From positions 372,001 through 436,000 of the forward strand of contig CATLFB010000001.1 of NCBI GenBank assembly GCA_949927415.1: 64,000 nt of DNA, read 5' to 3'. This stretch comes from an uncultured Candidatus Melainabacteria bacterium (lineage in GTDB: Bacteria; Cyanobacteriota; Vampirovibrionia; Gastranaerophilales; Gastranaerophilaceae). Within the stretch, counting starts at the first letter, position 1. Each line of letters starts with the position of its first letter. Under the pieces are notes generated by a model. The model did no database searches. It saw only the letters and a list, made by a program, of their open reading frames with translations, and was not told the DNA's origin. Positions 1 to 64,000 of this stretch are shown one piece after another. The position numbers were made by a program, and so were the translations under genes.

Positions 1-727
1 AGCGCAGGTTTTCACGAATTCTGTCGAACACAACGATTGTATCGTGAACAGAAAAACCGATTACAGTCAAAATCGCCGTGATAAACAGCCCGTCAATCTG
101 AACATTGTAAACAAGTCCGAGTATTGAAAACATACCAACAACAAAAACTACGTCATGCAAAACGCCGAGAATTGCAGCCAGCGCATAGTCAAATCTGAAT
201 CTGAATGAAAGATATGCAACAATTCCTAAAAATGCCAATGTCATTGCAATAAGCGAATTTTTGAATAACTCTTTACCCATAGTCGGTCCGACTGAACTTA
301 CTGACATCAACTCCGGATTTTTGTATTGTTCTGTCATAACGCTTGTAATTTTGTCGCCGTCAGTTGAATCTTTGTCAATAAATTTTGTTCTAACTGAAAT
401 TATTGATTGAATTTCAGATTTCGTATTTTTCTGCTGGTCGTTGTTTACGTTCAAAATTTGCAGGTAAGGGTTTTCAATCCCCTGTTTTTCAAGCCCTTCA
501 CGAATAACAGTGAGGTCTTTGTTTGTAACTTTTTCTTCAATGCCGTACTGCAAGATTGTTCCGCCGGTATAGTCAATTCCGACTTTCAAGGGCGCATGGT
601 TTTCATAAGTTGCTGATGAATAAATCATAGCAGCGATTCCCGGAATCAAAAGAAGTGCCGTAAGCGCCATCCACAGCCATCTGTATTTTACGACATGTAC
701 TAAATGTTTTCTGCCTATATTTAACAT
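1..727 (-). CDS. secF: Protein translocase subunit SecF (3' end outside window)
   Basis: SecF pairs with SecD in the inner membrane and uses the proton gradient to help pull preproteins through SecYEG. Reading the minus strand from ATG at 727 gives an open frame to the window edge (242 codons). Visible are a first membrane segment at about residues 16-38, the family motif GIDYTGGT at about 50-57, and, after a periplasmic domain, the segment starting SVGPTMGKELFKNS with several membrane helices ending VHDTIVVFDRIRENL. An AGAAAGG Shine-Dalgarno precedes the start. It lies 69 bp downstream of secD, the usual secDF order. The C-terminus is not in the window. Confidence 0.95.
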   Translation of the reverse strand, partial: MLNIGRKHLVHVVKYRWLWMALTALLLIPGIAAMIYSSATYENHAPLKVGIDYTGGTILQYGIEEKVTNKDLTVIREGLEKQGIENPYLQILNVNNDQQKNTKSEIQSIISVRTKFIDKDSTDGDKITSVMTEQYKNPELMSVSSVGPTMGKELFKNSLIAMTLAFLGIVAYLSFRFRFDYALAAILGVLHDVVFVVGMFSILGLVYNVQIDGLFITAILTVIGFSVHDTIVVFDRIRENLR

Positions 728-796
728 TGTATTTACCTTTCTAATATTTGTACTTAATCTTTTTTACTTAGTTTTTGATTAAAGCCTCAAAGAGCC

Positions 797-2104
797 CTAA
801 TCCAGAATACCGAAACGGGCTTTTTCACGTTTGGTTTCTTCAGCGCGATAGCTTTCGCCGATTTCTTCTTTCTTAAGCCCGAACAATCCCGGATGCTTAA
901 GTTCGCCGGTACCAAAGATTAAGTGCATGAAATTCTTGGTAACAGTAATTGCCGAAAACATAGAAACAACAACACCTAATGCAAGTGTCAGCGCAAAACC
1001 TTTAACGACACTTGTTCCAAGAAGGTAAAGGATTACGCAGGTAATTATTGTTGTCATGTTTGAATCGAAAATACTTGTAAATGCTCTGTCAAAGCCTGAA
1101 TTGATTGCAGTGAAAAGGTTTCTGCCGGCTCTGAGTTCTTCTTTGGTTCTTTCAAAGATAAGAATGTTTGCATCCACAGCCATCCCGATTGAAAGAATGA
1201 AACCCGCAATACCTGCAAGAGTCAATGTAACAGGGATTGTTTTGAACAATGCAAACAAGATTAAACTGTAAATTATTAAAGCAATATCAGCAATCAAGCC
1301 TGGAACACGGTAGAACAAAAGCATAAATATCATAACCGCGCCAAGTCCGATAATAGCGGCTTTTTTAGATGCTGCAACACTGTCTGCACCAAGAGTCGGG
1401 CCAACCGTGTTTTCTTCAACGATTTCTGCAGGAACGGGAAGGGCGCCTGCATTAAGCAAATCAACCATTCTCTGCGCTTCATCGTAAGCAAATCCGCTGT
1501 CTCCGCCCGAGATTTGAGCGTTTCCGCCATAAATTGCTTCTCTTATAACAGGTGCTGATTGAAGGTCTCCGTCAAAGAATATTGCCATCTGCTGGCCGAC
1601 AAGAGATTCTGTCAATTCTGCAAATTTCTTTGCGCCTTCTGCGTTAAATTCAAGAGATACAACCCACTGACCGCTTGAATCCGTTGTCAATTGAGCTTTT
1701 GACAAATCTTTACCCGTCAAGCCCGTAGATTCCCAAGATACAATTCCTTTTTCGGTTTTACCCGGCTTTTTGAATTCCAATTGCGCGGTTTCGCCGATAA
1801 AAGCTTTTGCTTCTTTCAAATCAGTCACTGCCGGAATCTCAACAAGAAGTCTTTTGTCGCCAACCTGCTGGACAAGAGTTTCCGCAACACCGAGTTTGTT
1901 AACCCTTTGCTCAATCGCAAATTGAAGGTGGCTCATATCTTCCTGCGTGATTTCTTTTACCTGATCGGTTGTCTGCGCTTCAAGAACAAGGCGCGAACCT
2001 CCAACCAAATCAAGTCCGAGTTTTGTGGGTTTGAGAAGAATTACAGCAATTGATGTTATCACAATTGCCACAATCACCCAGAACATAATAATTTTGTTTT
2101 TCAC
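797..2104 (-). CDS. secD: Protein translocase subunit SecD
   Basis: Inner-membrane partner of SecF in the Sec translocon. The 435-residue product has an N-terminal membrane helix, the SecD motif GLDLVGGSRLVLEA at about residues 29-42, a periplasmic P1-type region, then VGPTLGADS followed by five further membrane segments including GMAVDANILIFERTKEE, the conserved D-A-N signature. It is shorter than the about 615-residue E. coli protein, which is common outside Proteobacteria. secF follows directly. A 115-bp gap separates it from dapA upstream, so it may have its own promoter. Confidence 0.96.
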   Translation of the reverse strand: MKNKIIMFWVIVAIVITSIAVILLKPTKLGLDLVGGSRLVLEAQTTDQVKEITQEDMSHLQFAIEQRVNKLGVAETLVQQVGDKRLLVEIPAVTDLKEAKAFIGETAQLEFKKPGKTEKGIVSWESTGLTGKDLSKAQLTTDSSGQWVVSLEFNAEGAKKFAELTESLVGQQMAIFFDGDLQSAPVIREAIYGGNAQISGGDSGFAYDEAQRMVDLLNAGALPVPAEIVEENTVGPTLGADSVAASKKAAIIGLGAVMIFMLLFYRVPGLIADIALIIYSLILFALFKTIPVTLTLAGIAGFILSIGMAVDANILIFERTKEELRAGRNLFTAINSGFDRAFTSIFDSNMTTIITCVILYLLGTSVVKGFALTLALGVVVSMFSAITVTKNFMHLIFGTGELKHPGLFGLKKEEIGESYRAEETKREKARFGILD

Positions 2105-2219
2105 TTTTTTATTCCTCTTTTAAATGTCTCTTTTTTTAATTCGCCGCCGGTGAATAAAACTCTGCGCCTGGCGGTATTTGTTCATAGTTTATTTCAAAAA
2201 ATAAATCTTATTTATAACC

Positions 2220-3122
2220 CTACACGGCTAATTCTGATTTAACCTTTTCAACAACTGCAAACAATTCAGCTTTCTGCGCCTCGTCAAGTTCAACCAGCGG
2301 GCGTCTTACATAATCTTCTATCAAACCTGCATGATTAAGCGCAGCTTTCACAGGAACCGGATTCGGCGCCATAAAAAGTTTTCTGAACACAGGATAGAGA
2401 GTTTTGTGCATATTGCGAGAAGCCGTGATATCACCGGTTTTGAAGTTTCTAATCATAGATTTCAATTCTGCGCCGAAAAGATGCGATGCAACTGAAATTA
2501 CGCCATGAACGCCGAGCGAAAGCATCGGAAGCGTCAAACTGTCATCGCCTGAATATATAGCAAAATCAGCAGGACACTGGATTTTCATATCAGTAATCAA
2601 ATCCATATCAGGACAGCTTTGTTTTATGGCAACGATATTTTGATATTTTTCAGCCAGGTAAGCAACCGTTGCCGGAAGCATATTTACGCCCGTGCGGGAT
2701 GGAATATTATACAAAATAACCGGCAGGTCAGATGCTTCCGCCACCGCTGAAAAGTGCTCAATCATGCCTTTTTGCGAGGGTTTGTTGTAATACGGAACAA
2801 CTGATAAAACAGCATCCACATCTTCTTTTTTCGCCAATTTTGTCATTTTGACGGCGGTTTCCGTTGAATTTGAACCTGTGTTCATAATGACTTTTGCTTT
2901 GTTTGCAACAGCGCGCTTAACAGTTGAAAGAAGTTCGATTTCTTCTTCATGTGTTAAAGTCGGGCTCTCTCCTGTTGTTCCCGCAACAAGAAGAGTGTCG
3001 CTTCCGTTTGCAATTAAATATTTGGCAAGTTCTTCAGCCTTGTTATAATCAATTTCTCCGGCCTTATTGAAAGGCGTAACCATAGCTGTAACAACTTCTC
3101 CGGCGTCATATCTCAATGCCAT
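2220..3122 (-). CDS. dapA: 4-hydroxy-tetrahydrodipicolinate synthase
   Basis: Cytoplasmic aldolase condensing pyruvate with aspartate semialdehyde, the first committed step to diaminopimelate and lysine. The 300-residue product has normal family length. Visible are the T-T-G-E-S pyruvate loop (49-53), the active-site tyrosine in LYNIPSRTG (Tyr138, with Arg143) and the Schiff-base lysine in VAIKQSC (Lys167). A GAAAGAGG Shine-Dalgarno precedes the ATG. It is divergent from lptC. Its product feeds the meso-DAP peptidoglycan implied by the MurE further along. Confidence 0.96.
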   Translation of the reverse strand: MALRYDAGEVVTAMVTPFNKAGEIDYNKAEELAKYLIANGSDTLLVAGTTGESPTLTHEEEIELLSTVKRAVANKAKVIMNTGSNSTETAVKMTKLAKKEDVDAVLSVVPYYNKPSQKGMIEHFSAVAEASDLPVILYNIPSRTGVNMLPATVAYLAEKYQNIVAIKQSCPDMDLITDMKIQCPADFAIYSGDDSLTLPMLSLGVHGVISVASHLFGAELKSMIRNFKTGDITASRNMHKTLYPVFRKLFMAPNPVPVKAALNHAGLIEDYVRRPLVELDEAQKAELFAVVEKVKSELAV

Positions 3123-3255
3123 TTAAAACCTCTTTCTTTTAAAATATCCCTAATTTTACAATGATTATATTACAAAATTATTTATTATGTTTAAAATATT
3201 AAGATATTTAATTTCTTTTTGTCTAAAAAAAATAATTTATGCTAACATTTTATAT

Positions 3256-3846
3256 ATGAACTGGAAAAACTTAAGTAAAAAGAGAAAAGCTTATATATTT
3301 GCATTGCTGACGCTGATAGGAATACTTGCCTGGGCGTTTATTTCGGCAGGAATCATCACCCACAACTTTAACCGCTCGCAGCTTGCAACTCAGGAAGACA
3401 AACAGGAAGCTTTAATCAACGGTCTTATTCTAACTGAGACAAAAGACACAGAAAAATACTGGGAAATCTACGGCGAGACCGGAACCTACAACAGCACAAA
3501 CGAAATTGCGCTTCTTGATAATGTTATAGGCAATTTTTACGATGAAAACAATGAAGTTTCAATGAGTTTTGAATCCACTCACGGTTCATACAATTCAAAG
3601 AAAAACGAAATAATTTTATATGAAAATACCAGAATCGTAATCAAAGACGGCACAACTTTAAAAACAAGCCGCCTGACCTGGTCAGGCTCTGACAAACCCG
3701 TTATTGCGCGCGGGAATGTCATTATTACAAGAAACAAAGATTTTTACGCAACAGCAGACGAAGTTGAGATAAGCCCTGATTACTCAACATTTAAAATTAT
3801 AGGCCATGCGGTTTCAAAACTATATGATAACAAGGAGAAAAAATGA
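3256..3846 (+). CDS. lptC: LPS export periplasmic protein, LptC-like
   Basis: Bitopic inner-membrane protein expected to pass lipopolysaccharide from the LptBFG transporter to LptA. I chose ATG 3256 (MNWKNLSKKRK, 196 aa): it puts a basic stretch directly before a single membrane anchor at about residues 12-33. An upstream in-frame ATG at 3187 would add 23 poorly organised residues. The rest is a beta-rich soluble domain as in the LptC/YrbK family. Its TGA overlaps the ATG of the next gene (lptA-like), with an AAGGAG site inside its 3' end, so the two are translationally coupled. No lptB is in the window. Confidence 0.8.
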   Translation: MNWKNLSKKRKAYIFALLTLIGILAWAFISAGIITHNFNRSQLATQEDKQEALINGLILTETKDTEKYWEIYGETGTYNSTNEIALLDNVIGNFYDENNEVSMSFESTHGSYNSKKNEIILYENTRIVIKDGTTLKTSRLTWSGSDKPVIARGNVIITRNKDFYATADEVEISPDYSTFKIIGHAVSKLYDNKEKK

Positions 3847-4823
3847 AAAAGATATTAATAGTGCTTACTAGCATAATGTTAATGGCAGGCATAAGCGTTC
3901 AGGCCGCCGATCTTGTTATTGAATCAAAAACTCAAACCTTCAATGAAGGCGACAGCAAAATAAACTTTAACGGGGATGTAAAAGTTTCGGTCGATGATTT
4001 GCGCGTAGAAGGCCAGAAGGCTGATGTGAACGTTATTGACGGGCAAAAACTTGATACCGCGACATTCTATGACAAACCTTACGCTTACGAAATCAAAAAA
4101 AATAAAAAACGCGAAGTCAAAGCAAATATTCTGAAACTTTCTTTGATTACGAAAATAATCAGAGCCGAAGGCGATTCACAGTCAATTGTTTTTGAAGGCC
4201 AGAAACCGATTGTCGTAATCAACGCCGACGTTCAGGAATACAACACAAAAACAGGCGTTATGACAGCAACCGGTGCTGTTACTATTATGTACAAAGAACT
4301 TGAAACTTTTTCAAACAAGGCAATCATAAAAACCAACAAAAACGGCGATTTAAAAGACCTTGAACTTATAGGAAACGCAAGAGTAAAAAATGAAAATAAC
4401 GAATCTTTCGCTGACAGATTTTTCTATGATGATTCAACAAAAATTCTGACAGCGACCGGAAACACAACGTCAAATGCCATAATGGACAACGGCGAAAAAC
4501 TTACACTGAAATCAGCAAGACAGGAATATACGCAATCCACTAACACATTCAACGCAAGCGGACAGGTCAAAGTCTGGTATCAGGATTACTTTGCGCAAGG
4601 CCCCAAAGTTGCGGTTTATCCTGACAAAATTACCAAAAAGCCAAACGAAATCTATTTTGTCGGCCGCTCAAGCATAACACAGGGCATGCGAACAATTTAT
4701 GCCGACAAAATCAGAATGATTCTAAAACCAAAAGATTTCCATGCCGAAGGCAACACCAGAACGATTATCAAAAATATCGGCTCCGGCAGCGGCGATGACG
4801 ATGATATGACGCTCGGTTTATAA
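3843..4823 (+). CDS. lptA: LptA/OstA-like periplasmic protein
   Basis: Secreted beta-jellyroll (OstA/LptA-type) protein, likely part of the periplasmic LPS bridge. The 326-residue product starts with a clear signal peptide (MKKILIVLTSIMLMAG, cleavage near VQA-AD), then repeats the OstA pattern of short beta strands with motifs such as FNGDVKVS, ATGAVTIMYK, ATGNTTSN and ASGQVKVWYQD. It is longer than E. coli LptA (about 185 aa), so it probably holds two jellyroll units. The C-terminus is Gly/Asp-rich. It is coupled to lptC by an ATGA overlap. Assignment to the family is firm; the exact role is inferred from context. Confidence 0.8.
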   Translation: MKKILIVLTSIMLMAGISVQAADLVIESKTQTFNEGDSKINFNGDVKVSVDDLRVEGQKADVNVIDGQKLDTATFYDKPYAYEIKKNKKREVKANILKLSLITKIIRAEGDSQSIVFEGQKPIVVINADVQEYNTKTGVMTATGAVTIMYKELETFSNKAIIKTNKNGDLKDLELIGNARVKNENNESFADRFFYDDSTKILTATGNTTSNAIMDNGEKLTLKSARQEYTQSTNTFNASGQVKVWYQDYFAQGPKVAVYPDKITKKPNEIYFVGRSSITQGMRTIYADKIRMILKPKDFHAEGNTRTIIKNIGSGSGDDDDMTLGL

Positions 4824-4843
4824 GTTCACAGACGGGAGTAAAA

Positions 4844-5620
4844 ATGAGTAAAATCGAACAGGCATTAGAGGCATTTAAGAAAAAAGACTTTGAAAAAGCG
4901 CTGGATTTATTCAGTTCTGTCGTAGAAAAGGGCGAAGAATCCGCCGAAATCTACAACAACATCGGACTTTGCTATCAATACAAGGGAAATTTTGAAAAGG
5001 CTGAGGAAAACTTTTTAAAAGCAATTGAACTCAACCCGAAACTTCCGCAGATTTACGTAAACCTTGCCGAATTATATTATAAGGAAAAAGATTACGAAAA
5101 CGGCATTCAGCTTTTGTCGCAGGGAATTTACGAACTGCCGGAAGAGATGGTTTTGGCGCATTTTCTTGCCAGATTTTACATGGAAGATGCCCGACTGGAT
5201 CTTGCAATCGACGAGTTGGAAAAAATCCTTGAACATCAGCCGGAAAACTTTGATGCGTATTACGATTTGGGAAAAGTTCATTTTGAACTCGGGGATTACG
5301 CGCTGGCAGCCGAAAATTTTGAAAATGTCCTTGAATTCAAACAAAATAATGAGTGGGTTTATTATTATCTCGGACAGGCCTACGAAGCTAACGATGAAAT
5401 CGACAAGGCTTTATCAAATTTCCTGAAAGCCATTGCGGTTAATGACGCGTTTCATCCGGCATACAAAAAAGCCGCAATTCTGTTTCTGGCGCGAGGCGAT
5501 ATGGAAGATGCAATCGAATATTTTGAATCCTACATGGAATTAAACATTCCGGATGAAGAAAAAGAAAATATCACAAAACTTGTGGAAAGAATTAAAAAGA
5601 AACAGGCAAATGAAGGATAA
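4844..5620 (+). CDS. Tetratricopeptide-repeat protein
   Basis: A 258-residue protein made almost wholly of TPR helices. Typical A/B-helix signatures recur, for example AEIYNNIGLCYQYKGNFEKA, EIYVNLAELYYKEKDYENG-type and NFDAYYDLGKVHFELGDYA. There is no signal peptide or membrane segment, so it is probably a cytoplasmic scaffold. A GGGAG site precedes ATG 4844. It sits between lptA and dprA in one transcription unit and overlaps the dprA start by 11 bp. The partner is unknown. Confidence 0.85.
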   Translation: MSKIEQALEAFKKKDFEKALDLFSSVVEKGEESAEIYNNIGLCYQYKGNFEKAEENFLKAIELNPKLPQIYVNLAELYYKEKDYENGIQLLSQGIYELPEEMVLAHFLARFYMEDARLDLAIDELEKILEHQPENFDAYYDLGKVHFELGDYALAAENFENVLEFKQNNEWVYYYLGQAYEANDEIDKALSNFLKAIAVNDAFHPAYKKAAILFLARGDMEDAIEYFESYMELNIPDEEKENITKLVERIKKKQANEG

Positions 5621-6695
5621 ATACTGGATAGCATTTTCATCAATAGAACAGGTTGACAGCGCTTTTACACTGAAACTTTTTGAACATTTCAACGATATTG
5701 AAAAAGCGTTCAACGCTTCTTTTGACGATTTAAAAAACATCGAAGGCTTAAGTATAAAAAAAGCGGAAAATTTTATCAAATTCCGCGACAAAACAAATCC
5801 CGACAAAGCCCTCGAACTTGTGAGGGAAAAAGAAACCGGCTATCTGACATTTGTCGATGAAAATTATCCACAAATGCTTAAAAACATTGACAATCCGCCT
5901 TCCGTACTTTTTTATAAGGGAGATTTGTCAGGTATAAATTTTGAAAAGACTCTTGCCGTTGTAGGCTCCAGAAAAACTTCAAAATACGCAAAAGAAGCCG
6001 TTGACATTCTTCTGAAAGGTCTTGCAAACACCGATATCTGTATAGTTTCCGGCCTTGCCTCGGGAATCGACACATCAGCGCATGTTGCAGCGCTTGAGAA
6101 CAATCTGAAGACAATCGGTGTCATCGCAAGCGGTTTTGACTTTGTTTATCCTGCCGCAAACAAGGATTTGTATAAAAAAATAGAAAACGGCGGAGGGGTA
6201 ATATTTTCAGAATATTATCCGACATTTGAGCCTTTAAAATTCCGATTCCCGCAGCGAAACAGGATTGTCTCGGGACTTTCTTACGGAACGCTCGTTGCAG
6301 AAGCCTCTCTCAAAAGCGGCGCGCTGATTACGGCAAACTTGACTCTCGAACAGGGACGCGAATTGATGTGCATCCCCGGCCTCATCACAAATCCGAATAC
6401 AGAAGGGATTTATAAACTTCTCAAAAACGGCGCCTCGCTTGTCACGAAATCGGAAGATATTTTAGATGCGCTAAACTGGGAAATCAAACCCGCTGAACAG
6501 TTGAAAATAGATTTGACAAATCTTGACGATATTGAAACGAAAATTCTAAGCGCGATTGAAATCGAAGAAAAAGGCGTGGATGAGATTATGGCGATTACAA
6601 AAATTGATTTGGACACGCTTTTAATCAACTTGACAACAATGGAGCTTAAAGGCATAATAGAACAAGTCAACGGCGACAGATATAAGAGGATATGA
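5610..6695 (+). CDS. dprA: DNA-processing protein DprA
   Basis: DprA protects incoming single-stranded DNA during natural transformation and loads RecA on it. I chose ATG 5610 (MKDKYWIAF, 361 aa), which overlaps the TPR gene end by 11 bp; the longer frame from 5553 lies wholly inside that gene. Domains in order: an N-terminal HhH/SAM-like region (about 1-75), the Rossmann-like DprA core with VVGSRKTSKYAKEA, VSGLASGIDTSAH, the FRFPQRNRIVSGLS basic loop and GALITANLTLEQGR, and a C-terminal winged-helix (about 295-361). With the prepilin genes in this window it suggests a competence or DNA-handling capacity. Confidence 0.95.
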   Translation: MKDKYWIAFSSIEQVDSAFTLKLFEHFNDIEKAFNASFDDLKNIEGLSIKKAENFIKFRDKTNPDKALELVREKETGYLTFVDENYPQMLKNIDNPPSVLFYKGDLSGINFEKTLAVVGSRKTSKYAKEAVDILLKGLANTDICIVSGLASGIDTSAHVAALENNLKTIGVIASGFDFVYPAANKDLYKKIENGGGVIFSEYYPTFEPLKFRFPQRNRIVSGLSYGTLVAEASLKSGALITANLTLEQGRELMCIPGLITNPNTEGIYKLLKNGASLVTKSEDILDALNWEIKPAEQLKIDLTNLDDIETKILSAIEIEEKGVDEIMAITKIDLDTLLINLTTMELKGIIEQVNGDRYKRI

Positions 6696-6703
6696 GAATA
6701 TAA

Positions 6704-9058
6704 ATGGCAAAAACAGCGACTGCAGCGGCAGAAAAGCCCGCAAAAAAAACAACCGCAAAAAAAGAAAAATCTCTGGTAATAGTCGAGTCTCCCGCAAAAT
6801 CTAAAACCATTAGAAAGATTTTAGGCGACAGTTTTCAAATAGAAGCAAGCTTCGGTCATGTCCGGAATCTTCCGACAAAAGACCCTTCAACCGAAAACCT
6901 CGGATTTGACATCCAAAACCACTTTGCGCCGAAATTCGAAGTAATCCCCGGCAAACAAGCCGTTGTGAAAAAGCTGAATGACATGGCTCAAAAAGTTGAC
7001 AAAATCTATCTTGCATCCGACCCTGACCGTGAAGGAGAAGCTATCGCATGGCATGTTCGCCAAATTTTGAAAGTGCCGGATGAAAAGATTTTAAGAATTG
7101 TATTCAACGAAATCACGCCAAAAGCTGTAAAGTATTCTGTCGACAACCCGCGCGGAATTGATATGGACATGGTTCAGGCCCAGCAAACACGCCAAATCTT
7201 AGACAAACTCGTAGGCTACAAGCTTTCACCGGTTCTGTGGAAACAAATCGGAAACCGAAACCTTTCAGCAGGCCGCGTCCAATCCGTTGCTCTTCGAATG
7301 ATTTGTGAACGCGAAGAGGAAATCGAAGCATTCGTTCCGCAGGAATACTGGTCAATCCACACAGATTTAGACAAAGACGGCAAAATATTTGAAGCCGAAC
7401 TTTCAAAATACAAAAACAAAGCAATTGAAAAAACAATCAAAAATCAGGAAGAAGCGCAAAAAATCGTCGACTATCTTCAAGACCCGACACGCGAATTTGA
7501 AGTTGCAAAAGTTACGAAAAAATCAATGAAGCGCAAACCGACCGCGCCCTTTATTACCTCAACCCTTCAGCGCGCGGCAAGTTCAAAACTCGGTTTCGGC
7601 GTTCAAAAAACAATGCAGGTTGCACAAAAACTTTACGAAGGTATGGAAATCGACGGAACACCTGTCGGTTTGATTACCTACATGAGAACAGACAGCGTCA
7701 GGGTTTCAGACGATGCTCAAGCCATGGCTAAAGATTTTATTTTAGGTAACTACGGCGAAAAATACTACCCAGAGACCCCAAACATTTACACAAAAGGCAA
7801 ACAAAACGTTCAGGATGCCCACGAAGCAATCCGTCCGTCATACCCTGAACGCACACCCGACAGCATCAAACAATACCTTGACAACGACCAGTACAAGCTT
7901 TACAAACTTATCTGGAACAAATTTATGTCATCGCAAATGTCGAATGCAGAAATTGCCAACAAATCAATCGAAATTCAGGCAGGAGACTGCACACTAAAAG
8001 CCGGCACGTCAAAAGTCACATTTGACGGTTTCTTAAAACTATACAACGACGCGGAAGAAGATGAAAAAGCCGCGGATTCTAAAATTCCGGATCTTGAAAA
8101 AGGCGACAAAGTTGCCTGCCGCAAAATCACACCAAAACAACACTTCACACAGCCGCCGCCGCGCTACAACGAAGCATCTCTGGTTAAGGCGCTTGAAGAA
8201 CACGGAATCGGCCGTCCGTCAACTTATGCAACAATTATCACGGTAATCCAGACGCGCAAATACGTTGAAAAACGCGAAAAAGCGCTCCATCCGACACTTT
8301 TAGGACGAACTGTCTCAAAACAGCTTGTTGCTCAATTTGCAGACATAATGGACTACAAATTCACAGCGGGTATGGAAACCAAACTCGACCAGATTGCCGA
8401 TAAAAAATTAATCTGGAATGATGTTCTTGAAAAATTCTATGAACCGTTTATTGTCGAAGTTAATAAGGCACTCGGCAGTTCTGAACGCGTCAAAATCGAA
8501 AGCAACATCAAATGCCCCAATTGCGGCAAACCAATGCTTGTCAAAACAAGCCGCAAAGGCCAGCAATTTTTGGGATGTTCAGGCTATCCTGAATGCCGGA
8601 CGGTTATGTCAATGAATGTTTTGACAGAAAATCTTGAGGGCGCACCTGCCAAAGAGCCTGAAATTTGCGAAGAAAAATGCGAAAAATGCGGCTCTGATAT
8701 GGTTTTTAAAACCGGCCCCTACGGCAAATACATGGAATGCACAAATGACACGTGCAAACACCGAAAACCTTACCGCCGCTCAACCGGCGTCACCTGTCCG
8801 AAATGCGGCAAAGGCACAATCGTTGAGAGAAAATCCAAGCGCGGAACAGTATTTTTCGGCTGCGACAAGTATCCGGACTGCGACTTTGTGCTGTGGAACG
8901 AGCCGACAGGAGATGTTTGCCCTGATTGCGGTGCGCTTCTTGTTAAAAAAGAACTTAAAAAAGGCACTACTATAGAATGTTCAAACCGCTCCTGCGGCTA
9001 CAAAGCACCTGTTGTCGAAGCGCCTGAATCTAATAGCGAAGAAATTTCGGCCGAATAA
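6704..9058 (+). CDS. topA: DNA topoisomerase I with four C-terminal zinc ribbons
   Basis: Type IA topoisomerase relaxing negative supercoils. The 784-residue protein opens with an Ala/Lys-rich tail (about 1-22), then the TOPRIM domain (VIVESPAKSKTI, and SDPDREGEAIAWH for metal binding), and the catalytic tyrosine in TYMRTDS at Tyr326. From Cys604 on come four CxxC zinc ribbons (CPNCGKPM, CEKCGSDM, CPKCGKGT, CPDCGALL, each with a matching distal Cys pair). It starts 8 bp after dprA, so they are probably co-transcribed. The basic N-terminal extension is unusual but small. Confidence 0.97.
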   Translation: MAKTATAAAEKPAKKTTAKKEKSLVIVESPAKSKTIRKILGDSFQIEASFGHVRNLPTKDPSTENLGFDIQNHFAPKFEVIPGKQAVVKKLNDMAQKVDKIYLASDPDREGEAIAWHVRQILKVPDEKILRIVFNEITPKAVKYSVDNPRGIDMDMVQAQQTRQILDKLVGYKLSPVLWKQIGNRNLSAGRVQSVALRMICEREEEIEAFVPQEYWSIHTDLDKDGKIFEAELSKYKNKAIEKTIKNQEEAQKIVDYLQDPTREFEVAKVTKKSMKRKPTAPFITSTLQRAASSKLGFGVQKTMQVAQKLYEGMEIDGTPVGLITYMRTDSVRVSDDAQAMAKDFILGNYGEKYYPETPNIYTKGKQNVQDAHEAIRPSYPERTPDSIKQYLDNDQYKLYKLIWNKFMSSQMSNAEIANKSIEIQAGDCTLKAGTSKVTFDGFLKLYNDAEEDEKAADSKIPDLEKGDKVACRKITPKQHFTQPPPRYNEASLVKALEEHGIGRPSTYATIITVIQTRKYVEKREKALHPTLLGRTVSKQLVAQFADIMDYKFTAGMETKLDQIADKKLIWNDVLEKFYEPFIVEVNKALGSSERVKIESNIKCPNCGKPMLVKTSRKGQQFLGCSGYPECRTVMSMNVLTENLEGAPAKEPEICEEKCEKCGSDMVFKTGPYGKYMECTNDTCKHRKPYRRSTGVTCPKCGKGTIVERKSKRGTVFFGCDKYPDCDFVLWNEPTGDVCPDCGALLVKKELKKGTTIECSNRSCGYKAPVVEAPESNSEEISAE

Positions 9059-9069
9059 ATTTTCATATT

Positions 9070-9121
9070 AAAAATTCAGCCATTTTAATTGCAAATGCTC
9101 TTGCAGAAGGCTGGAATTTTA
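9070..9121. terminator. Bidirectional terminator between topA and the HTH gene
   Basis: An imperfect stem pairs AAATTCAGCC with GGCTGGAATTT across a 27-nt loop. T-rich tracts occur on both sides, so it could stop topA (plus) and the convergent HTH gene (minus). Confidence 0.5.
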
Positions 9122-9126
9122 AGAAT

Positions 9127-9336
9127 TTAATTTTTCTTTGCGGAATTTTTGAAATCTTCCGGTACTGAAATAAAATCTTTTTTCAACAGCTTCATTCGCA
9201 TCAATTTTGAAACATGAGATTTGATTGTATGAACACTTACATTCAAAATTTCGGCAATTTCATCTTCGCTGAAGTTCTGACACATCATCTCAATTACTCT
9301 TTTCTCCTGTTTCCGAAGAATTTCCGATTGTTTCAT
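9127..9336 (-). CDS. Stand-alone LuxR/GerE-type helix-turn-helix protein (69 aa)
   Basis: The product is essentially one GerE-type DNA-binding domain: EKRVIEMMCQNFSEDEIAEI for the first helices and LNVSVHTIKSHVSKLM for the turn and recognition helix. There is no receiver, PAS or autoinducer domain, so the signal it reads is not visible; it may act as a constitutive or partner-controlled regulator. It is convergent with topA and divergent from aroE. A second, unlinked stand-alone HTH of the same class is at 37998-38228. The family is clear; targets are unknown. Confidence 0.75.
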   Translation of the reverse strand: MKQSEILRKQEKRVIEMMCQNFSEDEIAEILNVSVHTIKSHVSKLMRMKLLKKDFISVPEDFKNSAKKN

Positions 9337-9508
9337 AAACTTTTTTACCTTTCCGTATATTTTTTCAATCTTAACAAAATAATTCGCCTCTGTAAATTAG
9401 AAATTCGGCTATTTTTTCGCGCGCGGATTTATATTTCTTCACAATCGACAAATACTCAAAATTTCTGATATGATTTAAAAAGACACAGGCAAAATCAGGA
9501 GGTAACTT

Positions 9509-10348
9509 ATGCAAAAATTCGGACTAATCGGATATCCCTTAGGCCATTCACTTTCGGCATACATTCACAAAGCCGGATTTCAAAGCCTCGGCATTTGTGC
9601 AAGTTACGAAATACTTGAAACAGATCCTGAAGATTTGGTTGACCGCGTAAAATTCTTTAAACACAATGATTATTCGGGGTTCAACGTAACAATACCACTA
9701 AAACTTCCGATTTCGCTCTTTGTTCAGGAAGTCGACAAATATGCAGATATAGCAGGAGCCGTGAATACGGTCAAAATCAATTCGGATAAGACTTTCAAAG
9801 GCTTTAACACAGACGCATCAGGTTTTAAGAAGGCAATACCTTCTGACATTGATTTGAAAGGCGCATCCATTGCGCTTTTAGGAACAGGCGGTGCGAGCCG
9901 CGCTGCGGTTTTGGCGTTATCGGAATGCGGAGTCAAAGAAATCGGGGTTTACACACGAAACATCCCGAACGCAATGGATTATATGGCATATATGAGAAGA
10001 AAATTCCCTCAAATAACCTTCACTTCGTACCAGATTGAACAGGTTCGGGATTTGTCGAAATACCAAATGATTGTAAACACGACACCCATTGGCATGCAGG
10101 GGCGTTCTGCTGATATGACGCCCATAGAAGAGCCGGTTTTGAGGACTTTGCCGGAGGGCGGAATTGTTTATGATGTAATTTACAATCCGAAAAAGACCAT
10201 TCTTTTAAAAAGCGCTGAAAAACTCGGGCTAAGAACGATTAACGGACTTGATATGCTGATTTATCAGGCAATAAGTGCGCAGGAAATCTGGTTTGGCAGA
10301 ACGCCGGATTTCAACGCAATGAAAATTGCGGCATTAGAAAATTTGTAG
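9509..10348 (+). CDS. aroE: Shikimate dehydrogenase
   Basis: NADP-dependent reduction of 3-dehydroshikimate in aromatic amino acid synthesis. The 279-residue product has the substrate site GHSLS (12-16) and the catalytic lysine in NVTIPLK (Lys65). Asn86 (GAVNT) and Asp102 (NTDASG) follow, then the Rossmann glycine loop LGTGGASRA (about 124-132) and the C-terminal NGLDMLIYQ. A strong AGGAGG site 7 nt before the ATG fixes the start. It is followed by the promoter of prepilin locus 1. Confidence 0.96.
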   Translation: MQKFGLIGYPLGHSLSAYIHKAGFQSLGICASYEILETDPEDLVDRVKFFKHNDYSGFNVTIPLKLPISLFVQEVDKYADIAGAVNTVKINSDKTFKGFNTDASGFKKAIPSDIDLKGASIALLGTGGASRAAVLALSECGVKEIGVYTRNIPNAMDYMAYMRRKFPQITFTSYQIEQVRDLSKYQMIVNTTPIGMQGRSADMTPIEEPVLRTLPEGGIVYDVIYNPKKTILLKSAEKLGLRTINGLDMLIYQAISAQEIWFGRTPDFNAMKIAALENL

Positions 10349-10367
10349 CTTGGGGGCTTTTTCAACC

Positions 10368-10396
10368 TTGCAAAAGCGTAAAAAATATTTTATAAT
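10368..10396 (+). promoter_or_regulatory. Sigma-70-type promoter of prepilin locus 1
   Basis: TTGCAA at 10368-10373 and TATAAT at 10391-10396 are separated by 17 bp. The leader start codon with its AAGGAGAATTAAG ribosome site follows at 10432. The arrangement is repeated at prepilin locus 2. Confidence 0.75.
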
Positions 10397-10431
10397 AGAT
10401 ATGGAGCATAAAATTTAAAGGAGAATTAAGA

Positions 10432-11653
10432 ATGCTACAATCCAGTAAACACAACACTTTGAGCCAGGGGGGGGGGGGCTTCTGAATACTCTCCTTTAGC
10501 ATTTGGGGCTAATTTTGGCCTTGATGTTTTTGTTAAGAATTTTAGATTTCTGCAGGATTTTGGGGTACATAAGGGAAGAATGTATCTTCGCGATTTAAGT
10601 TGTCAATGCAGCAGCCTTTCCGTCCGCGGGCACAGTCATTGCGAGCACTCTGCCGAGCAAACGATTAAGTATCGTTTGGGAGAGGTAAGAAGCAATCCAG
10701 CTTATGCTTATAATTACAGAAATAAACCCCTTCAGCGTGCGCAAATTTTGAAACAACTAAAAGGCTGGATTGCTTGCCTGTGCCGTTGGGGAGGTTTCCG
10801 AACCATACGGAACAGGATGCTCGTGAGTACGCTCACGCTCGCAATGACGGGACGGTTACATGCAAACGCCGCCGGCGCCCTACTGAAAATCCGCTATTTA
10901 CCTATTCACTCATTTACTCCCAAAATCCCCGCCTTTACGCTTGCCGAAGTCCTCATCACTCTCGGCATTATAGGCATCGTTGCCGCCATGACTTTGCCGG
11001 CTTTAATCCAGAGGAATAATAATAAAATCACAGAAGTTCGCTTGAAAAGATTTTATACCGCAATAAATCAGGCTGTCTTGATGGCGGAAGCCGAGTATGA
11101 GGATAGAAAATACTGGTTTGAGGATTTGAAAGGGGCTGAACTTGATGCAGACGGCAAACCCGTTAAAGGTTCTTCTCCTGCCGAAAAATGGTTTAACAAG
11201 TATCTTGGCAAACATCTTCCTATTTTGCATTCAAAACTTCTAGACAACGGAAGTTTTATCGTATATTTCACAGACGGTTCGGCATTAAGAACGATTAACC
11301 AGTATAATACCAGAGATTGGACTTTCTATCCAAAATCTGCAGACAAATGCATTGAGAAATATGGATTAACAGGAGTTGGAGGAGCCGGAATTTGTGCATT
11401 TCCATTTAATTTTATGCCGAGAATAAGCGAAACATCCACGCCGGCAACCCGAGAAAATTGGAAATTTCATATAAAAAAAGGGTTTGAACCATGGAAATAT
11501 AAATGGGACGGCTCGCGGGAACAACTGCTTGAGGGTTGTAAAAAACAGACCGGCGGTGCGGATAATCCTCCGTCACCTTACTTTTGCACAGCACTCATAC
11601 AGTATGACAATTGGACAATAAGCCCGGATTATCCGAAAAAAGTCAGTTATTAA
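10432..11653 (+). CDS. Type IV prepilin-like protein, locus 1; start frame broken at G12 tract
   Basis: The C-terminal body is a prepilin with FTLAEVLITLGIIGIVAAMT and a periplasmic domain (ITEVRLKRFYTAINQAV, then a Cys-containing tail). The only start with a good Shine-Dalgarno is ATG 10432, reading MLQSSKHNTLSQ into a run of twelve G (10467-10478). As assembled, that frame stops five codons later. With eleven G it would run straight into the body frame. The body frame also has an internal ATG at 10580 with a weak, very close ribosome site. Between leader and pilin signature lies a 214-bp inverted-repeat insertion, giving an abnormally long region before FTLAE. Whether it is expressed depends on tract length or slippage. 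Confidence 0.75.
10467..10478 (+). repeat. G12 homopolymer in prepilin leader 1
   Basis: Twelve consecutive G in the thirteenth to sixteenth codons of the leader reading frame. Loss of one base would fuse the leader to the prepilin body. Long mononucleotide tracts like this are classic slipped-strand sites. Confidence 0.9.
10635..10848. repeat. 214-bp palindromic (MITE-like) insertion inside the prepilin frame
   Basis: The ends GTCATTGCGAGC and GCTCGCAATGAC are exact inverted repeats. A second inner pair (AAGCAATCCAGC / GCTGGATTGCTT) lies at about 10690-10702 and 10764-10775. Its composition differs from the surrounding gene. It keeps the reading frame open, so it is translated if the gene is on. 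Confidence 0.8.
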
Positions 11654-11661
11654 TTAAAAAA

Positions 11662-11690
11662 GGCGCCCATATAATGGGCGCCTAAAACTT
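11662..11690. terminator. Bidirectional terminator between prepilin 1 and HU
   Basis: A perfect 9-bp stem GGCGCCCAT/ATGGGCGCC with a 3-nt loop is flanked by an A-run on the left (a T-run for the minus-strand HU gene) and TAAAACTTTG on the right. It serves both convergent genes. Confidence 0.85.
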
Positions 11691-11704
11691 TGTTTTGCTA
11701 CGAA

Positions 11705-11983
11705 CTATTTTCCGTTAACAACAGTTTTGAATTTTTTACCAGCTGAAAATGCCGGAACTGTTTTTGCAGGGATTTTTAATTCTTTACCGGTTTGAGGGTT
11801 GCGGCCTGTTCTTGCAGCTCTTTTGCGTGCTTCAAATGTTCCGAAACCTACCAAAGTAACTTTTTTTCCTTTAGCAACTGTTTTCTGGATTGTATCAACC
11901 CAAGCTGAAATTACTTCTGCAGCTTCTTTTTGAGTAACATTAGCTTTTTTAGCAACTTCTTGTACTAACTCTTCTTTGTTCAT
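11705..11983 (-). CDS. hup: DNA-binding protein HU
   Basis: Small histone-like nucleoid protein that bends and compacts DNA. The 92-residue product has normal HU length, with N-terminal MNKEELVQEVAKKANVTQ helices, the GFGTFE turn and the DNA-binding beta-arm RTGRNPQTGKELKIPA, including the conserved Pro at its tip. An AAAGGAG site precedes the ATG. It is monocistronic, with its own promoter (12016-12043) and terminator (11662-11690). Confidence 0.97.
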   Translation of the reverse strand: MNKEELVQEVAKKANVTQKEAAEVISAWVDTIQKTVAKGKKVTLVGFGTFEARKRAARTGRNPQTGKELKIPAKTVPAFSAGKKFKTVVNGK

Positions 11984-12015
11984 GATAAAACTCCTTTACT
12001 TTATGTACATGCTTT

Positions 12016-12043
12016 ATTATAGCCAAACCCCGATTATTTGCAA
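12016..12043 (-). promoter_or_regulatory. Sigma-70-type promoter of HU
   Basis: On the minus strand TTGCAA (12043-12038) and TATAAT (12021-12016) are separated by 16 bp, upstream of the HU start at 11983. Confidence 0.7.
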
Positions 12044-12172
12044 GTATTTTAAGGAATTTTTACATTAAAAAGCCTATTTTTACTAATTAATTTATTTTTT
12101 TGATACAATATTATAGGAAATACTTAGCTGGGGATGCGCCAATTCGGCGAATATTTATCCGTAAAGAGGTTT

Positions 12173-13519
12173 ATGATGAAAGAACGTATAGTCTTATTTG
12201 CAATAGTTTTCGGAATGGCAGTATTTATCTACATTTTCCAGAGTTATTTTAACACACTCTTGGGGTTAGCATTCCTTTGCACGGCCATGACAATCTATGT
12301 TTTGTTCATGAACCTTGCATACAAACTAAAAAAACGCCAGCTTCAAAAACACCCGAAAATAATCAACGAAAACTACAAACCATTCGTCACAATAATGGTT
12401 CCATGCCACAACGAAGAATCAGTTATTGAAAAAACGGCTGAAAATATTTTAAACATTGATTATCCGCACTTTGAAATAATCCTGATTGACGACAGAAGTT
12501 CAGATAACACGCCAAATGTCATCAAATCACTTGAAAGCCGCTATCCTGAAATTACGGCACTTATACGCGACAAAGACGCATTTCCCGGCAAATCCGCCGT
12601 TCTGAATGATGCAATGAAAATCGCAAAAGGCGAAGCAATACTTGTTTTCGACGCAGATGCAACAGTGGATTCTGATTTTTTGAAAAAACTTATCCCCGAA
12701 CTTGAGCCGAAAGATGTCGGCGCTGTTCAGGCACGAAAAGTCATCAGAAACAAAAACTACAACCTTCTGACCCGCTGCCAGAACAACGAATACACAATGG
12801 ATACGCACTTTCAGGTCGGGCGGGATTCTGTAAAGGGTGCGGTTGAACTTCGCGGAAACGGCGAACTTATCAAGCGCGAAGCCATTGAAGACATCGGCGG
12901 ATGGAACAACTACACAATCACAGACGATTTGGACATGTCAACGCGTCTTCACATAAAAGGCTGGAACATAAGATTCTGCCCGGAAGCAATCGTTTATGAG
13001 GAAGGAATTATTTATCTTGCGCCGCTGTATAGACAGCGCAGACGCTGGATTGAAGGAACTATCAGAAGATATTTGGAATATTTTGACGATGTTTTATTTT
13101 CTAAAAAAATGTCGTTGCGCGCAAGTCTTGATATGACAGCCTATGTGTCGGAATTCCTTATGCCGGGATGGTTTATTATGGAACTTTTAATCAGGGTGTT
13201 CAAGGTGCTTGCAAAAGATGCGCCGACACAGACTCTTTTTTCATCCATCGTAATCGGCGGACTTATCGGACTCGGATTTTTCCTTGCCGCAAGATACGCA
13301 CTTCGCAGATACGACAACATGCCAAGGCCTGATGCGTTGTTTGAGGCTTTGCAAACTTCAATATACCTTTTCATAATCTGGTTCCCGCTGGTTCTGTTCA
13401 TCGCGTTCAAAATTCTTTTCTGCAAAAAGGATATGAACTGGGGCAAAACCGCACACGGACTAGTGATGGAAGAACAGGCAAATATTAACGAAGAAAACAA
13501 GAATTTACTAAACATATAA
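12173..13519 (+). CDS. Membrane glycosyltransferase, family 2 (processive, cellulose/PNAG-synthase-like)
   Basis: Probably polymerises or transfers sugars from a nucleotide donor at the inner membrane. I chose ATG 12173 (MMKERIVLF, 448 aa) because AAAGAGG lies just upstream. It has two N-terminal membrane segments, then a GT-A domain with VPCHNEE, LIDDRSSDNT, the DAD motif in LVFDADATVD, the ITDDLDMS acid and QRRRWIEG (QxxRW), the set typical of processive beta-glycosyltransferases. C-terminal membrane helices follow. No partner exopolysaccharide gene is next to it, so the polymer is unknown. It is followed by apt after 44 bp. Confidence 0.85.
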   Translation: MMKERIVLFAIVFGMAVFIYIFQSYFNTLLGLAFLCTAMTIYVLFMNLAYKLKKRQLQKHPKIINENYKPFVTIMVPCHNEESVIEKTAENILNIDYPHFEIILIDDRSSDNTPNVIKSLESRYPEITALIRDKDAFPGKSAVLNDAMKIAKGEAILVFDADATVDSDFLKKLIPELEPKDVGAVQARKVIRNKNYNLLTRCQNNEYTMDTHFQVGRDSVKGAVELRGNGELIKREAIEDIGGWNNYTITDDLDMSTRLHIKGWNIRFCPEAIVYEEGIIYLAPLYRQRRRWIEGTIRRYLEYFDDVLFSKKMSLRASLDMTAYVSEFLMPGWFIMELLIRVFKVLAKDAPTQTLFSSIVIGGLIGLGFFLAARYALRRYDNMPRPDALFEALQTSIYLFIIWFPLVLFIAFKILFCKKDMNWGKTAHGLVMEEQANINEENKNLLNI

Positions 13520-13563
13520 AACCGGCGCGCACAATGCGTTGCCGCGACAACGAAGGAGAAAAA

Positions 13564-14094
13564 ATGACACAAACAATTACCGATGTAAAAAGCAAAATAA
13601 GAGATGTTGTGGATTTCCCGAAACCCGGAATCATTTTCCGCGACATTACAACAGCCCTCAAAGACCCTGAAACTTTAAAAGTCATGGTTGACTATCTTTG
13701 CGACGAATTCAAAGACACAAAAATCGACTACATTGCAGGGATTGAATCGCGCGGATTTATTTTCGGAATGCCGATGGCTTATAAAATGAATGCAGGTTTC
13801 GTACCTGTCAGAAAGCCGAAGAAACTTCCTGCCGCAACATATTCTCAGGAATACGACCTTGAATACGGCACTGACACAATCGAAATCCATCAGGACGCTT
13901 TGCCTGAGGGTGCGAATGTATTGATTGTTGACGACTTGCTTGCAACCGGCGGAACAGCTGAAGCTGCGTGCAAACTTATTAAGAAAACAGGTGCAAATCT
14001 TGTCGGGATTGCGTTTTTGATTGAACTTGAAGCGTTGAAAGGCCGCGACAAGCTTGTTGATGCGCCGAAGATTGTTTCGATGTTGAAATATTAG
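13564..14094 (+). CDS. apt: Adenine phosphoribosyltransferase
   Basis: Purine salvage: adenine plus PRPP gives AMP. I chose ATG 13564 (MTQTITDVK, 176 aa, the normal Apt length) with GAAGGAG upstream. The longer frame from 13534 adds ten residues without a ribosome site. Diagnostic segments are DFPKPGIIFRDITT, AGIESRGFIFG, the PRPP loop VLIVDDLLATGGTAEAA and LIELEALKGRDKL near the end. Confidence 0.96.
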   Translation: MTQTITDVKSKIRDVVDFPKPGIIFRDITTALKDPETLKVMVDYLCDEFKDTKIDYIAGIESRGFIFGMPMAYKMNAGFVPVRKPKKLPAATYSQEYDLEYGTDTIEIHQDALPEGANVLIVDDLLATGGTAEAACKLIKKTGANLVGIAFLIELEALKGRDKLVDAPKIVSMLKY

Positions 14095-14097
14095 GTT

Positions 14098-14215
14098 AAG
14101 TGAAATGGTGAAAGGTGAGAAGTGAAAAGACCGTATCGGGAATTTAAGGTTTGCCGGATGGTTAAATTGTTGATAAATTAAGTTTTGCCGCAATAACTTT
14201 TCAACTTTCGATTTT
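14098..14215. repeat. GTGAAAAG inverted-repeat element, copy a
   Basis: The left arm contains GGTGAGAAGTGAAAAGACC followed by GTATCG; the right arm contains AACTTTTCAACTTTCG. It belongs to the family seen at 21646-21788, 27815-27893, 57868-57951 and 58962-59068. Here it follows apt. Confidence 0.6.
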
Positions 14216-14230
14216 CAGATTTTGACAGAA

Positions 14231-14264
14231 AAACGCCGCGAGTTTGAAGACTTGCGGCGTTTTT
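14231..14264. terminator. Bidirectional terminator between apt and the 693-aa gene
   Basis: The stem AACGCCGC/GCGGCGTT is extended by AGT/ACT, with a TTTTTG tail on the plus strand and TTTTTCTG on the minus strand. Confidence 0.8.
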
Positions 14265-14281
14265 GATGTATTAAGATTTGG

Positions 14282-16363
14282 TTATTTGGCGGGCTTTTCG
14301 CCAAAGATGCGTTTGGCAAGTTCAAGGATTTTATTGAAATCAGCTCTGGGGCTACTAATGCACTCGTCTTCACCTAACTCAACACCCAATCCATTTGAGG
14401 CATACCAAACATCATAATCTTTATCAGTGGCTGAATCTATCCAAACATGAGTTATTTCGCCCTGATCATTTCTACGTACTGAAATACGTCTGCCATCAGG
14501 AAGTTTTGCAACCTCATCGCCCTCATTATCTTTTTCGACTTTCAGCGGAGGATTTGCGTTGACGGCTTCGGCAAGAGTTTTGTTTGCTGCATCAATTTGC
14601 GGTTTTGCCTTTTTGAGTTCTGCAAGTTCTTCTTGTTCAGCCTTAACTTCTTTGAGATTGTTGTTGTATTCTGACATTATTTTCTTTTCTGCATCTAATA
14701 TAAGCGCAGTTGCCTTTTTTATCCATTCTCTCATTGTACCAAGGTCTGCTCCATCAGCAATTGTATATCCTTCTTTCGGATATGGATCAGGAAGTCCAAG
14801 TTCTGTCAGCCTTGTCTTAAGAGGCGTTACAACATACTTGTACACATCTTTGTTATCCATGCCCATTACGTTGTCGATTTTATCCGCAAGTTCAGGGTAT
14901 TCAGCCAGAACATGTGTAGCGTTTGCAGGAGTTATTTTTGATAATAGCGTTCTTGCTGTGTCGTTTGATGTCCAGAATGCTTCCAGTTCTGCTTTAATAT
15001 TTTTGGCAACTTCAGGCGCTTCATCGAGGGCGGCACTTATGGCGTCGTTTTTTGCTTTCAGACCTTCATCTATTTTCTTTTTCGGCGTCATATCAGGGGC
15101 AATAGATGCCGCATCTTCTTCAATTTTGGCCTGACGTTCTTCTTCTGTCATTTTTGCAGGCGGAGTTTTCTTACCTTCAACAGGCGGGGCATCATCTCCA
15201 TCTTCTGTTGGCGGAGTCTCTTCAATCGGCTCTGCGCCTTCTACCGGAGGTGCATCTTCAGCAGGTGCGGTATCTTCTGCCGGAGCTGGAGCCGCAGGGG
15301 CTTCGTTTTTGCCGATTGCTGTTCCATGGCCTTCTGTGCCTTTCATTTGAACAAGCATCGGTACTCCGTTGATTGTTCGGAGTTCATAGGAATTGCCTTT
15401 GGTGTAAGCGCCTTTGCCGGAGGTACATTTGTACATTACTTTGCCTTCAACGCTTTCGTCGAGTTCAAATGTATATGTAACGCCGTTATCCTGGTCTGTG
15501 ATAGTGAATTTCTTTGGATTTTCGCCGTTTTTGGCTTCGCCGTCAACTGTAATTTTGCCATGAATAGGACGGGTCGGAATTTTACCGTTTTCATCGGGTT
15601 CGTCGATTACTTCAAAGTAATTTCCGTTCAAATCAGCCCAATTGGCAGTTGTGGCGGGTTTGTTTTCGCCTTTGTACCTGTCAGGAGAACCCGGCGGTGG
15701 CGGAGTTGGGGTGGTTTCCTGTTCTTCAGGGTTTTCTTCTGCGGCCGGCGGATCTTGACCTTCAGTAACTTCCGGAGCGTCTTCGGTTTCCTCAGCCTGT
15801 GCCGGCGCTACGTTGAATTTTTCAAGAATAGCTTCGATGTTTAGCGGAATTCCGCATTTTAACTTTTTGCCGTTTAATTCAATTGAAACATAAAGTTTGC
15901 CGTCTTCTTCACGAACATTAGAGAATTTTGCTTCTTTGAAGCTATCGCCTGCGATAGCTTCAAACCTTGCCGGCAAGGTTTCCAAATATTTATCGGGATA
16001 TTTTTTCGCGAAATCTTTTTCAGGCATTTCTTTGCCGGTTTCGTCATGATAAACGAAAGTTCCGTCTTCTTTTTTGGTTACTCCGGCGGTTTTTGGAGGC
16101 TCCACGTTAGCTGCTGCAATTTGAGTTAAATCAGATTTTGCATTCATCATTTCGACTAATTTAGCATCATCAATATCTCTGTTAAAAGCCAGTTCGCGCC
16201 CTCCTGCACTATCTGCCGGCGTGCTGTTGTTGAGCCGCTGGAATTCCGTTCTCATTTGCGCTGTCACGTTTTCCGGAATTAACGGCTTTATACGCGTTGC
16301 ATCAGAAGGCAATGTTAAATCATTGATTAGCTTAATGTCTACCTTTTTGTCACCAATACCCAT
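14282..16363 (-). CDS. Large Pro/Glu/Thr-rich protein of unknown function (693 aa)
   Basis: I do not recognise this gene. AAGGAG precedes ATG 16363 and there is no signal peptide or membrane helix. The residues fall into an N-terminal part (1-200), a Pro/Glu/Thr-rich low-complexity linker (about 200-235), a folded part with WADLNGNYFEVIDEPDENGK and the repeated pattern FTITDQDNGVTYTFEL, a second acidic Pro-rich linker (about 360-415), a helical, probably coiled-coil part with KKIMSEYNNNLKEVKAEQEE, and a C-terminal domain ending LAKRIFGEKPAK. The Pro-rich linker style resembles the gene at 56785-57672. Possibly a surface or secreted protein exported by a signal-peptide-independent route. Confidence 0.75.
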   Translation of the reverse strand: MGIGDKKVDIKLINDLTLPSDATRIKPLIPENVTAQMRTEFQRLNNSTPADSAGGRELAFNRDIDDAKLVEMMNAKSDLTQIAAANVEPPKTAGVTKKEDGTFVYHDETGKEMPEKDFAKKYPDKYLETLPARFEAIAGDSFKEAKFSNVREEDGKLYVSIELNGKKLKCGIPLNIEAILEKFNVAPAQAEETEDAPEVTEGQDPPAAEENPEEQETTPTPPPPGSPDRYKGENKPATTANWADLNGNYFEVIDEPDENGKIPTRPIHGKITVDGEAKNGENPKKFTITDQDNGVTYTFELDESVEGKVMYKCTSGKGAYTKGNSYELRTINGVPMLVQMKGTEGHGTAIGKNEAPAAPAPAEDTAPAEDAPPVEGAEPIEETPPTEDGDDAPPVEGKKTPPAKMTEEERQAKIEEDAASIAPDMTPKKKIDEGLKAKNDAISAALDEAPEVAKNIKAELEAFWTSNDTARTLLSKITPANATHVLAEYPELADKIDNVMGMDNKDVYKYVVTPLKTRLTELGLPDPYPKEGYTIADGADLGTMREWIKKATALILDAEKKIMSEYNNNLKEVKAEQEELAELKKAKPQIDAANKTLAEAVNANPPLKVEKDNEGDEVAKLPDGRRISVRRNDQGEITHVWIDSATDKDYDVWYASNGLGVELGEDECISSPRADFNKILELAKRIFGEKPAK

Positions 16364-16500
16364 TAGAGTTTTCTCCTTTTTGATTTTTTCTCATACACGT
16401 TATATACCCTGTGTACGGATTAAATGCAAAAAAAATTTAGGTTAAATTTTTAAAAATTTTATTACAATTCCGGAAAAACAGGCGGTATAATTTTTTGGTG

Positions 16501-16518
16501 CCCCCCCCCCCCCCCCCC
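16501..16518. repeat. C18/G18 homopolymer between the TPR gene and the 693-aa gene
   Basis: Eighteen consecutive C on the plus strand (G on the minus), 12 bp after the TPR stop. The minus-strand context TTACG-run-CACC matches the G12 tract of prepilin locus 3. It is flanked by the palindrome GTAACATTTCGTTACA at 16519-16534. Confidence 0.9.
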
Positions 16519-16529
16519 GTAACATTTCG

Positions 16530-17975
16530 TTACATATTTAGAATAGTTAAAATCTTTTTATCTTGTTCATCAAAAACATTGTCGTTCATTTCGACTGATT
16601 TTTTATAAAGAATTTTTGCCTCATCAAGATTTCCGAGGCGGTAAGCAAGTTCTGCTTTGACAAGGAAATAACAGCCTTCTGATGACTGGTATTCAGGATT
16701 GCGATTCAGATACTCCGCAACTTTTTCCAAATCATTCAAACACAGATAAATAACTGCGAGTCTGGTATAAACAGGAGAGATGGAAGTTTTGAGAGCATTT
16801 TCAGCCAATTCCTGATTTGCGGCAAGTTTATAGAATTCGAAATATTCCAAAGCTTTGTTGTAAGCGGCAATTGATTCAGTGAAGTTTTCCTGAAAAAATT
16901 TGCAATCGGCAAAAACCATGTTCAAATTGATTGCGGTGTCAGAATTATCTTTTATGTAGTCGGGGTATTCTTGCAGAGCCTGAGTGAGGTATTTCAGGCC
17001 TTTTTCGGAATAGTGGAGCGCATTTTTGAAATCTTTTTTATTTAAGTAAATCAGAGCCGCGCTTTTACATGACAAAATTGCGTTCCAGATGTCATATTTG
17101 TTTGAATTTGTAATTTCAGTATATATAGAAAGTGCTTCTTCGATTCTTTTTTTGTAATACAGATATTCAGCAAGCCGCCATTTTATATAGCCTTTTGAGA
17201 CATCATAGTTCAGCGCGTTTTGATAAGTTTCGATAACTTTTTCGCTATCGCCGAGGAGTTCGTAACAGTCTGCGATTTTGTCAACGCAATAGCAGTCGTT
17301 TGAATCTATTTCGAGAGATTTTTGGTAAAAGCCCAGTGCTGCGTCGATATTTCCGGCATCGAACATTGTATCGCCCATTTGAAAATAGCAGACATCACTT
17401 TCCCATGGCATACGTTTCAGAAGCGCTTCATAGACCTGAATTGCGTCGTCCCATCTATGCATTTCGCGCAATATCGTTGTTTTATGAAAGTAGGCATAAG
17501 AGTATGTCGAATCTTTTTGAATAGCTTTGTCGAGCCATTCAAGCGCAATTTCAGGATTTGCAAGCATTTGATAAATTTCGGCAATCGTATTGTATAATTT
17601 AACATCATTTTGATTTAGCGAGTAAGCTTTCAGAGATTTTTCGAGCGCTCGGCTGCACCATGCTTTGTAACTTTTGGAATTTTCTGTGCGTTCTTCGCGG
17701 ATAAATTGAATGCAGACGCTTGCCGAATCCATGTAGGTACGGTAATCTTCGGGATATTTTTTAATAAAACGTCTTGAATGTTTCAAGGCGTTTCTATAGT
17801 TGCAGGTTTTTACAAGCGCCGCTATGACGTAGTGCATGTAGTCATAATTTTTGTATTCTTCACGGGCCTCAAGATTTATGAGGCGGTCCATTGTTTCGAA
17901 CAAATCGTCATATCTTTCGTTTGCATAAAGCATCTGGATATATTCCAAATCCACAATTGAACCGTCTTTATACAT
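16530..17975 (-). CDS. Tetratricopeptide-repeat protein (481 aa)
   Basis: Almost the whole chain is TPR: examples are VKLYNTIAEIYQMLANPEIA, YAYFHKTTILREMHRWDDA, CYFQMGDTMFDAGNIDAALG and CVDKIADCYELLGDSEKVI. There is no signal peptide. It starts 3 bp after the stop of the HEAT-repeat gene, so the two are co-translated, and it is the last gene of the ymdB-PHP-LOG-HEAT-TPR run. Its stop lies within a palindrome and next to the G18 tract. It is probably a protein-protein scaffold; the partner is unknown. Confidence 0.85.
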   Translation of the reverse strand: MYKDGSIVDLEYIQMLYANERYDDLFETMDRLINLEAREEYKNYDYMHYVIAALVKTCNYRNALKHSRRFIKKYPEDYRTYMDSASVCIQFIREERTENSKSYKAWCSRALEKSLKAYSLNQNDVKLYNTIAEIYQMLANPEIALEWLDKAIQKDSTYSYAYFHKTTILREMHRWDDAIQVYEALLKRMPWESDVCYFQMGDTMFDAGNIDAALGFYQKSLEIDSNDCYCVDKIADCYELLGDSEKVIETYQNALNYDVSKGYIKWRLAEYLYYKKRIEEALSIYTEITNSNKYDIWNAILSCKSAALIYLNKKDFKNALHYSEKGLKYLTQALQEYPDYIKDNSDTAINLNMVFADCKFFQENFTESIAAYNKALEYFEFYKLAANQELAENALKTSISPVYTRLAVIYLCLNDLEKVAEYLNRNPEYQSSEGCYFLVKAELAYRLGNLDEAKILYKKSVEMNDNVFDEQDKKILTILNM

Positions 17976-17977
17976 AT

Positions 17978-18643
17978 TTAATCCTTTTTATAAAGTTTAT
18001 AAGCCTCACCGAGCGCAAGAATTGCAGAAGTTTTCACAATCGGGTTTTTATCATTTGTCATCTCAATCAAGGGCGTAATAAGCTTTTCGACCTTAACGCT
18101 TTCGCTTTTTATCAGGCGCTGGAGGCAAATCAGGCAGGAATTTCTTCTGACCCAGTTTTCATCATTCAAGGCTGAGAGTAATTTTTTCACAGACCTTGCA
18201 CCGAAATTCAGCAGGGAATTGATTGAACTTGTTCTGATTGCTTCGTTATCTTCGCCCATTTTGTCGATGAACAAATCCATAAGTTCCGGCGTGTCGAATT
18301 CGCCAAGAGATGTGAGCGCGGCGGCCGCTACCGTTGAATTCATATCTTTAGTTTGTTTGAGAAGGGCATCGAAAATCATTTCTTCGAAAGTTTTGTCTTT
18401 TTCGATTTTTTTATCGCGGATTTTGACTTCTCCGCCGTCTGCGAGCATGCACTTGAATCCTGAGACCTGAACTGATTTTATGGCTTCATCAAGGGTGTCG
18501 AATTCCAAAAAGCTGTCGCCAAGAGGGTGCGGAATCCGCTGTTTCATCTCGCCTTTTGAATTTTTCAGAGTCAGAGCCGGAACAAGGAATTTTTCAAGTC
18601 CGGATTCTTTGTCGATTTCTTTTTTTATTGTTACGTACTGCAT
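17978..18643 (-). CDS. HEAT-repeat protein (221 aa)
   Basis: The N-terminal part (about 1-85) is a small mixed domain. The C-terminal part is HEAT-like, with units such as NSTVAAAALTSLGEFDTPEL, NEAIRTSSINSLLNFGARSV, ENWVRRNSCLICLQRLIKS and NPIVKTSAILALGEAYKL, each with the Ala/Leu spacing of alpha-solenoids. No signal peptide. It lies 14 bp after the LOG-family gene and 2 bp before the TPR gene. A scaffold or enzyme-regulatory role is possible but not shown. Confidence 0.78.
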   Translation of the reverse strand: MQYVTIKKEIDKESGLEKFLVPALTLKNSKGEMKQRIPHPLGDSFLEFDTLDEAIKSVQVSGFKCMLADGGEVKIRDKKIEKDKTFEEMIFDALLKQTKDMNSTVAAAALTSLGEFDTPELMDLFIDKMGEDNEAIRTSSINSLLNFGARSVKKLLSALNDENWVRRNSCLICLQRLIKSESVKVEKLITPLIEMTNDKNPIVKTSAILALGEAYKLYKKD

Positions 18644-18657
18644 TATTCTATTTTTCC

Positions 18658-19245
18658 CTATTTTACGTAAATTTCATCTTTTGAAAGAGAAAATGTTGCA
18701 GGTTTGTAATTTTTCAGGTATTGAACCGCGTCGAAAGGTGTTTTTGCAACGTAATATATATCACGATTATGACTGCGGCCAAAGTTCTCGTTTATAATAA
18801 CTTCAAAAAACTCGATTAATTTATCATAAAACCCTGCCGTATTTAGAATTACAACGGGTTTGTTATTGTAGCCGAGCTGCTTTTGCACAATCATTTCGGA
18901 CAATTCTTCCAGAGTCCCGAATCCTCCCGGAAGTGCCACAACAGCGTCTGAAATCTCATCCATTTTAGCTTTTCGTGTTCTCATGCATGGTGTGACGGTC
19001 AATTCAACACATTCGTCCGTTGAAACACCCAGGTTATAAAGTCTTTCGGGCATAACACCATAAACTTTTGCGCCAGACTTTTTTGCCTCACCAGCGCAAG
19101 CCCACATCAGCCCGAGTGAACTTCCGCCATAAACAATATTATAGCCGGATTCTGCAAGCAATCGGCCAAGTGTTGCAGCGGCTTCAAAATAAATCTTTTC
19201 AACTTTTCCGCTTGAACTTGCAAATATGCAAACCTTTTTATTCAT
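18658..19245 (-). CDS. LOG family nucleotide 5'-monophosphate phosphoribohydrolase
   Basis: LOG (TIGR00730) enzymes cleave the N-glycosidic bond of nucleoside monophosphates; some activate cytokinins. I chose ATG 19245 (MNKKVCIFASSSG, 195 aa, normal family length), preceded by GGCGGAGG and overlapping the upstream gene by 8 bp; a longer frame to 19341 is not needed. Diagnostic motifs are VYGGSSLGLM, MRTRKAKMDE and the catalytic LPGGFGTLEE (PGGxGTxxE). It is sometimes mis-annotated as lysine decarboxylase. The physiological substrate here is unknown. Confidence 0.9.
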   Translation of the reverse strand: MNKKVCIFASSSGKVEKIYFEAAATLGRLLAESGYNIVYGGSSLGLMWACAGEAKKSGAKVYGVMPERLYNLGVSTDECVELTVTPCMRTRKAKMDEISDAVVALPGGFGTLEELSEMIVQKQLGYNNKPVVILNTAGFYDKLIEFFEVIINENFGRSHNRDIYYVAKTPFDAVQYLKNYKPATFSLSKDEIYVK

Positions 19246-19873
19246 TAAATCCTCCGCCGATTTTGTAATAATATGAACATCCGACTCCTGTTCCAAAAGC
19301 AGAACAGTCTTTTTTAAGTTCATTAATTGGCAATTCTGCACCGAATGGCTCTATGCCGTCTTCGTAAATATTGACTCCGTAAATGTCTTTTCCCCATGTA
19401 TTTGGAGGAAGAATTCCGTTTATATCAAACATCATTATAAACATCGGCTCTTCACTATTTGTATTCACAAAATCTTTAATGCCAACTATCATTCCGTTTT
19501 CGCTTATATAAATATCTTCAAAATAATATAGATTTGATTTTGGAACTTTTGTTTTGTTCAGAAATTTTACGGAATATCTTTTCGGGAGTTTTTCCTTGTG
19601 GATTCTGAAATATGGCTGGATAAGGTTTATCAATATCCTTTCTCTGGCTGCTGAATCTTTTGCGCGTTTCAGACTGCTCAAAAGTTCTTCGCTTTCATGC
19701 GCGTTTATTACGCTAAACATGTATTCAAGTCTTGAATATTTATCTGTCCAGCGCGTAATAAAGTTTGCCTGCGCGCTTGATGTGAAGTCGAACGGAAATA
19801 TCAGTATAATTATAGCGATAATTATAATTATAGTTACAGTATATTCAAGTTTCAGGTGTTTTTTTCGAGCCAT
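19238..19873 (-). CDS. Membrane-anchored protein with a prepilin-like C-terminal domain
   Basis: A 211-residue protein starting at ATG 19873 (MARKKHLKLEY). It has a basic N-terminus and one strong membrane anchor (about 11-32). The C-terminal third has MMFDINGILPPNTWGKDIYG, very close to the FDINGKKGPNKWGYDLF-type segment of the prepilins in this window, and a Cys pair (CSAFGTGVGCSYYY). It lacks the FTLAEVLITLG signature, so it would not be processed as a normal class III/IV prepilin. It sits between the PHP gene (18 bp) and LOG gene (overlap). Possibly a minor-pilin-derived anchor protein. Confidence 0.7.
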   Translation of the reverse strand: MARKKHLKLEYTVTIIIIIAIIILIFPFDFTSSAQANFITRWTDKYSRLEYMFSVINAHESEELLSSLKRAKDSAARERILINLIQPYFRIHKEKLPKRYSVKFLNKTKVPKSNLYYFEDIYISENGMIVGIKDFVNTNSEEPMFIMMFDINGILPPNTWGKDIYGVNIYEDGIEPFGAELPINELKKDCSAFGTGVGCSYYYKIGGGFNE

Positions 19874-19891
19874 AAACAACCTTTTTTAATT

Positions 19892-20746
19892 TTAAGCCAT
19901 ATCAATCAGTTTTTTCTCTTTTATGAGTTTTTCATAGACCCATTCAGGTACAAAGTTTTTACCGAGAATTATCTGACCGTTGACGATATTCGGCGCATGG
20001 AAATCTGAGCCGCCTGTTACAACCAGCCCCAAATCTTCTGCCATTGAAGAGAAGTATTCAACGCAGGCAGGTGAATGTTTTCTATGGTAAGCCTCAATTC
20101 CGCGAAGGCCGTAGTTCATAAGTTCTTTAATTAAACTTTCTGCAATGTCAAGGTCATGAGGGTGTGCGATAACGGGAATTCCGCCGGCATCGTAAATAAT
20201 TTCGACCGCATCTTGAGGCGTCACGGTTTTTCTCGGAACGTAGACGGGGCTGTCATCGTGGATGTATTTTGCGTAAGCTTCAATAACGCTTGTTGTTCCG
20301 CCTGCGGTTGTGATTGCTTTTGCGATGTGCGGACGGCCGATTGAGCCGCCTTCTGCTACCTGTTTTACTATATCTTCAAACTTTATTTTTATACCTTCTT
20401 TTTTTGAAAGAAGTGATATTATTTCTTCGGTTTGTTTTACACGGGCTTCCTGCTGGATTTTTAAAAGCTTTTTAAAGTCGGAATTTTCGGGGTTAAAAAA
20501 GTATCCCAAAATATGGACTTCGTAATTCTTATACAAAGTGTTTATTTCAACACCCTGAATAATTTCCAGTTTATTTTCTTTGCCCAGTTGTTTTAAGTGG
20601 TTTTTGGCAACACCGTATGAGAGCACATTGTCATGGTCTGTGAGCGCAATGACTTCAAGCCCGACATCAAGTGCGGTGTCAACGATTTTTTCAGGGCTGA
20701 AAACGCCGTCTGAATAGTATGTATGAATATGCAAATCGCTTTTCAT
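19892..20746 (-). CDS. PHP-domain phosphoesterase (TrpH/RNase AM-like)
   Basis: Metal-dependent PHP hydrolase of the YciV/TrpH group; characterised members hydrolyse 3',5'-nucleotide bisphosphates and trim RNA 5' ends. The 284-residue protein shows the metal motifs in order: DLHIHTYYSDG, ALTDHDN, GRPHIAKAI, VIAHPHD and GGSDFHAPN. Its ATG overlaps the TGA of ymdB by 4 bp, so the two are translationally coupled. With rny and ymdB upstream it forms an RNA-metabolism cluster. The substrate class is inferred from the family. Confidence 0.88.
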   Translation of the reverse strand: MKSDLHIHTYYSDGVFSPEKIVDTALDVGLEVIALTDHDNVLSYGVAKNHLKQLGKENKLEIIQGVEINTLYKNYEVHILGYFFNPENSDFKKLLKIQQEARVKQTEEIISLLSKKEGIKIKFEDIVKQVAEGGSIGRPHIAKAITTAGGTTSVIEAYAKYIHDDSPVYVPRKTVTPQDAVEIIYDAGGIPVIAHPHDLDIAESLIKELMNYGLRGIEAYHRKHSPACVEYFSSMAEDLGLVVTGGSDFHAPNIVNGQIILGKNFVPEWVYEKLIKEKKLIDMA

Positions 20747-21630
20747 TGACTTTCATCCTCTTCTGTTTTATCTCTGCTGCAAAAAATTCTTCTTATTGCA
20801 AGAGCCTTGCCGCTTGAAGGAGAAATCTCGACTTCAACGGCATTAATCTGGCATTCGCCGCCCTCTGCAACTTCGTAACGTTCGGGGATTCCTGTCAAAA
20901 ACCGGCTTAAGGAAGTTTTATATTCCATCCCGATTACACTGTCAACAGTGCCGCAAAATCCGGCATCTGTTATGTATCCCATTCCGTTTAAAATTCTTTC
21001 ATCGGCCGTTTGCACATGAGTATGGGTTCCGAAAAACGCGCTCGCGCCCAATTCTGCACAAAACCTGCCCAAACATATCTTTTCTGCCGTTGCTTCCGCA
21101 TGAAAATCCACGACAACAATCGGCGTTATTTCTTTCAATCTTTTAATTTCTTTTTCGACAAGCGCAAACGGGTCATCAACAAGGTTCATAAATACGCGTC
21201 CCAAAAGGTTTATGACGGCAATTTTGTATTCACCGAATTCAAAAACACGGCTTCCGGCACCTTGTACGCCGTTTGGATAATTCATCGGACGAATAAGTTT
21301 ATCAGCTTGATCAATGTAGTTTAATATATCACGTTTATCCCAAATATGGTTGCCGCTTGTCATGCAGTCAATTCCGAAGGATGATAATTCGTTATAATTT
21401 TTTTCCGTAAGCCCGAAACCGTGGGATGCGTTTTCGACATTTGCTATGACGAAGTGAGTATGAGGTTCTATATGAAAGTTAAAAGGTTCTATTCCCGGGT
21501 AATTCGGCTCACGCGCGGTTTTATCTTTGATAAATTCGTCATTAAGAAAATCCCGCACGGCATTGCGGCCGGGTTTGCCGACCATATCGCCGAAAAATAG
21601 AATTTTTATTATCTTATCATCACCTGACAT
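20743..21630 (-). CDS. ymdB: YmdB-family metallophosphodiesterase
   Basis: Calcineurin-like TIGR00282 enzyme; the Bacillus member is a 2',3'-cyclic-nucleotide phosphodiesterase. The 295-residue product shows LFFGDMVGKPGR, a TSGNHIWD metal motif, VVDFHAEATAEK and GTHTHVQTADERI. The order rny-ymdB is also found in Firmicutes, which supports a shared RNA-related role. No clear Shine-Dalgarno precedes ATG 21630; the upstream gap carries a large inverted repeat (21646-21788). Confidence 0.92.
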   Translation of the reverse strand: MSGDDKIIKILFFGDMVGKPGRNAVRDFLNDEFIKDKTAREPNYPGIEPFNFHIEPHTHFVIANVENASHGFGLTEKNYNELSSFGIDCMTSGNHIWDKRDILNYIDQADKLIRPMNYPNGVQGAGSRVFEFGEYKIAVINLLGRVFMNLVDDPFALVEKEIKRLKEITPIVVVDFHAEATAEKICLGRFCAELGASAFFGTHTHVQTADERILNGMGYITDAGFCGTVDSVIGMEYKTSLSRFLTGIPERYEVAEGGECQINAVEVEISPSSGKALAIRRIFCSRDKTEEDESQ

Positions 21631-21645
21631 ATTTTTTTATTATTA

Positions 21646-21788
21646 GTAAAAAGTGAGAGGTGAAAAGTGAAAAGGCCGTATCGTAAAATGAGTTTTTTAA
21701 CAAAATTATATTAATTAATGAAAATAAAATACATTTTATGAATATTAAATTGTTATGGTCTTTTCACTTTTCACCTCTCACTTTTTAC
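21646..21788. repeat. Inverted-repeat element between rny and ymdB (copy b)
   Basis: A 29-bp left arm (21646-21674, beginning GTAAAAAGTGAGAGG) is the exact reverse complement of the right arm (21760-21788). The 85-bp AT-rich centre contains GTATCG next to the left arm, as in copy a. Transcribed, it would form a long hairpin between the two genes and could change their relative expression. Confidence 0.85.
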
Positions 21789-21805
21789 CTACCATTCCTT
21801 TCAAT

Positions 21806-23326
21806 TTACTTTGCAATCTCGGTTGTTCTGAATTCTCTGACAACAGTTACTCTGATTTGGCCGGGGTAATCAAGTTCATCTTCAATGCGTTTTGCAACAT
21901 CGCGCGCAAGCTTTTGGGATGCCAAATCGTCAAACTTTTCAGCCTCAACAATAATTCTTACTTCGCGGCCGGCCTGAACTGCAAATGATTGTTTGATACC
22001 TTCGTAGCTGTTAACTATTTCTTCAATTTTTTGAAGACGTTTGATGTAGATTTCCAAAGTATCACGGCGTGCGCCCGGGCGGCCTGCTGAAATCGCGTCG
22101 GCAACCTTTACCAACACAGCTTCAATTGTATTTGCCACAACATCGTCGTGGTGCGCTTCGATTGCATGGATTACTTCAGGACGTTCGCCGTAGCGGTTTG
22201 CAATTTCTACACCAAGCTGGATATGCGTGCCTTCCTGAGTTTGGTCGACTGCTTTTCCGATATCGTGAAGAAGGCCTGCGCGTTTTGCGATTGTTTCGTT
22301 TGCGCCGAGTTCTGCCGCAAGCATGCCGGCAATATGGCCGACTTCAAGCGAGTGTTTCAAAACGTTCTGGCCGTAGCTTGTTCTGTAATAAAGGCGACCT
22401 AAAGTCTTGATTAATTCTTTATTCAAGCCCATAACACCCATATCAAGAGCGGCATTTTCACCTTCTCGCCAAATTTTCTTTTCGATTTCTTCGCGGGCTT
22501 TTTCAACCATTTCTTCGATTCTGACAGGGTGAATTCTGCCATCGACGATTAGTTTTTCTAAAGCCAACTTTGCAATTTCGCGGCGGACAGGGTCAAAGCT
22601 TGATAATACAACGGCTTCGGGCGTATCATCAATAATTAAATCAACACCTGTTAAAGTTTCAAGTGCGCGAATGTTTCTGCCTTCGCGGCCGATTATTCGG
22701 CCTTTCATTTCGTCATTCGGCAAAGCGACAACCGAAACTGTTGTTTCGACAACCTGTTCTATCATACATCTTTGCATTGTTGTTGAGAGAATTTCCTTTG
22801 ATTTTTCAAGAGAAACTTCTTTTATTTTTGCTTCGTTTTCACGAATTAATTGCATTTGCTCTTGCGCAAGGTCATGTTTAAGTTGATCCAGAAGCATGTT
22901 TTTGGCATCTTCTGCGCTCATGCCGGCAATTCTTTCAAGTTCTGCAGATTGTTTTTGCACAATTTCTGCGAGGTAATCTTCTTTTTCAAGAAGTTCGTCG
23001 ATTTTTCTTTGAACCTGAACTTCTTTGTCTGTATATTCCTGAATTTTGTCTTCTAATACATCTTCGCGTTTGGCTAATTTAGTTTCGATTCTTGCGATTT
23101 CCTGACGGCGTTCTCTTTCTTCTTCGTTAAGCTTTTCTCTGTCGTTTTGAAGTTCTTCAATCGCTCTTATTTTGGCTTCTTTAAGAAGGATTTTTTCTTT
23201 TTCTTCCAGAGCGTTTCTGTCTTTTTCAATGTCATTAAGAACGGCTTTAACTTTGTTTTGCTGGATAATCAGCACAGCGACTAATGCTATTACCACAATA
23301 ATCGCGATAATCAATAAAAAATCCAT
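21806..23326 (-). CDS. rny: Ribonuclease Y
   Basis: Membrane-bound endoribonuclease that starts mRNA decay. I chose ATG 23326 ([10 protein letters not shown], 506 aa), which places the membrane anchor at the N-terminus as in the family; a longer frame to 23368 adds 14 residues. Domains: membrane helix (about 3-25), long Glu/Lys/Arg coiled coil (about 28-190), KH domain with [15 protein letters not shown] (about 205-270), HD domain with [11 protein letters not shown] and [10 protein letters not shown] (about 325-420) and the conserved tail [13 protein letters not shown]. Confidence 0.96.
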
Positions 23327-23555
23327 GAAGTTTTTTACCTTATCCTTTTCTATTTTTTTATAATACACGCAACGCCCGATACATTTAGCCTACCGGACTT
23401 TCTTCTAAATTAATATTTAAACGAATTTTATTGCATATATATCCAAAAATATTTACCTACTACATCTGTCAATATCTTAGCATGCAAAATCGCATTTGTA
23501 TAGGGGATATTTATTTTTTGATACAAAAGGAGGGCTTTTTATTAAAGTCGTTTTT

Positions 23556-24110
23556 TTAAAATTTTGAAGCCATATTTCTTAGAAGAAGATTTTTAAACTC
23601 TTCAATTGTTGTCGTCGCTTTCTGGGCAGGAAGAATTCCATGTAATTTTGCGACATAATCAAGCGCATATTTTGTCAAAGGATTCATAGATTTAGATGAA
23701 TAATATTCATAAAGGGATTTTTTATTCCGCGTGATAGAAAATCTTCTGTCAATTAAGTCTTTCTCGCATCTCATAATACTGTTTTCACTGTTAAACGAGC
23801 GGAGCATTTCCAAAAACTTATTGTTTGATTTTTCATTCATCTTTATGTTGAATTTATGGACAACATCGCCGAACGTGTTATTCGTAACTGTCACCAATCC
23901 GTTTGGTGCGCAATTAATTATGGTGTATTTATCACCAAAGCGTTCTACGTTATCAAGAATTTCTGTAATTTCTCCGATTTGAAAAGCATCTTTTGCTTCT
24001 TTTATTGCAGAGCGAATTGCAAGCCCTCTTAATTGAGCCGTGAATTGAGGCTGAGAATTGTTTTCTGCCGTTTTTGGGGTATTAAATGTATTTGTATGAT
24101 TAATCAGCAT
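23556..24110 (-). CDS. Uncharacterised protein (184 aa) coupled to a CheR-like protein
   Basis: I do not recognise this gene. There is no signal peptide or membrane segment. The N-terminus is polar and Asn/Thr-rich (MLINHTNTFNTPKTAENN) followed by QFTAQLRG, then a mixed domain with FGDKYTIINCAPNGLVTVTN and a helical C-terminus. It overlaps the 3' end of the CheR-like gene by 11 bp, so the two are co-translated and probably work together. Confidence 0.68.
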   Translation of the reverse strand: MLINHTNTFNTPKTAENNSQPQFTAQLRGLAIRSAIKEAKDAFQIGEITEILDNVERFGDKYTIINCAPNGLVTVTNNTFGDVVHKFNIKMNEKSNNKFLEMLRSFNSENSIMRCEKDLIDRRFSITRNKKSLYEYYSSKSMNPLTKYALDYVAKLHGILPAQKATTTIEEFKNLLLRNMASKF

Positions 24111-25200
24111 TATCTTTTTCCTTTTCTACTTTCTGCCACACTGTGTGAACGCTAAAATCACCCAATGAGTAAGTATAGCATTTTGAAGTTACAACAGGCT
24201 TAAATCTTCCGTCTTTCAAAAGAGCTTTTTCCAGCGGCGATTTTAGTCTTATGTATTCATCCGTAACATCATCAAAATAATATTCTTCCCTCGGCGTAAA
24301 TTTGTCTGCCTGATAGACATGCTCTTTTTCATCGTTTCCGATAACAAAAAATCCGCCCGGAAGAAGTTTGTCATAAACTTTTGATACTACATCTTCAATA
24401 ACTTCGTCTTTATTTGTGTACCAGATTTTGTCAAGAACCGGCTTATCAAAAATGTGTTCGAAAATATGATTGTTCGTCAAATGATAGAACGCGTTTCTGA
24501 AAAATATTGCGCCAACCTGCTTTTCAGGCACAATTTCAGGAAGATTTCTAATGTCGCCTTTTTGGATTTTAAAATAGGGCAAATATTCATCTTTTACTTT
24601 ATAATATTTGACACTAAAATCTTTTTCTTTACGCCTGTAATTCATAAAATCTTTATCATTTATATCACTATCCGGTTCCGGAATTTCTTCCATCAATTCA
24701 AAGAAACATCTGGCAAGATCTTTATACATGGCATTTTGTGATTCGGGATTTATGAGAAATCCGTCGGACGAATCACAAAAAACTGAATGAATATTAAGAT
24801 TGGCATAGTTTATGGCTTTATCCGAAACATCATAGCTGTGTATGGGATATGGTATATTATGTTTATCATTTATAAGAGTGTGAAGCGTTATGGCTTCTTC
24901 TCCGTTTGATGCCGCAAATTCAAGAATATCAGTTCCCTCAGGGAATGTGTCCTGAATAAGTTTTGTTGCATTCATCATTGTGAATAAGTCTCTGTAAAAC
25001 GCGGTGCCTAAATATTTATAAGGAGTTTCAGAATCAGCTTTCAGGCTTTTAAAATTCACCAGATAATTAGCCTTTAAATTAGAAAGACTGAGCCAAGATT
25101 TTTCGTATTGCAAACGTTCGCTTTGAACATTTGAAGATTCCTTTTTTAAAGTCGGAGGTTTTATATTAAAGGTTTGAAAATTAATTTGAGGTATTTGCAT
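24100..25200 (-). CDS. CheR-like SAM-dependent methyltransferase-fold protein
   Basis: The 366-residue protein has a central fold that follows CheR: ILEFAASNGEEAITLHTLI stands where CheR has its SAM-binding S-x-G-E-E-P-Y loop, YDVSDKAINYANLNI follows, GAIFFRNAFYHLT matches the CheR IFCRN segment, and LPGGFFVIGNDE matches LKPGGYLFLG. The N-terminal extension (about 1-60) is unrelated and starts MQIPQINFQTFNIK. No chemoreceptor or CheB is nearby, so the methyl acceptor is unknown; the loop changes leave catalysis uncertain. Confidence 0.65.
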   Translation of the reverse strand: MQIPQINFQTFNIKPPTLKKESSNVQSERLQYEKSWLSLSNLKANYLVNFKSLKADSETPYKYLGTAFYRDLFTMMNATKLIQDTFPEGTDILEFAASNGEEAITLHTLINDKHNIPYPIHSYDVSDKAINYANLNIHSVFCDSSDGFLINPESQNAMYKDLARCFFELMEEIPEPDSDINDKDFMNYRRKEKDFSVKYYKVKDEYLPYFKIQKGDIRNLPEIVPEKQVGAIFFRNAFYHLTNNHIFEHIFDKPVLDKIWYTNKDEVIEDVVSKVYDKLLPGGFFVIGNDEKEHVYQADKFTPREEYYFDDVTDEYIRLKSPLEKALLKDGRFKPVVTSKCYTYSLGDFSVHTVWQKVEKEKDNAD

Positions 25201-25253
25201 TATAAAAGTTTCAAAACAGGTTAAAGATTTTTTTGAACATCAGCAAAAATAAA

Positions 25254-25282
25254 TTTACATTTCTTCAAATTAAGTGTATAAT
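25254..25282 (+). promoter_or_regulatory. Sigma-70-type promoter of pepA
   Basis: TTTACA (25254-25259) and a perfect TATAAT (25277-25282) are separated by 17 bp, 28 nt before the pepA start. Confidence 0.8.
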
Positions 25283-25309
25283 TAAAATCGTTAAAAAGGA
25301 GAGACACAA

Positions 25310-26707
25310 ATGGAAATCAAAGTATCACAAAACGTATCTTCAACCCCTTGCGAAGTGCTTGTTGTAAACAAGTTTGAGGGGGAAAATACATCAGTTGAAC
25401 TTGCAAACAAATACGCGGTTGAAAAAGACGGATTTGAAGGCAGATTCGGCGAAACATATTTAATCCACACGCTCGGACAGATTCCGGCAGACAAAGTTTT
25501 GATTATCGGATTTGGCAAAAAAGAAGAATTTGACGCAAACAAAATGCGCGAAGCTGTTGCAAAATCAGTTAAAAAACTTCAGCAAATCAAAGCAAAAAAT
25601 GCCTGCTTTGACTTTAACATCAACGCCGACTACGGAAAATCAGCCGCAATCGGGGCATTAATTGCAGATTACGCTTTCGACAAATACAAAAACAAAAAAG
25701 TTGACAGAGTTGAGGAAATCACTTTTGCAAAATTCAGCGAAGCAGAAGTTGCAGAAGGAATTATTTTTGCAAACGCAATGAAACTCACAAGGGATTTGGC
25801 AAACGAGCCTGCGCAATTTGCAACACCTTCAAAGCTTGCAGAAACCGCTAAAAATTTGGAAGGAATTCAAACCCAGATTTTTGAAAAAGAAGAAATCGAA
25901 AGAATGGGAATGGGCGCATACCTTGCTGTCGGACAGGGAAGCGCACAGGCGCCGAAATTCATACACATGAAATACACAGGCAAAAACGTCAGAAAAAAAA
26001 TCGCGCTAATCGGAAAAGGAATTTGTTTTGATTCCGGCGGATTGGATTTAAAACCGGCCTCATCAATGCTTACAATGCGCGATGATATGTCGGGTGCTGC
26101 TTGTATTCTCGGGGTTATGAGCGCACTTGCTAAATTACAGCCGGATGTGGAAGTTCACGGGATTATCGCGGCTTGCGAAAACATGCCATCAGGCACCTCT
26201 TACAAACCCGGTGACATTTTGACAGCCAAAAACGGCAAAACTATCGAAGTTGACAACACCGACGCAGAAGGACGCCTGACACTTGCAGACGCATTATGCT
26301 ACGCTTCAGAACTCGGAGTTGATGAAATAATCGACATTGCAACTTTAACAGGTGCGTGCATGGTCGCTCTCGGAACCGTTGCCTCAGGAGTTATGGGCAA
26401 CGATAAGGAAATGATTAACCGCGTAATTGAAACCGCAAAATCAAGTGGTGAAACTTACTGGGAGTTGCCGATGTTTCCGGAATACAAAAACAGCCTGAAA
26501 TCAGATATTGCAGATATGAAAAACACAGGTTCAAGATATGGCGGAGCGTCAGCCGCAGGCGTATTTTTGCAGGAATTTGTAAGCAATGCAAAATGGTGTC
26601 ATATTGACATTGCAGGAACCGCGTTTTTAGAAAAACCGCAGAAAGAATTTATCGCAGGTGCAACCGGTGCCGGCGTCAGAACTCTTTTAAATTATGTTTG
26701 CAAATAG
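25310..26707 (+). CDS. pepA: Leucyl aminopeptidase (M17)
   Basis: Dinuclear-metal cytosolic aminopeptidase, active as a hexamer. The 465-residue product has the C-terminal catalytic domain with IGKGICFDSGGLDLKP (catalytic Lys plus metal Asp), MRDDMSGAA and the family signature NTDAEGRLTLADAL. The N-terminal macro-like domain is a little short. AAGGAG precedes the ATG. It is monocistronic with a consensus promoter and its own terminator. Confidence 0.96.
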   Translation: MEIKVSQNVSSTPCEVLVVNKFEGENTSVELANKYAVEKDGFEGRFGETYLIHTLGQIPADKVLIIGFGKKEEFDANKMREAVAKSVKKLQQIKAKNACFDFNINADYGKSAAIGALIADYAFDKYKNKKVDRVEEITFAKFSEAEVAEGIIFANAMKLTRDLANEPAQFATPSKLAETAKNLEGIQTQIFEKEEIERMGMGAYLAVGQGSAQAPKFIHMKYTGKNVRKKIALIGKGICFDSGGLDLKPASSMLTMRDDMSGAACILGVMSALAKLQPDVEVHGIIAACENMPSGTSYKPGDILTAKNGKTIEVDNTDAEGRLTLADALCYASELGVDEIIDIATLTGACMVALGTVASGVMGNDKEMINRVIETAKSSGETYWELPMFPEYKNSLKSDIADMKNTGSRYGGASAAGVFLQEFVSNAKWCHIDIAGTAFLEKPQKEFIAGATGAGVRTLLNYVCK

Positions 26708-26723
26708 GTAAAAATATACACAT

Positions 26724-26757
26724 AAAGCGCCGGGATAAAATCCCGGCGCTTTGTTTT
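26724..26757 (+). terminator. Rho-independent terminator of pepA
   Basis: A perfect 10-bp stem GCGCCGGGAT/ATCCCGGCGC with an AAA loop is followed by TTTGTTTTTC. Confidence 0.92.
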
Positions 26758-26874
26758 TCAGAAAGTCATTAATAAGCCTTTTCGACAGTATTTATTATGA
26801 TTTTTCCGGCGGAAGTTACTCTTGATATTTATACGGAACTTTACCGGAATACTCTAACCATCAGAAGTTATACC

Positions 26875-27414
26875 TTAATTCTCAGTTTCTCCTGCAATTT
26901 CAGATGTCACAGTGCCGCTTAGTGTCGTCCCCTGTTCATCTTTTGAATCAGGTTTCTTCTGAGTTTCTGAATTTTTTACCTCATTCATTCTTGCCTCTAC
27001 CATTGCTCTGAATTCATCAATGTTCATCGAAACATCATCGCCGGCATATTTTTTAAATTCAGCGTATTTTTCATTTATAATATCGGCAAAATTCTGCCCC
27101 GGAATTGCACCATACCCGTTTTTCAGGCAATCCTCAATGAAATCTTTAATATATTCATCAGCAGAAACTTTCAAATCGCCGTCTCTGTCCAATTGCTTAA
27201 ATCTATCAACAACCGGATCTAATGAGTTATGATTTTTTTTATTTCCACCGCCGGTCAAACCGTTTGTTAAAGCTGTTTGCTCGGCATTGCTTAGAGGACT
27301 CGCAGGCGCTCACAAATTTTGGGTCTGTTGACGATTTCCTTCCATTTTTTGCGGCTCTTGCATACGCTTCATCATCACACCATTACGCAAATTAGAATTG
27401 TTAAAAATTGGCAT
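26875..27414 (-). pseudogene. EF-hand-like protein gene with an in-frame TGA at codon 35
   Basis: From ATG 27414, which has a good AAAGGAG site, the frame reads MPIFNNSNLRNG and onwards to codon 35, a TGA at 27312-27310. The same frame then stays open to 26875. The downstream part (open from a TTG at 27258) carries an EF-hand-type loop, DRDGDLKVSADE, and a second weaker one around DDVSMNIDEF, followed by a Lys/Thr/Glu-rich tail. No signal peptide. The gene belongs with those at 49996-50769 and 56785-57672, which share the upstream CCATA element. Possibly inactivated, or translated from the internal TTG. Confidence 0.65.
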
Positions 27415-27504
27415 AAATTACTCCTTTCTCGTTAATATTTACTTCACTCGTATTTCGAAATAGCTTATAATCTTACTAACGTAATTTATGCCCAAAAATT
27501 TACA

Positions 27505-27592
27505 CTGCCCCGCCCAACCATACCATACCATACCATACAGCAGAGTATAACAGGGTTTGAGGCATTTTTAAATTCATTTTTTACATTTCTTA
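27505..27592 (-). repeat. CCATA-tandem element, copy A
   Basis: Four exact CCATA units (27518-27537) are followed by a conserved stretch with GGGTTTGAGGCATTTT and an A/T-rich end. The same orientation and about 90-nt distance to the downstream minus-strand start codon are seen for copies B (50856-50945) and C (57746-57838). Confidence 0.8.
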
Positions 27593-27602
27593 ATATTATT
27601 GA

Positions 27603-27798
27603 ATTTTCGGAAGGGTGAAGCGAACGTAAGCGAACAAAACCCGTAACATCCAAAGCTTCGTCGTGAGCGCGAGTCGGCAGATGATGAAAAGTGTTGCGGG
27701 GAGAAACGCTTTGGAACCCGTTTAGCGCCGCCGAGCAAGACAGCGGCAACATTCCGTCAGGAATTTGAAGCGAGCGTAAGGTGCGGGATGGCCGAATA
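27603..27798. repeat. GC-rich dispersed repeat, copy 1
   Basis: About 196 bp, clearly richer in G+C than its surroundings, with ends TTCGG and CCGAA. The core includes GAGTCGGCAGA, TTGCGGGGAG and TTTGGAACCCGTTTAGCGCC. The second copy is at 56078-56290 in the same orientation. No open frame is conserved between the copies. Confidence 0.75.
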
Positions 27799-27814
27799 AT
27801 CCAAGACAATAAAT

Positions 27815-27893
27815 GAGTTCTTTTCTTTTTGCTGAAATGTAAAATATTACCAATATTTTTTATGTAACGAACTTTTCACCTTTCACTTCTCAC
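27815..27893. repeat. GTGAAAAG-family element, copy c
   Basis: It has the shared segments AGTTCTTTTC, ATTACC and TATGTAACGAACTTTTCACC followed by TTTCACTTCTCAC. Copies d (57868-57951) and e (58962-59068) are closest. Confidence 0.6.
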
Positions 27894-27948
27894 TACATCC
27901 CACTGCGTCCTGCGCAAAGCAAAAAAACGTTACAAACTTATTTCAAAC

Positions 27949-29307
27949 CTAATTCTTCAAAAACTCCTCAACGCCGTCTGCAATAGCCTTTCCTGCTTGC
28001 TTTTGAACGTCTTTGTCGATAAGTTTTGAATTGTCTTCCGGATTAATCATATAAGCAACTTCAATCAAAATACTCAAAGCATTCGTGTTTCTGACAACCG
28101 CCAAACTGCCTTTGCGCACCTTATCATCATTAAAAAAAAGCTGTTCCGTCATTTCTTTCATAATCTTGTCAGCAAGCGGTTTTGCCTGGGGATAATAATA
28201 GTAAATACTTGTTCCGTTGTTAAGCACAGGATTCATACTGTCCGGAAGTGCATTTCCATGAATACTTATGAAAATCATCGAATCATTTTGATTTGCCAAA
28301 TTTACACGTTCATAAAGCGCGACCGTCTCATCCCCGCTTCGCGTCATAAAAACATCTGCACCGCGGGATTTTAATTCTGAGGCAAGATTTTTCGCAATCG
28401 CAAGATTTATATCTTTTTCCCTGTGGCGAAGACAGCCGATTGCACCCGATTCCTCGCCGCCATGACCTGCATCAATCGCAATTTTTATCTTGTTCAGAGG
28501 CTTTTCTTCATTAATTTCAGGAAATTTTCGGATTTTCAGAATAAACGAATTTCCCTCAAATTTCCCGCTGTATCCCGCAAGTTTTTGCTTTAGCGGAAAA
28601 TTAAAACTGAATGTATTGTTTTCCCTGCCTTCAACATTGTAAAAATTCACAACAAAAGGATATCCGCCCTCTATTACATAAGGAATTTTTTTATCAAAAT
28701 CTATTTTGAAAATGAAATATTTATCATCGTCTATTGAAGAACGCTTCAAAAGTTTCGCAGGAGTATCTTCACTCACTGAGCGCACATCCCCTTTTGCAAT
28801 CCATGCAAATCTTTCAGGACTCAGTTCAACCTTATAAAACCCGCCTTTTTCACTGATAATTTTCAAAGGAATTCCTTCCTGAAAATGTGCGATTCTGTTG
28901 ATTCCCGCATCTACCGGAGTTGAACGAAGAGGAACATTATCCCGTACCGTGACAAAAGTCAAAGCCTGCTTGTAATTTTCATCAGCAGAAGGTTTTTCGC
29001 CCTCAAGCGGACAAACTGTTTTTTTAGGCGGATTTGTGATTTTAAAAACCTGTTTTTCATTTCCGGCCTGAATTACAAACTCGTTCACACCTATATCAAG
29101 TTTTACGGGATACGCAAACCCTCCGGATTTATGCACCGGCACAATTTCCCCGTTGATTGTTAAAGTTTTTCCTGTGTCCGAATTCCCTATGAAAAATGTC
29201 GAGGGTGAAGAAATTGTAACTTCGTTCTTCTTCGGATAAACCACGTCAAGAGCATACGCTGACGGCATTATCAGCATAGCAAGCAATGTTAATATATATA
29301 TCTTCAT
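27949..29307 (-). CDS. N-acetylmuramoyl-L-alanine amidase with SH3-like domain
   Basis: Zinc amidase that cuts the stem peptide off peptidoglycan, exported to the periplasm. The 452-residue product has a signal peptide (MKIYILTLLAMLIMPSAYA), a beta-rich region, an SH3-like domain (about 115-180, VRDNVPLRSTPVDAG to YKVELSPERFAWIAKGDV) and an Amidase_3 catalytic domain with IDAGHGG, the EKDINLAIA glutamate, FISIHGNA and the late LIEVAYMINPEDN. All zinc ligands are present. It is divergent from ftsI, suiting a role in septum splitting. A second amidase is at 38332-40188. Confidence 0.92.
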   Translation of the reverse strand: MKIYILTLLAMLIMPSAYALDVVYPKKNEVTISSPSTFFIGNSDTGKTLTINGEIVPVHKSGGFAYPVKLDIGVNEFVIQAGNEKQVFKITNPPKKTVCPLEGEKPSADENYKQALTFVTVRDNVPLRSTPVDAGINRIAHFQEGIPLKIISEKGGFYKVELSPERFAWIAKGDVRSVSEDTPAKLLKRSSIDDDKYFIFKIDFDKKIPYVIEGGYPFVVNFYNVEGRENNTFSFNFPLKQKLAGYSGKFEGNSFILKIRKFPEINEEKPLNKIKIAIDAGHGGEESGAIGCLRHREKDINLAIAKNLASELKSRGADVFMTRSGDETVALYERVNLANQNDSMIFISIHGNALPDSMNPVLNNGTSIYYYYPQAKPLADKIMKEMTEQLFFNDDKVRKGSLAVVRNTNALSILIEVAYMINPEDNSKLIDKDVQKQAGKAIADGVEEFLKN

Positions 29308-29430
29308 GCCTTTATTATATAATTAAATTTTTGAAATACAATGCCCTTAAAATCTTGGTAAATATTCGTTAATATTTCATGATTTTATAATTCCTTATGA
29401 TAAAATATTTCTATATAAGGGGAGATTGCC

Positions 29431-31155
29431 GTGAGAGAAAGAATGCCGGAACGAGCAAAAGAAAAAAGATTCAAACGATTTGACAAACTTTTAAGCTGGC
29501 TTCACATATTTTTTGTAGGCTTTGCCTCAGCACTTGTTATTTACCTGTTCTTCATTATGGTAATAGACACCGGAAAATACAGGGTTCGTGCGCAAAACCA
29601 GCGGGCCGGAAGAACTTTTTCAATGCGCGGCGATATTTTCGACAGAAACGGCATAAAACTTGCAACAGACAAGGTTTATTCAGATGTCTACGCGCACCCC
29701 GCAAACTATGACAGCACGCCGGAAGAGTTGGCAAAAGTCTTAGCCCCGATTTTGAAAATTCCAAAAGACCAGCTTGTGCAAAAGCTTAAAAAACCGGGTC
29801 CTGTAATTACAATAAAAAAAGACATCGACCGAAATGCCGCAAAAGAAATCGCCAAACTACACCTGCGAGAAATTTCCATGGGCAAAAAAAACACACGTGA
29901 ATATCCGCAAGGAACGCTCGCTGCGCATGTTTTGGGGTATTACAACTTTGACGCAGACATCGCAAACGGGGTTGAATACACCGCAAAAGACAAGTTAGAA
30001 AACATAGAAGACGCGGTTCAATTTCAGGCAACCCGCGACGGAAAAATAATTTACGACCTTACAACAGACCCTATTGCAACAACCAAAAACCCGAAAGGTC
30101 AGGACATAACCTTAACGATAGACGCCGCAATACAGCATGTTTGCGAAAAAGAAATCGAAAAAATGGTTAAGGAAAAAGAGGCGCTTCGCGGAACAGTTCT
30201 TGTAATGAACCCGAAGAACGGCGAAATCCTTGCTTATGCAGTTTATCCGACTTATGACCCTAACAATTACAGAAAAGCCACTCAGGCGCAGATTAAAAAC
30301 TGGACTCTGACAGACGTCTTCCCGCCAGGCTCTACATTCAAGATTATCACGGTTGCCGCTGCTATGAGTTTGGGCAAAATTAACGAACATTCAAAAATTC
30401 TCGACACCGGAAAAACCACCATCGGAAACTGGGTAATCAAAAATTACGATTATGATGTTCATCCGTATCCCGGCGAGATTTCGCTTGAATATTTGTTTGA
30501 ACACTCAAGCAATATCGGCTCGATTAACGTTGCGAAAACTATGACGCCAAAAGAGTTCTATGAGGTTTTGAAAAACTTCGGGTTCGGTTCAAAAACAGGA
30601 ATCGACTTACCCGGAGAATCCTCTGGGCTTCTGCCCTACTGGGGTCAGTGGGATAAAGGGATTCAGGCTACAATGTCTTACGGATACGGAACATCGGTTA
30701 CTGCAATGCAGATGGTTTCTGCAGTACAGACGCTTGCAAACAACGGGGTCAGAATTACTCCGCACATAATCAAGTATCCGCAGGAAGAATTTGAACAAAA
30801 AATTCACTACACACAGGTCGTAACACCGGAAACCGCAAGAACAATAACAAAACTTCTGGCCTCAAGCGTTAACCATGGCCGCTCGGTTATCAAAATGGAC
30901 AACTACAATGTTGCAGCCAAAACCGGTACATCCAGAAAACCGAAAGAAAATGCTTCAGGTTACACGCCATATATGTACACCTCCACAATCGGTTATTTGC
31001 CGGCGTCTGACCCTCAGGTGCTGATTTATGTAATGGTTGACAGTGCAAAAGTCGGCGCGATTTGGGGAAATACCGTTGCCGGCCCTGTGTTTAAAGAAGT
31101 TGCGACCCAAGTGGCCCGAATTATGAATTTAAAACCCGACAAGTTTACAAAATAA
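29431..31155 (+). CDS. ftsI: Peptidoglycan D,D-transpeptidase FtsI (class B PBP)
   Basis: Septal class B penicillin-binding protein crosslinking peptidoglycan. The 574-residue chain has a membrane anchor (about 22-48), the pedestal motif MRGDIFDRNG, and the transpeptidase with S301-TFK (PPGSTFK), S359-S-N361 and K497-T-G-T. The GTG start at 29431 is preceded by GGGGAG at normal spacing. The choice of FtsI over PBP2 rests on murE directly downstream, the usual dcw order, and on the SYGYGTSVT segment. No FtsL or FtsW is adjacent. Confidence 0.9.
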   Translation: MRERMPERAKEKRFKRFDKLLSWLHIFFVGFASALVIYLFFIMVIDTGKYRVRAQNQRAGRTFSMRGDIFDRNGIKLATDKVYSDVYAHPANYDSTPEELAKVLAPILKIPKDQLVQKLKKPGPVITIKKDIDRNAAKEIAKLHLREISMGKKNTREYPQGTLAAHVLGYYNFDADIANGVEYTAKDKLENIEDAVQFQATRDGKIIYDLTTDPIATTKNPKGQDITLTIDAAIQHVCEKEIEKMVKEKEALRGTVLVMNPKNGEILAYAVYPTYDPNNYRKATQAQIKNWTLTDVFPPGSTFKIITVAAAMSLGKINEHSKILDTGKTTIGNWVIKNYDYDVHPYPGEISLEYLFEHSSNIGSINVAKTMTPKEFYEVLKNFGFGSKTGIDLPGESSGLLPYWGQWDKGIQATMSYGYGTSVTAMQMVSAVQTLANNGVRITPHIIKYPQEEFEQKIHYTQVVTPETARTITKLLASSVNHGRSVIKMDNYNVAAKTGTSRKPKENASGYTPYMYTSTIGYLPASDPQVLIYVMVDSAKVGAIWGNTVAGPVFKEVATQVARIMNLKPDKFTK

Positions 31156-31205
31156 TCAAAGCTTCGCCGGATAAAAAGTATAAAACAAAGGAGAGATGAT
31201 AAAAG

Positions 31206-32702
31206 ATGAAACTTGATGAATTAATCGAACATTTAGATTATAAAGACCTTATAAATTTTAAGAATGTGGAAGTAACAGGTATTTCCTACAACTCAAAGAC
31301 CACCAAAAAAGGAGATATATTTATTTGTCTTACAGGCGAATACACTGACGGGCATGAATATGCCGCAAGCGCTATAGAAAACGGTGCGGTTGCACTTCTT
31401 GCAGAACACAGAGTTGAAGCCGGAAAAATTCCGCAAATAATCGTTTCATCAACAAGAAAAAAAATCGCAGACATTGCAGACAGGTTTTACTCCAGCCCCT
31501 CAAAAGGCATTAATTTAATCGGGATTACCGGCACAAACGGAAAAACAACCGTGACGCATTTGATACAAAAAATATTGGAAGAAAACAGTGAAAAATGCGC
31601 GCTTATCGGAACTCTCGGCTACAAACTATCTTCAGGCGGCGAATACCGCGATGCAAAACATACAACGCCTCAAGCTCCTGAACTTCAGGCAACACTTCGC
31701 ATGATTAAAGATGTTGAAAAAATTGACAATGTTGTAATGGAAGTCAGTTCGCATGCGCTTGAACAAAACCGGGTCGGCGGCTGCTGTTTCAATGGTGCGG
31801 TTTTGACAAACCTGACGCAAGACCATCTTGATTATCATATTACAATGGACAATTATTTTGAGGCAAAAGCACTTTTATTCAAAAGTTTGAAAGAAGGAGA
31901 TTTTGCAGTAATAAATTCGGATGATTCTTATGGCGAAAGATTTTCAGCCGCAGTGCCTGAAGGCGTCAGACTACTTACATACGGCTTCAAAAACGATGCT
32001 GATGTGAAGGCAAAAGATATCCGTTTTTCGCTTAACGGTGCTGAATTTACAATCGCAATTAACTCAAAATTTGCACCGGAAGGAGAAACCGAACACCATG
32101 TTAATTTGCACATGAACGGCATGTTCAGTGTTTACAATGTTCTGGCCGCAGTCACAGCGTCGATTGCAATGGGAATTGATATTAAAACTGCACTAAAAGC
32201 GCTTGAAAACGTAAAAGGCGTTGCAGGCAGGTTTGAAGTTGTTGTGAAAAAGCCGCTTGTAATAGTTGATTACGCGCACACGCCGGACGGTTTGGAAAAC
32301 GTTTTAAAATCGGCAAGAGAAATTACGCCCAAAGACGGAAAACTAATATGTCTTTTTGGCTGCGGGGGTGATCGAGATGCGACAAAACGTCCGAAAATGG
32401 GCGCGATTGCAGAAAGGCTTGCTGATAAAATAGTTATCACAAGCGACAACCCCAGAAGCGAAGAGCCGCAACAGATTATCACAGACATTCTGGCAGGACT
32501 CAAAAACGTCAACACGGAAACCGTCACTGTCGAACCCGACAGAGGACATGCGATTTCTTTGTTAAAAACAATTGCCGCAAACAATGATGTTGTCGTGATT
32601 GCCGGAAAAGGTCATGAAGATTATCAAATTCTCAAAGACCGCACAATTCATTTTGACGACAGAGAAGAAGCAAGAAAAGTTTTTGAAGGAAGCGTAATTT
32701 AA
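31206..32702 (+). CDS. murE: UDP-MurNAc-tripeptide synthetase MurE (meso-DAP adding)
   Basis: Adds the third residue to UDP-MurNAc-L-Ala-D-Glu. The 498-residue ligase has the ATP loop GITGTNGKTTVTH, the TTPQAPEL segment, MEVSSHALEQNRV and, at residues 414-417, D-N-P-R, the determinant for meso-diaminopimelate rather than lysine. This agrees with dapA in the same window. GGAGAG precedes the ATG. It lies 51 bp downstream of ftsI and is probably co-transcribed with it and nagA. Confidence 0.96.
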   Translation: MKLDELIEHLDYKDLINFKNVEVTGISYNSKTTKKGDIFICLTGEYTDGHEYAASAIENGAVALLAEHRVEAGKIPQIIVSSTRKKIADIADRFYSSPSKGINLIGITGTNGKTTVTHLIQKILEENSEKCALIGTLGYKLSSGGEYRDAKHTTPQAPELQATLRMIKDVEKIDNVVMEVSSHALEQNRVGGCCFNGAVLTNLTQDHLDYHITMDNYFEAKALLFKSLKEGDFAVINSDDSYGERFSAAVPEGVRLLTYGFKNDADVKAKDIRFSLNGAEFTIAINSKFAPEGETEHHVNLHMNGMFSVYNVLAAVTASIAMGIDIKTALKALENVKGVAGRFEVVVKKPLVIVDYAHTPDGLENVLKSAREITPKDGKLICLFGCGGDRDATKRPKMGAIAERLADKIVITSDNPRSEEPQQIITDILAGLKNVNTETVTVEPDRGHAISLLKTIAANNDVVVIAGKGHEDYQILKDRTIHFDDREEARKVFEGSVI

Positions 32703-32753
32703 TCTAAAAGGCCGTTCGATTTTTGCCGGCTTAAAAAATTTGAAAGGAAAAAA

Positions 32754-33659
32754 ATGCAGACAAAATTATTAATAGAACAGCACATTCATGGCGCCTTTGG
32801 CGTAGATTTTAACAAAGCAGCGCCGGAGGATATTTTATATTTTGCTAAAGAGCTTGTTAAATATGGTATTGGCGGATTTTTTCCGACGCTTGTGACCGAC
32901 AATATTATGAACATAAAACACCAAATTGAGGTCATAAAAAAAGCGGCGGCGGCTCAAACATCTGATATGGCAAAAATTTTAGGGATTCATCTTGAAGGAA
33001 TTTTTCTTAATGCGGAAAAATGCGGGGTGCATAATCCGAAATATTTTTTGCCTCCGACAATTGAAAATTATCAAAAAGTGGAAGATCCGTTTATAAAAAT
33101 AGTTACGCTTGCGCCGGAATTTGATGAAGGGTTGATTGATTATTTAAACAATAGAAAAGTAAAAGTTCAGGCCGGACACTGCATAAGCGGGCATTTGAAC
33201 GGAGTTCAGGGCGTCACGCATCTTTTTAATGCAATGAGCGGAATCCCGCACCGCGGAAAATCTACGTCATTATCTGCGCTTATGAATGATAATATTTACA
33301 CAGAAATCATCTGCGACGGACTTCATATTTCAGACGAAGCTTTGAAACTGGTATTTCACACAAAACCGGCAGACAAGATAATATTGGTAAGTGACAGTTT
33401 GCCGATTGCAAAAAGCAGTCTGACTGAGATGATTTTTTCAGATTCGAAAGTATATTATGATGGTGTGAAAGCGACAACAAAAGAGGGCACCATTGCCGGA
33501 AGCACCGCGCTTTTGCCGGACATGATAAAATGGCTCCATACATACGGACTTTTCAATCCGCAATATATCGAAAACCCTTACAATTACCACGGAATCGACC
33601 TGCCGGGGCACATTGAGTGGGATGATGAGTGGAATATTCTTGAGGTTGTACTAAAATAA
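32754..33659 (+). CDS. nagA: N-acetylglucosamine-6-phosphate deacetylase, compact form
   Basis: Deacetylates GlcNAc-6-P during amino-sugar or peptidoglycan recycling. The 301-residue product is about 80 residues shorter than typical NagA. It starts almost directly at the metal motif EQHIHGAFG, so the N-terminal part of the beta-sandwich is missing. The barrel motifs are intact: HLEGIFLN, AGHCISGH, THLFNAMSG, CDGLHISDE and LVSDSLP. Its place after murE fits cell-wall recycling. The gene has AAGGAA before the ATG and a terminator at its end. Confidence 0.88.
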   Translation: MQTKLLIEQHIHGAFGVDFNKAAPEDILYFAKELVKYGIGGFFPTLVTDNIMNIKHQIEVIKKAAAAQTSDMAKILGIHLEGIFLNAEKCGVHNPKYFLPPTIENYQKVEDPFIKIVTLAPEFDEGLIDYLNNRKVKVQAGHCISGHLNGVQGVTHLFNAMSGIPHRGKSTSLSALMNDNIYTEIICDGLHISDEALKLVFHTKPADKIILVSDSLPIAKSSLTEMIFSDSKVYYDGVKATTKEGTIAGSTALLPDMIKWLHTYGLFNPQYIENPYNYHGIDLPGHIEWDDEWNILEVVLK

Positions 33660-33680
33660 TCATAAGACAACAAAAAATAA

Positions 33681-33712
33681 GAGGCGGGATTTGAACTTTT
33701 CCCGCCTTTATT
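33681..33712 (+). terminator. Terminator after nagA
   Basis: The stem GGCGGGA/TCCCGCC with a 10-nt loop is followed by TTTATTATTC. Confidence 0.8.
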
Positions 33713-33715
33713 ATT

Positions 33716-33895
33716 CTAAAAACTATTACGGTAATTTTTGACTATCAAGGCCGGTTCGGCAACAATTCCTATAATACCCGGAGTTATTAAAAACTCAGCT
33801 AAAGTAAAGATACATAGTTTCTTGCCGCAGAAAGAGTCTATAAATCTAAACACCTCCGAAACCAGTCTTAGCAAGTATTTTAAACATTTTCACCC
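33716..33895 (-). pseudogene. Prepilin gene remnant
   Basis: On the minus strand, 33808 to 33716 reads FTLAEFLITPGIIGIVAEPA and then LIVKNYRNSF before a TAG. This is the prepilin signature of the neighbouring loci with V to F, L to P and a lost AMT segment. The pilin body is gone and no intact start precedes it. A decayed copy, left between nagA and yjbQ. Confidence 0.75.
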
Positions 33896-33898
33896 CGC

Positions 33899-34315
33899 TT
33901 AATATACTATCTGAACGTAAACAGTTCTTGTTCTGGCTTTGTTGTCAAAATCAATCAGCACAATCTGCTGCCATTGCCCCAATTGCAGAGCGCCTTCCAT
34001 CAACGGCACCATTGTTGAATTACCGACTATTGAGGCTCTGATATGCGCATAGCCGTTTCCGTCATGCCAGGTTTCGTCATGGTGATATTCGGCAGCCATA
34101 GGCGCAAATTTTTCAAGAGCCTCCGGCAAATCATTCAACAGCCCGGGTTCAAACTCAATATTCGTAATAGATACAGTGCTTCCGGCAACATAAACATGCA
34201 CAACCGCGTTTTGAAGGTTGTGACGATAGACGGCGTTTTGAACCTGACGCGTAATATCTATTATTTGCGTGTTGCCTTTTGTATGAACAGTAAATTTTTC
34301 ATTCAAAACTGTCAT
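33899..34315 (-). CDS. yjbQ: YjbQ/UPF0047 family protein
   Basis: Small beta-barrel trimer family; members have weak thiamin-phosphate synthase activity, but the physiological role is not settled. The 138-residue chain matches throughout: VTVHTKG-type start, VHVYVAGSTVSITNIE, the conserved YHHDETWHDGNGYAHIRA metal-binding stretch and LGQWQQIVLIDFD. It overlaps the upstream amidohydrolase-like gene by 4 bp, so they are co-translated. Confidence 0.93.
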   Translation of the reverse strand: MTVLNEKFTVHTKGNTQIIDITRQVQNAVYRHNLQNAVVHVYVAGSTVSITNIEFEPGLLNDLPEALEKFAPMAAEYHHDETWHDGNGYAHIRASIVGNSTMVPLMEGALQLGQWQQIVLIDFDNKARTRTVYVQIVY

Positions 34316-35622
34316 AGAGTAAACCTTACTTCGCCATTTTTCACGAGCTTTCTGCCTTTTGAATAAGTCGCATACGGAAGCGCCAAATTCTTCAGCGCGT
34401 TGTAATCTTCACCTTCACAAAGCCTGAAAACGTTAAAATCCGCATCTTTTCCAACTTTAATTGAGCCGGTGGTATTTTCAAGCCGCAAAATCTTTGCCGG
34501 ATAAATTGTCAAATATTTAATCAATTCATCTATTGGCAAACCGCATTCTTCATTTGCACTATTTGCAAGGCGCAGGAGGCTGAAGTCTTTTTCTTTTGCA
34601 AAAGACTGGGTTGAAAAGCCAAAGTTTTCTTTAAAATATTTCAAAACTGTTGCAAGCGAAAGTTTTTTATTGCAGATTTCTTCGCTGTAATATGGCTGAT
34701 AAACATATTTCACACCGGTTTCGGCAAGCTTTTGCAATTCTTCTTCATCTGCAAAGTTCGCATTTGCCGCAATGATTTTTTTAGTCAGAACCTTCAAATT
34801 GTCAAGGTATTCGACAGGTGTCACGCCTTTCATATAAGGTGTGATTTTTCGAAATCCCATAAATTTGTGCAGCAAATCAATGTCTGAAAATCCGAATTCC
34901 AGCCACTCTATTTCGTCCTGCGATTCTGCAAAGCGGGTCATCATAAGCATATTATGCTTGCGACAGTATTTGGAAAAAAGTTCCCAGAGTTTTTTATGCA
35001 CGCTTGAAATCGAATGGAGCATAATGCCGATGTGCGAATTTTCGCCCTTATGATAGATTAAATCTTCGACTTTTGCGCGGATATCTTTGAATTTCTTTTT
35101 ACTTTTTTGAGAACTGTCAGCAAAAACTTCAAAGAACAGATAATTTTTAATCGGCACTTTGTTTATGATGTCGAAATATTTGAATTCACGTGAAACTTGT
35201 GCAATACAGGTTGTTCCGGCTTTTATGGATTCTTCAATGCCGCATTTGAAAGATTCAATCTTTTCCTGACGGTTCATTGTGTAGTAGTCGCTCAGGATAT
35301 TTGCCCATTTCAAAGAGTAGTTATCAGGTTTTACGCCGGCAAAATTATATTTTTTCGAGATTGTCTGGAAAAGTTTCTTTATTACATTTTTGACTCCGAC
35401 AGGTTTGGCCTCGCCGACTGTTGTGTATTGATATTGCGTAAACAAATCAATAAAACCGGGTGTGATAACTGCATTTCCGAGGTCTTTTACAACTTTTTCC
35501 TCAAAATCCACTTGAGCATTCGGAATAATGTCGACAATTTTTCCTTCATCCACGACAATAGCGTAATCTTTTAGAATTTCGCCTTCTGATGTTAAAATCC
35601 ATTTTGATTTATAGCACTTCAT
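34312..35622 (-). CDS. Amidohydrolase-fold protein lacking the metal ligands (probable pseudoenzyme)
   Basis: The 436-residue chain follows the chlorohydrolase/deaminase branch of the amidohydrolase superfamily from end to end: GNAVITPGFIDL, ESIKAGTTCIAQVS, TRFAESQDEIEWL, LQKLAETGVKYVYQP, YPAKILRLENTTGSI and VGKDADFNVF. Yet the expected metal residues are replaced. H-x-H after PGFID is F-T-Q, HLAES is RFAES, the second barrel histidine position is Asn, and GTDS is STQS. Hydrolysis by the usual mechanism is therefore unlikely. It is co-translated with yjbQ. It may bind a ligand or have a structural role. Confidence 0.82.
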   Translation of the reverse strand: MKCYKSKWILTSEGEILKDYAIVVDEGKIVDIIPNAQVDFEEKVVKDLGNAVITPGFIDLFTQYQYTTVGEAKPVGVKNVIKKLFQTISKKYNFAGVKPDNYSLKWANILSDYYTMNRQEKIESFKCGIEESIKAGTTCIAQVSREFKYFDIINKVPIKNYLFFEVFADSSQKSKKKFKDIRAKVEDLIYHKGENSHIGIMLHSISSVHKKLWELFSKYCRKHNMLMMTRFAESQDEIEWLEFGFSDIDLLHKFMGFRKITPYMKGVTPVEYLDNLKVLTKKIIAANANFADEEELQKLAETGVKYVYQPYYSEEICNKKLSLATVLKYFKENFGFSTQSFAKEKDFSLLRLANSANEECGLPIDELIKYLTIYPAKILRLENTTGSIKVGKDADFNVFRLCEGEDYNALKNLALPYATYSKGRKLVKNGEVRFTL

Positions 35623-35775
35623 AATATCCCCTTTAAACTGATTTTAGCGAATAAAAAAGGAAAATGCAAGTATCAGCAAAAGCTTTGCATATATTAAAAA
35701 AAGTAACAATTCTCCTTAAAAACCTGAAGAATTCGGAATCAGAGGTCGTAAATCTATACAGGAAGGTGGTTTACG

Positions 35776-36138
35776 ATGACAAACGATAAGATAAACAAAT
35801 TTTTAGAAGAACTTGCGGTATCAAAAGCATGGTCAGATGATTTTGCAAGCGCCATAAAAACGGAAGAGGATTTAGAAGTTTTAAAAATCGCAGCGGGGTT
35901 TAAAAACAATAAAGGTGAACGTTTGTATGACAACTTCCAGCTTTTTCAATTTTTAGGCGATGACAAGGCGCAAAAACTTGAACTTGCCGAAAAATTTTTG
36001 CGCGAAAATCCCGAATTCACCAATCAAAAATACAACATGCCTGTGATAAACTACATTATCAGGAACAAATTGTCAGAAGAAGATATTGACATGATTATAA
36101 AAAATGCCCACAAGGCTGATTTTATTAAAATCAATTAA
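35776..36138 (+). CDS. Small uncharacterised protein, weakly Nif11-like N-terminus (120 aa)
   Basis: AGGAAGGTGG precedes ATG 35776, so the gene is very probably real. The first about 45 residues (INKFLEELAVSKAW, then EDLEVLKIAAGF) loosely follow the helical Nif11 pattern found in cyanobacterial leader peptides and small proteins. The rest is helical and charged. No signal peptide. It is single and followed by a strong hairpin. The Nif11 resemblance is tentative. Confidence 0.65.
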   Translation: MTNDKINKFLEELAVSKAWSDDFASAIKTEEDLEVLKIAAGFKNNKGERLYDNFQLFQFLGDDKAQKLELAEKFLRENPEFTNQKYNMPVINYIIRNKLSEEDIDMIIKNAHKADFIKIN

Positions 36139-36148
36139 ATTAAAATTC

Positions 36149-36198
36149 AACCGGACTTAACAACTTTCCAAAGTTCAAAAAATTCTTCAAGTCCGGTT
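36149..36198. terminator. Terminator between two convergent unknown genes
   Basis: A perfect 10-bp stem AACCGGACTT/AAGTCCGGTT with a 30-nt loop is flanked by A/T-rich DNA on both sides. Confidence 0.65.
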
Positions 36199-36205
36199 AA
36201 ACTCA

Positions 36206-37420
36206 TTAAAGCTTCGAGCGATGTACAAGTTTTAAGATTCCGCGCTCGTTTAATCCGTCAAGAATCCTGAAATTAAGCAGGTTTCTATAATCACACATTG
36301 CGGGTGTAAAAGATGAAATACTTTTTTCGTATTTTAACCATTTTACCATTTCTTTAATTTTTTTCATATCTTTAATTATGCCTGTTTTGAACCGGTCCGG
36401 TTTATATACGGTCCATGCTTCATGAGGATAGTAAGTCGAACGGCATTCGTTAGTATTCTGGTTTATTAGCATTTCTTTAAAGATTTTATAATTAATATTA
36501 TGAAATTCCTGTTTTATATTATTTGAATAAGGGCGCAAAACTTCAGGCATTATAACTTTTGGTTCCGAAATTGAGTCTGCATAAGGATTTAGTTCTTCCA
36601 TATAGTCCATAGAGCCAATTCCGACAATTTGGATTGATTTTGAAAACTCTTCAAGGATTCCCAAATCTTTAGCGTATCTTCCGAGCATTTCAAGAAAAGA
36701 ACATGCGCCTTTGCCGGAACAGATATAGTCCGTAATAACTGTTTTCTTACCGGTTTTAGCCATATTGTTAACGATAGTTTGCGGATCGGCCTTAATCCTT
36801 TTTAAATATTTGCGATAAGCTGTTTCTTCTTTTGCCGTCGGTGCAACACTATCCATGCGGCGCATTCCTTCTACAGGGTCCGGTCTGTGCCAGAATTTTG
36901 AAAAGGCTACAAACTTGTAATCGTCAATCCCATCTTTCATCCACAATGCAGTATTCAAAAACCATTTCGGACTTCTGCCAAGACAAATAATTGGCTGATC
37001 TTTATATTTTGTGTAAATTTTGGCGGCATCTATAAATTTATCCATCAATTCTTCTGTTTGCAAAGGCATATAACGGTAATTTTGATCAATCATATCACTT
37101 GTATTTATTGAAGAATCGGTAAAAAACTTTTTATACTTCTTTCTGAATCTTGCCTTCGTTGAATTTTGCATTGCCATATATTCTTCGTAATCAATATGCG
37201 GAATAGTTCTGTTCGGGTCGAAAAATTCTCCAAAATGTATATTTGCGCCATAACGAAAACCTGCAGGAATTTTGCTGAACTGACGATTAATTTGATTATG
37301 ATTAATATCCGTATTTCCAACATTTGGATTTATTGATTTTGCGTCAGAACTTTTTACCAATGAGATATTACGGTTGCCCCCCACCCCGTTAAATTTAATA
37401 ATAGCTTGTGATACGTACAT
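36206..37420 (-). CDS. Uncharacterised protein with a possible phosphoribosyltransferase-like fold (404 aa)
   Basis: I do not recognise a named family. Two blocks suggest a PRTase-like Rossmann core: QPIICLGRSPKWFLNTALWM (strand, loop, helix) and later KTVITDYICSGKGACSFLEM, which has the strand-acid-loop-helix layout of a PRPP site (compare VVIVDDxxxTG). It has a short polar N-terminal leader with MYVSQAIIKFNGVGG. No membrane segments. The ATG at 37420 has AAAGGAGAC upstream. Single gene, next to tRNA-Arg. Confidence 0.65.
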   Translation of the reverse strand: MYVSQAIIKFNGVGGNRNISLVKSSDAKSINPNVGNTDINHNQINRQFSKIPAGFRYGANIHFGEFFDPNRTIPHIDYEEYMAMQNSTKARFRKKYKKFFTDSSINTSDMIDQNYRYMPLQTEELMDKFIDAAKIYTKYKDQPIICLGRSPKWFLNTALWMKDGIDDYKFVAFSKFWHRPDPVEGMRRMDSVAPTAKEETAYRKYLKRIKADPQTIVNNMAKTGKKTVITDYICSGKGACSFLEMLGRYAKDLGILEEFSKSIQIVGIGSMDYMEELNPYADSISEPKVIMPEVLRPYSNNIKQEFHNINYKIFKEMLINQNTNECRSTYYPHEAWTVYKPDRFKTGIIKDMKKIKEMVKWLKYEKSISSFTPAMCDYRNLLNFRILDGLNERGILKLVHRSKL

Positions 37421-37570
37421 ATAGTCTCCTTTGTTTTTTTATATTAAAAATGAACAAGATTTTTTTTGCTACAGTATTAATATTTAAATTTATTAACAAA
37501 ACCGGAAATATAAAAAAAATTGTCACCCATTTGTCATCCAAAAGTTGAATTTTTACAAAAATTTTGCAAT

Positions 37571-37603
37571 AAAAAAGTGCTTCAAAAAACCTTGAAACAC
37601 TTA
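37571..37603 (-). terminator. Terminator of tRNA-Arg
   Basis: On the minus strand AAGTGTTTCAA pairs with TTGAAGCACTT (one mismatch) and is followed by six T. Confidence 0.85.
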
Positions 37604-37615
37604 TTGTTATTAATT

Positions 37616-37689
<74 letters not shown>

Positions 37690-37997
37690 TTATATTAAAT
37701 TTTGTTACGAACTTTGCGCTTTGCACAGAGCACAGTTCTTATATTAGCAAATAAATTTTTATTTTCAAGTACCTATTTTACATTTTATATTTTTATCCAA
37801 AACTTCTCAAAATAAAGCTTTTCGCTGCATTTTTTCAAATTAGGATATTATTTTAATAAATCAAATGTGAAGTTAAGTTAAAAAATGACTTATTATTAAT
37901 TGGAGCTCTTTTTTAATATTCGTTTATGTTCCATAATAATAGACATAAGTTGAGCATGCTTAACTTTAGTCGACAGAATTTTATAGAAAGGTTTTTT

Positions 37998-38228
37998 ATG
38001 TCAAACTCTTCGGACAATTTATTCGATACTGATGATGGAGAACTTACACAGAGAGAAAGAAAAATCCTGGAATTTATGACATACGGCTATGATAACAGCG
38101 AAATAGCCGAACATATTTATGTTAGCATTCATACTGTTAAAGCGCACGTCAGCACCATTATAAAAAAATTAAATGCCAAAAACAGAACAGACGCTGCCTG
38201 CAAAGCTGTAAGAATCGGCATTTGCTAA
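37998..38228 (+). CDS. Stand-alone LuxR/GerE-type helix-turn-helix protein (76 aa)
   Basis: I chose ATG 37998 (MSNSSDNLFD), preceded by GAAAGG at 6 nt; the frame is open further up but without a ribosome site. The product is a single GerE domain, LTQRERKILEFMTYGYDNSE then IYVSIHTVKAHVSTIIKKLN, with the conserved R-E-x-x-x-L and V-K-x-H positions, and a short acidic N-terminus. It lacks any sensor or receiver domain. It lies just upstream of the AMIN-amidase, which has its own promoter. Same class as the gene at 9127-9336. Confidence 0.85.
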   Translation: MSNSSDNLFDTDDGELTQRERKILEFMTYGYDNSEIAEHIYVSIHTVKAHVSTIIKKLNAKNRTDAACKAVRIGIC

Positions 38229-38282
38229 AATTGGAGATTGAAAATTTGAGTAATAAAATCTTCACATAATTATGTAACATTT

Positions 38283-38311
38283 TTGAATGTTTCGCAAATT
38301 CTTATTATAAT
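38283..38311 (+). promoter_or_regulatory. Sigma-70-type promoter of the AMIN-amidase
   Basis: TTGAAT (38283-38288) and TATAAT (38306-38311) are separated by 17 bp, 20 nt before the start codon. Confidence 0.75.
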
Positions 38312-38331
38312 ATTTATGTGAGAAACGATTT

Positions 38332-40188
38332 ATGAAAACAATCTTCAAAATTTTTATATTATTTATAATGTTCCTGTGTACATTTACTCATCAAGCACTC
38401 GCTGATGATGTGTACAAAGTTACTTCGTTTAATTACGATACTTCTAATTCGTTTATACTTCTGACCGTTCCGGACACAATCGAAGAGCCGGTCTTGAAAA
38501 GTATAAAATTTGTCAAAATGGAGAATCCCACAAGAGCCTATTTTGATATTGATTCGTCCGTATTGACTGTTCCAAAACAAGACTGGACATTCACCTCAAA
38601 CGGCCTGAAACAGGTTGTTGTCAGCCAATTTTCGACAAATCCAGATAAAGTTCGTGTTGTGATGTACTTTGATGATGATTACGACCTTTCAAAAATCCAT
38701 TTTTACAGGCTTAAAAACAATATCTTTATACAATTGAAAGATAATAACACCTGCAAAAACAATTATTTTCAACACACCTATAGAGATGACCATGCCTCAG
38801 CGAGCGACTTTTACGAATACCTGACAATGACGACTCCGGAACAGCCAAAAACAAATATCGCCGGCCAGATTCAGGAAGCTTTTAACGCACAGTTAACTCA
38901 AAAAAAAGAATTAAAACTCAATACTAAATATTATATAGAAAGCATTACCCCAAAACAAAATGCGGTTCTTTTAAACGGTTTTGGTGCAATAACAATTGAA
39001 AAACCGATGATTTTGACAAATCCTTCAAGAATTGTTTACGACATCCCAAACACCGTCGTAAAAGGAGCAATCAGAAACACCGAATACAAAATCGGCGGCC
39101 AGGATACTGTTAAAATCGGACAGTTTTCAGTGAACAAGGCCCGCGTTGTAATTACAACCGAAGATGTCGACAAATATATCCCGATAATTTCAAGCGACAA
39201 CCAGTCCTTGTTAATCGCGAATTCTGAAAAAACAGATAATTTCACTCTTTTCAGCAATGTATCGAACATGATTTCATATTCTCATGAAAAAACGGATGAC
39301 CAGACAAGTTCAATGACCCTTGCTTTTACAAATCCGGTTGTTCACGGCCTGAACAGAGGCAACAACGAACTAATTTTGTATTTGTATAATGTTCAGAATT
39401 ATAACGAAGAAGATTTCAAAAATGCATTCCAAAACACAAAATTTGCAAATGCCGAAATAAGCCTGATTCCTAAAATCGGGCTGAAAATGACCGTTCCGTT
39501 AGAACAAAACAGTTTAGTCAACACGTTTTTAGGGGCTGACGGAAAAGCATTCAAATTAACGATTAAAACGCCTAAAAAACAGACGCCCGCCGCGGAAACT
39601 CCAAAACCGGTCATTACAACTCCTGTAATAATCCCGAAACCAAGCGGAAAAGGAGTAAAAAAAGTTGTAATAGACGCAGGCCATGGCGGAAGCGATTACG
39701 GCGCAATCCGCGAAAACATAAATGAAAAAGACATAACAATAGATGTTTCAAAACAGGTCAGAGACATGCTTGTGAAAAAAGGTTATATTGTCCAGATGAC
39801 CCGCGATTCGGATGAATACGTATCATTGCAGGACAGAGTAGCGATAAGCGAAAACTTTGATGCGGATATTTTCATCAGCATTCACGTAAATTCAAGCACC
39901 GGCACTGAAGCCTCAGGCGTTGAGACCCACTATTATCATCAGGAAAGTCTTTTCCTTGCCCAAACCGTCCACTCAGCACTTGCAAGTGCGATAAACACAA
40001 AAAACCGCGGTTTGTTTAAATCAAAATTTTATGTTATAAATCATACAACAGCACCGGCGATATTAATTGAAATCGGATTTTTATCAAACCCGACAGAACG
40101 CGCCCAGCTGATTTGTCCGGAACGCAAAAAAGCCACGGCAAAAGCCATTGTAGAAGGAGTTGAGAACTATTTTAAACAAATCAAATAA
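38332..40188 (+). CDS. amiC: N-acetylmuramoyl-L-alanine amidase with AMIN domains (AmiC type)
   Basis: Periplasmic zinc amidase for daughter-cell separation. The 618-residue product has a signal peptide (MKTIFKIFILFIMF to HQALA), two AMIN-like beta domains (about 25-140 and 195-420, the latter with TRIVYDIPNT-type strands) that in the family bind peptidoglycan at the septum, a Thr/Pro-rich linker (about 420-445), and a C-terminal Amidase_3 domain with IDAGHGGSD (His451), NEKDITIDV, FISIHVNSS and LIEIGFLSNP. Its 3' end overlaps the murI start region. Confidence 0.95.
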   Translation: MKTIFKIFILFIMFLCTFTHQALADDVYKVTSFNYDTSNSFILLTVPDTIEEPVLKSIKFVKMENPTRAYFDIDSSVLTVPKQDWTFTSNGLKQVVVSQFSTNPDKVRVVMYFDDDYDLSKIHFYRLKNNIFIQLKDNNTCKNNYFQHTYRDDHASASDFYEYLTMTTPEQPKTNIAGQIQEAFNAQLTQKKELKLNTKYYIESITPKQNAVLLNGFGAITIEKPMILTNPSRIVYDIPNTVVKGAIRNTEYKIGGQDTVKIGQFSVNKARVVITTEDVDKYIPIISSDNQSLLIANSEKTDNFTLFSNVSNMISYSHEKTDDQTSSMTLAFTNPVVHGLNRGNNELILYLYNVQNYNEEDFKNAFQNTKFANAEISLIPKIGLKMTVPLEQNSLVNTFLGADGKAFKLTIKTPKKQTPAAETPKPVITTPVIIPKPSGKGVKKVVIDAGHGGSDYGAIRENINEKDITIDVSKQVRDMLVKKGYIVQMTRDSDEYVSLQDRVAISENFDADIFISIHVNSSTGTEASGVETHYYHQESLFLAQTVHSALASAINTKNRGLFKSKFYVINHTTAPAILIEIGFLSNPTERAQLICPERKKATAKAIVEGVENYFKQIK

Positions 40189-40987
40189 TAACAGTGCAAT
40201 AGGATTTTTCGACTCAGGCGTCGGCGGCGTCACTGTTTTTGAACAGGTGAAAAAGCTTTTGCCCGACGAAAATTACATATACTTTGGCGACACAAAAAAT
40301 ATGCCATACGGCGAAAAAACAAAAACGCAGTTACTGGAATTTGCCGACAATATTTTCCGATTTTTTGAAAGAAACGGCGCAAAAGCAGTTGTAATGGCCT
40401 GCAATACGACATCGGCAATTGTTTATGAAGAGTTGAAAAACAACTACAATTTTGAAATATATCCGATTATTCAATCGGCCGCAAAAAAGATTTCTGAATT
40501 ACAAATTTCGCGGCTCGGCGTATTTGCAACTCCCGCAACAATTAGTTCTCACTGTTACAGAAACGAAATTTTGAGACACAACAACAAAATTGAAGTTGTT
40601 GAAATTCCGTGCCCAAAATGGGTTAAAATTGTGGAAGACGGGCTTGAAAATACGCCTGCCGGAAAGCTTGCCGTAAAAGAAAAAATGCTTGAGATGTCAA
40701 ATTTTAAGCCTGAAAAGATTGTCCTTGGCTGTACGCACTATCCGTATCTTTTGGAAACTTTAAAAGAATTCGCGCCACGGGAAACATTTATAAATCCGGC
40801 AATTGAATTTGCAAAAGTTATTAAATCCGACCTTGCGGCCAAAAACCTTCTAAATACAACAAAATCGCCCGTATCAGAAAAATTTTACGTAAGCGCAAAT
40901 CCTGAAAAATTCAAAAATTCAGCATCAATATTTTATGAGATAAAAGAGTTGCCGCAACTGGTCAAATTTCAGCCTGCGCATGCGTGA
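40169..40987 (+). CDS. murI: Glutamate racemase
   Basis: Makes D-glutamate for peptidoglycan. Motifs: GFFDSGVGGVTVFEQ, YFGDTKNMPYG, ACNTTSA (first catalytic Cys) and LGCTHYPYLLE (second catalytic Cys and His). The start is unusual. No ATG or GTG precedes IGFFDSG. A TTG at 40160 directly abuts the AAGGAG site (40154-40159), which is too close. ATT at 40169 sits 9 nt from it, the ideal spacing, so an ATT start like that of infC is likely (272 aa). The gene overlaps the amidase end by 20 bp. Confidence 0.92.
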   Translation: MLNKSNNNSAIGFFDSGVGGVTVFEQVKKLLPDENYIYFGDTKNMPYGEKTKTQLLEFADNIFRFFERNGAKAVVMACNTTSAIVYEELKNNYNFEIYPIIQSAAKKISELQISRLGVFATPATISSHCYRNEILRHNNKIEVVEIPCPKWVKIVEDGLENTPAGKLAVKEKMLEMSNFKPEKIVLGCTHYPYLLETLKEFAPRETFINPAIEFAKVIKSDLAAKNLLNTTKSPVSEKFYVSANPEKFKNSASIFYEIKELPQLVKFQPAHA

Positions 40988-41020
40988 AAAACCTTGCTAA
41001 TTCGCGAATTTCCGGCTTGC

Positions 41021-41992
41021 CTAAATCAGTTCCAAACATTCATTGTATGTATCAACTTCGACAATCCCGCTTGAGTTGAAAAGCTTGTCATTTGTGACAT
41101 CCAGAAGTGTCGAATTCTCTTTTACCGCAAAAACTTTTATCCCGCGCTTCAACGCCTCAAAAACAGGAATCGACCCGAGCGAATTATAAGGCATTACAAG
41201 ATAATCAACATCAGAAACCGAAAATCCGCCATCCTTCACGATTTTTGGCGCATTATTCAGCCCCAAAAGCACACAGGGCAAAAATGTCGGCGTAATATAT
41301 TCCGACGCAGATTTAGGATTGACAAGTTCAGTCGAAATCGAATAGTCCGCAAACGCAGGCGAATGCGCACAAGGCACCTTAAATTTTTTCGAAATACAAT
41401 GCGAGATAATCCCCTCAACGCCTCCAACAGGATCCACTCCCGAGCCGTTTGCATAATCCACATTGTCTCCTTCAGGATCATCAAACAGGCAAACTATCGT
41501 AATTGCTTCCGCCCCGCGCTTAATGAGTTTTTCTGCCGCTTTATAAAGAGTTTCAGGATTTTTGACGCCGCCCGTTGAAATCCCCTGTTCGTTTACAAAA
41601 AATTCAACCCCGACATTAAATTCCGTCATCTCAAACCCGATAACATCAACACCGTAAACCGTTTGCACCGCGCCAACAGTATTCAGATGAATATTCAAAA
41701 CATCCTGAGGGATGGCTCTATCAAAAATTATTCCGATTTTATTCTGACGCGATGGCGTTAAGCGAAGCTTTCCCTTAAAAAATTCATCCAGAGTGAACCC
41801 TTCAACATAAAACATCTCATCATTAATGCCGGAAAATACGCCCGCATTCACAACATTCGGGTTTACAATCAGCTTTGATTTTTTGGAGAATTCGCGCGCA
41901 TAACAGCTTGCATCGCCTGCAAATCCGCCAACAGACGCCCCGACTCCTGTCGGAACGATAAAAACACCTAATTTTTCACCACTTTCTAACAT
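41021..41992 (-). CDS. DUF3326 family protein
   Basis: Conserved protein of unknown function, mostly known from Cyanobacteria and plastid-bearing plants. I chose ATG 41992 (MLESGEKLGVFIVPTG, 323 aa). Family-like segments include IVPTGVGASVGGFAGDA, IVNPNVVNAGVFSG, FDDPEGDNVDYANGSGVDPVGG-type (shortened here) and YLVMPYNSLGSIPVFEAL. No signal peptide. No good Shine-Dalgarno is visible and a TATAAT lies only 9 nt upstream, so the message may be nearly leaderless. It is convergent with murI. Confidence 0.85.
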   Translation of the reverse strand: MLESGEKLGVFIVPTGVGASVGGFAGDASCYAREFSKKSKLIVNPNVVNAGVFSGINDEMFYVEGFTLDEFFKGKLRLTPSRQNKIGIIFDRAIPQDVLNIHLNTVGAVQTVYGVDVIGFEMTEFNVGVEFFVNEQGISTGGVKNPETLYKAAEKLIKRGAEAITIVCLFDDPEGDNVDYANGSGVDPVGGVEGIISHCISKKFKVPCAHSPAFADYSISTELVNPKSASEYITPTFLPCVLLGLNNAPKIVKDGGFSVSDVDYLVMPYNSLGSIPVFEALKRGIKVFAVKENSTLLDVTNDKLFNSSGIVEVDTYNECLELI

Positions 41993-42010
41993 AATTGAAT
42001 TATAAAACAA

Positions 42011-42040
42011 ACACGCGGGCTTTGATAGTCCGCGTGCTTT
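42011..42040 (-). terminator. Terminator after the 129-aa coiled-coil gene
   Basis: On the minus strand GCACGCGGAC pairs with GCCCGCGTGT (mismatched at one or two positions) and is followed by TTGTTTTAT. Confidence 0.7.
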
Positions 42041-42051
42041 TGTATTTGTTA

Positions 42052-42441
42052 TTATTTTCCTGAACCGCCGTATGTGAAGTCGTTTTTGATGTTCGTTTGC
42101 AAAAGTTTTGTCCAGGAACTTTCAAATGTTGTGATTTCGTTCAGCCTTGTTTCGTAATTGTTTTTGTCCATTTCAAGCTGTTCTTCCCAGGCGTTCAGAT
42201 TTTGAAGTTCATACTCATGTTCGTTTTCCAAAATCTCCATCACTGCAGTGTATTCATCCGGAGAATCATTATGATATTCAAAATAGTAATATTGCTGCTT
42301 TTCATTGTATTTTTGCTGCAATTCCGCACTCTTTCTGGAGGCATTCATCATATTGAACTGCACTTGAGCCAATTTTTCGTTAATCATTGACTTCTGTTTG
42401 GTGTACATCAACAACGTTTCCTGAATATTTGATATTGCCAT
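42052..42441 (-). CDS. Small coiled-coil protein (129 aa), divergent from clpP
   Basis: An all-helical protein with heptad-like spacing: KQKSMINEKLAQVQFNMMN (about 15-33), a Tyr/Gln-rich turn, then LNAWEEQLEMDKNNYETRL (about 82-100) and a Trp near the end (SSWTKLLQTN). No signal peptide. The layout (first helix with K-x-x-I-N-x-x-L, second with L-N-x-x-E-x-x-L-E) is repeated in the 179-aa protein at 43355-43894 on the other side of clpP, so the two may be distant paralogues. It resembles secretion-apparatus stalk or chaperone proteins only in general form. Confidence 0.68.
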   Translation of the reverse strand: MAISNIQETLLMYTKQKSMINEKLAQVQFNMMNASRKSAELQQKYNEKQQYYYFEYHNDSPDEYTAVMEILENEHEYELQNLNAWEEQLEMDKNNYETRLNEITTFESSWTKLLQTNIKNDFTYGGSGK

Positions 42442-42619
42442 CTCTCTCGTCCTCTTGTTTTAGTTCTCTTAGTTATATAAAAACATTTTGAAAACCCTGA
42501 TTTCAAAGCTTGCAAAACTCGTTACATTTTTTAACAATTCAAATTTCAAAATTAATGAAGGACAATTGCAGGATGAAAATTTTTATAATATAATAATTAT
42601 ATTAAATTAGGAGAGAAAA

Positions 42620-43234
42620 ATGAATCAGGAAACTTACATGAAAATTATGGGCTACGTGCCGACAGTTGTAGAAGCATCATCACGCGGCGAACGCTCATTT
42701 GATATATTTTCAAGACTTTTGAGAGAAAGAATTATTTTCTTAGGCTCAGAAATCAACGACGAAGTTGCAAATTCAATTGTTGCACAGCTTTTGCTTTTAG
42801 ACAGCGAAAACAGTGAAAAAGATATTATGCTTTACATCAACAGCCCTGGCGGCGTGATTACTGCAGGAATGGCAATTTATGACACCATGAACCTTATAAA
42901 ATCAGATGTTTGCACAATCTGCCTTGGCGATGCGGCATCAATGGGTGCTTTCTTGCTTTGTTCAGGCGCAAAAGGCAAAAGAATGGCGCTTCCAAACGCA
43001 CGTGTTATGATTCACCAGCCTCTTGGCGGCGCGCAGGGTCAGGCAACTGATATTGAACTTGAAGCAAAAGAAATTCTTCGAATGAAAGATATGTTAATCA
43101 GCATTATGGCAGAAAATTCAGGTCAGCCTTATGACAAAGTTAAGGAAGATTGTGAACGCGACCACTTCCTCTCAGCTTATGAAGCAAAGGAATACGGACT
43201 GATTGACAAAGTTATTGAAAAGAACTCTTTGTAA
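42620..43234 (+). CDS. clpP: ATP-dependent Clp protease proteolytic subunit
   Basis: Serine peptidase barrel working with Clp ATPases. The 204-residue product has Ser107 in GDAASMGAF, His132 in MIHQPLGG and Asp181 in CERDHFLSA as the catalytic triad, plus [19 protein letters not shown] for substrate binding. AGGAGAG precedes the ATG. It is monocistronic and ends at a strong terminator. No clpX is next to it. Confidence 0.97.
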
Positions 43235-43258
43235 CAAAACTTCACAAAACACTCAAAA

Positions 43259-43290
43259 ACATGCAATTCGCGAGAGTTGCATGTTTTTAT
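43259..43290 (+). terminator. Terminator of clpP
   Basis: The 8-bp stem ACATGCAA/TTGCATGT with a 10-nt loop is followed by TTTTATAT. Confidence 0.85.
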
Positions 43291-43354
43291 ATATATGTGT
43301 AAAGGTCAAACAATTATACAAGGTTAGGTTACAAAATTCAGGTAGGAGTTTAGT

Positions 43355-43894
43355 ATGTCTCTTCTAGTTTTCGGATATCGAAAATATGAGATTCTGCGCC
43401 AAAAAAACGAGATTAATTATCGTTTAATGGCGTTAACCAGAAAGCTGAATCATTTGCAGCAATACGCGGCAAACATCGGCGACGGGACAATCTCAATGCA
43501 GGATATGATGAACATACCTGCCTCACAATTTAACAGAGCAATGGCCTTTATGGCATACTCACACAACGGAGCGTTGCGCGGAGCCCAGCAGAATATGCAG
43601 ATGATGGGGCCGCAGATTCAAATGCAGCTTCAGCAGATGCAGCAGGCACAGCAAGGTCAAAATCCACAGCAAGCGCAAATGTATCAAAAATGGATATTTA
43701 ACAATTTATATAAACAAGAACTTCAGAAATATCAACAGCATGAAACAAAACTTTTAAACCAGCAGGAAAAAGAAATCGAACAGGAAAAAGCAAGGCTTGA
43801 AGCGCAATTAAGAATGCTTGATGCGGAATATCAAAGCACGGCGGATGCTGAAAAGCAGTCTTACCAGTTCTGGAAACCTGAATATACCGCATAA
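43355..43894 (+). CDS. Gln/Met-rich coiled-coil protein (179 aa)
   Basis: It starts at ATG 43355 with TAGGAG upstream. The N-terminal helix is ILRQKNEINYRLMALTRKL (about 13-31). The middle is Gln- and Met-rich low complexity (about 82-110) and the C-terminal helix is LNQQEKEIEQEKARLEAQL (about 135-153) with a Trp near the end. No signal peptide. It shares its overall plan with the 129-aa protein at 42052-42441. The function is unknown; such proteins are often found as secreted or secretion-associated helical proteins. Confidence 0.68.
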   Translation: MSLLVFGYRKYEILRQKNEINYRLMALTRKLNHLQQYAANIGDGTISMQDMMNIPASQFNRAMAFMAYSHNGALRGAQQNMQMMGPQIQMQLQQMQQAQQGQNPQQAQMYQKWIFNNLYKQELQKYQQHETKLLNQQEKEIEQEKARLEAQLRMLDAEYQSTADAEKQSYQFWKPEYTA

Positions 43895-43969
43895 GATATT
43901 AAACAAAAGCGGTCAGAATAAAAATTTCTCCCTTTAATATCCCTTAATCCCCCCTATAATTAATAACTC

Positions 43970-44004
43970 AAAGAGCCCGCCTCTATAGCGGACTCTTTTT
44001 ATTA
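43970..44004 (+). terminator. Terminator after the 179-aa gene
   Basis: AAAGAG-C-CCGC pairs with GCGG-A-CTCTTT across a 7-nt loop and is followed by TTATTATG. Confidence 0.75.
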
Positions 44005-44038
44005 TGTTTAAATCCGACGGGGTAAGAGAGTACCATTT

Positions 44039-44548
44039 CTAATCCGTAATAACCAAATCAACAGGAATATCAAATTTTTCAGACGGAAGTTTATCTATCA
44101 AAAGCTGACGCGCAATAGGGAGAATTGTTTTGCAATTGGTTTGGCTTAAAAACCTGTCGTAAAAGCCTCCGCCGTAACCGAGCCGGAATCCGGATTTGTC
44201 CGCGGCTAGTGCAGGAACAATTATCAAATCAAGACAGGCGGGATTTATTGGTGCCGAACATGGTTCTTTTATATTAAATGAAGAAACCTCGAGTTTTCCG
44301 CCTTTTGTGAAAGGACAAACAAAAAGATTTTTGCCGCTCACTTTAGGAAGATAAAAAGATTTATCATCCTCAAGAAGCGTCAAAAGATTGATTTCATACG
44401 GCAAAGGATAAAACAGCATAACATTTTTTGCATTTTTATAAAAACAATGCTGACGTATTTTTTCAACAATAGCCGTGCTAACCTTTTCAATCGGGAGCGT
44501 TTTTCTTATACTTTTGGCCCATAGCCGTAAGTCGGTTTTGTTATCCAT
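44039..44548 (-). CDS. 5-formyltetrahydrofolate cyclo-ligase
   Basis: Converts 5-formyl-THF to 5,10-methenyl-THF with ATP. I chose ATG 44548 (MDNKTDLRLWAKSIRK, 169 aa). The product shows the N-terminal R-x-x-x-K basic helix, LFYPLPYEINL, and the family signature LGYGGGFYDRFL preceded by VPALAADKSGFR. No clear ribosome site is seen; an AT-rich -10-like element lies just upstream, so the mRNA may be short-leadered. Divergent from the cobalamin adenosyltransferase. Confidence 0.92.
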   Translation of the reverse strand: MDNKTDLRLWAKSIRKTLPIEKVSTAIVEKIRQHCFYKNAKNVMLFYPLPYEINLLTLLEDDKSFYLPKVSGKNLFVCPFTKGGKLEVSSFNIKEPCSAPINPACLDLIIVPALAADKSGFRLGYGGGFYDRFLSQTNCKTILPIARQLLIDKLPSEKFDIPVDLVITD

Positions 44549-44607
44549 ATTTTTAATATATAATGAACACAAGGATTTGTCCTTAAATTTTCAAAAGCGG
44601 GGTTAAA

Positions 44608-45186
44608 ATGACAGATTTTTGCGAAAACAATTTAATAAATCCGAATTGGGCAAAACATGGATACATTCAAGTGTACACCGGAAACGGAAAGGGCAAAACA
44701 ACAGCATCATTGGGACTTGCTATGCGGGCGCTCGGGAGATGCTGGAAAGTTTTGATAATAATGTTTACCAAAGGCGGAGACGATTACGGGGAATTGAATT
44801 CGTTCAGAAATCTTTCGCCCGAAATTTCCAAAAACCTGACTATCATACAAGCCGGACTGGACAGAATAGTTTACGAACAAAACAAGAACGAAAATGATGA
44901 GGCTGAAATCAAAAAGGGATGGGAAATTGCTAAAAAGGCAATTCAAAACGACGAATATAATTTGATAATTCTTGACGAGGCCAATATCGCGATTGATTTG
45001 GGCCTGATTGACCTTGATGATGTTATTGAAGTATTAAAAAACAAGCCTGAAGATATGGAAATCGTTTTGACAGGCAGAAACGCAAATCCGAAGATAATCG
45101 AACTTGCGCATCTTGTATCTGAAATTACACCGATAAAACATTACTGGGATACCGGGATTTCGGCACGTAAGGGGATTGAATACTAA
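44608..45186 (+). CDS. cobO: Cob(I)yrinic acid a,c-diamide adenosyltransferase, copy 1
   Basis: BtuR/CobO/CobP-type enzyme attaching the 5'-deoxyadenosyl group to cob(I)alamin or its precursors. The 192-residue product has the P-loop TGNGKGKTTASLGLAMRALG (Walker A at 25-32), LIIMFTKGG, NLIILDEANIAIDLGLI (Walker B-like) and VLTGRNANPKIIELA. It closely resembles the copy at 55350-55883 but differs in the segment after FTKG and in a 15-residue N-terminal extension. No other cobalamin biosynthesis genes are near, so salvage is likely. Confidence 0.92.
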   Translation: MTDFCENNLINPNWAKHGYIQVYTGNGKGKTTASLGLAMRALGRCWKVLIIMFTKGGDDYGELNSFRNLSPEISKNLTIIQAGLDRIVYEQNKNENDEAEIKKGWEIAKKAIQNDEYNLIILDEANIAIDLGLIDLDDVIEVLKNKPEDMEIVLTGRNANPKIIELAHLVSEITPIKHYWDTGISARKGIEY

Positions 45187-45315
45187 GTTTCGGCACCTCT
45201 GCACCGAAATACGCTTGCGCAATCCCATAAAATATCAGGAAATTTATTTTTTATAAAATGACGAAATAATGTCAAAATTTTCAAATTTTAGCCTCCGCTC
45301 ATACATTAATACTGA

Positions 45316-46185
45316 TTATTTTTTGTCATCGTATAACGATTTAATCATTTGCTGTGTTGTTTTTCCGCCTTTTTCAACCAGATAGCCCAAACCCTGCAGA
45401 GTCAAATTTGACTTGCCGTTGCTGACTGAAAAAAATGAAAACAAATCATACCCCCATTTGTTCGGACCCTTTTTGCCGTTTATATCAATAGCAAAAATTC
45501 GCGGAACATCATAATCTATTATAATTGAACCATCCGCAAGCACATACGCAGGTCTTTCATATAATATAGTTGTTCCTTAAAACCGGGTTGCCCGCGAACG
45601 ATAGCCAATGCATCTTCCTCGCTTAAATCAGGATTATTTTCAACTGCGATTGTATCGAAACCTTTATATTTCGGAATACATCCTTTAGGGTACGCATTAT
45701 CTTTACAAGTTTGGTTTATTTTCAAATTCTTAAGAAAAACTTTTTTAAATGCTACGCATTCACTTGCCTGGTACGCGCTTCCACCTTGAATGCCACCTAA
45801 ACTTCCGCTTGCCGAAATATTACCTGATGAGTAATAACAAAAAGGCGTTGCACCATATTCGTTTTCAGCATTTAGCAAGGCCTGAGTTAAAGTTGAATAG
45901 GACTTTTTGAATTGATTTTTGAGAATCATTTTTTCCGATTTATTAATTAAAGCCGGAAGCGTCATTGCAGCAACGATTCCGATAATGCCAAGCGTTATCA
46001 AAACTTCAGCTAAAGTAAAAGCGTTTTCCCGGCTCAAAAAAGATTTAGATATTATATTACATCTCTTTGGGTCACAATTGTCAAATTTTGGCTTGTTTTG
46101 AGCATAATACACCCAAAACCCGGAAGGAGCGTTATTTTCGGGTGCCCCCCCCCCCCGTAAATTCAAGTATGGTAAGTCTTTTCAC
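45316..46185 (-). pseudogene. Type IV prepilin-like gene, locus 3, with G12 tract and a second frameshift
   Basis: GTG 46185, preceded by TAGGAG, starts MKRLTILEFT and runs into twelve G (46156-46145); as assembled it stops soon after. With eleven G it would enter the prepilin frame, which reads RENAFTLAEVLITLG and continues to about 45580. There a second lesion occurs. The frame passes to LYYMKDLRMCL and stops, while the next frame continues the conserved pilin tail YERPAYVLADGSIIIDYD, FAIDINGKKGPNKWGYDLF to 45316. One added base near 45575 would join them. Either a decayed gene or one with two sequencing/assembly errors. Confidence 0.75.
46145..46156 (-). repeat. G12 homopolymer in prepilin leader 3
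   Basis: Twelve G on the minus strand within the first 15 codons. The flanks TTACG and CACC match those of the G18 tract at 16501-16518. Confidence 0.9.
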
Positions 46186-46221
46186 AATATTGCTCCTATA
46201 AAAATTATCTTTTCCGAATTT

Positions 46222-46251
46222 ATTATATCATATTTTTCAAAAAGATTGCAA
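46222..46251 (-). promoter_or_regulatory. Sigma-70-type promoter of prepilin locus 3
   Basis: TTGCAA (46251-46246) and TATAAT (46227-46222) on the minus strand are separated by 18 bp, 37 nt before the GTG start. Confidence 0.75.
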
Positions 46252-46328
46252 TAATAGTCACAAAGTTACATTTTTATAAGAGCTTTGCTAAATTTTCCGT
46301 GCATTTACATCTCAAAGCGGAGTCGCAA

Positions 46329-46505
46329 TTAGTAACTTCTTCTCATCAAGTCTGAAAGTTTAACTTCTGTTTTTTGCGGAATTGAAACTTTTTTCACCGA
46401 TTTTTCAACAGGGGTTTCGGTTTTAAACTGAGTCAAGCCGACTTTGAAATTATCCTCACTTTTCAGCATAAAAATTTCTTTAAAAAAATTAATCATTTCT
46501 TTCAT
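46329..46505 (-). CDS. Small basic protein (58 aa)
   Basis: A short frame on the minus strand from ATG 46505, preceded by TTAGGAG at 6 nt, to TAA at 46329. The product starts MKEMINFFKEIFMLKSED, has a Lys/Thr/Val middle and ends KLSDLMRRSY. No homologue is recognised. The strong ribosome site and the position in an otherwise empty gap between prepilin locus 3 and the divergent solenoid gene make it likely real. Confidence 0.6.
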   Translation of the reverse strand: MKEMINFFKEIFMLKSEDNFKVGLTQFKTETPVEKSVKKVSIPQKTEVKLSDLMRRSY

Positions 46506-46650
46506 AAAACATCTCCTAACCGCTGGGGTTTCTTAACTATATAATACATTAAAACGATTTGACGTGCAAATTTCATTATACTTTATGTTATATTAGTTAT
46601 ACAAAGCAAAATTCTCTAATATTTGAATCACGATTTTTTAAAAGGGTATA

Positions 46651-47370
46651 ATGGCAGAAAATCAGCAGGGTTACTACGAAAATACGCAAGAAAATTTTAA
46701 ACATGCTTATGATTTGATAACAACAGAACAAAATCATGAGGAACTTATTTTGATGCTGAAATCGGGCAACATTGTGCAAAAACAGCTTGCGGCGCTAAAA
46801 CTGGACAAAATTTCAGACGAAGTTGAGGCACAAATTTTGATTGATAATCTGACCGGACAGGATGGAAAAGTTCGCGAGGCTGTGTCTTTGAAAATTTTGG
46901 AATTTATGCAAAAGGCGGAACTCGCAAAGCTTTTCCGTGTTTATCTCAATTACGAAATATTTCTTGCGGCAATTATTGATATTAACGGAAACATTTGCAG
47001 AAACATTATTTCAGCGCTTTCAAACCTGAAAAATGATATGGAATTTTGCAAATTATTCACAGCCGAACTCTTAAGCAGAACTGAAAAAATCGCAAATATT
47101 ATCAAGGATTTTGATTTTCAGGAAGGCAAATATAAGGTGAATAAAGAGGTTTTCAAGCTTTACTGGTATCTTGAGACAATTTTTGTATTCGCAGAATTTG
47201 CAGATATCGAAAAATTGAAAACCATTTTAAACATTACCAAATCAATCAACGAATACACCATCAGAGAGAAGACTGCAAAGATTTTGACGCTGGATTTTCC
47301 GGACGAAACTTTATCTGAAATCCGCGAAGTGTTAAAAAATGATACAAACTATTACGTAAGGAGATTTTAG
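46651..47370 (+). CDS. Alpha-solenoid (HEAT-like) protein (239 aa)
   Basis: An all-helical protein with repeat-like units: NIVQKQLAALKLDKISDEVE, GKVREAVSLKILEFMQKAEL, GNICRNIISALSNLKNDMEF and YTIREKTAKILTLDFPDETL. No signal peptide or membrane helix. Probably a cytoplasmic scaffold. A following intergenic gap of 155 bp precedes the RHH gene. The fold is reasonably clear; the partner is unknown. Confidence 0.7.
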   Translation: MAENQQGYYENTQENFKHAYDLITTEQNHEELILMLKSGNIVQKQLAALKLDKISDEVEAQILIDNLTGQDGKVREAVSLKILEFMQKAELAKLFRVYLNYEIFLAAIIDINGNICRNIISALSNLKNDMEFCKLFTAELLSRTEKIANIIKDFDFQEGKYKVNKEVFKLYWYLETIFVFAEFADIEKLKTILNITKSINEYTIREKTAKILTLDFPDETLSEIREVLKNDTNYYVRRF

Positions 47371-47525
47371 GTATATAATAGGAAAAACGCGCTTTAAGTT
47401 AAGAAATATTACAAAAATTTCATGTTTGATAATTATTTTTAGCAATTTTTGCGGAAAGATATTTTTTATATATATACAAGAGTTGCATAAAAGTTATCAG
47501 ATGGGAAATTTAAAAGGAGAATATT

Positions 47526-47714
47526 ATGGCAAGAGTACTTATTTCAATGCCGGAGAAATTTTTAGACGAGATTGACAGTCTTGCTCTTAACGAAAATCGC
47601 TCAAGGTCAGAATTAATCAGAGAAGCGCTCAGAACATATATGTATCGCAATCAGGTGCGCAACACAAAAAGAGCCGACAGAAACGCAGAATTACTTGACA
47701 GTTTGCTAGGCTAA
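47526..47714 (+). CDS. Ribbon-helix-helix (CopG/NikR-type) DNA-binding protein (62 aa)
   Basis: The N-terminal beta strand ARVLISMPEKFLDEIDSLA with following helices RSRSELIREALRTYM is a standard MetJ/Arc/CopG RHH fold; the C-terminus is charged. AAGGAG precedes the ATG. It may be an antitoxin or a small repressor. The gene after it (47768) encodes no recognisable toxin. Alone it would autoregulate as a dimer. Confidence 0.85.
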   Translation: MARVLISMPEKFLDEIDSLALNENRSRSELIREALRTYMYRNQVRNTKRADRNAELLDSLLG

Positions 47715-47767
47715 AACAAAAATTTTATCAGGGGAAAATAAAAAAATAAATACGATTGGGGGAAAAT

Positions 47768-47941
47768 ATGGAAAAATTGGAAAAAGATTACACAATGTCA
47801 TCATTGGATGAGTATTTCAACTTACTTGACGAAGAAAATACAAAACGTTCTCAAATGGTTGCCAAATCTTTGACTAAATATCTGAAAAAATCTCAGGAAC
47901 ATGGCAAATTTGACGAACTTAAATCTGTAAATGCTCAGTAA
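47768..47941 (+). CDS. Small charged protein downstream of the RHH gene (57 aa)
   Basis: ATG 47768 with GGGGGAAAAT just upstream; an in-frame TTG at 47756 is less likely. The product MEKLEKDYTMSSLDEYFNLL has two predicted helices and a basic C-terminus (KSLTKYLKKSQEHGK). It does not resemble RelE, MazF, HicA or PIN toxins. It lies 53 bp after the RHH gene and was probably co-transcribed with it until the terminator at 48003. Confidence 0.6.
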   Translation: MEKLEKDYTMSSLDEYFNLLDEENTKRSQMVAKSLTKYLKKSQEHGKFDELKSVNAQ

Positions 47942-48002
47942 TTTTGCACCCGCACAATATTATGTATCAAACACATTTATCAAGGTGTAATTTAAGAATG
48001 AA

Positions 48003-48027
48003 ACGTCCTGCTATATTAGCAGGACGT
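48003..48027. terminator. Hairpin between two convergent genes
   Basis: A 10-bp stem ACGTCCTGCT/AGCAGGACGT with a 5-nt loop. A T-rich sequence follows on the plus strand only weakly, so termination strength is uncertain. Confidence 0.65.
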
Positions 48028-48057
48028 TGTGTTTAAAAAAGCGTGTTTTATCTAATT

Positions 48058-48420
48058 TTATCTGAACATTTCCATTAATTTTTCACCGCGCTTAACCAAA
48101 TCCGCAGTGATTAACTTGAATGTATCTATCGAAAACGGCAACGCTCCGTCTGAAAGTTTGATTCTCGCATGCGGACCTTTTTTCACTTTTGCACTTGAAA
48201 AATCTGCGTAAGTTTCTTTTCCGCACACAACAGTTCCTGTGGATAATCTTACAGGCTCCTTGTTTACGGTAATTATATCAATATTAGTGTACCTTTTGCC
48301 TGCGCGAAAATTTTTGACAAGTTTAAAATCTTTATCTGATAGATTCGCCTGAAACTTAGAAAGCGTATTAGCTGAAAATTTACCTGTGAATGCCGCTTGG
48401 TTGTTAGATATTGGATGCAT
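48058..48420 (-). CDS. Uncharacterised protein (120 aa)
   Basis: ATG 48420 with AAAGGAG upstream. The N-terminus MHPISNNQAAFTGKFSANTL is polar, followed by a beta-rich middle (KRYTNIDIITVNKEPVRLST, TVVCGKETYADF) and a helical end (TADLVKRGEKLMEMFR). No signal peptide, no family recognised. The FTGKF-type start resembles the short leaders of other unknown proteins in this window (23556, 24100, 36206). Confidence 0.68.
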   Translation of the reverse strand: MHPISNNQAAFTGKFSANTLSKFQANLSDKDFKLVKNFRAGKRYTNIDIITVNKEPVRLSTGTVVCGKETYADFSSAKVKKGPHARIKLSDGALPFSIDTFKLITADLVKRGEKLMEMFR

Positions 48421-48520
48421 ATTTTTCTCCTTTTTATATATAAACCCTCTGAAAATATTTTTTGCTATTGGTTAAAAATTATATTATTTTAATATAGCAT
48501 AAAATAATTAAATTAGAAAA

Positions 48521-48543
48521 GAGCCTGCTATATTCGCAGGCTC
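48521..48543 (-). terminator. Terminator of tuf
   Basis: The 8-bp stem GAGCCTGC/GCAGGCTC is extended by A-T pairs; on the minus strand TTTTCTAATTT follows. Confidence 0.85.
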
Positions 48544-48570
48544 TTTAAAGATTTTGTATTGTTTCAAAAA

Positions 48571-49779
48571 TTATTCAATAATTTTGTCAACAACACCGGC
48601 ACCAACTGTACGTCCGCCTTCACGGATAGCGAATCTCATACCTTCTTCGATAGCAACCGGAGCGATAAGTTCAACTTCCATTACAACGTTGTCGCCAGGC
48701 ATAACCATTTGTCCGTCAAATTTGATTGAACCGGTTACGTCAGTTGTTCTGATGTAGAACTGCGGTCTGTAGCCAGGGAAGAAAGGAGTGTGACGTCCGC
48801 CTTCTTCTTTTGTCAAAACGTAAACGTTAGCAGTGAATTTTGTGTGCGGGTGAATTGTACCCGGTTTAGCCAAAACCTGACCGCGTTGGATTTCAGTTTT
48901 GTCAACGCCACGGAGCAAAGCACCTACGTTGTCACCAGCTTGACCTTGGTCAAGTGATTTTCTGAACATTTCAACACCGGTAACAGTTGTTTTCTTAGTT
49001 TCGCCAAGACCAACCAATTCAACTTCGTCACCAACTTTAACGATACCACGTTCTACACGGCCTGTAGCAACAGTACCGCGGCCTGTGATTGAGAATACGT
49101 CTTCAACAGGCATCAAGAACGGTTTGTCTAAGTCACGTTCCGGAGTCGGGAAGTAAGAATCGATAGCATCCATCAATTCCCAAATTTTGTCAACCCATTT
49201 GTCTGCGCCGCGAGCGATAGAAGTATTAGCCTGAGCAGCTTCAAGAGCTTTCAAAGCAGAACCGTGGATGAACGGGATATTGTCGCCGTCGAATTCGTAT
49301 GAAGAAAGAAGTTCACGAACTTCCATTTCAACCAATTCCAACAATTCTTCGTCATCAACCATGTCGCATTTGTTAAGGAATACAACCAAGTTCGGAACAC
49401 CAACCTGACGTGCAAGCAAGATGTGTTCACGAGTCTGAGGCATAGCACCGTCAGTTGCTGCAACAACAAGGATTGCGCCGTCCATCTGAGCTGCACCTGT
49501 AATCATGTTTTTAACATAGTCAGCGTGGCCAGGGCAGTCAACGTGTGCATAGTGTCTTGCTGCTGTTTCATATTCTACGTGAGCTGTAGAGATAGTAATA
49601 CCTCTTGCTTTTTCTTCCGGAGCTGCGTCGATTTCATCGAATTTTTTCAATGCAGCTTGTCCTTGAGCAGCCAATACAGCTGTGATTGCTGCTGTCAAAG
49701 TTGTTTTACCGTGGTCAACGTGGCCGATTGTACCGATGTTAACGTGCGGTTTGGTACGTTCATACTTTTCTCTTGCCAT
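48571..49779 (-). CDS. tuf: Elongation factor Tu
   Basis: GTPase delivering aminoacyl-tRNA to the ribosome. The 402-residue product is full length and highly conserved: GHVDHGKTT (19-27), the switch region [30 protein letters not shown] for guanine specificity and the C-terminal beta-barrel domains. GGAG precedes the ATG. It stands alone with its own promoter and terminator rather than in an str operon. Confidence 0.99.
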
Positions 49780-49836
49780 GAGATTAATCTCCTTTTTACT
49801 ACTTATACTACTTTCTAATTTGGTATTTTAAGCCAT

Positions 49837-49871
49837 ATTATATATAATATTTGCTCAATTTTTTTTGTCAA
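49837..49871 (-). promoter_or_regulatory. Promoter of tuf
   Basis: A perfect TTGACA (49871-49866) is followed on the minus strand by an A-run and an ATTATATATAATAT stretch holding the -10 box; its exact register is uncertain. Confidence 0.65.
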
Positions 49872-49940
49872 GGCACGGGACATGGCAAATCGAAATGCGG
49901 AGCAAAGGCTTTTTGAGACATTTAAAAAACTGCCGGACAG

Positions 49941-49968
49941 AAAAAAGAGACCTTTCGGCCTCTTTTAA
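49941..49968 (-). terminator. Terminator of the 257-aa gene
   Basis: AAAGAG/CTCTTT and CC/GG pair around a TTTC loop, with six T following on the minus strand. Confidence 0.75.
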
Positions 49969-49995
49969 GTTTGCGCGGTTATTTTATTATGAAGA

Positions 49996-50769
49996 TTATT
50001 GATTTAACTTTACAAGGACCGAATCTGCTGATTCATTTGCTTTGTGTAATTTTGAATTCAGAACTCTTGTCTTTGAGGCGCTGGCGTTTAAATTGGATTC
50101 AATACCGCTGAGATTGCTTTCGATTCCGCTGGTTGCGGCATGAATGCGCTCTTTGTATTCCAAATCGGCTTGACGGCGTTCTTCTTCGCGTTTTTTAATT
50201 TCTGCCTGAAGTTTTTCATTTTGCTCATGCATTCTTAATTTTGCTTCGATTGTTTCATCATTCTTTACGGAATTAGCACACTTTTTAGCCAAAATTCCTG
50301 TTATAAGACCGATTGCAGCTGTAATCAAAGCTATTTTGCCGGCTCCCGGGACTTTGTTAACGAATTTTGCATACGTATAACCTATGGTTGTTCCAGCAGC
50401 AGCCGTTGTTCCAATGGATAATATCGCGTTTCCAACCTCAGCGCCACCGGAATCTAAGCCTTGTTCCTTAATCTTTGCGGCTTCCACATCAGAAATAAAT
50501 CTTTCTTCGCCATCTGTATATTTTACCCTGTAACCGTTGCCTTCAGCCGGCATTACGTCAACTTTCGGAAAAACAAATTCATTAAGTTTTCCAAGTGCCG
50601 ATTTTGGAGTTTGCAAATCTTTGACGTTAGTTGCGCCGTAATCTGCGAGCAAAACGCCGATTTCAGATGCGTCGATGAATTCGTTTTTATCAGGGTTGTA
50701 TCTGTCCTGATTGCTCAGAATTTTCTGTTGAACCTCCGCTCTGAATGATATAATTAATTCTCCTGTCAT
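49996..50769 (-). CDS. EF-hand-like protein with a hydrophobic hairpin and coiled coil (257 aa)
   Basis: It starts at ATG 50769 with AAAGGGG upstream and is intact. The N-terminal region has a calcium-loop-like NPDKNEFIDASE (about 25-36). Next is a beta domain around VDVMPAEGNGYRVKYTDGEE, then two hydrophobic helices (about 113-165, rich in Gly/Ala: AAAGTTIGYTYAKFV and ALITAAIGLITGIL), then a charged coiled coil (about 175-257) with the repeated SGIESNLSGIESNL. No cleavable signal. The hairpin plus coiled coil resembles translocon or pore-associated proteins in outline only. The CCATA element (copy B) lies about 90 nt upstream. Confidence 0.7.
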   Translation of the reverse strand: MTGELIISFRAEVQQKILSNQDRYNPDKNEFIDASEIGVLLADYGATNVKDLQTPKSALGKLNEFVFPKVDVMPAEGNGYRVKYTDGEERFISDVEAAKIKEQGLDSGGAEVGNAILSIGTTAAAGTTIGYTYAKFVNKVPGAGKIALITAAIGLITGILAKKCANSVKNDETIEAKLRMHEQNEKLQAEIKKREEERRQADLEYKERIHAATSGIESNLSGIESNLNASASKTRVLNSKLHKANESADSVLVKLNQ

Positions 50770-50855
50770 AAATTCCCCTTTCTGCAGCCTCGCAATGCAT
50801 TTTTAATTTCCCTTACGTATTCATAAAAAATTTTCGGGCTGAATTATTGACAGTA

Positions 50856-50945
50856 AGGCACCGCACCATACCATACCATACCATACAGCAGATTATGAAA
50901 GGGTTTGAGGCATTTTAAAATTCATTTTTACATTTCGTTACATTC
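50856..50945 (-). repeat. CCATA-tandem element, copy B
   Basis: Four CCATA units (50866-50885), then the conserved GGGTTTGAGGCATTTT stretch and TTTACATTTCGTTACA (50927-50942). Located upstream of the 257-aa gene, same orientation as copies A and C. Confidence 0.85.
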
Positions 50946-50986
50946 TAAAATTTATTAACATATATTGCCGCGGCAGGGTTGCATCT

Positions 50987-51025
50987 CCCCTCTCCTAAAT
51001 TAGGAGAGGGGTTGGGGGTGAGGTC
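50987..51025. repeat. Left 39-bp inverted repeat of the DUF559 unit
   Basis: The 25-bp outer part is a palindrome (CCCCTCTCCTAA and its complement); the inner part is TTGGGGGTGAGGTC. It is the reverse complement of the arm at 51374-51412 with one mismatch. It ends 1 bp from the DUF559 stop codon. Confidence 0.92.
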
Positions 51026-51026
51026 T

Positions 51027-51371
51027 TCATACCTCTTCAACAAAATCTAACAATTTTCTATAGACACCTTCCAAATTATTATCTATTTCGTTATTCCAGA
51101 ATCTTAAAACTTTATATCCTTTAGAAATCAAATATTCAGTTCTTTTGTCATCATAAATTTTATTTTTAATTTCGTTATGCTGCCCGCCGTCAATTTCAAT
51201 AACTATTCTCTTTTTTCTACATACAAAATCTGCAATATAGGGGCCAACAGGATATTGCCTGACAAATTTCACACCATGAAAATTCCTATTTCTTAGCAAA
51301 TTCCACAGAATTTTTTCTTGCGGTGTAATATTTTGTCTTAATTCACGTGCTTTTAAATATTTGTCGTCCAT
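51027..51371 (-). CDS. DUF559 (PD-(D/E)XK, Vsr-like) endonuclease-fold protein
   Basis: A 114-residue member of DUF559, a family with the very-short-patch-repair endonuclease fold. Helical start ARELRQNITPQEKILWNLLR, then the nuclease core: GVKFVRQYPVGPYIADFVC with Asp48, and IVIEIDGGQH with Glu59-x-Asp61 and His65, then the Y-L-I-S-K-G-Y-K-V-L-R-F-W-N end strand. The gene fills the gap between two 39-bp inverted repeats; the right repeat provides the GTGAGG ribosome site 5 nt before the ATG. It interrupts the usual nusA-downstream region. The DNA target is unknown. Confidence 0.93.
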   Translation of the reverse strand: MDDKYLKARELRQNITPQEKILWNLLRNRNFHGVKFVRQYPVGPYIADFVCRKKRIVIEIDGGQHNEIKNKIYDDKRTEYLISKGYKVLRFWNNEIDNNLEGVYRKLLDFVEEV

Positions 51372-51373
51372 AT

Positions 51374-51412
51374 GACCTCACCCCCAACCCCTCTCCTAGT
51401 TTAGGAGAGGGG
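51374..51412. repeat. Right 39-bp inverted repeat of the DUF559 unit
   Basis: Reverse complement of 50987-51025 with one mismatch. Its inner end begins 3 bp from the DUF559 start codon and carries the probable Shine-Dalgarno (minus strand). Confidence 0.92.
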
Positions 51413-51440
51413 AGTTCACTAAAGACATTCAATATTCATT

Positions 51441-51468
51441 AAAAAAGAGGCTCGAAGGAGCCTCTTTT
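51441..51468 (-). terminator. Terminator of nusA
   Basis: The 10-bp stem AAAGAGGCTC/GAGCCTCTTT with a 4-nt loop is followed by six T on the minus strand. Confidence 0.9.
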
Positions 51469-51481
51469 AAAAACTGTCAAA

Positions 51482-52714
51482 TTATTCATCTTCTGAAATT
51501 TCTTCTTCAACCGGCTCTTCATGCTGAATATCTTCTTCATCATAAGCCTGCTGGTTCATTTCTTCTTCGATTTCCGCTTTCAATTCATCATCTTCATCTT
51601 CCGTGAAATCATCAGAAGTGTCTTCCTGATAGTTTTGGATATTTTGCGCTTCAGCTTTTTCCATCTGGGAAACGCTCTTGATGTCTATTTTCCAGCCGGT
51701 AAGTTTGTGCGCAAGTCTTACGTTCTGGCCTTCTCTGCCTATGGCAAGGCTTAGTTGATCATCCGGCACTACAACCATTGCATCATGCGAGAATTCATCA
51801 TCCGCAAGAACATCGACTGAAACAACTCTTGCCGGAGAAAGCGCGTTAACAATGTATTCTACAGGGTCTTCGGAATATCTTACAATATCGATTTTTTCGT
51901 TTTTAAGTTCTGAAACGATTGTCTGAATTCTGCTTCCGCGAGGCCCGATACAAGCGCCTACAGAGTCAACTTCGGGGTCATTTGACCAGACTGCGATTTT
52001 TGTTCTGTAGCCGGCTTCGCGTGAAATTGATTTGATTTCAACAATTCCGTCTTCGATTTCCGGAACTTCGAGTTCAAAGAGTTCACGAACGATTTCAGCA
52101 TGCGCGTGAGAAACGATTACCTGCGGAAGGCGGGTTGTTTCTTTTACGTTAAGAACAAAAACTCTGATTCTGTTGCCGGGTTTGTAGTATTCGCCCGGGA
52201 TTTGTTCTTTTTGCGGCATGATTGCATCGGTTTTGCCGATATTTACTATTACATTGCGGTTTTCGACACGTTGGATTATACCGGTTGTAAGAGTGCCTTT
52301 TTTGTCCATAAATTCTTGAAGGACAAGGTTTCTTTCAGCTTCGCGGATTCTTTGAGTGATAACCTGTTTGGCTGATTGAGCGGCAATTCTGCCGAATTGG
52401 TCAGGAGTAACTTCGATTTTAACTTCGTCATCAACTTCTACATCTTCATCAATTTCTTTTGCATCAGCTAATGAAATCTGGAGTTCGGGATCTTCAACTT
52501 CATTTACGACTGTTTTTGTGCTGAAAACACCGATTTCGCCGGATTGTTCGTCGAGGATAGCTTCGACATTAGCGGATTCTTTGATTCTCATGTGTTTTTT
52601 GTAAGCTGCAACCATCGCGTCACAAAGTGAAGATATTAAAACTTCTTTTGATATACCGCGTTCTCTTTCAAGTTCTTCGCAAGCTTCAAAAAGTGCTGTT
52701 CCGATTTTAATCAT
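51482..52714 (-). CDS. nusA: Transcription termination/antitermination protein NusA
   Basis: Binds RNA polymerase and nascent RNA to control pausing and termination. The 410-residue chain has the N-terminal RNAP-binding domain, an S1 domain (about 130-200, KGTLTTGIIQRVENRNVIVN), and two KH domains with VGACIGPRGSRIQTIVSEL and LAIGREGQNVRLAHKLTGW. A C-terminal acidic tail (about 345-410, Glu/Asp-rich) replaces the E. coli AR repeats. rimP lies 99 bp upstream; infB does not follow, because a terminator and the DUF559 unit do. Confidence 0.97.
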   Translation of the reverse strand: MIKIGTALFEACEELERERGISKEVLISSLCDAMVAAYKKHMRIKESANVEAILDEQSGEIGVFSTKTVVNEVEDPELQISLADAKEIDEDVEVDDEVKIEVTPDQFGRIAAQSAKQVITQRIREAERNLVLQEFMDKKGTLTTGIIQRVENRNVIVNIGKTDAIMPQKEQIPGEYYKPGNRIRVFVLNVKETTRLPQVIVSHAHAEIVRELFELEVPEIEDGIVEIKSISREAGYRTKIAVWSNDPEVDSVGACIGPRGSRIQTIVSELKNEKIDIVRYSEDPVEYIVNALSPARVVSVDVLADDEFSHDAMVVVPDDQLSLAIGREGQNVRLAHKLTGWKIDIKSVSQMEKAEAQNIQNYQEDTSDDFTEDEDDELKAEIEEEMNQQAYDEEDIQHEEPVEEEISEDE

Positions 52715-52813
52715 TTTTTTATCCTTTCGTTTTTTTATTTTTATTTTGTAAATAAGTAAATGAGTGAATAGGTAAATAAGTGCGTATCGTTAGTTATTAT
52801 TCGTTTAAACTCA

Positions 52814-53296
52814 TTAATCTATATATAGTTTCGCAGACTGGATGTTGCTGCGCGGAATCTGAAGTTCGCGCCCGTCGTCAAACCTGAAAAACTTCAAACC
52901 TTCGTTTTCGTCAAAGTCCAGAATTTCGCCTTTGAAAACCTTTTCTTCTTCGCCTTCCAGCGCGTTTTTAAGCTTTATACTGACATTGCGGCCTTTGAAG
53001 ATGACAAATTCTTTGTCCGACTTGAATTTGCGCTCCAACCCCGGAGATGAAACCTCAAGATAATACTTCACAGGAATCAGTTCATCCAAAAAGTCTGAAA
53101 GGCTTCTGGTAACTTTTTCGCAATCATCAAGAGTCACGTCTTTTTCAGAGGAATATAAATATATCCGCAAAAACCAACGGTGATTTTCTTTTGAAAAATC
53201 GACTTCGAGAGGAATATATCCGAAACGCATGGCTGTATTTTCTATTAACGGATTGATGAGTTCAAGAATTTCGTATCTGTTAATATCCTGTTTCAT
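52814..53296 (-). CDS. rimP: Ribosome maturation factor RimP
   Basis: Assists 30S subunit maturation. I chose ATG 53296 (MKQDINRYEILELINPLIE, 160 aa) with GGAAGGAAG upstream; the longer frame to 53380 adds 28 basic residues without a start signal. Diagnostic segments are LEVSSPGLERKFKSDKEF and the C-terminal SH3-like domain KGEILDFDENEGLKFF. The rimP-nusA order is standard. Confidence 0.94.
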   Translation of the reverse strand: MKQDINRYEILELINPLIENTAMRFGYIPLEVDFSKENHRWFLRIYLYSSEKDVTLDDCEKVTRSLSDFLDELIPVKYYLEVSSPGLERKFKSDKEFVIFKGRNVSIKLKNALEGEEEKVFKGEILDFDENEGLKFFRFDDGRELQIPRSNIQSAKLYID

Positions 53297-53390
53297 AACA
53301 CTTCCTTCCTTTTTTATGCGGAGCCGAACCAAGAAACCGGTCAAAATCCGCTGCAAACTTTTGCCACCCCGGCTTGCCACCCCTGATGAT

Positions 53391-53419
53391 AGAAAAAGAA
53401 CGGGAGGGCCCGTTCTTTT
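53391..53419 (-). terminator. Terminator of the 434-aa coiled-coil gene
   Basis: The stem AAAGAACGGG/CCCGTTCTTT with a 4-nt loop is followed by TTTCTATC on the minus strand. Confidence 0.85.
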
Positions 53420-53483
53420 CTGTTAGCATTATAATGTATAGAAATTTAAAAGTAAAGTGTTATGTAAAGTTTTAAGAATTATT

Positions 53484-54788
53484 TTATGCAAATGTCAGAT
53501 TCTTAGTGCTTTCAGCCATTCTTGCCATCGGATCATCAAAAACCAATTCCGGACTTACACGGCTAAAGCCTTGAACTGTAGTTAAATCAACAAGTGAATT
53601 GTATTTTGGTGCAAGTTCTTTATATTCCTGCATAAGTTTTTGCTTCTTAGCTTCATCCTGTTCTTTTGATGCTTTAAGCGCAATATCTGTCAATTTTTTG
53701 TACTGTTTGTTTAGTTTATTTTGTTCTTCTTTTTCCAGTTTTTCCTGTCTTTTTGTCAAATCTGCTATTGTTTTTTCTGAAGTTTTTTTATTTTCTTCTG
53801 CGACAGCTTTCTTTTCTGTATCACTTTTGATTTCGGTTTCAAGGTTTTCAATTTCAGTTTCAAGCTGGGCTTTTTCGTTTTCTTTTTGAGTTTGTTGAGC
53901 CTGAAGTTCTTTAATTTGGGATTCAAGCTGGGCAACTTGTGCTGCATTTTCCGGGTTTGCAGCCAATCTTGTTTTCTGAATTTCCAAACCTCTAATCTGA
54001 CCTTTAATGTCGCTGATTTGAGTACCCAAATCTGTTACCTGTTGAGTTTTTGCGTCTTTGATTTCTGTATTTTCAGTGATTGCCTGTTCTAAACCTGAAA
54101 TTTCGGTTTGATATCCTTCAAGTGCTGAATTTTCAGTACTTAACGCAGTTTTAACTTCTGAGGAGTTTGAAAGTGATGAAATATCTGTGGCGGCAGAAGC
54201 ATTAGAGGCTACAGTTGCAGCATTGCCGGCTGCGCTTGAAGAATTTGAACTTTTGAGTGCTTTTACACCGTCAACAATTTGCGGAATGCTTGAAGATAAC
54301 TGATTTAGCATGCCCATTGCAGTTACAAAACCGGAGGTGCTGTTTCCTGCTGTATAACGGGATTGAAGTTGAGCTTGCAATTTGAAGAAGTCTTCATACG
54401 CGCGCATTTCTCTTCTTTGACCGCGTGAAGTCTTTGCAAAACCGTTTTCAATGCTTGCTGTCAAATCTGCATCTACATTGTGCATTCTGTAATCGCCGGG
54501 ATTTACGTTGCGTTTGCCGCCGACTCTGACAGCAGATGCTGTTCCCGTTGCGTATTCTGATCCGTTATTATATATTGTCTGTCTTGATGTTGTGTTTTGA
54601 AGTGCTGCTTGTGCACTGTATCTTACAGAATTATTATTTGTACGAGATGTTGCAGCAGGTGTTGAAGTGCCGGCTGAAGATGAAGTTCTTGTATTTTTTT
54701 CTTCAAACTTCGGCAGAGAATTCTTGTGGTTCAAGTTTGTTTTGAGCCCCGGCTTTTTATAAGATTGTACTGCTACATTAATACTCAT
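53484..54788 (-). CDS. Ser/Ala-rich coiled-coil protein (434 aa)
   Basis: I do not recognise a family. It has a basic polar N-terminus (MSINVAVQSYKKPGLKTN) and a Ser/Thr/Asn/Ala-rich low-complexity region (about 35-210). A long coiled coil follows (about 210-375) with TEISGLEQAITENTEIKDAK, IRGLEIQKTRLAANPENAA and QLESQIKELQAQQTQKENEK heptads, then a short C-terminal tail. No signal peptide or membrane helix. The look is that of a secreted or surface filament-type protein exported without a Sec signal, but nothing proves export. Its upstream region carries TGTTAACAAATGTAAA (54882-54867). Confidence 0.72.
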   Translation of the reverse strand: MSINVAVQSYKKPGLKTNLNHKNSLPKFEEKNTRTSSSAGTSTPAATSRTNNNSVRYSAQAALQNTTSRQTIYNNGSEYATGTASAVRVGGKRNVNPGDYRMHNVDADLTASIENGFAKTSRGQRREMRAYEDFFKLQAQLQSRYTAGNSTSGFVTAMGMLNQLSSSIPQIVDGVKALKSSNSSSAAGNAATVASNASAATDISSLSNSSEVKTALSTENSALEGYQTEISGLEQAITENTEIKDAKTQQVTDLGTQISDIKGQIRGLEIQKTRLAANPENAAQVAQLESQIKELQAQQTQKENEKAQLETEIENLETEIKSDTEKKAVAEENKKTSEKTIADLTKRQEKLEKEEQNKLNKQYKKLTDIALKASKEQDEAKKQKLMQEYKELAPKYNSLVDLTTVQGFSRVSPELVFDDPMARMAESTKNLTFA

Positions 54789-55349
54789 AATTCTCTCTTT
54801 TTATATACTTCTTATATATATAAAGTATATAACGTTTAAAAAATTGTCTTTTTTGTGTTTTTTAGCTTTACATTTGTTAACATACTCTTGAACATATCCC
54901 ATTTATATATTATGCCCGAAATTCTCGTTTAACCACGGTTTTAAAATTATTCATGCGTTTTCGGAGATTTGTAACAAGTGTTAAAATTTTAAAAATGTTT
55001 GAAATACACTTCTTGAGACTTCTTCGAGTATTTGCAAGCTTTTGTTGCAGGAAGTTTACAAAATTATTGTAAATTTTTAGTTTGATTTTTATTTTTCTGA
55101 AACCCGCCGCAAATCTCATTCTTTGGATTTATGAAAAAAATAATTGTAAAAAGATTGGCATGGGTTGGCCAAAAGTTATTTCTTTTAAACAAGTTTGTTC
55201 TATGATGAATTTACATCTTGGGAGGCGGGGATTTCAAAAGATACATCCTCTCCTTAAGTCTAATCAATCCATAGAACGATTAAAGAAGGTTCAAATATCG
55301 TTTAAAATATGGATAACAATAACAGTTTATATTTGGAGGTAGTAAAGAA
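54789..55349. other. Gap without a convincing gene
   Basis: AT-rich. It holds the promoter region of the 434-aa gene, including TTTACATTTGTTAACA at 54867-54882, and the leader of the adenosyltransferase. Short frames at 54910-55119 (minus) and 55082-55342 (plus) are basic, lack ribosome sites and overlap each other; I do not call them. No cobalamin-riboswitch box was found. Confidence 0.55.
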
Positions 55350-55883
55350 GTGTTAGAGCATGGTTATATTCAAATTTACACAGGAGACGGAAAAGGCAAA
55401 ACTACAGCATCATTGGGTTTAGCACTTCGCGCGCTGGGTCATGGATGGAAGGTTCTTATTATCCAGTTCACAAAAGGCGACAGCGCAACTTCTTACGGTG
55501 AAATCGTATCTTCATCAAAATTCCTTCCAAACCTTGATGTTGTGCAGTTTGGAATGGACAGAGTATGCTATTCTCATAATGTTTGCATGGACGATTTTAA
55601 AGAAGCAAAAAAAGGCTGGGATTTTGCAAAAAAAGCAATCCAATCCGGCGAATATCAACTGATTATTTTAGACGAAATCAACATTTGCACTTCCATGAAC
55701 ATGATTAAGGTATCAGAAGTTAAAGAAGCCTTAATGAACAAGCCTGAAAACCTTGAAATCGTGTTAACAGGAAGATATGCACACCCTGAATTAAAAGCAA
55801 TGGCTCATCTGGTAACAGAAATGAAACCTATCAAACATTATTTTGATATGGGCGTTATGGCAAGACAGGGAATTGAATATTAA
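55350..55883 (+). CDS. cobO: Cob(I)yrinic acid a,c-diamide adenosyltransferase, copy 2
   Basis: BtuR/CobO-type enzyme of 177 residues, with P-loop TGDGKGKTTASLGLALRALG (Walker A at 12-19), LIIQFTKGDSATSYGE, QLIILDEINICTSMNMI and VLTGRYAHPELKAMAHLV. The GTG start is fixed by GGAGGT 9 nt upstream. It lacks the N-terminal extension of copy 1 (44608) and keeps more of the canonical CobO sequence. It ends at a terminator. Confidence 0.94.
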   Translation: MLEHGYIQIYTGDGKGKTTASLGLALRALGHGWKVLIIQFTKGDSATSYGEIVSSSKFLPNLDVVQFGMDRVCYSHNVCMDDFKEAKKGWDFAKKAIQSGEYQLIILDEINICTSMNMIKVSEVKEALMNKPENLEIVLTGRYAHPELKAMAHLVTEMKPIKHYFDMGVMARQGIEY

Positions 55884-55960
55884 TTCTGAAGCATACAAAA
55901 GCTTGAAAATGAAAAAGATTTAAGTTAATGTAAATCCTTTTTGTTTCAGAAATGAAATAA

Positions 55961-55996
55961 CCGGACTTAACTGTAAGGGGAGGTCCGATTTTTTTT
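55961..55996 (+). terminator. Terminator after adenosyltransferase copy 2
   Basis: CCGGACTT pairs with AGGTCCG around a short loop and is followed by eight T. Confidence 0.75.
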
Positions 55997-56058
55997 GCAC
56001 ACGAAGTGTGCGCTTACGTATTGGCTCTGGATTAGGAGAAATGCGTTTATGAAAGAAT

Positions 56059-56073
56059 GTGCTACGCACGTAG
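56059..56073. repeat. 15-bp palindrome GTGCTACGCACGTAG, copy 1
   Basis: CTACG and CGTAG arms flank CA. Exact copies occur at 56291-56305, 56523-56537 and, inside prepilin locus 2, 60370-60384. Confidence 0.8.
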
Positions 56074-56077
56074 GTGG

Positions 56078-56290
56078 ATTTTCGGTAGAGTGGAGTGAAA
56101 CCGACGCGCGGTTAGCGCAGAGGATGAGCGGAACTCGTCACATCCGACGCACCGCAGTGAGCGTGAGTCGGCAGAGGGTGAAAAGCGTTGCGGGGAGCAA
56201 TGCTTTGGAACCCGTTTAGCGCCGACGAGTAAGATAGCCGCAAAATCGCGAGAGCGATTTGGAGCGAACGCTAGGTGCGGGACCGCCGAA
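56078..56290. repeat. GC-rich dispersed repeat, copy 2
   Basis: About 213 bp, same orientation as 27603-27798, sharing the TTCGG/CCGAA ends and long identical runs around GAGTCGGCAGA, TTGCGGGGAG and TTTGGAACCCGTTTAGCGCC. It is bordered on both sides by the 15-bp palindrome. Confidence 0.8.
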
Positions 56291-56440
56291 GTGCTACGCA
56301 CGTAGACATATTGGAACTGGATTAGGTGAAGGGCGCTTTTGAAGAAATTAGGCGAGGACGTTCAGAATTAGGACAGGGGCGCTTGGAACAGCCTACATCT
56401 TCTGACGCCACCCACAAACCACGACGAAAATCGTCACAAA

Positions 56441-56512
56441 CCCCTCTCCTGGTAGAGGAGAGGGCGGAATTTCTTAACGAGCACCTCGCGAGTTTAGAAA
56501 TTCGGGTGAGGT
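56441..56512. repeat. Decayed DUF559-type repeat with nested palindrome
   Basis: The palindromic half CCCCTCTCCT...AGGAGAGGG (56441-56464) and the tail GGGTGAGGT (56504-56512) match the arms at 50987 and 51374. They are separated by a 39-bp insert bounded by GAATTTCT and AGAAATTC. Confidence 0.7.
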
Positions 56513-56784
56513 ACTACGCCCGGTGCTACGCACGTAGACATATCGGAACTGAATGAGGTGAAAGGCGCTTTTGGAAGAATTAGACGCAGACGTTCCGAAT
56601 TAGGAGAAAGCCGCTTAGAAAAGTCAACATAGCATTCCTATCGCTCCAGGTAAAGTATTTTAAGACAACCGCGCAATCAAATTTATAATATTATTTTGAT
56701 TACGCAGTTTTATATTATTCTGAGCAGTCTGGCTGCAAATATCGGCTCAGATACCATTATAGTATTCGCAGTCAGAACAAAGAT

Positions 56785-57672
56785 TTACCTTACGCTGCCG
56801 TCGGGATTGTGGCGAATTGTTCGGGTTCTGTTACCTTTTTCATCATATTTATATTCAGTATAGTCAGCGACACTGCCATCCGATTCGCGATAAGTTGCTT
56901 GAGTTCTATTGCCATTTTCATCGTACTCATAGTCAATGTAAAAATCTACGTTGAAGCCAGAGTCACGAAAAATTGCCCTGGTTTTGTTGCCATTTTGGTC
57001 CAAAACCGCCTCTAAATAGCCGTCTTTATTATAGCTGTATGAGGTGCCATCAGGATTTTTAACTGTCCGGTTGGCCAGTATTTTATTCGGAAATATGTAT
57101 TCGCGGTTTTCGAGAGTATATTGTGACACATCCTGACCTTTCGATGGCAGATTAGTGTCGGTTACAGGAGTATTTTCATCCTTTTTAGGAACATTTTCTT
57201 CTGCAACATTCGTCGTTGCGACATTTTGCGCCGGCTCTGGCACCGGCTTTGGTGCGGGCGTTTGCTCAGGCACAGTTACAGACGCTGAATCCGGACTTGC
57301 CGCCGGTGTTTTAGGTTCTGCATTCGGCGCCGCCGGCGCCTTGGAGGTGAACTTTGCCCCCATCGCGTCGTAAAGTTCTGAAATTTCTTCTGCAGTAAAC
57401 TCAATCTCCTGCCCCGGATGAACCACAAAACTATTTTGCCAGCCGGCTCTTGTTTTATCTGTTCCGCCTGAAAAAATCGAGGCCTGACCGTTTGCTTTTC
57501 TGTTTTGTTGAATTTCGGCAAGCTTGTCCATAACAGAATTCCACTCTGACGCAGTTATCTTTCCGTCAGAAAGTTCCATTTTCTGTTCTTCCACAAGCTT
57601 TTTCAAGGCATGAGTTATCCCAAAGCCTTTTTGAATCTGAATTTATACCGGTCCGTTGTTTACTTCACTCAT
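56785..57672 (-). pseudogene. EF-hand-like/YD-repeat protein gene with an in-frame TAA at codon 10
   Basis: ATG 57672, preceded by AAAGGATATTGAG, gives MSEVNNGPV and then TAA (57645-57643). The same frame continues IQIQKGFGITHALKKLVEE to 56785. The body has a degenerate EF-hand loop (LSDGKITASEW), a Pro/Ala-rich linker (NAEPKTPAASPDSASV to KPVPEPAQNVATT) and C-terminal YD/RHS-type repeats: NKDGYLEAVLDQNGNKTRAI, YEYDENGNRTQATYRESDGS and YKYDEKGNRTRTIRHNPDGS. CAA to TAA would explain the stop. An internal TTG at 57606 could start a shortened product. The CCATA element (copy C) lies about 75 nt upstream. Confidence 0.7.
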
Positions 57673-57745
57673 CTCAATATCCTTTCTTTTTGTTAGCACA
57701 CATTGCTTATACTTCATGAAAGTAAATCACCCGGAAATTATTGAC

Positions 57746-57838
57746 ACTCCTGCACCGCACCATACCATACCATACCATACAGCAGATTATGACAGGGTTT
57801 GAGGCATTTTAAAACTCATCTTTACATTTCGTTACATT
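57746..57838 (-). repeat. CCATA-tandem element, copy C
   Basis: Four CCATA units (57760-57779), the GGGTTTGAGGCATTTT stretch and TTTACATTTCGTTACA (57821-57836). Nearly identical to copy B. Confidence 0.85.
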
Positions 57839-57867
57839 AGGAGAATCGGTAAACAAATAAATAGATA

Positions 57868-57951
57868 AATAAGTTCTTTTCGTTTTGCCGGTATTGTGAA
57901 ATTTTACCGGTATTAATTATGTAATGGACTTTTCACCTTTCACTTATTCAC
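57868..57951. repeat. GTGAAAAG-family element, copy d
   Basis: AAGTTCTTTTCG, TTTTACCGGTATTA and TATGTAATGGACTTTTCACC match copies c and e. Confidence 0.6.
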
Positions 57952-58049
57952 CCCATCAAACTTATACCCTCCAAAATCACAATTAATCAATGATTTACAT
58001 TACGCAATAAAAATTTGCAAAAGTTCTTGTTTATAATAAAATATAAATG

Positions 58050-58160
58050 GTTACACTAGTCTGATAGGTTTGCCCTAGTTCGGGTCGGCGTAATTGCCCG
58101 TAAAAGCCGGATACGCAGAAAAACTCCGAATGAGACAGTTTAGCCCGTAGTACAAGTTAA
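58050..58160 (+). promoter_or_regulatory. Structured 5' leader of rpsB
   Basis: About 110 nt, more G+C-rich than the flanks, with mutually exclusive pairings (CCC-TAGTTC-GGG, GGC-GTAATT-GCC and a longer-range GTCT/AGAC). It ends just before the rpsB ribosome site. A TATAAT lies upstream at about 58032. Ribosomal protein S2 mRNA leaders are often autoregulated; this one is a candidate without a recognised family. Confidence 0.45.
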
Positions 58161-58177
58161 AATAAAGGAGAAAACCG

Positions 58178-58951
58178 ATGCCAGCAGCATCTATGATTGA
58201 ACTTTTGGAAGCAGGTGTACACTTCGGACACCAAACACAAAGATGGAACCCTAAAATGAAACCGTATATTTACGGTGCAAGAAACGGTATTTATGTATTT
58301 GATTTACGCAAAACTTCAGAACTTCTTGACGAAGCATACAACGTAGTCAGAGATTTTGCAGCACGTAATAAAAACATCCTGTTTGTAGGTACTAAAAAAC
58401 AGGCAGCTGAAGTTGTAGCTGAGGAAGCTCAAAGAGCAGGTGCTTACTACATCAACAGAAGATGGTTAGGCGGTATGCTTACTAACTTTGAAACAATCAG
58501 AGGACGTGTTAGCAAGCTCAGAGAATTAGAAGACTTCTTAAACAGCGGACATGCTGAAAAATTGCCGAAAAAAGAAATCGCACAATTGAACAGACAACTT
58601 GCTAAATTGAGCAAAACTTTAGGCGGTATTAAAGAAATGAGAGGATTGCCTGATGTAATCTTCATCATCGACCAGCAGAAAGAAAACATTGCGATTTTGG
58701 AAGCTAACAAACTTAACATCCCTGTAATCTGCCTTGCAGATACCAACGCAGATCCGTCAAATGTTAACTACGTTATCCCCGGAAACGACGATGCAATCCG
58801 CTCAATCAGATTAATCACTTCAAAACTTGCAGACGCTGTTCTTGAAGGCAAACAGTTAAAAGAAAACAAAGCCAACACAACAGCAAAGATTGAAGAAATC
58901 AAAGCTGAAGATGCAGGCGTTGTTGAAACTGCAGAAGTTGCAGCAGAATAG
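58178..58951 (+). CDS. rpsB: 30S ribosomal protein S2
   Basis: The 257-residue product matches S2: [62 protein letters not shown] and the C-terminal [15 protein letters not shown]-type helix. An acidic/Ala tail follows. AAGGAG precedes the ATG. tsf follows, as usual, across a 138-bp spacer that carries a repeat element. Confidence 0.98.
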
Positions 58952-58961
58952 TTAAAAATTG

Positions 58962-59068
58962 TGAAAAGTGAATGGTGAAAAGTTCTTTACAAAATGGAAT
59001 TAGTAAATTCTACCGAAATTATTTTTTATGTAACGGACTTTTCACTTCTCACATTTCGCTTTTCACTC
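58962..59068. repeat. GTGAAAAG-family element, copy e, between rpsB and tsf
   Basis: The left arm GTGAAAAGTGAATGGTGAAA and right arm ACTTTTCACTTCTCAC plus CGCTTTTCAC are inverted with mismatches. The centre has TACCGAAATTATTTTTTATG as in copy c. Confidence 0.65.
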
Positions 59069-59089
59069 AACAATAAAGGAGAGAATTAA

Positions 59090-59953
59090 ATGAACATTAC
59101 AGCTCAAATGGTTAAAGAACTCCGCGACAAAACGGGTGCCGGCATGATGGATGCTAAAAAAGCACTTGTTGAAACTGACGGTGATATGGAAAAAGCAATG
59201 GACGTACTTCGCCAAAAAGGTATGGCTTCTGCAGACAAAAAAATGGGCAGAATTGCTGCTGAAGGTTTAATCGCATCAGCAATCGTCGACAATGCAGGCG
59301 CTATGGTTGAAGTTAACTGCGAAACAGACTTCGTTGCTAAAAACGAAGAGTTCAAAGAACTTTCAAACTGCCTTGCAAAAGCTGTTGCAGAATCAAATCC
59401 GGCTGACGTTGAAACTTTTGTAGCTTCAACTTGCCCGAAATGCGGAAAAACTATTGAAGAAGTTATTAAAGAAAAAATCGCATCAATCGGCGAAAAAATC
59501 ACTTTCAGAAGATTTGTCCGCTATGAAGGCGCTGTTGCAACATACATTCACAACGGCAAAATCGGCGTTCTTTTAGAAACTGACAAAAAAGACGAAGAAT
59601 TAATGAACGACATTTGTCTTCACATTGCATCAAACGCTCCTGAATTCCTTTCAAGAAAAGAAATTCCGCAATCAGTAATCGACCATGAAACAGAAATCGA
59701 AATGGGCAAAGAAGACTTGCAGAAAAAACCTGAAAACATCAGAGCAAAAATTGTAGAAGGCAGAGTTAACAAACTTATGGCATCAAAAGTTCTTTTAGAA
59801 CAGCCGTTTGTTAAAAACCCTGATGTAACAATTGAACAGTTGATTGAAGGCAAATTGACAATCAAAGCATTCTCAAGATACGTACTTGGCGAAGGCCTTG
59901 AAAAACGTCAGGACAACTTTGCAGAAGAAGTTATGAGCCAGGTTAAAGGCTAA
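59090..59953 (+). CDS. tsf: Elongation factor Ts
   Basis: Guanine-nucleotide exchange factor for EF-Tu. The 287-residue product has the UBA-like N-terminus VKELRDKTGAGMMDAKKALV, CETDFVAKNEEFKEL of the core, the dimerisation/coiled-coil segment and FSRYVLGEGLEKRQDNFAEE at the end. It is odd in carrying TCPKCGKTIEEV where most EF-Ts have a Cys-free stretch. AAAGGAGAG precedes the ATG. Confidence 0.97.
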   Translation: MNITAQMVKELRDKTGAGMMDAKKALVETDGDMEKAMDVLRQKGMASADKKMGRIAAEGLIASAIVDNAGAMVEVNCETDFVAKNEEFKELSNCLAKAVAESNPADVETFVASTCPKCGKTIEEVIKEKIASIGEKITFRRFVRYEGAVATYIHNGKIGVLLETDKKDEELMNDICLHIASNAPEFLSRKEIPQSVIDHETEIEMGKEDLQKKPENIRAKIVEGRVNKLMASKVLLEQPFVKNPDVTIEQLIEGKLTIKAFSRYVLGEGLEKRQDNFAEEVMSQVKG

Positions 59954-60065
59954 CTTACTTCTCCTAACTTTCGGCCGTGCGGGTTTTGTAGCCGGCGGGC
60001 TTGAGAGTTTTCCCGGATACCGGATTTGCCGGATTTAACAGGGAATTTGCAAAATAAGTTTAACT

Positions 60066-60096
60066 AAAAAAGGGGACTGAAATCAGTCCTCTTTTT
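60066..60096 (+). terminator. Terminator of rpsB-tsf
   Basis: AGGGGACTGA pairs with TCAGTCCTCT (one mismatch) and is followed by TTTTTGC. Confidence 0.85.
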
Positions 60097-60127
60097 GCAT
60101 GGCTTGTTGTTGATTCTGCTAAAAAAC

Positions 60128-60156
60128 TTGCGTGAAATGGGAAAATAGTTTATAAT
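60128..60156 (+). promoter_or_regulatory. Sigma-70-type promoter of prepilin locus 2
   Basis: TTGCGT (60128-60133) and TATAAT (60151-60156) are separated by 17 bp, in the same place relative to the leader as in locus 1. Confidence 0.75.
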
Positions 60157-60193
60157 AACTTTGGAGCAAACAAATTTAAAGGAGAATTAAGAA

Positions 60194-61067
60194 ATGCTAC
60201 AATCCAGTAAACACAATACTTTGAGCCAGGGGGGGGGGGGCTTCTGAATACTCTCCTATAGCATTTGGGGCTAATTTTAGCCTTGATGTTTTTGTTAAAA
60301 AATTTAGATTTCTGCAGGATTTTTTTATTTACTGCTTTACACCCCAAAAAGCCTTTACGCTTGCCGAAGGTGCTACGCACGTAGAAACTTCTGCAAAAAA
60401 ATGTGCACACGCGTTTACATTAGCCGAAGTTCTCATCACCCTCGGCATCATCGGAATCGTTGCCGCTATGACGCTGCCGGCACTCACGACAAAATACCGC
60501 AAACAAGAGATTTCTGCCAGACTCAAAAAATTCTATACCATCATGAATCAGGCAATTGCAATGAGTGAAATCGAAAACGGAGATATCCAATATTGGCAAA
60601 TTGAGAGAACGTTCAAGGCTCCGGATGGTAGTTATGATTATAATGTAGGCTCACAAAACAGTCTGAATTTCTTCAACAGATACCTTGCTAAATATATTAA
60701 ATATCATCATATTTCTCAAGGTTACTCAAAAGAAAACGAGGATGGCACAACAAGCAACGAATTCAACAAAATTTATTTCTTTGACGGCTCAAGCGCGCAG
60801 TTAAAACAAGGCACCTGTCAGGATTTTATTTTTGATATTAACGGTGACAAAAAACCGAATGAACGCGGCTATGATCAATTTTATTTTCTAATTTGCCCGT
60901 CAGGTAGTAGTCATAAGCTTTATAAAAACGAAAAATTTTCAGCATACAGTTCTGCAAAAAACCGCGAGGATGCTTTAACTAAATGCAAACTAGATGCTTC
61001 ATATTGCGGAAAGCTTATCCAGATTGACGGCTGGGAAATCAAGAATGATTATCCCTATAAAATATAA
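60194..61067 (+). CDS. Type IV prepilin-like protein, locus 2; start frame broken at G12 tract
   Basis: ATG 60194 with AAGGAG upstream starts the same MLQSSKHNTLSQ leader as locus 1 and meets twelve G (60229-60240); as assembled it stops five codons later. With eleven G the frame runs into the prepilin. In the body frame a TGA lies just before the tract and no start codon precedes the pilin signature, so the leader ATG is the only plausible start. The junction reads KAFTLAEGATHVETSAKKCA, then HAFTLAEVLITLG: a partial signature, a 15-bp palindrome and a complete signature. The body (ISARLKKFYTIMNQAIAMSE, DINGDKKPNERGYDQFYF, Cys pairs) is intact. Confidence 0.78.
60229..60240 (+). repeat. G12 homopolymer in prepilin leader 2
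   Basis: Twelve G in exactly the same codon context as in leader 1. Confidence 0.9.
60370..60384. repeat. 15-bp palindrome inside prepilin locus 2
   Basis: An exact copy of GTGCTACGCACGTAG seen three times at 56059-56537. It is placed between a partial and a full FTLAE signature and keeps the frame. Confidence 0.85.
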
Positions 61068-61109
61068 GGCTTGTTTTTATAAAATGAAAAATATTCGAAA
61101 GCGAAAATA

Positions 61110-61745
61110 TCACTCAGGCAAAGCAGTTTCTGCCGCGTCTTCCTGCAATGTGTATTCGTAATTCGGCTTGTCATCATCGTCTTTTAGCTTAAAATTCAAA
61201 ATAAAAACCTGATTTTTCTGAATCACAATATCTTCGCCCTTTTCAACATAAGAAAAGGGCGTACTTTCATAAACAGAAGCCGCGCTTGATTTTAAACGGC
61301 TGCCTTCTTCGTTTTTAACGGCCCCCTCAACAGCATGATAGCCGAGAGAAATCCCTTTTACAAAATGATTTCCAATCCCGAGCGCAACACTTTTTGCAGT
61401 GCTTTTGTAGTCAAATTTTGTCGTAAATTTGCCTTTAACAAACTGCTCCACTTTGTGTGTCTTCCCGTCGTTATCCGTATATTCAGTCAAAACAAAAGCA
61501 AAAGAGGCATCACGCTTGAGGCGTTTAGGGCTTGAAACATCGACAATGTTGCCTTTCAAAATATTTCCTTCAAGTATAATTAAAACGCCGTCATCCAAAA
61601 ATAAATCAGTGACAGCCTTAACTTCAAGAGTTTCCGGCGGATTTTCCGTTGTAAAATCAGACATAGATTCAACTTTAATAGTTGCGGCACTTACATTCAT
61701 CTGGAATAAAAATAGTGACAATAATGCAATAATTATTTTTTTCAT
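61110..61745 (-). CDS. Secreted protein of unknown function (211 aa)
   Basis: A signal peptide (MKKIIIALLSLFLFQMNVSA) is followed by a beta-rich periplasmic domain: VKAVTDLFLDDGVLIILEGN, NIVDVSSPKRLKRDASFAFV, TEYTDNDGKTHKVEQFVKGK, and a C-terminal DIVIQKNQVFILNFKLKDDD. The last part resembles the barrel-lip segments of some envelope-associated proteins, but no family is recognised. It lies 23 bp after the 121-aa membrane gene and is probably co-transcribed. Convergent with prepilin locus 2. Confidence 0.75.
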   Translation of the reverse strand: MKKIIIALLSLFLFQMNVSAATIKVESMSDFTTENPPETLEVKAVTDLFLDDGVLIILEGNILKGNIVDVSSPKRLKRDASFAFVLTEYTDNDGKTHKVEQFVKGKFTTKFDYKSTAKSVALGIGNHFVKGISLGYHAVEGAVKNEEGSRLKSSAASVYESTPFSYVEKGEDIVIQKNQVFILNFKLKDDDDKPNYEYTLQEDAAETALPE

Positions 61746-61768
61746 ATTAAAAACCCTTATATTTGAAC

Positions 61769-62134
61769 CTATTTGACGCTGTATTTAAAATATTTATCCT
61801 TGAAAATATTTTCACAAAAGTTCTGAGCATTTGTGCGTCTGCGCGAATCCGAAAATCCTGAAAGTACAAGCACCTGACCGTTTTTAAGCACAAGTTTCGG
61901 ATAATAAGTTGTACGCGTGTGTCTTCTTCCTCTATGCCTGTTAGTGCCGACAGTACATTCAGAAATATCTTCCGTTTTGAATTTTGCGACTTGCTTTGAA
62001 CCTTCCGTAAAAGTACAGGTTCCGCTAACACAATTCACATTCAGGCGCGGAGAAACACAATATAAGATAAGCCAAATAACTCCCAATACAACAAGAGAAA
62101 TATTAAACCTGAAAAATTTTGAGAATCTATCCAA
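61769..62134 (-). CDS. Single-pass membrane protein of unknown function (121 aa)
   Basis: A membrane helix (about 11-28, ISLVVLGVIWLILYCV) is followed by a small domain with two close cysteines (NVNCVSGTCTF) and strand-rich VAKFKTEDISECTVG and PKLVLKNGQVLVLSGF, a layout seen in PH-like domains. Basic Arg/His stretch in the middle (NRHRGRRHTRTT). Between uvrA and the secreted-protein gene on the same strand. Confidence 0.7.
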   Translation of the reverse strand: MDRFSKFFRFNISLVVLGVIWLILYCVSPRLNVNCVSGTCTFTEGSKQVAKFKTEDISECTVGTNRHRGRRHTRTTYYPKLVLKNGQVLVLSGFSDSRRRTNAQNFCENIFKDKYFKYSVK

Positions 62135-62181
62135 AAAGCACCTCTTTGTTTATTAGATTAAATCATTTTTAACTTCTATTG

Positions 62182-64000
62182 TCAAGAAAAGAACGGCTTC
62201 AAATATTGTCCTGTGAAAGATTTCTTGACCTTTGAAACCTGTTTTGGCGTACCTTTTGCAACAATCTGCCCGCCGCCGCTGCCGCCTTCCGGTCCAAGGT
62301 CAATAATATAATCCGCGACTTTTATCAAATCCAGATTGTGTTCAATGATTAAAATCGTGTTTCCCTGATCAGCCAGCGCCTGAATAATTTTGATAAGTTT
62401 ATCCAAATCAGCCCAATGCAATCCGACAGACGGTTCGTCCATCAAATACAAAGTTTTTCCTGTTGCGCGCTTGTTGAGTTCCGAGGCAAGCTTGATTCTT
62501 TGCGCCTCGCCGCCTGAAAGCGTTGTCGCACTCTGTCCGAGTTTGATATAATCCAATCCGACATCATTTAGAGTTTGAAGTTTATTTTTTATAGACGGAA
62601 CATTTTCGAAAAACGCAAGCGCTTCTTTTACGCTCATATCAAGGACATCGGCAATTGTTTTGCCTTTGTATTTTACTTCCAACGTTTCGCGGTTATAGCG
62701 TTTGCCTTTGCAAATCGGGCATTTGACATAAACGTCAGAGAGGAAATTCATCTCGATTTTGTTAACACCGTCGCCCTTACAAGCCTCACAGCGTCCGCCT
62801 TTTACGTTAAAACTGAATCGTCCGGCCTTGTAGCCTCTGAGTTTTGCCTCATTTGTTTTTGCGTACAAATCCCTGATATGCGTGAATAAATCCGTGTATG
62901 TTGCAGGGTTTGAACGCGGAGTTCTGCCGATTGGCGACTGGTCAATGTCAATAATTTTGTCGATATTTTCAAATCCGGTGATTTCATCCACACCTTGCGG
63001 CTTTGGCTTGTTTTTGCGAAGTTTGTGGATTGCATATTCATAAATCAAATCCTGCATCAAAGTTGATTTTCCGGAGCCTGAAACGCCTGTCAGAACAACA
63101 ATTTTCCCTAGCGGAATGTCAACGCTGATATTTTTCAGGTTATTCAAATGCGCATTTTTCACGCTCAGAAAATTCCCGTTACCTTCACGAATTTTCTCGG
63201 GAATCGGGATATACCGTTCTCCGCTCAGATATTTTCCGGTAATCGACCTTTCAGCAGCGATAATATCATCAATCGTACCGGAGGCAATAACTTCTCCGCC
63301 AAGAACACCTGCGCGCGGGCCGATATCCACAAGAAAATCCGCATTTCTGATTGTTTCTTCGTCATGTTCAACGACTATCAGAGTGTTTCCGAGGTTGCGC
63401 AGTTTTATAAGAGTTTTTATTAAGCGGTCATTGTCGCGCTGGTGAAGGCCGATTGAAGGTTCATCCAAAACATACAAAACGCCTGAAAGTCCGCTTCCGA
63501 TTTGGGTTGCAAGTCTGATTCGCTGGGCTTCGCCGCCGGAGAGGGTTCCGGCCATTCTCGAAAGGTTTAAATAACTCAAACCCACGTCTTTTAAGAATTT
63601 CAGACGCGCGCGAATTTCATCGAGAATTTGTTTTGCGATTTGAATATGATATTCGCTCAATTCCAGATACAAATCCGAAATAAAGTCATATTCTTCATCT
63701 ATCGGCATTTGGGTAAATTCAAAAATATTTTTGCCCTTAATTGTTACCGCGAGCGGAAATGGCTTCAATCTGGCACCTTTGCAGGCTTTGCAAGGTGTCA
63801 TTATCATGTATTTTTCGATTTCTTCGCGCCAGTAATCCGCGTCTGATTCATGGTATTTTTTCATCAGATACGGGATGACTCCGGGATAGCTGTGATATCT
63901 GGTTTCGTAGCGCTTTGAGGTGAAACCTTTTATTTTCATTTTGATTATATCATCAGAGCCGTAGAGGATAATGTTCCGGTGTTCTTCGGGCAAATCTTCA
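62182..64000 (-). CDS. uvrA: Excinuclease ABC subunit A (5' end outside window)
   Basis: Damage-recognition ATPase of nucleotide excision repair. The open frame runs to the window edge; about 605 C-terminal codons are visible. They include the end of the first zinc/insert region ([14 protein letters not shown]), the first-half ABC signature [20 protein letters not shown] with Walker [17 protein letters not shown], Walker A of the second half ([11 protein letters not shown]), the [14 protein letters not shown] zinc finger, [19 protein letters not shown] and [16 protein letters not shown]. All ABC motifs are intact. The N-terminal about third lies beyond 64000. Confidence 0.97.

Follow-up and report, generated by a model that had tools for sequence, protein, structure and literature searches.

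The intrastrand-triplex motif TM, earlier called PIT, was described by Holder et al. 2015 (PMC4666352) and is dispersed in hundreds of bacterial genomes. Of its E. coli type (CCCTCTCCC..GGGAGAGGGTTAGGGTGAGGG), K-12 contains 23 copies and 262 proteobacterial genomes together 3610, and triplex formation in vitro was demonstrated for TMECO, whose sequence differs from that of the repeats described here (PMC4666352). Copies are unusually variable between strains, including related ones, and those of E. coli were reported as intergenic only. Transposases and integrases were never found beside TM, whose origin was left open (PMC4666352), and TM/PIT is among the most widespread unexplained bacterial palindromes. 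The stretch of 64,000 nt analysed here (the window) contains repeats that share the pyrimidine arm, loop, purine arm, short linker and mirror purine tail (GGGTGAGG) of TM/PIT. They differ from the motif as published in that they bound a DUF559 gene and, in relatives, lie in frame inside genes.

REP/RAYT systems (TnpA-REP, REPtrons) also consist of dispersed palindromes with an asymmetric tail that flank the gene of a DNA-processing enzyme, with solo copies elsewhere. However, their enzyme is a tyrosine HUH transposase, whereas that of the window is a Vsr-like PD-(D/E)XK nuclease, and their GTAG/CGTC tag contrasts with the window tail GGGTGAGG; DUF559 modules also differ by inserting in frame in conserved genes. 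A REPtron was rejected for the window, as neither a Y1 HUH transposase (RAYT) nor a GTAG or CGTC tag at the palindrome foot was found. Rickettsia palindromic elements (RPE) likewise lie in frame in conserved genes and are not described as gene-carrying (PMC3733652), whereas the palindromes of DUF559 modules also bound a nuclease gene. Compared with RPE, the window copy is intergenic and gene-bearing, and its relatives have in-frame solo copies.

Among nucleases, the EDxHD homing endonucleases (I-Bth0305I, 3R3P) share with the window module the fold and catalytic residues, mostly site-associated lineages and a presence/absence polymorphism. The window module differs in its triplex-repeat flanks and in that no intron or intein was found, and its 114-aa protein lacks the long DNA-binding extension of I-Bth0305I (PMC3943268). 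Caulobacter VsrA (CCNA_02930) is a DUF559 nuclease too, but its proposed role is VSP-type repair with a methyltransferase. E. coli K-12 YcjD, a DUF559 nuclease of which the function is not known, shares 54% identity with the window protein, and its gene adjoins a TM. No published pairing of DUF559 with TM was found in the literature covered, of which preprints outside PMC and most subscription journals were not part. We propose, with a probability of about 70%, that the window feature is one free-standing instance of a mobile module in which a DUF559 nuclease gene has a TM/PIT repeat at each end, the two in inverted orientation.

The window locus, its repeats and its protein

The features of the locus, in window coordinates, are the following:

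51027..51371, minus strand: DUF559 (EDxHD/Vsr-fold) nuclease gene, 114 aa (Pfam PF04480, 3.7e-39)
50985..51025, plus strand: TM repeat on the 3' side of the gene, hairpin CCCCTCTCCTAAATTAGGAGAGGGG with mirror tail TTGGGGGTGAGGTC, tail toward the gene
51374..51414, minus strand: TM repeat on the 5' side, inverted copy (40/41), tail toward the gene
51376..51381, minus strand: GTGAGG in the repeat tail, from its sequence a likely Shine-Dalgarno, 4 nt 5' of the ATG
50842..50945, minus strand: (ACCAT)4-containing dispersed repeat, about 100 bp long, abutting, 12 copies in the window genome

A preliminary description of this DNA had placed the gene between near-identical inverted repeats, each a 25-bp palindrome with a tail, and both points hold. 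The arms are 41 nt each, inverted, 98% complementary (40/41) and separated by 348 nt, and in each a 25-nt palindrome (50987-51011 and 51388-51412) is followed by the tail TTGGGGGTGAGGTC. The stop codon lies 1 bp from the left arm, as first stated, and nusA with its terminator is directly upstream of the gene, where the preliminary description had put them. Two distances needed correction: the ATG is 2 bp rather than 3 bp from the right arm, and GTGAGG precedes it by 4 nt rather than 5. This GTGAGG in the upstream arm is likely the ribosome site of the gene. The suggestion that the left arm could form a terminator hairpin is unsupported, since no T-run follows either arm, and the left arm is therefore not a canonical terminator. 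PIT motifs were without terminator activity in work cited by PMC4666352.

The layout had been thought to match no named system; its repeat part, however, is already known as the TM/PIT triplex motif. Judged on sequence alone, the window repeat has the TM architecture, with a pyrimidine arm, a loop, a purine arm, a two-base linker and the mirror-image purine tail. Both arms satisfy the architecture scan, and a sequence-agnostic triplex-motif scan of the whole window hit exactly these two arms. The exact TMECO pattern (CCCTCNCCCN3-6GGGNGAGGGN3GGGNGAGGG) is not matched by the arms, which read CCCCTCTCC...GGAGAGGGG TT GGGGGTGAGG and thus present the same architecture with another stem sequence. 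The exact core GGAGAGGGN{2,10}GGGTGAGG occurs four times in the window genome, twice as the window arms, and its reversed control not at all, an occurrence beyond what chance would give.

The window protein matches the Pfam DUF559 model in full, and its family matches are confined to the DUF559, REase and Vsr families. In an alignment of 31 sequences, residues E19, D48, E59, D61, H65, D74, R90 and W92 (window numbering) do not vary, and the active site accordingly looks intact. Its AF2 model (pLDDT 90) comes closest to the solved folds of 3hrl, which is an endonuclease-like Neisseria gonorrhoeae protein, of the EDxHD homing endonuclease I-Bth0305I (3r3p; E 5.5e-05) and of E. coli Vsr. Sequence and fold comparison of the model together assign to the protein an EDxHD/Vsr-like nuclease core. 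A Vsr mismatch endonuclease was rejected, given a TIGR00632 score of 20 bits against a cut-off of 97.85 and no DNA methyltransferase recognised among the listed ORFs around the gene. A standard intron homing gene was also rejected: the enzyme fold does match, but Rfam detected no intron at the window locus and no intein domain appeared among the Pfam hits of fused ORFs. The same Rfam scan returned no convincing RNA family. PADLOC gave only weak local matches at the locus, and a defence-system label is unsupported.

The abutting (ACCAT)4 repeat is probably an element separate from the DUF559 module, and may be promoter-like or MITE-like, or a multi-copy target. In three of its 12 copies, including that of the window, a TM adjoins the repeat at one and the same position (L002, L003, L300-L310). 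Elsewhere in the window genome (L002 1501-1591; C1:475952-476042), a solo TM is followed by about 33 nt that resemble the 3' end of the window DUF559 gene, which is probably the relic of a deleted module. Elsewhere in the window, two similar genes on the plus strand (44608-45186 and 55350-55883) look like paralogues of cob(I)alamin adenosyltransferase (CobO type).

Association of DUF559 with the triplex motif

The 80 DUF559 loci closest in protein sequence were gathered with one genome per species, blind to repeats; they come from Gastranaerophilales, Pseudomonadota, Patescibacteria, Chloroflexota, Planctomycetota and other taxa. TMs were detected by architecture without fixed sequence, under a strict definition of our own (Y-rich arm, loop, complementary R-rich arm, short linker and mirror R-rich tail, with A or T opposite A). 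A TM was found at most 300 nt from DUF559 in 59 of the 80 loci (46 upstream, 46 downstream and 33 on both sides). TM density was 2.59 per kb near DUF559 and 0.056 per kb elsewhere in the same loci, an enrichment of 46x (p 2e-86, sites treated as independent), and shuffled flanks yielded no TM. The association thus follows from comparison across loci: homologues are not rarely flanked, nor unrelated genes flanked as often, the two outcomes that the preliminary description had weighed against its own reading, and the placement between two arms, which it had proposed to count, recurs at the 33 loci just mentioned. The 21 TM-negative loci count against the module reading; given the strict definition, some of them may carry variants like the nested hairpin at prmA.

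The same comparison revealed inverted ends. The two TMs nearest to a DUF559 domain, compared over 129 domains, stand in inverted orientation 48 times and in direct orientation 12 times (p 3e-6). Next to stand-alone genes, both tails point inward in most cases, the window among them, and this arrangement is the commonest in relatives; therefore, GGTGAGG precedes the start codon of stand-alone DUF559 genes. For copies inside genes, the tails mostly point outward.

DUF559 and the repeat also co-occur between genomes. Among 59 relatives, including the window genome, the exact core was present in 11/11 genomes with a full-length DUF559 and in 7/48 of the others (p 1e-7). A survey of 292 Cyanobacteriota genomes counted 93 with both, 33 with DUF559 only, 39 with the repeat only and 127 with neither (p ~6e-18; p 8e-11 in the family of the window). 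The observed overlap was reached in 0/20,000 within-genus label permutations, and one genus was split 10/10 vs 0/11. In Cyanobacteriota genomes, the core pattern matched 2353 times and the same pattern reversed 25 times.

The 39 genomes with a repeat and no detected DUF559, as well as the 33 of the reverse kind, count against the module reading. The former are consistent with an alternative in which TM owes its spread to another process, such as recombination or replication at hairpins prone to triplex formation, and two copies trap DUF559 between them as a composite passenger. The same can be said of solo TM copies, which far outnumber modules, and of O157:H7 E. coli, which keeps about 15 TMs, apparently without ycjD. 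Against this stand the 46-fold enrichment near DUF559 relative to the rest of the same loci and the fact that the supposed passenger belongs in every case to a single nuclease family, whose active site is invariant. DUF559s of one insertion site mostly form clades, which also argues against a passenger, and no other mobility gene has been reported beside TMs (PMC4666352). We regard this alternative as unlikely.

Two variations on the repeat were observed in passing. In a variant TM of prmA (L242, L279-L281), a small additional hairpin (CGAAATC...GATTTCG) separates the purine arm from the mirror tail GGGGTGGGG. Regularly spaced TM arrays lie beside DUF559 in one locus (L015, after 3324), with a spacing of about 60 bp, and in Bradyrhizobium (e.g. 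L044, L050, L070), with a spacing of about 113 bp.

In-frame insertion, empty sites and site-specific lineages

Many DUF559 domains lie in frame inside long open frames of other proteins. Hosts identified by Pfam are PriA, RecG, IleRS-type class I tRNA synthetase, UvrD helicases, IspE (GHMP kinase), PrmA and MmeI, and also LplA/LipB, UreE, a radical-SAM protein, an M14 peptidase and others; no intein domain was among the Pfam hits in these fused ORFs. Repeats inside genes are free of in-frame stop codons and code for peptides such as PSPLVGEGRVRG, PSPQPSPTRGEG and SPSPLVGEGRVRG, so the frame of the host protein stays open. Fusions recur in separate genomes, with ten in PriA and four in PrmA, and others are found in large cyanobacterial contigs. 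This recurrence bears on the idea that a terminator-type GC-rich palindrome beside a small gene reflects coincidence, base composition or an assembly artefact, the fused ORFs being misassemblies. Many of the surveyed genomes are indeed metagenome-assembled (MAGs), and palindromes adjacent to genes are common. However, the recurrent fusions, the empty result with shuffled flanks, the 25 reversed matches against 2353 and the presence of the pairing in the finished E. coli K-12 genome already contradict that idea, which we consider highly improbable.

Single sites were found in several states. At one codon position of prmA in one genus (40 genomes), four full modules and three solo hairpins stand beside about 29 empty alleles, every one in frame; one further allele looks degraded. 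In priA of the window genus, G010 has a full module, G007 a 49-bp solo remnant built from the two outer module ends and 10 other genomes no insert. At the rsmA-ispE junction of that genus, G007 and G013 have a module, G004 and G010 decayed repeats and most others a plain overlapping junction. DUF559 thus occupies four sites in the window genus: downstream of nusA (window), priA (G010), ispE (G007 and G013) and a radical-SAM gene (G012). Empty sites in relatives, which the first reading of this DNA had pointed to as a check, were retrieved at prmA and priA, so that both in-frame insertion and the empty, solo and full states come directly from comparison of genomes. Downstream of nusA, the relatives in the genus that could be read have neither a TM nor such a module, and the others are too diverged. 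No clean target-site duplication was found at the prmA and priA junctions, where linkers differ between occupied and empty alleles; this is a point against the module reading. An insertion sequence or MITE was rejected for lack of a known-class transposase (none between the window arms by Pfam) and of a visible target-site duplication.

These insertions also matter for a reading in which DUF559 is a Vsr-like host nuclease for repair or surveillance, the repeats are regulatory sites or substrates (e.g. for triplex or hairpin cleavage) and the pairing is regulatory rather than mobile. The fold resembles that of Vsr, the repeat tail is the likely ribosome site in the window, and Caulobacter VsrA causes an SOS response upon loss of a cytosine methyltransferase (PMC12907096), all of which would suit such a role. 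In-frame insertions in PriA, PrmA, IspE and MmeI with empty sister alleles are, however, unexpected for a housekeeping repair gene, and the listed ORFs around the window gene include no recognised DNA methyltransferase. A purely regulatory pairing therefore appears improbable.

The proposed module is further characterized by its lineages. A tree of 130 DUF559 domains groups the ten PriA copies, which stem from several genera, in a single clade (support 98); the five radical-SAM copies (85), the two MmeI copies (97) and the two IspE-internal copies (97) are each grouped likewise. IspE-N-terminal and PrmA DUF559s belong to a common clade, and site specificity is therefore not absolute. Clades that are mostly site-specific, as seen in this comparison, are the pattern that would be expected of a homing-type element that now and then moves to a new site. 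Disagreement between the host tree and the DUF559 tree at priA was considered as a demonstration of homing and rejected (AU p 0.17); because it is not significant, transfer between species at a single site lacks support. One IspE frame (L030 1825-3555, L197) has two DUF559 domains from different DUF559 clades, one N-terminal and the other inside the kinase.

Proposed movement of the module and E. coli ycjD

We infer that the module is mobile and that DUF559 is the enzyme moving it. The nuclease would most likely cut a target, which may be an allele still empty or a hairpin resembling a TM, and the gap would then be filled with a copy of the module, or of a solo TM, by host recombination or replication repair. 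When a module is lost, a solo repeat would remain. The triplex- or hairpin-prone ends may be recognised by the nuclease or by the repair machinery. In intergenic modules, the inward tail of the upstream repeat would double as a ribosome site, and in genes the repeats would act as stop-free linker peptides such as PSPLVGEGRVRG, leaving the host protein open. The minimal mobile or homing-type unit suggested in the preliminary description is well supported by comparison, through the flanking, the co-occurrence, the variety of sites and the three states at prmA.

These observations suggest that DUF559 is the long-missing partner that spreads the TM repeat, and make it a candidate mobility gene for TM/PIT. 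If correct, this would explain odd in-frame insertions in essential bacterial proteins. More tentatively, and at somewhat less than even odds, DUF559-TM modules may represent a distinct class of prokaryotic mobile elements, in which a homing-type nuclease recognises triplex or hairpin ends, spreads itself and solo repeats, invades essential genes in frame without splicing and drives TM/PIT in hundreds of species.

The candidate is present in E. coli K-12 as ycjD and hence testable in a laboratory strain. The end of ycjD lies 167 bp from the published TMECO no. 9, one of 23 (chance ~0.003 for one given gene), and another TM-like palindrome extends over the stop codon of ycjD. The gene was detected in 3365 of 5426 complete E. 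coli genomes. In ycjD-negative genomes, the eefRABCD operon occupies the locus (also PMC12817139), and these were therefore rejected as precise empty sites. TM copy number is uneven in E. coli, being mostly 15 to 32 in the listed strains and 2 to 4 in some. In IHE3034, ycjD is absent at the fabI-sapF locus, and the strain has a single TMECO (Holder; PMC4666352). The link between ycjD and TM within E. coli is not clean, because O157:H7 records have about 15 TMs in a lineage whose strains appear to be without ycjD, as judged from strain 7784, which is without it and which we take to belong to that lineage. In the fabI-sapF interval (L243-L248, L297), ycjD and its TM stand in place of the eefRABCD efflux operon, and arrival of the module may have accompanied the loss of eefRABCD in E. 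coli.
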